A stretch of 13,411 bases of DNA from Deltaproteobacteria bacterium RIFOXYA12_FULL_61_11 (GTDB lineage Bacteria; Bdellovibrionota_F; JAHFAK01; YA12-FULL-61-11), in the NCBI GenBank assembly GCA_001799195.1, contig MGSU01000336.1, positions 24,718-38,128 on the forward strand. The letters run 5' to 3'. Numbering within the stretch: position 1 is the stretch's first letter; the number at the start of each line of letters is the position of its first letter. The position numbers and the translations under genes are program-made. The notes under the pieces are model-generated. The model did not search any database. It worked only from the letters and a program-made list of their open reading frames with translations, and was not told the origin of the DNA. Positions 1-13,411 of this stretch are shown here, in pieces.

Positions 1-640
1 AGGCGTCTCGGTAGGCTCGATCCTCGGGGAAGAGCCGGCTGGACGACCGGCTGAGGAGTGCATTGTGGTGGAGGACCTGGAAGGTTGTGAGAAACCCTTC
101 GATCGCAGCCGTGTCCAGTATCCAGGGGAGGTTGGAGAGATTGTGCCGGTGAAGCACGGTGATGGTCCAGACCGGGAGCTTTCGGCGGGCCAGGCGGATT
201 GCGGCGAGGGCGCGGCGTTGGCTTCCTTTACCCCTGACCAGGTCATGCACCGCTTCAGGGCCGTCCAGGGCGACCAGGAGGTGATCGAGTCGGTCGAGCA
301 CTCGCAACCTGCGTTCCAAGAGCATCCCGTTGGTATCCAAGGTTACATACAGACCGGCCAGGTGCGCGTAGCTCACGAGCTCGACGATATCGTCGCGGAG
401 CAGGGGTTCCCCTCCCCAGAAACCGAGACGCTGGGCTCCCAGTTCCCGAGCCTGGTCGATGAGCGAGAAGAGCTCCTCGGTGCTCGGTTCGTCCTGCTCG
501 CGGAGGGGGATATCGCAATAGGAACAGTGAGAGGTGCAACGGTTCGTCAGAGAAATCATGATATTGAGCGGTCGCGACGTCCGACGCACCTTCCAGTCCA
601 GGGCTCCCAGACCACAGGCGAGGAGTTGGCTTGTTTTCAT
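1..640 (-). CDS. Radical SAM enzyme, N-terminal part (cut by window edge)
   Basis: This leftward gene gives 213 residues before the window ends, so its C-terminal part is missing. The radical SAM signature is clear: C35-x3-C39-x2-C42 in the context NRCTSHCSYCDIP, which should ligate the [4Fe-4S] cluster that reductively cleaves S-adenosylmethionine. It is followed by the GGEP motif (residues 76-79, SAM amino group), a TNG motif (103-105) and LDGP (125-128), in the order usual for the half-barrel. The start is the ATG at 640, with a GGAGG 9-13 bases upstream; this ATG overlaps the stop of the FAD oxidoreductase gene (ATGA), so the two are probably translationally coupled. Any SPASM or other accessory domain would lie outside the window, so the substrate cannot be told. 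I infer a role in the same pathway as the FAD enzyme. Confidence 0.93.
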   Translation of the reverse strand, partial: MKTSQLLACGLGALDWKVRRTSRPLNIMISLTNRCTSHCSYCDIPLREQDEPSTEELFSLIDQARELGAQRLGFWGGEPLLRDDIVELVSYAHLAGLYVTLDTNGMLLERRLRVLDRLDHLLVALDGPEAVHDLVRGKGSQRRALAAIRLARRKLPVWTITVLHRHNLSNLPWILDTAAIEGFLTTFQVLHHNALLSRSSSRLFPEDRAYRDA

Positions 641-1998
641 GGAGCCGCCCTCCGGGCGAGACGGTCGGGGGCAAGGTCGGGCGGAGAGGAGGTAGCCCGT
701 TCTTCAGCATCGAAGGTTGCGGCGATGCAATCGTCCATGTTGTTGTACCAGAAGCGCCCCCCCCTGCCCGCAAGACGCAGATTGCCGATCGTGGCGAGGG
801 AGGCGAGTACGCGATCGCGCTGGACTTGATACCCCCGGTGATAGAGCGGATAGGCGTCCGCGATGCGTTCGCAATGCACCGCGAGGACGTGGCGTGTATC
901 GGTCAGGATGCCGACCTGGACGAGCTGGCGGAGCAGGGTCGGCAGGACCTGCTCGGGTTGATGCCACAGGGCGCTGCCCTGCCTGGTGGTGAGCTCGACG
1001 CACAGACTGCCGTGTCCGGGCGGGGTGAGGGTCGGAGAGAACTCGGAGGGGATGGAGATCCGGGAGAACAATAAACCCGGGCTGCCGTAATAACACCATT
1101 GGAAATGGCGCAAGGGTGGGGCGGAAAGTTCAAGGTTGTAGCACAACAAGGCCACGGTGCTCAGGCCTTGGGCGGAGAGCTGGAGCAATTCGGCGCACTC
1201 GGCTAGGGGACCGGTCCAGATGACGCGCTCGGGATGGTGCGTTTCCCCTTCGCAGTGCAGCGCCTCGATGGCACCGCGCCGCACCGTCAAGGCTTGTACC
1301 CTGGTCGCCGGGAGAATCGTCACTCCGGACCTCGACAAGCTCGAACCCAGCCGTTCACAGAAGGATCCAATCCCTTCAGGGGGGTACCAGCACCAGGTCG
1401 GAGGGGGGTTGAACCGGAGCATCAGCGCGAGGATATCGAGAAGCTCGCGATGTGCCAGGCGTTCATCGATCATGACCCGCCGCATCCCCTCCCTGGCCCA
1501 GTCGGCGTGGAGTTCCCCCGCGGGGAGGCCGAGGAACTTCTCGGTGTAGTCCTTGAAGAAGGCATGGTACAGCGAGGGGCCGTAGTGCTCGAGGATGTAG
1601 GTCTCGAACGAGGCTTCACCCAGGCTGCGGGTCGAAAGGGAAGTGCGGAGCAGATCCCCGAGGGCCCGCAGAGTCGTCCTTGGAGGTAATTTGAAGACAG
1701 TTGTCGGCCGCAACGGCCAGGTGTGGTACTTGCCGCAGAAGTAGACCTCGCTCCGGCGAGGGATGCGCAGGAGGTCTTCCCCGAATACCTCCCCGAGCAG
1801 GGCTTCCACCTGGGGGTCATTGGTGAAGAAACGGTGAGGGCCGATATCGAAACGGAAATCGCCATACCGGAAGGTGCGGGCCAACCCCCCGAGCTGCGCT
1901 TCCTTCTCGAGGAGCAGGACCCGATGGCCGGCTCGGACCTGTTGACGCGCCAGCATGCAGCCGCTGATCCCGCCCCCGACTATGCAGACAAAGGCCAT
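637..1998 (-). CDS. FAD-dependent oxidoreductase, UDP-galactopyranose mutase/HemY-like
   Basis: The protein has 453 residues and a full flavoprotein layout. The N-terminus MAFVCIVGGGISG carries the dinucleotide-binding GxGxxG (residues 8-13), followed by an acidic EK at the end of strand beta-2 (31-32) and the GGLART segment (37-42) typical of the amine-oxidase/UGM superfamily. DIGPHRFF (51-58) and FFKDYTEKFLG (147-157) resemble the UGM-like oxidoreductases found in polysaccharide clusters. Near the C-terminus GRGGRFWYNNMDD (411-423) matches the last FAD-binding motif (GR...F.Y.NMD). I chose the ATG at 1998 over the longer frame from 2136 because the Rossmann motif then starts at residue 4, and a GAGG lies just upstream. 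Its stop overlaps the radical SAM start. UGM itself interconverts UDP-galactopyranose and UDP-galactofuranose, but many relatives have unknown substrates, so I do not assign that reaction. Confidence 0.94.
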   Translation of the reverse strand: MAFVCIVGGGISGCMLARQQVRAGHRVLLLEKEAQLGGLARTFRYGDFRFDIGPHRFFTNDPQVEALLGEVFGEDLLRIPRRSEVYFCGKYHTWPLRPTTVFKLPPRTTLRALGDLLRTSLSTRSLGEASFETYILEHYGPSLYHAFFKDYTEKFLGLPAGELHADWAREGMRRVMIDERLAHRELLDILALMLRFNPPPTWCWYPPEGIGSFCERLGSSLSRSGVTILPATRVQALTVRRGAIEALHCEGETHHPERVIWTGPLAECAELLQLSAQGLSTVALLCYNLELSAPPLRHFQWCYYGSPGLLFSRISIPSEFSPTLTPPGHGSLCVELTTRQGSALWHQPEQVLPTLLRQLVQVGILTDTRHVLAVHCERIADAYPLYHRGYQVQRDRVLASLATIGNLRLAGRGGRFWYNNMDDCIAATFDAEERATSSPPDLAPDRLARRAAP

Positions 1999-2089
1999 TT
2001 CGTCCTCACGACCTCGCTCGCCCCCGGTTCCTGGAACGCACCTGTACGATAGAGGAAGCACCCCGCGGAGTCCATCGCCAAGAGGCACT

Positions 2090-2117
2090 TTCAAGATCGG
2101 TTCGAAGGGCTTAGAAT
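2090..2117 (+). promoter_or_regulatory. Weak candidate promoter for the aminotransferase gene
   Basis: The 147-bp gap between the divergent FAD oxidoreductase and aminotransferase starts holds TTCAAG (3/6 match to TTGACA), a 16-bp spacer and TAGAAT (5/6 match to TATAAT). The -10 box lies 28 bp before the ATG at 2146. The poor -35 box makes this tentative. I found no convincing promoter for the opposite strand. Confidence 0.3.
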
Positions 2118-2145
2118 ACAGCTCGACGAACCGCACGAGAATGCC

Positions 2146-3342
2146 ATGGTCGCTCTGCCTTGCCTACGCCCCTCCCTCCGCCCGAGGGCGCTCGTCACAT
2201 TGGGGTGGGAGCTGCTGGCCGGCTCCACCGCACCTGAGCAGGTCTCCCGTTTTACCGACGAGGTCGGTGTTTACCTGAAGAGGAGCACGGTACTCTTCGT
2301 CCCTTCGGCCAGACAAGGCCTGCGCTTGCTCCTGAGAGCCCTCGGCCTTGGCAGGCACGACGAGGTGCTGTTGCCCGCTCTCACGTATCCGGCCGTGCCC
2401 GCGGTGTTGCGGGAGCTCGGAATAACGCCGGTCTTCGTCGAGCTGCTCCCCGGCACCCTCTCCCTCGATCCTTCCCGGTTGGCCGCGGCACGGACAGCGC
2501 GTACCAAGGTCGTACTCGCCACGCATCTCGCGGGGCTCCCACATGCGCTGGGCGACCTCGCCGATTTCTGTTCGGCCAACAAACTCATACTCTTGGAAGA
2601 TTGCGCGCAGGCCTTCGGCGCGACGTATGATGCTCGACCGGTAGGATCGTTCGGGCTCGCGGCCATCTTTTCCCTGGCGACGACCAAGGCCTTCACCGCG
2701 CTCGGCGGAGGTCTACTCGTCACCGATGAGGCTGCGTTGGGAGCGGCTCTCCTCGAGTCCTGCGTCGGCTTACCCCGACAGACGAGGTCCGAGGCGTTGC
2801 CCCTCCTCGGGAAGGCCGCCATGCTGACGGTGGCTACTTCGTCGCTGGTCTTCCCCATTGTGGCGCGAGGGCTCGAGCTAGGCGATCGCCTCGGTATCGA
2901 TCTCGTCGATGGTCTGCTCCGGGAGCGCGAGGCTGGTCTGGGGCGAGCACTGCACCTCCACCGACCTCACCCCGCCTTCGCCGGTTTCGCGTCTCGACAA
3001 CTCGGGGACTTTCCCTCCAGACTCCGGAGACGCCGCCACGTCTGGCACGAGCTGCGGGACCGTTTACACGGAGTGCCGGGGTTGGGATTACCCGCACTCG
3101 ACCCCCGTGCGGGGTTCAGCGCCGCTTCGTTCCCCGTGTTCGTCGAGGACAAGCGCGGGTTCCGCAGCCGTCTGCGTCGATCGGGAGTCGACAGTTCCGC
3201 GGGCTTCATCGAGGCGTTTTCGGACGGATGTCCAGAGGCCCAGAAAACCCTCGATCAGCTCGTGTTCTTGCCGATATACGAGGAGTTGGGCGAGCGGGAG
3301 CTCGAGTTGCTGGTCCGTGCAGTGCGCACAGCCTTGGCTTGA
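2146..3342 (+). CDS. DegT/DnrJ/EryC1/StrS-family PLP aminotransferase
   Basis: The product has 398 residues, close to the family norm. The fold-type I PLP features are visible: VPSARQGLRLLLRALGL (52-68) stands for the phosphate-binding start of the large domain, EDCAQAFGATYD (151-162) contains the Asp152 that pairs with the pyridine nitrogen, and FSLATTKAFTALGGG (175-189) contains Lys181, the expected Schiff-base lysine. VFLPIYEEL (373-381) matches the family's C-terminal lP.y..l motif. Members transfer an amino group to keto-sugar nucleotides or scyllo-inosose, usually for surface glycans or antibiotics. The glycine loop after the lysine reads TALGGG rather than the usual GEGG, so the protein is divergent. 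It starts 147 bp from the divergent FAD gene and ends 37 bp from the convergent Cys-repeat gene. The ribosome site before the ATG is weak (CGAGA), so the exact start is less sure than the identity. Confidence 0.92.
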   Translation: MVALPCLRPSLRPRALVTLGWELLAGSTAPEQVSRFTDEVGVYLKRSTVLFVPSARQGLRLLLRALGLGRHDEVLLPALTYPAVPAVLRELGITPVFVELLPGTLSLDPSRLAAARTARTKVVLATHLAGLPHALGDLADFCSANKLILLEDCAQAFGATYDARPVGSFGLAAIFSLATTKAFTALGGGLLVTDEAALGAALLESCVGLPRQTRSEALPLLGKAAMLTVATSSLVFPIVARGLELGDRLGIDLVDGLLREREAGLGRALHLHRPHPAFAGFASRQLGDFPSRLRRRRHVWHELRDRLHGVPGLGLPALDPRAGFSAASFPVFVEDKRGFRSRLRRSGVDSSAGFIEAFSDGCPEAQKTLDQLVFLPIYEELGERELELLVRAVRTALA

Positions 3343-3352
3343 GTGGAGAACG

Positions 3353-3389
3353 GCTCGCCGGTCCTGCCGTATGGTGATCTCACGGCGAG
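3353..3389. terminator. Inverted repeat between convergent gene ends
   Basis: CTCGCCG (3353-3359) and CGGCGAG (3383-3389) form a perfect 7-bp inverted repeat around the 37-bp gap between the convergent aminotransferase and Cys-repeat genes. The right arm falls inside the end of the latter. The loop of 23 bases is long and there is no T tract, so this is at best a weak bidirectional terminator. Confidence 0.2.
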
Positions 3390-4846
3390 GAGGTGTTCTC
3401 GCAGCGGGATCGATGGGGTTGAGGGAAGTAGCCGCAGCTCGCCCGTAGTACCTCCGGACGACGGCCCTGGAGTTCTCGGACATATCCGAGCAAGGTTTCG
3501 AGACAGTCCTCGCGGTAGGCCGGAAGTTCCTCGCACAGGGCACGTCCTTCTGGCAGGTGGTGTACGAACGGGAAGAGAATGCTCTGGAAGAAGGCTCGGT
3601 AGCAGAGCGGCCTCTCGGGTTCCTCGAACGCCTCGCATTGGCTGATCGTTTCTGGTCGAACACCGTCGAGGAACAGTCGATCGGCCATGGCCAGGACCAT
3701 GCCGCTCCTCTGCTCGTCCCGCCACCAGGGAGGGATGGCGTCTCCTTCGGCCGCGACCTTTCTCCCGGTTGGGGGAGAGAGGTACCCCGAACCCCGGGCT
3801 ACACCGCGTTGACAGGCTTCGGCCTGGTCTGTCCCCTCCAGCGAAGCACAGGTGGCCAGAGCACGAGCAGTGGGCCAGGTGCGGAGAAGGATGAACTGCT
3901 CGCCGAGTACTCCGTAGCAATTGGAGTCGAGGACCTTGGCACCGAGGATCCGACACAGCTCGAGCACCATCTCGGTGTTCGGTAACAACCTGGCCACGTG
4001 GTCCACGCAGTGGTAGTTCTCTATCTCGTCTGAGCGACGGCACAAGGCGGCAAGCTCGGCGAGGTGTTCGGCGGGAGCCTCCAGGGCCAGTTCGTCGGCG
4101 AGGTTATAGTAACATTCTGACCGAAAAGAGGGATCGAAGATATCGGCGCATCCCCGTTCCAAGTTCTGCAGGTACGCTGGAGCCCCTCCCCGGTCTCCGC
4201 GCGTGAGTAAGGAGGCGACGACGAGATAGTAGGCGCATTCGCTGGCCTGGGGCTCGGGAAACTCGGTCCGGCAACGCTGGAGTTCCTCGAGGAGCACCGG
4301 CCCTGCATGCTTCGCTAGCTCGAGGTAACGGCAGACCGATACCTCGGCGGTCGTACCGTATCGACCGCAACCAGGCTGGTCAGGAAGGGCCACGCTCGGG
4401 GTGTAGTGCTGACGATAGGTGAGGAAACGGTGCATGTGCGGACGGATCTGCACGCGCATGCACAGATAGCCGAGGACAGGGGAGGAGATCTCGGCGCAGG
4501 GGTCCTGTTGCTCGCGCTTCCTGAGGTTTTGGTTGCTGAGACTCAAGAAACAGTGATCGCGCTGCTGGAGATCTCGGATGGAACGGCAAAGTTCGACCCG
4601 GTCGGCGCTGATCGCCAAGTCGGCCAGGCACCTGTCTCTGACAATCCCGTGCTTCTCTCTACAGAGGGTCCCCTGGGAGGAGGTCTGAGTAGGGGGGGCC
4701 CCGAACAGCCATCCCAACAGCGCGAGCAGGAGCACACCCAGGCCCGAGGCGAGCAGCCGTCCGCGATGCGAACGGAGCATGCTGCCGAAAGAACGACCTT
4801 TAGCGGACACAGGCAAGTGCTGCCAAGGCCTGCGCCGTGGCTTCAT
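3380..4846 (-). CDS. Membrane-anchored protein with twelve paired-cysteine helical repeats
   Basis: This 488-residue protein has a basic N-terminus and one membrane segment (about residues 31-50), after which the chain should lie outside the cytoplasm. It has exactly 24 cysteines, all in pairs: 62/73, 87/99, 117/129, 160/172, 192/204, 233/245, 269/280, 298/310, 333/345, 404/415, 438/448 and 471/482, each pair separated by 9 to 11 residues. Around the second cysteine a loose motif recurs: R/D/E-x(1-2)-C-Y/L/F-x2-L-A (RDRCLADLA, RSECYYNLA). This predicts an alpha-hairpin solenoid stapled by disulfides. I do not recognise a named family and assign no function. The ATG at 4846 has GGAGAA seven bases upstream and overlaps the preceding gene by 47 bp. 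The frame stays open to 5359, but that part is only a shadow of the 196-residue gene. ATG 4780 is a less likely start. Confidence 0.9.
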   Translation of the reverse strand: MKPRRRPWQHLPVSAKGRSFGSMLRSHRGRLLASGLGVLLLALLGWLFGAPPTQTSSQGTLCREKHGIVRDRCLADLAISADRVELCRSIRDLQQRDHCFLSLSNQNLRKREQQDPCAEISSPVLGYLCMRVQIRPHMHRFLTYRQHYTPSVALPDQPGCGRYGTTAEVSVCRYLELAKHAGPVLLEELQRCRTEFPEPQASECAYYLVVASLLTRGDRGGAPAYLQNLERGCADIFDPSFRSECYYNLADELALEAPAEHLAELAALCRRSDEIENYHCVDHVARLLPNTEMVLELCRILGAKVLDSNCYGVLGEQFILLRTWPTARALATCASLEGTDQAEACQRGVARGSGYLSPPTGRKVAAEGDAIPPWWRDEQRSGMVLAMADRLFLDGVRPETISQCEAFEEPERPLCYRAFFQSILFPFVHHLPEGRALCEELPAYREDCLETLLGYVRELQGRRPEVLRASCGYFPQPHRSRCENTSSP

Positions 4847-5390
4847 GGGGTTCTCCGGTGGGCAGGAACACCTCAACCTGGAAGAGGCGTCCGGTGGCGC
4901 TGCAGCGGATGAAGGCGAGGAGGGACCTGTACCTGATCGCGGCCTCCTCGCACACTCCATAGGTAAGACGCTCGGTGGCGTGGAGGAGATAGAGAAGATG
5001 GGGTTGCTCTGCAAGGAGTTGCGGCTTGAAGCGTTCGTCGCAGTGGATATTGCGCGAGAGTGCGCCGGGATAGGGGGAACGCAGGCTCCGGTACATCGCG
5101 TGGAGGGCGAAGAGGCGTTCCTTGAGAATCTTGTCCTGAGCTTCGACTCCGAGCTCCTCCCAAACGGTGATTTTGCAACGCCGCTCAGCCGCGTGACCGA
5201 AATACTGGGCCTTCCCGGTACCGGACAGGCTCTCGTCGAGGATGAACTCGTCGAGCAGGGGCCCGGTGAGCCCGGGCAATACCAAAGAGAGCAGACGTTG
5301 CCGATGGAGGAAATACCAGCCCGAGAAGGCCAGGGCGAGCAGGCTGAGAAGGAGGGCAACGAGCCCTAGTACCTTGGATCGAGGACTCAT
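4800..5390 (-). CDS. Single-pass membrane-anchored protein of unknown function
   Basis: The product has 196 residues. A short basic N-terminus (MSPRSK) leads into one hydrophobic helix (about 7-29), so it is probably an inner-membrane-anchored protein with a domain of about 165 residues outside the cytoplasm. That domain has five cysteines (72, 117, 147, 163, 194) with no regular spacing, unlike the protein encoded next. It is rich in charged and leucine-containing helices and I recognise no family. The start is well supported: AAGGAGGAGG lies just upstream of the ATG at 5390, the best ribosome site in this stretch. The last 47 bp overlap the beginning of the Cys-repeat gene, so the two are almost certainly co-translated and may work together, perhaps as a complex. 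A 224-bp non-coding gap with direct repeats lies upstream. Confidence 0.9.
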   Translation of the reverse strand: MSPRSKVLGLVALLLSLLALAFSGWYFLHRQRLLSLVLPGLTGPLLDEFILDESLSGTGKAQYFGHAAERRCKITVWEELGVEAQDKILKERLFALHAMYRSLRSPYPGALSRNIHCDERFKPQLLAEQPHLLYLLHATERLTYGVCEEAAIRYRSLLAFIRCSATGRLFQVEVFLPTGEPHEATAQALAALACVR

Positions 5391-5440
5391 GCCTGCCTCC
5401 TCCTTGAAGGGGGGACCATGCCGGAACGAGATCGAGAGGT

Positions 5441-5497
5441 GGGGAACTCAGAACGCATGGGGGAACCAGAACTTCATGGGAACCGCCGTACCATGAA
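5441..5497. repeat. Three short imperfect direct repeats upstream of the membrane-protein pair
   Basis: The 224-bp gap 5391-5614 has no gene I can support. Inside it, GGGGAACTCAGAACGCATG (5441-5459), GGGGAACCAGAACTTCATG (5460-5478) and the shorter GGAACCGCCGTACCATG (5479-5495) lie head to tail at about 19-bp spacing. The last two also form an inverted repeat, TTCATGG (5473-5479) with CCATGAA (5491-5497). The array lies 51-105 bp upstream of the 196-residue gene. It could be an array of regulator-binding sites; this is inference from position and pattern. Confidence 0.5.
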
Positions 5498-5614
5498 CCG
5501 ATCTTTCGCGCGTGAGGAGCTGCTTCAACGTTCCCTATAGCCGTGCTGGTGTCAACGGGAAACACGGGAAAGGACGGAGCAACGCTCGAGGATGGCCCTG
5601 GTCGGGAGGAGCTT

Positions 5615-7273
5615 TCATTCGGGTAGTCCAATTCCGGGTATGGTTTCCGTGGGTTCGATCCGGCGATACACGGCCATGCTGGTGTTCGTCGCCGCGGAAG
5701 TGAGTTCGGGGGGGAGCATCGTGAAGTGACGCATCTCCCCGCGTTTGAAGGGAAGCCTGATCGCAAGCGCATAGTCGGCCTGGAAATCGGGATGGGCGAC
5801 GAGAAAACGACCGAGTTCCATGGTAGGGGTCCCCGCGAGTTCGGCGGGGGTGTCATAGAGGTGGAGCACGATATTATCCGGTCTCCTGGCCATGGTGTAC
5901 TCGATGGCCTTACCCGGTTCATTGAGCTGGGCTATGTCCGCGTTCATCAAACCGAGGTAATCCAGCACGATCCTGTCGCTGTAGAAGCCGGTCAAGCCGA
6001 CCGCTTCCATGGCCACCACGCTCCCCGGGGGGGTATGGTCGTACAGCCATTGCCCGAGGTTGCGCAGATTGAGGGTCTTCTCGTCCTTTCCCAATTCCTT
6101 CTCGAGGTACAGTCCCCGGAAATCGTACAAGGTGCCGAACCTATAGGTCAGATTGACGTGCGAGGCCGCTCCGGCGACGGGGTGGAGTTGCCAACCGAGG
6201 ACGAACAGGACCAGGAGGAGCGGTCCGAGGGGACGGGTGAGGGGGTGAGGGTAGAGCCGGGGTACCAGGAGCATCCCCCGGACAGCGACGTAGAAGAGCA
6301 GGGGCAAGACCGGAGCGTAGTAGCGATAGTACGGCCAATAGTCGCCGGAGGTGAGCACGTGCTGAAGGGGCCAGAGCACCACGAAGGCGGCCAGTAAGCG
6401 CAGTTCGCGCTGACCGACGAGGGCAATGGCCAGGAGAGGAACTGCCCCCAGGACTAGGAGGAAGGGACCGACGTCGGCGAGGAAAGAATGCAGATAGGTC
6501 ACGCCCGAGAAATAGTTCAATTGAAAGCACTTGGAATAGTACACATTCGAGAAAGGCAGGCCGTAGTACGCATAGCGGAGCAAGATAATCCCGACGACCG
6601 TGGAGGCCAAGGGCACCACAACCCGTACCAGGAACCGCCCCAGGGTGCGTCGTTGGCGATGGTATTGCAGGGCTTTCGTGCCTACATAGAAACCCAGGAC
6701 CGAGGCCCCTTCGGCGCGGGTCAGGTAACAGAGGATGACGAGGAGCACGAGGGCCCAGCGATCGGTGCCCCTCCGGAAGTCGTCGACCGTTTCGAGTACG
6801 GTGAGCGTGACCAACAGGGCGAACATGATGGTCTCGAATCCCCCGAGTACCCAGGCGGTGAAATAATGATTGGTACCCAGGGCGAACAGGAGGAGGAGCG
6901 ATGCCCAGGTAGGGTACTCCTGGTTTCCTCCGCGTATACTCCGGCGCCACAGGTAGAGGAAGAGAAGAACCCCGGAGACGAGGCTCAGGACGGTCGAGAT
7001 CAGGACCGGACCGAGGCCGAGGGTCATGAAGCCGCCCAGGAGTAGGACCCAGAGGAGGTTCGAATAACTCTCCACGGGATCGTCGGCATTGTAGACGAGC
7101 CCATTGCCCCGAGCCAAATTGAGCGAGTACTTGTAGTGGATGTGGGCATCCTCGAGGGTTTGGGTCGCATTGTCCCGGGATTCGAGATTGGAGGAGAGGA
7201 GAACGAACAGGACGCAGCAGGATCCGAGGAGGAACAGGTCCTTCCAATTGCTCAAACCGATCCTGCCGTGCAT
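5615..7273 (-). CDS. AftB/PMT-like GT-C glycosyltransferase, integral membrane
   Basis: The product has 552 residues with about ten membrane segments between residues 12 and 362, then a soluble C-terminal domain (about 365-552). Features match the polyprenyl-phosphate-sugar-dependent GT-C group that includes the mycobacterial arabinosyltransferase AftB: an acidic pair ED (41-42) in the first outer loop followed by H.YKYSLNLARGNGLVYN, then PVESYSNLLW (66-75), LTRAEGA (184-190), YYGLPFSNVYYSK (236-248) and GDYWPYYRYYAPVLPLL (310-326). In the tail, GSVVAMEAVGLTGFYSDR (417-434) and the following LDYLGL are also typical. It should transfer a sugar from a lipid-phosphate donor on the outer face of the inner membrane; donor and acceptor are unknown. 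The ATG at 7273 follows a strong AGGAGGGGAG. The frame continues upstream to 7639 but only as a shadow of the zinc-ribbon gene. Confidence 0.92.
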   Translation of the reverse strand: MHGRIGLSNWKDLFLLGSCCVLFVLLSSNLESRDNATQTLEDAHIHYKYSLNLARGNGLVYNADDPVESYSNLLWVLLLGGFMTLGLGPVLISTVLSLVSGVLLFLYLWRRSIRGGNQEYPTWASLLLLFALGTNHYFTAWVLGGFETIMFALLVTLTVLETVDDFRRGTDRWALVLLVILCYLTRAEGASVLGFYVGTKALQYHRQRRTLGRFLVRVVVPLASTVVGIILLRYAYYGLPFSNVYYSKCFQLNYFSGVTYLHSFLADVGPFLLVLGAVPLLAIALVGQRELRLLAAFVVLWPLQHVLTSGDYWPYYRYYAPVLPLLFYVAVRGMLLVPRLYPHPLTRPLGPLLLVLFVLGWQLHPVAGAASHVNLTYRFGTLYDFRGLYLEKELGKDEKTLNLRNLGQWLYDHTPPGSVVAMEAVGLTGFYSDRIVLDYLGLMNADIAQLNEPGKAIEYTMARRPDNIVLHLYDTPAELAGTPTMELGRFLVAHPDFQADYALAIRLPFKRGEMRHFTMLPPELTSAATNTSMAVYRRIEPTETIPGIGLPE

Positions 7274-7282
7274 CTCCCCTCC

Positions 7283-7296
7283 TAGGCGAGAGCCTA
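7283..7296 (-). promoter_or_regulatory. Small hairpin abutting the glycosyltransferase ribosome site
   Basis: In the transcript TAGGC-TCTC-GCCTA forms a perfect 5-bp stem with a 4-base loop. Its last base touches the AGGAGG that serves the ATG at 7273, so folding could limit ribosome access. The stem is short and may be chance. Confidence 0.25.
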
Positions 7297-7355
7297 TGGT
7301 AGCACAGGAAGAATCGGTCGTCGATACAGTCGGATGGGAGAAGGGGAAAGCCGGA

Positions 7356-7369
7356 GAACCCGTTGGTTC
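7356..7369 (-). terminator. Weak hairpin at the stop of the zinc-ribbon gene
   Basis: The stop codon runs into GAACC-AACG-GGTTC, a 5-bp stem with a 4-base loop, followed on the transcript by a pyrimidine-rich stretch but no clean T run. It could slow or partly end transcription between the zinc-ribbon and glycosyltransferase genes, which are 94 bp apart. Confidence 0.22.
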
Positions 7370-7676
7370 AGGTGGCAGGAACAGTGGCGTCGACGGTCGT
7401 CGGAGCCGGGGGAGGCGTGGGTGGCGTCGCTGCGGGGTCAGGCTTCTCGTCGGTACCGCTCTCCTTCTTGGTCGATTCGGCCGCCTTGGAGGAGGATCCC
7501 TTGCCGTAATCCGTGACGTACCAGCCCGTACCCTTGAGGTGGAAGGCTGACCTGGAAACCAGTTTCTCGACCTTTCCCCCGCAATGGATACACCGTTCCA
7601 GCGGTTCGTCGGTGATCCTCTGCAAGAATTCGAAGACATGACCGCGTTCTTTGCAGCGATACTCGTAGATGGGCAT
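7368..7676 (-). CDS. FmdB-type zinc-ribbon protein with one cysteine replaced
   Basis: The product has 102 residues and begins MPIYEYRC, the hallmark of the FmdB/CxxC_CxxC_SSSS family, small proteins of uncertain role often called putative regulatory proteins. Family members normally have two CxxC knuckles. Here the second is intact (C29-I-H-C32) but the first reads C8-K-E-R11, so the expected fourth zinc ligand is arginine (codon CGC, one base from TGC). His13 could substitute; this is inference. The rest, [12 protein letters not shown] (48-59) followed by a serine patch, is canonical, and the tail from residue 65 is charged and then proline/threonine-rich. The ATG at 7676 has GGAGG upstream. 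An upstream extension to 7712 is unlikely because the family N-terminus starts at this methionine. It lies between two membrane glycosyltransferase-like genes. Confidence 0.93.
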
Positions 7677-7712
7677 GTCTAACCTCCGTGCAGGTCCTTG
7701 ATGCGCTTGCAA

Positions 7713-7741
7713 GCCATAGCTCCAGAGAGGCTCTTTGTCAA
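7713..7741 (-). promoter_or_regulatory. Candidate sigma-70 promoter for the zinc-ribbon gene
   Basis: On the minus strand a perfect TTGACA (7741-7736) is followed by a 17-bp spacer and TATGGC (7718-7713, 3/6 match to TATAAT). It lies in the 72-bp gap after the 574-residue gene and would give a leader of about 30 bases before the ATG at 7676. The -35 box and spacing are ideal and the -10 box is weak. Confidence 0.42.
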
Positions 7742-7748
7742 GCCATTC

Positions 7749-9473
7749 TCAGAAATACACCCCGAAGCGGAGATGGTGGAGCAGGACCTCCCCCCCTGCC
7801 CGGAACAACCACACCGTTTCGACCCGGACGAAGAGCACCCAGTCGACGAAGGCGTTGTACCCGAAGGCCGCGAGCAGACCACCCAGTACGGCCGAGGTGA
7901 AGTGACTCCTGGAGGGCAGGACTCCAAGGAGCAGGGCGAGCGACCAGGTCATGGGGAGGAGGAGGTAGTCGTACACCTTGGTCGGGTCGGGAACGATGCA
8001 GAGAAAATGCAGAGCAGGCACGATCAGGGTCAGGGCCAGCCAGACCCGGAGAACCGAGGGCCCAGGTCTGAACGCGGTGGCCGCGAACCACAATGCGGCG
8101 CCGAGGCCGGCGAGCGGCAGGATCGAGCCGTTATTGATCAGCCACATACCGAAGATGTCGGCAAGCCGGGCGAAACGATCGTGGAAAGGGCGGACCATGA
8201 AGAAATCGTACTTACCCAACAGGTAGTTCCGGAAGAGGTTCTCGTCCAGGGAATAGGTGAAGGCCAGATAGAGAGCCATCCCGGCGATCCCGCCGGCCGC
8301 GGCATACAACGCGACCTGGAAGTAGGCGGACCGTGGCCGGCGGAATTCCCCTGCTTCTCGGTGGTGAAGCCCCGATCGGACCAATTCGAAAAAGACGAAG
8401 GCCCCGCAGCCGAGCGAGAAATAGCCCCCGACATAGTGGTTCATCTGCACGCCGGCCCAACCGAGGAAGAAGGCGAGCGCCCGGGCAGAGGGATCGCGGA
8501 CCGCGAGGAGGAAAATCAGCCCGAGGAAGGCCATGGCCGCATGCCCGGAGGAGGATACCAGGCCACGTAACAGGAATTCGGGGCAGGACAAGAGCGTGGC
8601 CGGCAGCACCAGTGCAACCACAGGGTTGGAGGTGGTCCCTGCCGTGAAGAGGCCGAGCGCGAGGAGGAGCAGGACCGTCAAGAAGAGGAACGGAAACCGG
8701 GTTCCGGCAAGAATGGTTCCGTCACCCGCCGTCGTATCGGCCACGGCTCGCCAGGCCCGGGCAACTCCGCGTTCCCGGGCGAGGGTCTCGGTGAAATCCT
8801 CGTAATGGGACAGCACCGCGGGATCGAAGTTCTTGGCGAGGAGATAATGCGACTCGAGCAAGGGCAATCGATTGTTGAGATAGAGGGAGAGGGCCGGGAG
8901 GAACTGGTGGAGCGGAGGTCGGGTGATGAAGAATTGAGCCAGGTGCTCCATGCCATAGGGCTTGAATTCGTGCAGCATTCCGTAGGCGGTGTGCGCTGCC
9001 ACGAGATCGTAGTCGGGGAAGAGGGGGATTTTCCGCACGGAGAAAACCGTCAAGCCGGCAAGCAGCATCGCAGTCAGGAAGAGGACGAGAAGGGAGGATC
9101 TGCACGGGAGGATCGGCCTCCGCCAGATGCGGAGCCAGAGGAACCAGGTTGTCTGGAAAACGGCGAGGAGGAGGAGGTAGGTCTTCGGCGACGGCAGCCA
9201 ACCAAGACCTCGAGAGAACCCGAGCACGCAGCAGAGGTGCAAGAGCACCGACACCGCCAGGACCGTCAGCATCCTGCGCGGGAAAGACCAGGCCAACGCA
9301 CTCGGGAGCCAGAGACAGGGGAGTCCGGGCAGGAAGAAGAGGACGGTATTGGTAAGGAGACAAGCCAGGGTGGTGACGAAAAGCCCGTTGCCGAGTTCGA
9401 CCCAGGCCGACAAAGCGAGCACGAGGTAAGAGCATGCGAAGGGCCAGAGAGCGGCGCAACGGACGAGCATCAT
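7749..9473 (-). CDS. Polytopic membrane protein, probable GT-C glycosyltransferase
   Basis: The product has 574 residues with about 12 hydrophobic segments spread from residue 8 to 550. The segment IPLFPDYDLVAAHTAYGML (149-167) contains a D-x-D (154-156) just after a membrane helix, and RPPLHQFLPALSLYLNN (185-201) resembles the KPPLYyWl motif of ArnT/PMT-type glycosyltransferases. Together these suggest transfer of a lipid-linked sugar outside the inner membrane. A hydrophilic stretch (about 205-255) separates the motif from the next helices. I cannot name a family with certainty; an O-antigen-ligase-like or other polytopic protein remains possible. The start is ATG-ATG at 9473/9470 with only a weak ribosome site (TTGAG). 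A 72-bp gap separates it from the zinc-ribbon gene, and a small hypothetical gene lies 101 bp upstream. Confidence 0.88.
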   Translation of the reverse strand: MMLVRCAALWPFACSYLVLALSAWVELGNGLFVTTLACLLTNTVLFFLPGLPCLWLPSALAWSFPRRMLTVLAVSVLLHLCCVLGFSRGLGWLPSPKTYLLLLAVFQTTWFLWLRIWRRPILPCRSSLLVLFLTAMLLAGLTVFSVRKIPLFPDYDLVAAHTAYGMLHEFKPYGMEHLAQFFITRPPLHQFLPALSLYLNNRLPLLESHYLLAKNFDPAVLSHYEDFTETLARERGVARAWRAVADTTAGDGTILAGTRFPFLFLTVLLLLALGLFTAGTTSNPVVALVLPATLLSCPEFLLRGLVSSSGHAAMAFLGLIFLLAVRDPSARALAFFLGWAGVQMNHYVGGYFSLGCGAFVFFELVRSGLHHREAGEFRRPRSAYFQVALYAAAGGIAGMALYLAFTYSLDENLFRNYLLGKYDFFMVRPFHDRFARLADIFGMWLINNGSILPLAGLGAALWFAATAFRPGPSVLRVWLALTLIVPALHFLCIVPDPTKVYDYLLLPMTWSLALLLGVLPSRSHFTSAVLGGLLAAFGYNAFVDWVLFVRVETVWLFRAGGEVLLHHLRFGVYF

Positions 9474-9480
9474 AGCTCAA

Positions 9481-9504
9481 CGGGAACTGCGAGGGGTACT
9501 GCGA
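9481..9504. repeat. Two 12-bp tandem repeats just upstream of the 574-residue gene
   Basis: CGGGAACTGCGA (9481-9492) and GGGGTACTGCGA (9493-9504) match at 10 of 12 positions and lie 8-31 bp before the ATG at 9473, over the expected ribosome-binding zone. They could be a protein-binding site or chance. Confidence 0.35.
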
Positions 9505-9574
9505 ACCCGATGGTACTCAACCGGTTCTTCCATGCAAGGATCAAAGCTGAGGATGCGGGAGGACTCGAGCCGCC

Positions 9575-9850
9575 TCAGTTCGTGCTGAAGGACGTACGGC
9601 CCATCGGTAGGCAAGGTTGCCCGAGGTGGGAGAGATCGGCGAAGGCACCCATGGGCAGGGCTTGATCCCCGAGGGTTCTCGAGGAAACGCTTCCCTGCAT
9701 TGGCGTCTTCATGACTTGGTGATAATCAAGGGCGGTGAAATCGCTGTTGCGCAGTAAAATGCTGTCGTTCTCGGCCGGATCCTGGTGCCCTTCCTCGGCC
9801 AACAACCCTTGCAACGCGATGTAATTCCTGACGTAGCGATCATTCACCAT
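9575..9850 (-). CDS. Small hypothetical protein, 91 residues
   Basis: I do not recognise this protein. It has no signal peptide or membrane segment and looks soluble, with an acidic helical N-terminal half (YIALQGLLAEEGHQDPAEND) and a methionine- and glycine-containing C-terminal half. Its codons end in G or C about 70% of the time, in keeping with real genes of this genome. The ATG at 9850 has AGGA five to eight bases upstream; the frame extends to 9958, but that stretch is basic and looks like leader sequence. No gene on the other strand competes for this place. It is separated by 159 bp from the NlpC/P60 gene upstream and 101 bp from the 574-residue gene downstream, so it may be its own transcript. 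It is plausible but unproven. Confidence 0.5.
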   Translation of the reverse strand: MVNDRYVRNYIALQGLLAEEGHQDPAENDSILLRNSDFTALDYHQVMKTPMQGSVSSRTLGDQALPMGAFADLSHLGQPCLPMGRTSFSTN

Positions 9851-9893
9851 GGTCCTGCCCTCGTTGAGTTCCCTCACCCTGGTGCGGAGGTAC

Positions 9894-9910
9894 CGACCGT
9901 TACACGGTCG
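9894..9910. promoter_or_regulatory. Palindromic element upstream of the small hypothetical gene
   Basis: CGACCGT-TAC-ACGGTCG is a perfect 7-bp inverted repeat with a 3-base centre, 43-60 bp upstream of the ATG at 9850. The form suits a dimeric repressor site, or a short hairpin in the leader of the small gene. The flanks, including a T6 stretch on the minus strand near 9950, hold no clear promoter or terminator. Confidence 0.4.
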
Positions 9911-10009
9911 CCACTTCCGAGCGGACCACTTCCTACCATGAGGAAGGAAAAAATGCAAGGAAAATCCTCTCGCTCGCGAACGACAGGGGTTCTACAAAGA
10001 CGCGGAGTG

Positions 10010-11218
10010 TCAGAAGGGTAGGAGGTAGTTCAGGCGCAGCGCCCGGCTGCGGGTAGGTCCGGTTGCCTGTTCCGAGGCCGAGACATTGCGGAGCAGGTAT
10101 TCGAGGAGGCTGTCGTCGGTCAGGGCTACGGCCAGGCCCACGGAAAGTGCCAGCTCGCGTTGTTGCCCGCCGAACTCGACGAGGACCTGACAACGGCGGA
10201 AGAATTGTTGTCGCAGGGCGAGGTGCCAACCCAGTTCGGAGGGCGCGAAGCGGTCAAAACCCTGCTGGCGATCGAGGCCGAGTTCCAGTTCTCCGGACCC
10301 GAGGAGGAAGGAAGAGCTGTGTCGGTAGTGTTTGCTTAGGCCAAGGAAAGCACCCCGACGTTGGCCCCAGCGGAGCTCTTCCACGTTGTCGTCGAAGACC
10401 TCGACCGGCCGGTCCTCGTACCCCAGGGACAGGACCGGAAGGTAGCGTCGTTCTTCCACTAGATTGAGTTTCAAAGAATATCCTGGCTGACGCAGTCCGG
10501 GGCTGCCGGTTCCGAGGGCCTGGAGCACCGGTAGCATGGCGGAGAGTTGGAGCAGGTTGAACAGCCCAGCACCCACGCCGAAAACCAGGTCTCCGGAAGA
10601 ATGCACGGTCAGTTCCAATTCAGCCCGACGGTGGGGCAGCAGGGCTGCGGCCTCGCTCACGGGGAGCTGATCGAGGACCATCGGGAAACCGGTCACGACG
10701 GCGACGTGCCCAGTCTGATCGTCGGCCAGGACCCAGGGAGCGTTCTGAACGCGCCGGGCACCGACGAAACTGTTGCGGTAGTAGTCATCGTCGAGCCGGG
10801 CCACACTCACCCCTTTGCTGACAGCGGCATGGACAAAGGAGCCGTGATCCTGGTAGATGCCGACATGCGAGACTGAGCCACCCGAGGTGGCGAAGAAGAC
10901 GAGATCGCCGAATACGAGGTCGTCCCGGTGCACCTTATCGCCGACGCGCCATTGCTCGGCAGCGGTACGCGGCAGTATCAGGCCGTTCTCCTCGTAGATC
11001 TTGGCGGTGAAGCCTGAGCAATCGATGCCCTCGCGGGTCGTACCGCCGAAGCGGTAAGGGGTTCCCATCCAAGAGGTGATCGAGGATCGCATCGCGCCCT
11101 GCTCGATGCTCGGGTACACCCCGCGCTTATTGCTTGGGGAGCAGCCGTGGAGGACTACCCCCAGGCAGAGGCCCAGCAGGGGAAGACGATGGTTGGGCAA
11201 GGATCTGCAGAGGTCCAT
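10010..11218 (-). CDS. NlpC/P60 peptidoglycan hydrolase lipoprotein with C-terminal beta-barrel-like domain
   Basis: The product has 402 residues. A lipoprotein signal ends in LHGC (Cys26), and Ser27 at +2 favours outer-membrane sorting. Residues about 40-160 are an NlpC/P60 domain: GTPYRFGG (52-59), the nucleophile Cys67 in DCSGF, DLVFF (105-109), His118 in SHVGIY and His130 in FVHA. Such enzymes cut peptide stems in peptidoglycan. Most relatives (Spr/MepS type) end here, but this one continues for about 230 residues of alternating, amphipathic beta-like stretches. The last strand, LRLNYLLPF, ends in phenylalanine with hydrophobic residues at -3, -5, -7 and -9, as in outer-membrane barrel insertion signals. 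I chose the ATG at 11218 because it gives a normal 26-residue signal; the frame is open to 11302, but that start would put 28 extra hydrophilic residues in front. The ribosome site (GGGA) is weak and close. Confidence 0.92.
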   Translation of the reverse strand: MDLCRSLPNHRLPLLGLCLGVVLHGCSPSNKRGVYPSIEQGAMRSSITSWMGTPYRFGGTTREGIDCSGFTAKIYEENGLILPRTAAEQWRVGDKVHRDDLVFGDLVFFATSGGSVSHVGIYQDHGSFVHAAVSKGVSVARLDDDYYRNSFVGARRVQNAPWVLADDQTGHVAVVTGFPMVLDQLPVSEAAALLPHRRAELELTVHSSGDLVFGVGAGLFNLLQLSAMLPVLQALGTGSPGLRQPGYSLKLNLVEERRYLPVLSLGYEDRPVEVFDDNVEELRWGQRRGAFLGLSKHYRHSSSFLLGSGELELGLDRQQGFDRFAPSELGWHLALRQQFFRRCQVLVEFGGQQRELALSVGLAVALTDDSLLEYLLRNVSASEQATGPTRSRALRLNYLLPF

Positions 11219-11295
11219 ATTCCCATTGTTGCCGACGGCCGGAGAAATGCAACTCCGGGGTGCGCTCTGCTCTTCCGGACGGGGGCGCGACCGTT

Positions 11296-11324
11296 TTGCC
11301 AAGACCGCGAGGATACCGTACTAT
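11296..11324 (+). promoter_or_regulatory. Candidate sigma-70 promoter for the AMIN/PEGA gene
   Basis: TTGCCA (11296-11301, 5/6 match to TTGACA), a 17-bp spacer and TACTAT (11319-11324, 4/6 match to TATAAT) lie in the 145-bp divergent gap, giving a leader of about 30 bases before the GTG start. Confidence 0.45.
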
Positions 11325-11338
11325 GGGGCTCCTGCGAA
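11310..11338 (-). promoter_or_regulatory. Weak opposing promoter candidate for the NlpC/P60 gene
   Basis: On the minus strand TTCGCA (11338-11333) and TATCCT (11315-11310), each a 4/6 match, are 17 bp apart. They overlap the rightward candidate promoter, and the leader to the ATG at 11218 would be about 85 bases. Support is weak. Confidence 0.22.
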
Positions 11339-11363
11339 GACAGGGAAAGGGGTCGGAGGAGTG

Positions 11364-13301
11364 GTGGAGCACGCGTTCGACAAACCGAAGAGTCTCTCCA
11401 ACGCGATCGGACTCGGACTAGGGGTGGTCGTGCTGTTCCTCTGCGCTCCCGCCGCGGCAGGGGTCGTATTGACCTCGTACGAAGTGCGCTCCCTGACCGA
11501 CTATACCAAGATCACCCTCAACTTCAGCGCGACGCTCAAATACACCTCGGAAGCCCGCACGAGCGGCCATGGACAATTCCTGCGCCTGCATCTTCCGAAC
11601 TGCGAACTGCACGAGGAACTGGACCGGGTACACAAGATCGCCGATCCCCGCGTGGCAGACCTGACCATGAAACCCTCGGGCAATGGGCTCGACGCCACCC
11701 TGAACCTCCTCCAGATCGCCTCGTATAAAATTCGCACGTACACCTTCGCGTCGTTGCTCAATGCGTTCAAGATCGTGATCTACCTCGACGGCACCGACTT
11801 CTTCACCAAACATGCCCAACAGTATGGAGTCCCGTCGGAGCAGGCGAAAGCAGAACCGCGCACGCCTCCGCCGACCGTGAGTTCTCCCCCGAGGGTCCGC
11901 CCTGCCGTTCAAAAACCCGAGCCCACTCCGAACCCGCCGCCCCGGCCTCTTGTTCCTCCCGAACCTCCACCGACCCCGGTCGTCGTCCCTATCCTGGAGG
12001 CCTCTGCGGACGAGCCGAGAACCTCCCCTTCCCCGCCACCTCCTCCGAGGCCAACTCCCGCCATCGTCGTCCGTCCCGACCAACAGCGGCAGGCCCCCCC
12101 CCCGGTCCCCAAGACCCGGTCCAAGGTGGCTGACACGAGACCGTTGTCGCCGGGGCCAGAGCGGATGCTTGAGGTCGCTACCCTGCCGGGGGGGGTGATC
12201 ACGCCGATGCGGTCGGGGGTCTTCACGGTCCTGGACCACGATACTCTCCCGGCCGAAGATCAACGAGCTGCGCGACAGTTCGGTGAGTGGACCGAGGGTT
12301 TCCCCGCTCCCCTCGCCCTTTCTCTGACGGAGCTGTTCCGCGAACTCCAGGACGGCGTGGGTTCGCTCCCCCCGCGAGGGTTGCTGCCGACCGAAGTGCC
12401 CTCGACCACGAGTTTCCTCCGTTCCACGAACCAGGATACACCGGTCGACCCTCGGCGCGGCTCGCTGCTGGTGCTCGTGGTCCTGGGAGAAGGAGTCGAG
12501 CCCTTGCAGGGGAATGTCTTGGCCAATGCCCTGTTCGTGCTGCTCCTGCACGAGGGAGTCTTGCCCTTGCCCTTCTCCCTGATCCGACCATTGGCCTCCC
12601 GAGCCCATGTCCCGACCGCGTGGTTGGAAGCCAAGGAAGAGCTGCAGAGCGCGGTGCGTGCCCTGGGGATCACGGACATGGTCAGCGTGGTGATCGAAGG
12701 ACGGAGGGCGGAGCGTCGGCTCCAGTACAAACTCCTCGCCGTCGAGGATGGTTCCATCCGATTGGTCGGCACGCGACTTCTCGCTGCCGGTCCCGGTGGG
12801 TTGCTGGTCGGGATGGCCCGGGCCGCCAGCGAACTGGCGACGCATCTCGGTCGTAGGGTTTTGTCCTCGGAGAGCCCGTTGGGGCTTGTCTCTCTGCGCA
12901 GTCGGCGGCCCATTGCGCATATCCTGGCCGGAACGGTCCGGCTCGGGCGTCCGCCGCTCTCCGTGCTCCTCCCCCTCGGCAGGGAAACGGTGCTCCACGG
13001 CGTCACCATGGAAGGATACTTTGTCGAGCAACGCCTGCGTCCGGGGGTCGAGGGCGAGGAATTCTGGCTCAGCGAAGCCGCCAAGACGACCCTTTGCATC
13101 ACCTCCTCCCCCTCCGGGGCCACGGTCGCGGTGAACGGCCAGCCGGCGGGGTTGACCCCGCTTCCGGCCTATCTCGTGCCCCCGGGAGAACACCGGATCC
13201 GCGTAGCCAAGACCGGCTACCGCCCGGTCGAACGCGTGCTCGAGGTGCAACTCGGGCAAGCCGGAGTGGAGCTCTCGGTCCAACTCGAGGTGGAGCCCTG
13301 A
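11364..13301 (+). CDS. Secreted AMIN-like / proline-rich / TolB-like / PEGA multidomain protein
   Basis: From the GTG at 11364 the product has 645 residues. A signal peptide (K7-K9, hydrophobic 15-28, APAAAG around 29-33) exports it. Residues about 34-142 look like an AMIN domain, a beta-rich module that targets AmiC and secretins to peptidoglycan or septa. Residues 163-250 are a disordered proline-rich linker. Residues about 365-500 (LLVLVVLGEG..., ALGITDMVSVVIEG) resemble the nucleotide-free alpha/beta fold of TolB-N/CsgG-like lipoproteins; this call is weak. The C-terminus (577-643, SSPSGATVAVNG...TPLPAYLVPPGEHRIRVAKTGY) is a typical PEGA domain. GGAGGA at 11355-11360 supports GTG 11364; GTG 11361 is also possible. 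The frame is open back to 11076, but that part lies antisense to the NlpC/P60 gene. I infer a periplasmic scaffold linking peptidoglycan with other envelope parts. Confidence 0.92.
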   Translation: MEHAFDKPKSLSNAIGLGLGVVVLFLCAPAAAGVVLTSYEVRSLTDYTKITLNFSATLKYTSEARTSGHGQFLRLHLPNCELHEELDRVHKIADPRVADLTMKPSGNGLDATLNLLQIASYKIRTYTFASLLNAFKIVIYLDGTDFFTKHAQQYGVPSEQAKAEPRTPPPTVSSPPRVRPAVQKPEPTPNPPPRPLVPPEPPPTPVVVPILEASADEPRTSPSPPPPPRPTPAIVVRPDQQRQAPPPVPKTRSKVADTRPLSPGPERMLEVATLPGGVITPMRSGVFTVLDHDTLPAEDQRAARQFGEWTEGFPAPLALSLTELFRELQDGVGSLPPRGLLPTEVPSTTSFLRSTNQDTPVDPRRGSLLVLVVLGEGVEPLQGNVLANALFVLLLHEGVLPLPFSLIRPLASRAHVPTAWLEAKEELQSAVRALGITDMVSVVIEGRRAERRLQYKLLAVEDGSIRLVGTRLLAAGPGGLLVGMARAASELATHLGRRVLSSESPLGLVSLRSRRPIAHILAGTVRLGRPPLSVLLPLGRETVLHGVTMEGYFVEQRLRPGVEGEEFWLSEAAKTTLCITSSPSGATVAVNGQPAGLTPLPAYLVPPGEHRIRVAKTGYRPVERVLEVQLGQAGVELSVQLEVEP

Positions 13302-13378
13302 GCCGTGAGCAGTTCGCTCTCTTCGAGTAACCATTCCGTCTTGGGGGGATTGCTGATAGTTTCTGTAACCTCGTAGGG

Positions 13379-13405
13379 GTGGCGCCGACGGGGGACCCCC
13401 GCCAC
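13379..13405. terminator. GC-rich hairpin near the right edge
   Basis: GTGGCG (13379-13384) pairs with CGCCAC (13400-13405), and the interior can add GGG/CCC pairs. It begins 78 bp after the AMIN/PEGA stop. No T tract is visible before the window ends, so it may be a terminator core or an unrelated structure. The rest of 13302-13411 holds no gene I can support. Confidence 0.3.
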
Positions 13406-13411
13406 GGTGGG

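Follow-up and report, generated by a model that had tools for sequence, protein, structure and literature searches.

The paired-cysteine repeat gene lies on the minus strand of the window, the 13,411-nucleotide stretch of Deltaproteobacteria bacterium RIFOXYA12_FULL_61_11 that was analyzed, and is the last gene of a minus-strand cluster that also encodes a 196-residue anchored protein and two multi-spanning proteins (Table 1). The reading frame has good coding potential (GC3 0.73 over GC2 0.48) and two candidate starts. The ATG at 4846 has a CGGAGAA stretch just upstream and creates a 47-base overlap with the 196-residue gene; the paralogs have short N-termini, which the ATG at 4780 would match. 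With either start, the first cysteine comes after a basic segment and a single hydrophobic stretch. The 196-residue protein matches no known family in Pfam; its gene occurs once more in the genome, immediately ahead of a PMT_2-like glycosyltransferase gene, and is absent beside the other three cysteine-repeat genes. By eye, the two multi-spanning proteins resemble GT-C glycosyltransferases (Pfam support is weak in one and absent in the other), and an FmdB-type zinc ribbon protein (PF09723) is encoded between them at 7371-7676 (-). From the glycosyltransferase-like neighbors one might guess at a role near surface-glycan assembly; the hint is thin, because the other cysteine-repeat copies lack the 196-residue neighbor.

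Table 1. Coordinates of the cysteine-repeat gene, its parts, and the adjoining upstream gene in the window
Feature	Coordinates	Strand	Basis or remark
Paired-cysteine repeat protein	3380..4846	(-)	488 aa from ATG 4846; 466 aa from ATG 4780
Upstream 196-aa gene	4800..5390	(-)	Single membrane anchor; with ATG 4846, overlaps the start of the cysteine-repeat gene
Single N-terminal membrane anchor (LLASGLGVLLLALLGWLF)	4703..4756	(-)	Read from sequence; layout common to all paralogs
Twelve-pair C-x(9-11)-C array	3401..4663	(-)	Cysteine positions
RPHM	4433..4444	(-)	Just after pair 3; invariant in all four paralogs
Five repeats (pairs 5-9), predicted as ten helices	3767..4312	(-)	AlphaFold2, pLDDT 82.4, pTM 0.74
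SEC-Y-Y-N-LADE	4091..4120	(-)	Pair 6, second cysteine; most conserved stretch of the family
Repeat with both cysteines lost	3638..3811	(-)	Alignment; pair present in L002, L003, L004

An earlier note on this DNA described an array of twelve cysteine pairs, and both the count and a randomization bear this out. The 24 cysteines of the 488-residue form fall into exactly twelve disjoint C-x(9-11)-C pairs with none left over (62/73, 87/99, 117/129, 160/172, 192/204, 233/245, 269/280, 298/310, 333/345, 404/415, 438/448, and 471/482), and every one is C-terminal to the single hydrophobic stretch; random placement of 24 cysteines in the mature part yielded a maximum of nine such pairs in 200,000 trials. 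Spacing within pairs is nearly fixed (x9 once, x10 four times, x11 seven times); the gaps between pairs vary from 14 to 59, and the repeat spacing is irregular, from 25 to 43. The recurring motif that the note placed after the second cysteine is real but loose. Among 48 repeats from the family and from a protein of a second genome, G181 (discussed below), position +1 is mostly Y, L, or F, position +4 is L in 15, position +5 is A in 16, and R is found at -3 in 18, yet the literal “L-A” occurs in few of the window protein's own twelve repeats.

The source genome (4.64 Mb, 87% complete) contains three diverged paralogs, on contigs C158, C340, and C342 (31, 30, and 20% identity, respectively), each with an N-terminal anchor. 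A matrix of 13 repeat sites in four proteins, read by hand from the paralog alignment, has both cysteines in 44 of its 52 cells, neither in seven, and a single cysteine in one; the paralogs thus keep or lose pairs as units with one exception, in agreement with the proposal that the pairs are conserved together. Independent loss predicts about eight single-cysteine cells in 49, the truncated N-terminal pair being left out, whereas at most one is observed (P(≤1) = 0.0014, with relatedness left out of account). Between pairs 9 and 10, the 59-residue gap corresponds by alignment to a repeat that has lost both cysteines. Conservation within the family is highest in SEC-x-x-x-LADE, at pair 6, and in RPHM, which follows pair 3 and is a candidate functional patch.

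The absence of unpaired cysteines holds for the window protein and for the copy at L002. However, L003 has one unpaired N-terminal cysteine and one extra cysteine, and in L004 one pair is broken and five cysteines are unpaired, so that “no unpaired cysteine” is not a strict rule of the family. The gene at L004:1270-2694 (G000:C342:6538-8025), the fourth paralog, has a GC3 of 0.40 versus about 0.8 in neighboring genes, and this low value together with the five unpaired cysteines may reflect either foreign origin or relaxed constraint. Two genes upstream of the L003 paralog, L016:12083-13117 (-) encodes a secreted-looking protein with ten cysteines, several of them about 10-12 apart, and no Pfam match.

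Structure prediction places each cysteine pair across one helix-loop-helix turn in all five of the repeats modeled by AlphaFold2 (pairs 5-9; 182 residues, single sequence with no alignment depth). In every one of the five predicted hairpins, the first cysteine is positioned 1-3 residues before the end of a helix, and the second lies in the next helix, 1-6 residues from its start. The full putative periplasmic part, folded alone, is predicted to be all-helical at low confidence (pLDDT 59, pTM 0.45), and most of the other pairs in this weak model are likewise located at a helix end and the start of the next helix. Foldseek returned no structural match at E≤0.001, and VIA matched designed repeats and VPS35 at Z scores of 8-10, values within the background for helical repeats. 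The structural matches are alpha/alpha repeat solenoids in general, none of them specific, and Hcp/Sel1 structures are absent among the matches listed.

The anchor is preceded by a basic segment, which indicates an orientation with the N-terminus inside and the C-terminus outside. Two VKOR-domain proteins are encoded in the same genome; one VKOR gene continues in frame into a DsbA-like CPHC stretch, and in the other the beginning of a comparable region is visible. ExbB/ExbD-like and TonB-related genes, read from the sequence near the C342 copy, suggest a cell with two membranes. The VKOR genes and these signs of two membranes make extracytoplasmic disulfide formation plausible. Of the suggestion that an anchor places the protein in an oxidizing compartment, the anchor itself is seen and the oxidizing enzymes are encoded; the periplasmic side of the cysteine-repeat protein, like the disulfides, is what we infer. 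Because pairs are lost together, the modeled staples join helix ends, and VKOR genes are present, the reading of the protein as membrane-anchored, disulfide-stapled alpha-hairpins is well supported, and this predicted structure can be considered very probable.

Searches of Pfam, NCBIfam, PHROGs, and PDB sequences (including a PDB profile search) gave no match bearing on the window protein, and a literature search found no account of any C-x(9-11)-C hairpin repeat family, as expected from the note's statement that no named family has this arrangement. The build of this nameless family resembles that of the Helicobacter Hcp proteins. HcpB and HcpC are exported alpha/alpha solenoids in which one disulfide per repeat clips the helix ends around the loop (PMC3851747, PMC2581425). 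These proteins consist of Sel1-like repeats (PF08238), and their staple from helix end to helix start is predicted for the window protein as well, in each of the five modeled repeats. The intra-repeat cysteine spacing of Hcp proteins is x7, in contrast to x9-x11 in the window protein, which also carries a membrane anchor where Hcp proteins have a cleaved signal, and repeats spaced 25 to 43 residues apart; relative to the 36-38-residue alpha/alpha solenoid repeats of Sel1, an alpha/alpha arrangement is predicted here with irregular spacing. A much-diverged Sel1-like (Hcp) protein, truly homologous to that superfamily, would account for the matching disulfide logic predicted here, the aromatic residue after the second cysteine, and an average repeat near 34-36. 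Yet the Sel1 profile has no match at E≤1 in the window protein or any paralog, whereas the same model easily finds two ordinary Sel1 proteins (C202, C194) in the same genome, which makes the negative result informative. Homology to Sel1/Hcp is accordingly unlikely, and the note's description of the protein as Sel1-like in concept with different spacing stands.

Two other classes of cysteine-rich protein were compared and set aside. Twin CX9C (CHCH) proteins are disulfide-held helical hairpins, as predicted for the window protein, with cysteine pairs about nine residues apart. Each CX9C of a CHCH protein lies within one helix and the bonds cross between two helices, whereas the two cysteines of a pair in the window protein are predicted to be in different helices; the window protein has only one x9 pair, a modeled loop between paired cysteines, and no Pfam match. 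A multihaem cytochrome does not fit a protein with no CxxCH and a smallest cysteine-cysteine spacing of 10.

Cysteine pairs that bind a metal (zinc, copper, or an Fe-S center) rather than forming disulfides would make use of the 24 cysteines, and the invariant RPHM would supply histidine and methionine usable by copper. However, both CxxC and CxxCH are absent from the window protein, the predicted location of the pairs at the helix ends of separate hairpins would provide two ligands per site, and the pairs are lost independently of one another; metal binding is highly unlikely. Least probable of all are bonds from the second cysteine of one repeat to the first of the next, or between chains to form a covalent polymer, for although CagY repeats form disulfide-dependent multimers (PMC2581425), under the next-pair scheme 15 cysteines of the four paralogs would be orphans, versus 1 under within-pair bonding, and the inter-pair distance is variable.

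The best explanation as a whole, with a probability of roughly 0.7, is a periplasm-facing, disulfide-stapled alpha/alpha solenoid scaffold that works in the manner of Hcp/Sel1-like proteins. This would be a single-pass membrane protein whose large outward part is a solenoid built from roughly thirteen helix-loop-helix repeats; in twelve of these, one disulfide would clip the end of helix A to the beginning of helix B. After synthesis the protein would be exported with its N-terminus inside; VKOR/DsbA-type enzymes of the cell would oxidize it in the periplasm, and the disulfides would lock the solenoid as a stable rod or superhelix that resists proteases. The solenoid surface would then act as a protein-protein scaffold, with the invariant patches RPHM and SEC..LADE as the likeliest sites; this function is put forward tentatively. 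In 2008, disulfides within repeat arrays were reported to be very rare (PMC2581425). The middle region of CagY, an envelope protein, has tandem alpha-helical repeats with regular cysteines (PMC2581425), as the window protein is predicted to have at a putative envelope location; the CagY repeats are 38-39 residues long and derive from direct DNA repeats, whereas those of the window protein are highly diverged. The family would add to the very few naturally stapled helical repeats known (Hcp, possibly CagY). Rigid scaffolds that depend on oxidation are one use for such proteins; they would also allow study of how twelve disulfides in a row are handled by a periplasmic oxidase, and the two conserved patches are concrete sites for functional tests.

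The distribution of the family is sparse. The other examined genome of the phylum/class (two in all) has no copy, tblastn against plasmids found no relative, and neither did scans of genome contigs and viral contigs, which are weak negatives because few short peptide patterns were used. A single-repeat profile run over 386 genomes (the source and 385 others) gave only one other multi-repeat match, in G181, a member of another small phylum. The G181 protein (L009, 278 aa), present in one of seven examined genomes of its phylum, has an N-terminal anchor and seven C-x(9-11)-C pairs with no unpaired cysteine; it is shorter than the family members, has a near-constant inter-pair gap of about 20, and lacks RPHM. 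The hhalign comparison with the family (probability 86, E 5e-6, a score that shared cysteine spacing could inflate) supports a relation, and the protein may be either a homolog or a look-alike. An unnamed superfamily of C-x(9-11)-C stapled hairpins, independent of Sel1/Hcp in origin, found in several little-known phyla and expanded to four envelope scaffolds in this genome, is conceivable but somewhat doubtful.

At L009 (G181:C71), the gene for the anchored protein adjoins a lipoprotein-like gene, and both encode the same paired cysteines. In another genome, L010:298-1695 encodes an anchored, cysteine-rich protein with HEYAHGIG and CVHGMGHG-type histidine motifs and no significant Pfam match. 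Elsewhere the single-repeat profile gave mostly isolated matches at chance level, with an exception in pattern in G138. This 384-residue open frame (L046:3-1154) has no Pfam family above cut-off and is probably an independent case; it is proline-rich, and its 28 cysteines form 14 highly regular C-x(8-11)-C pairs.
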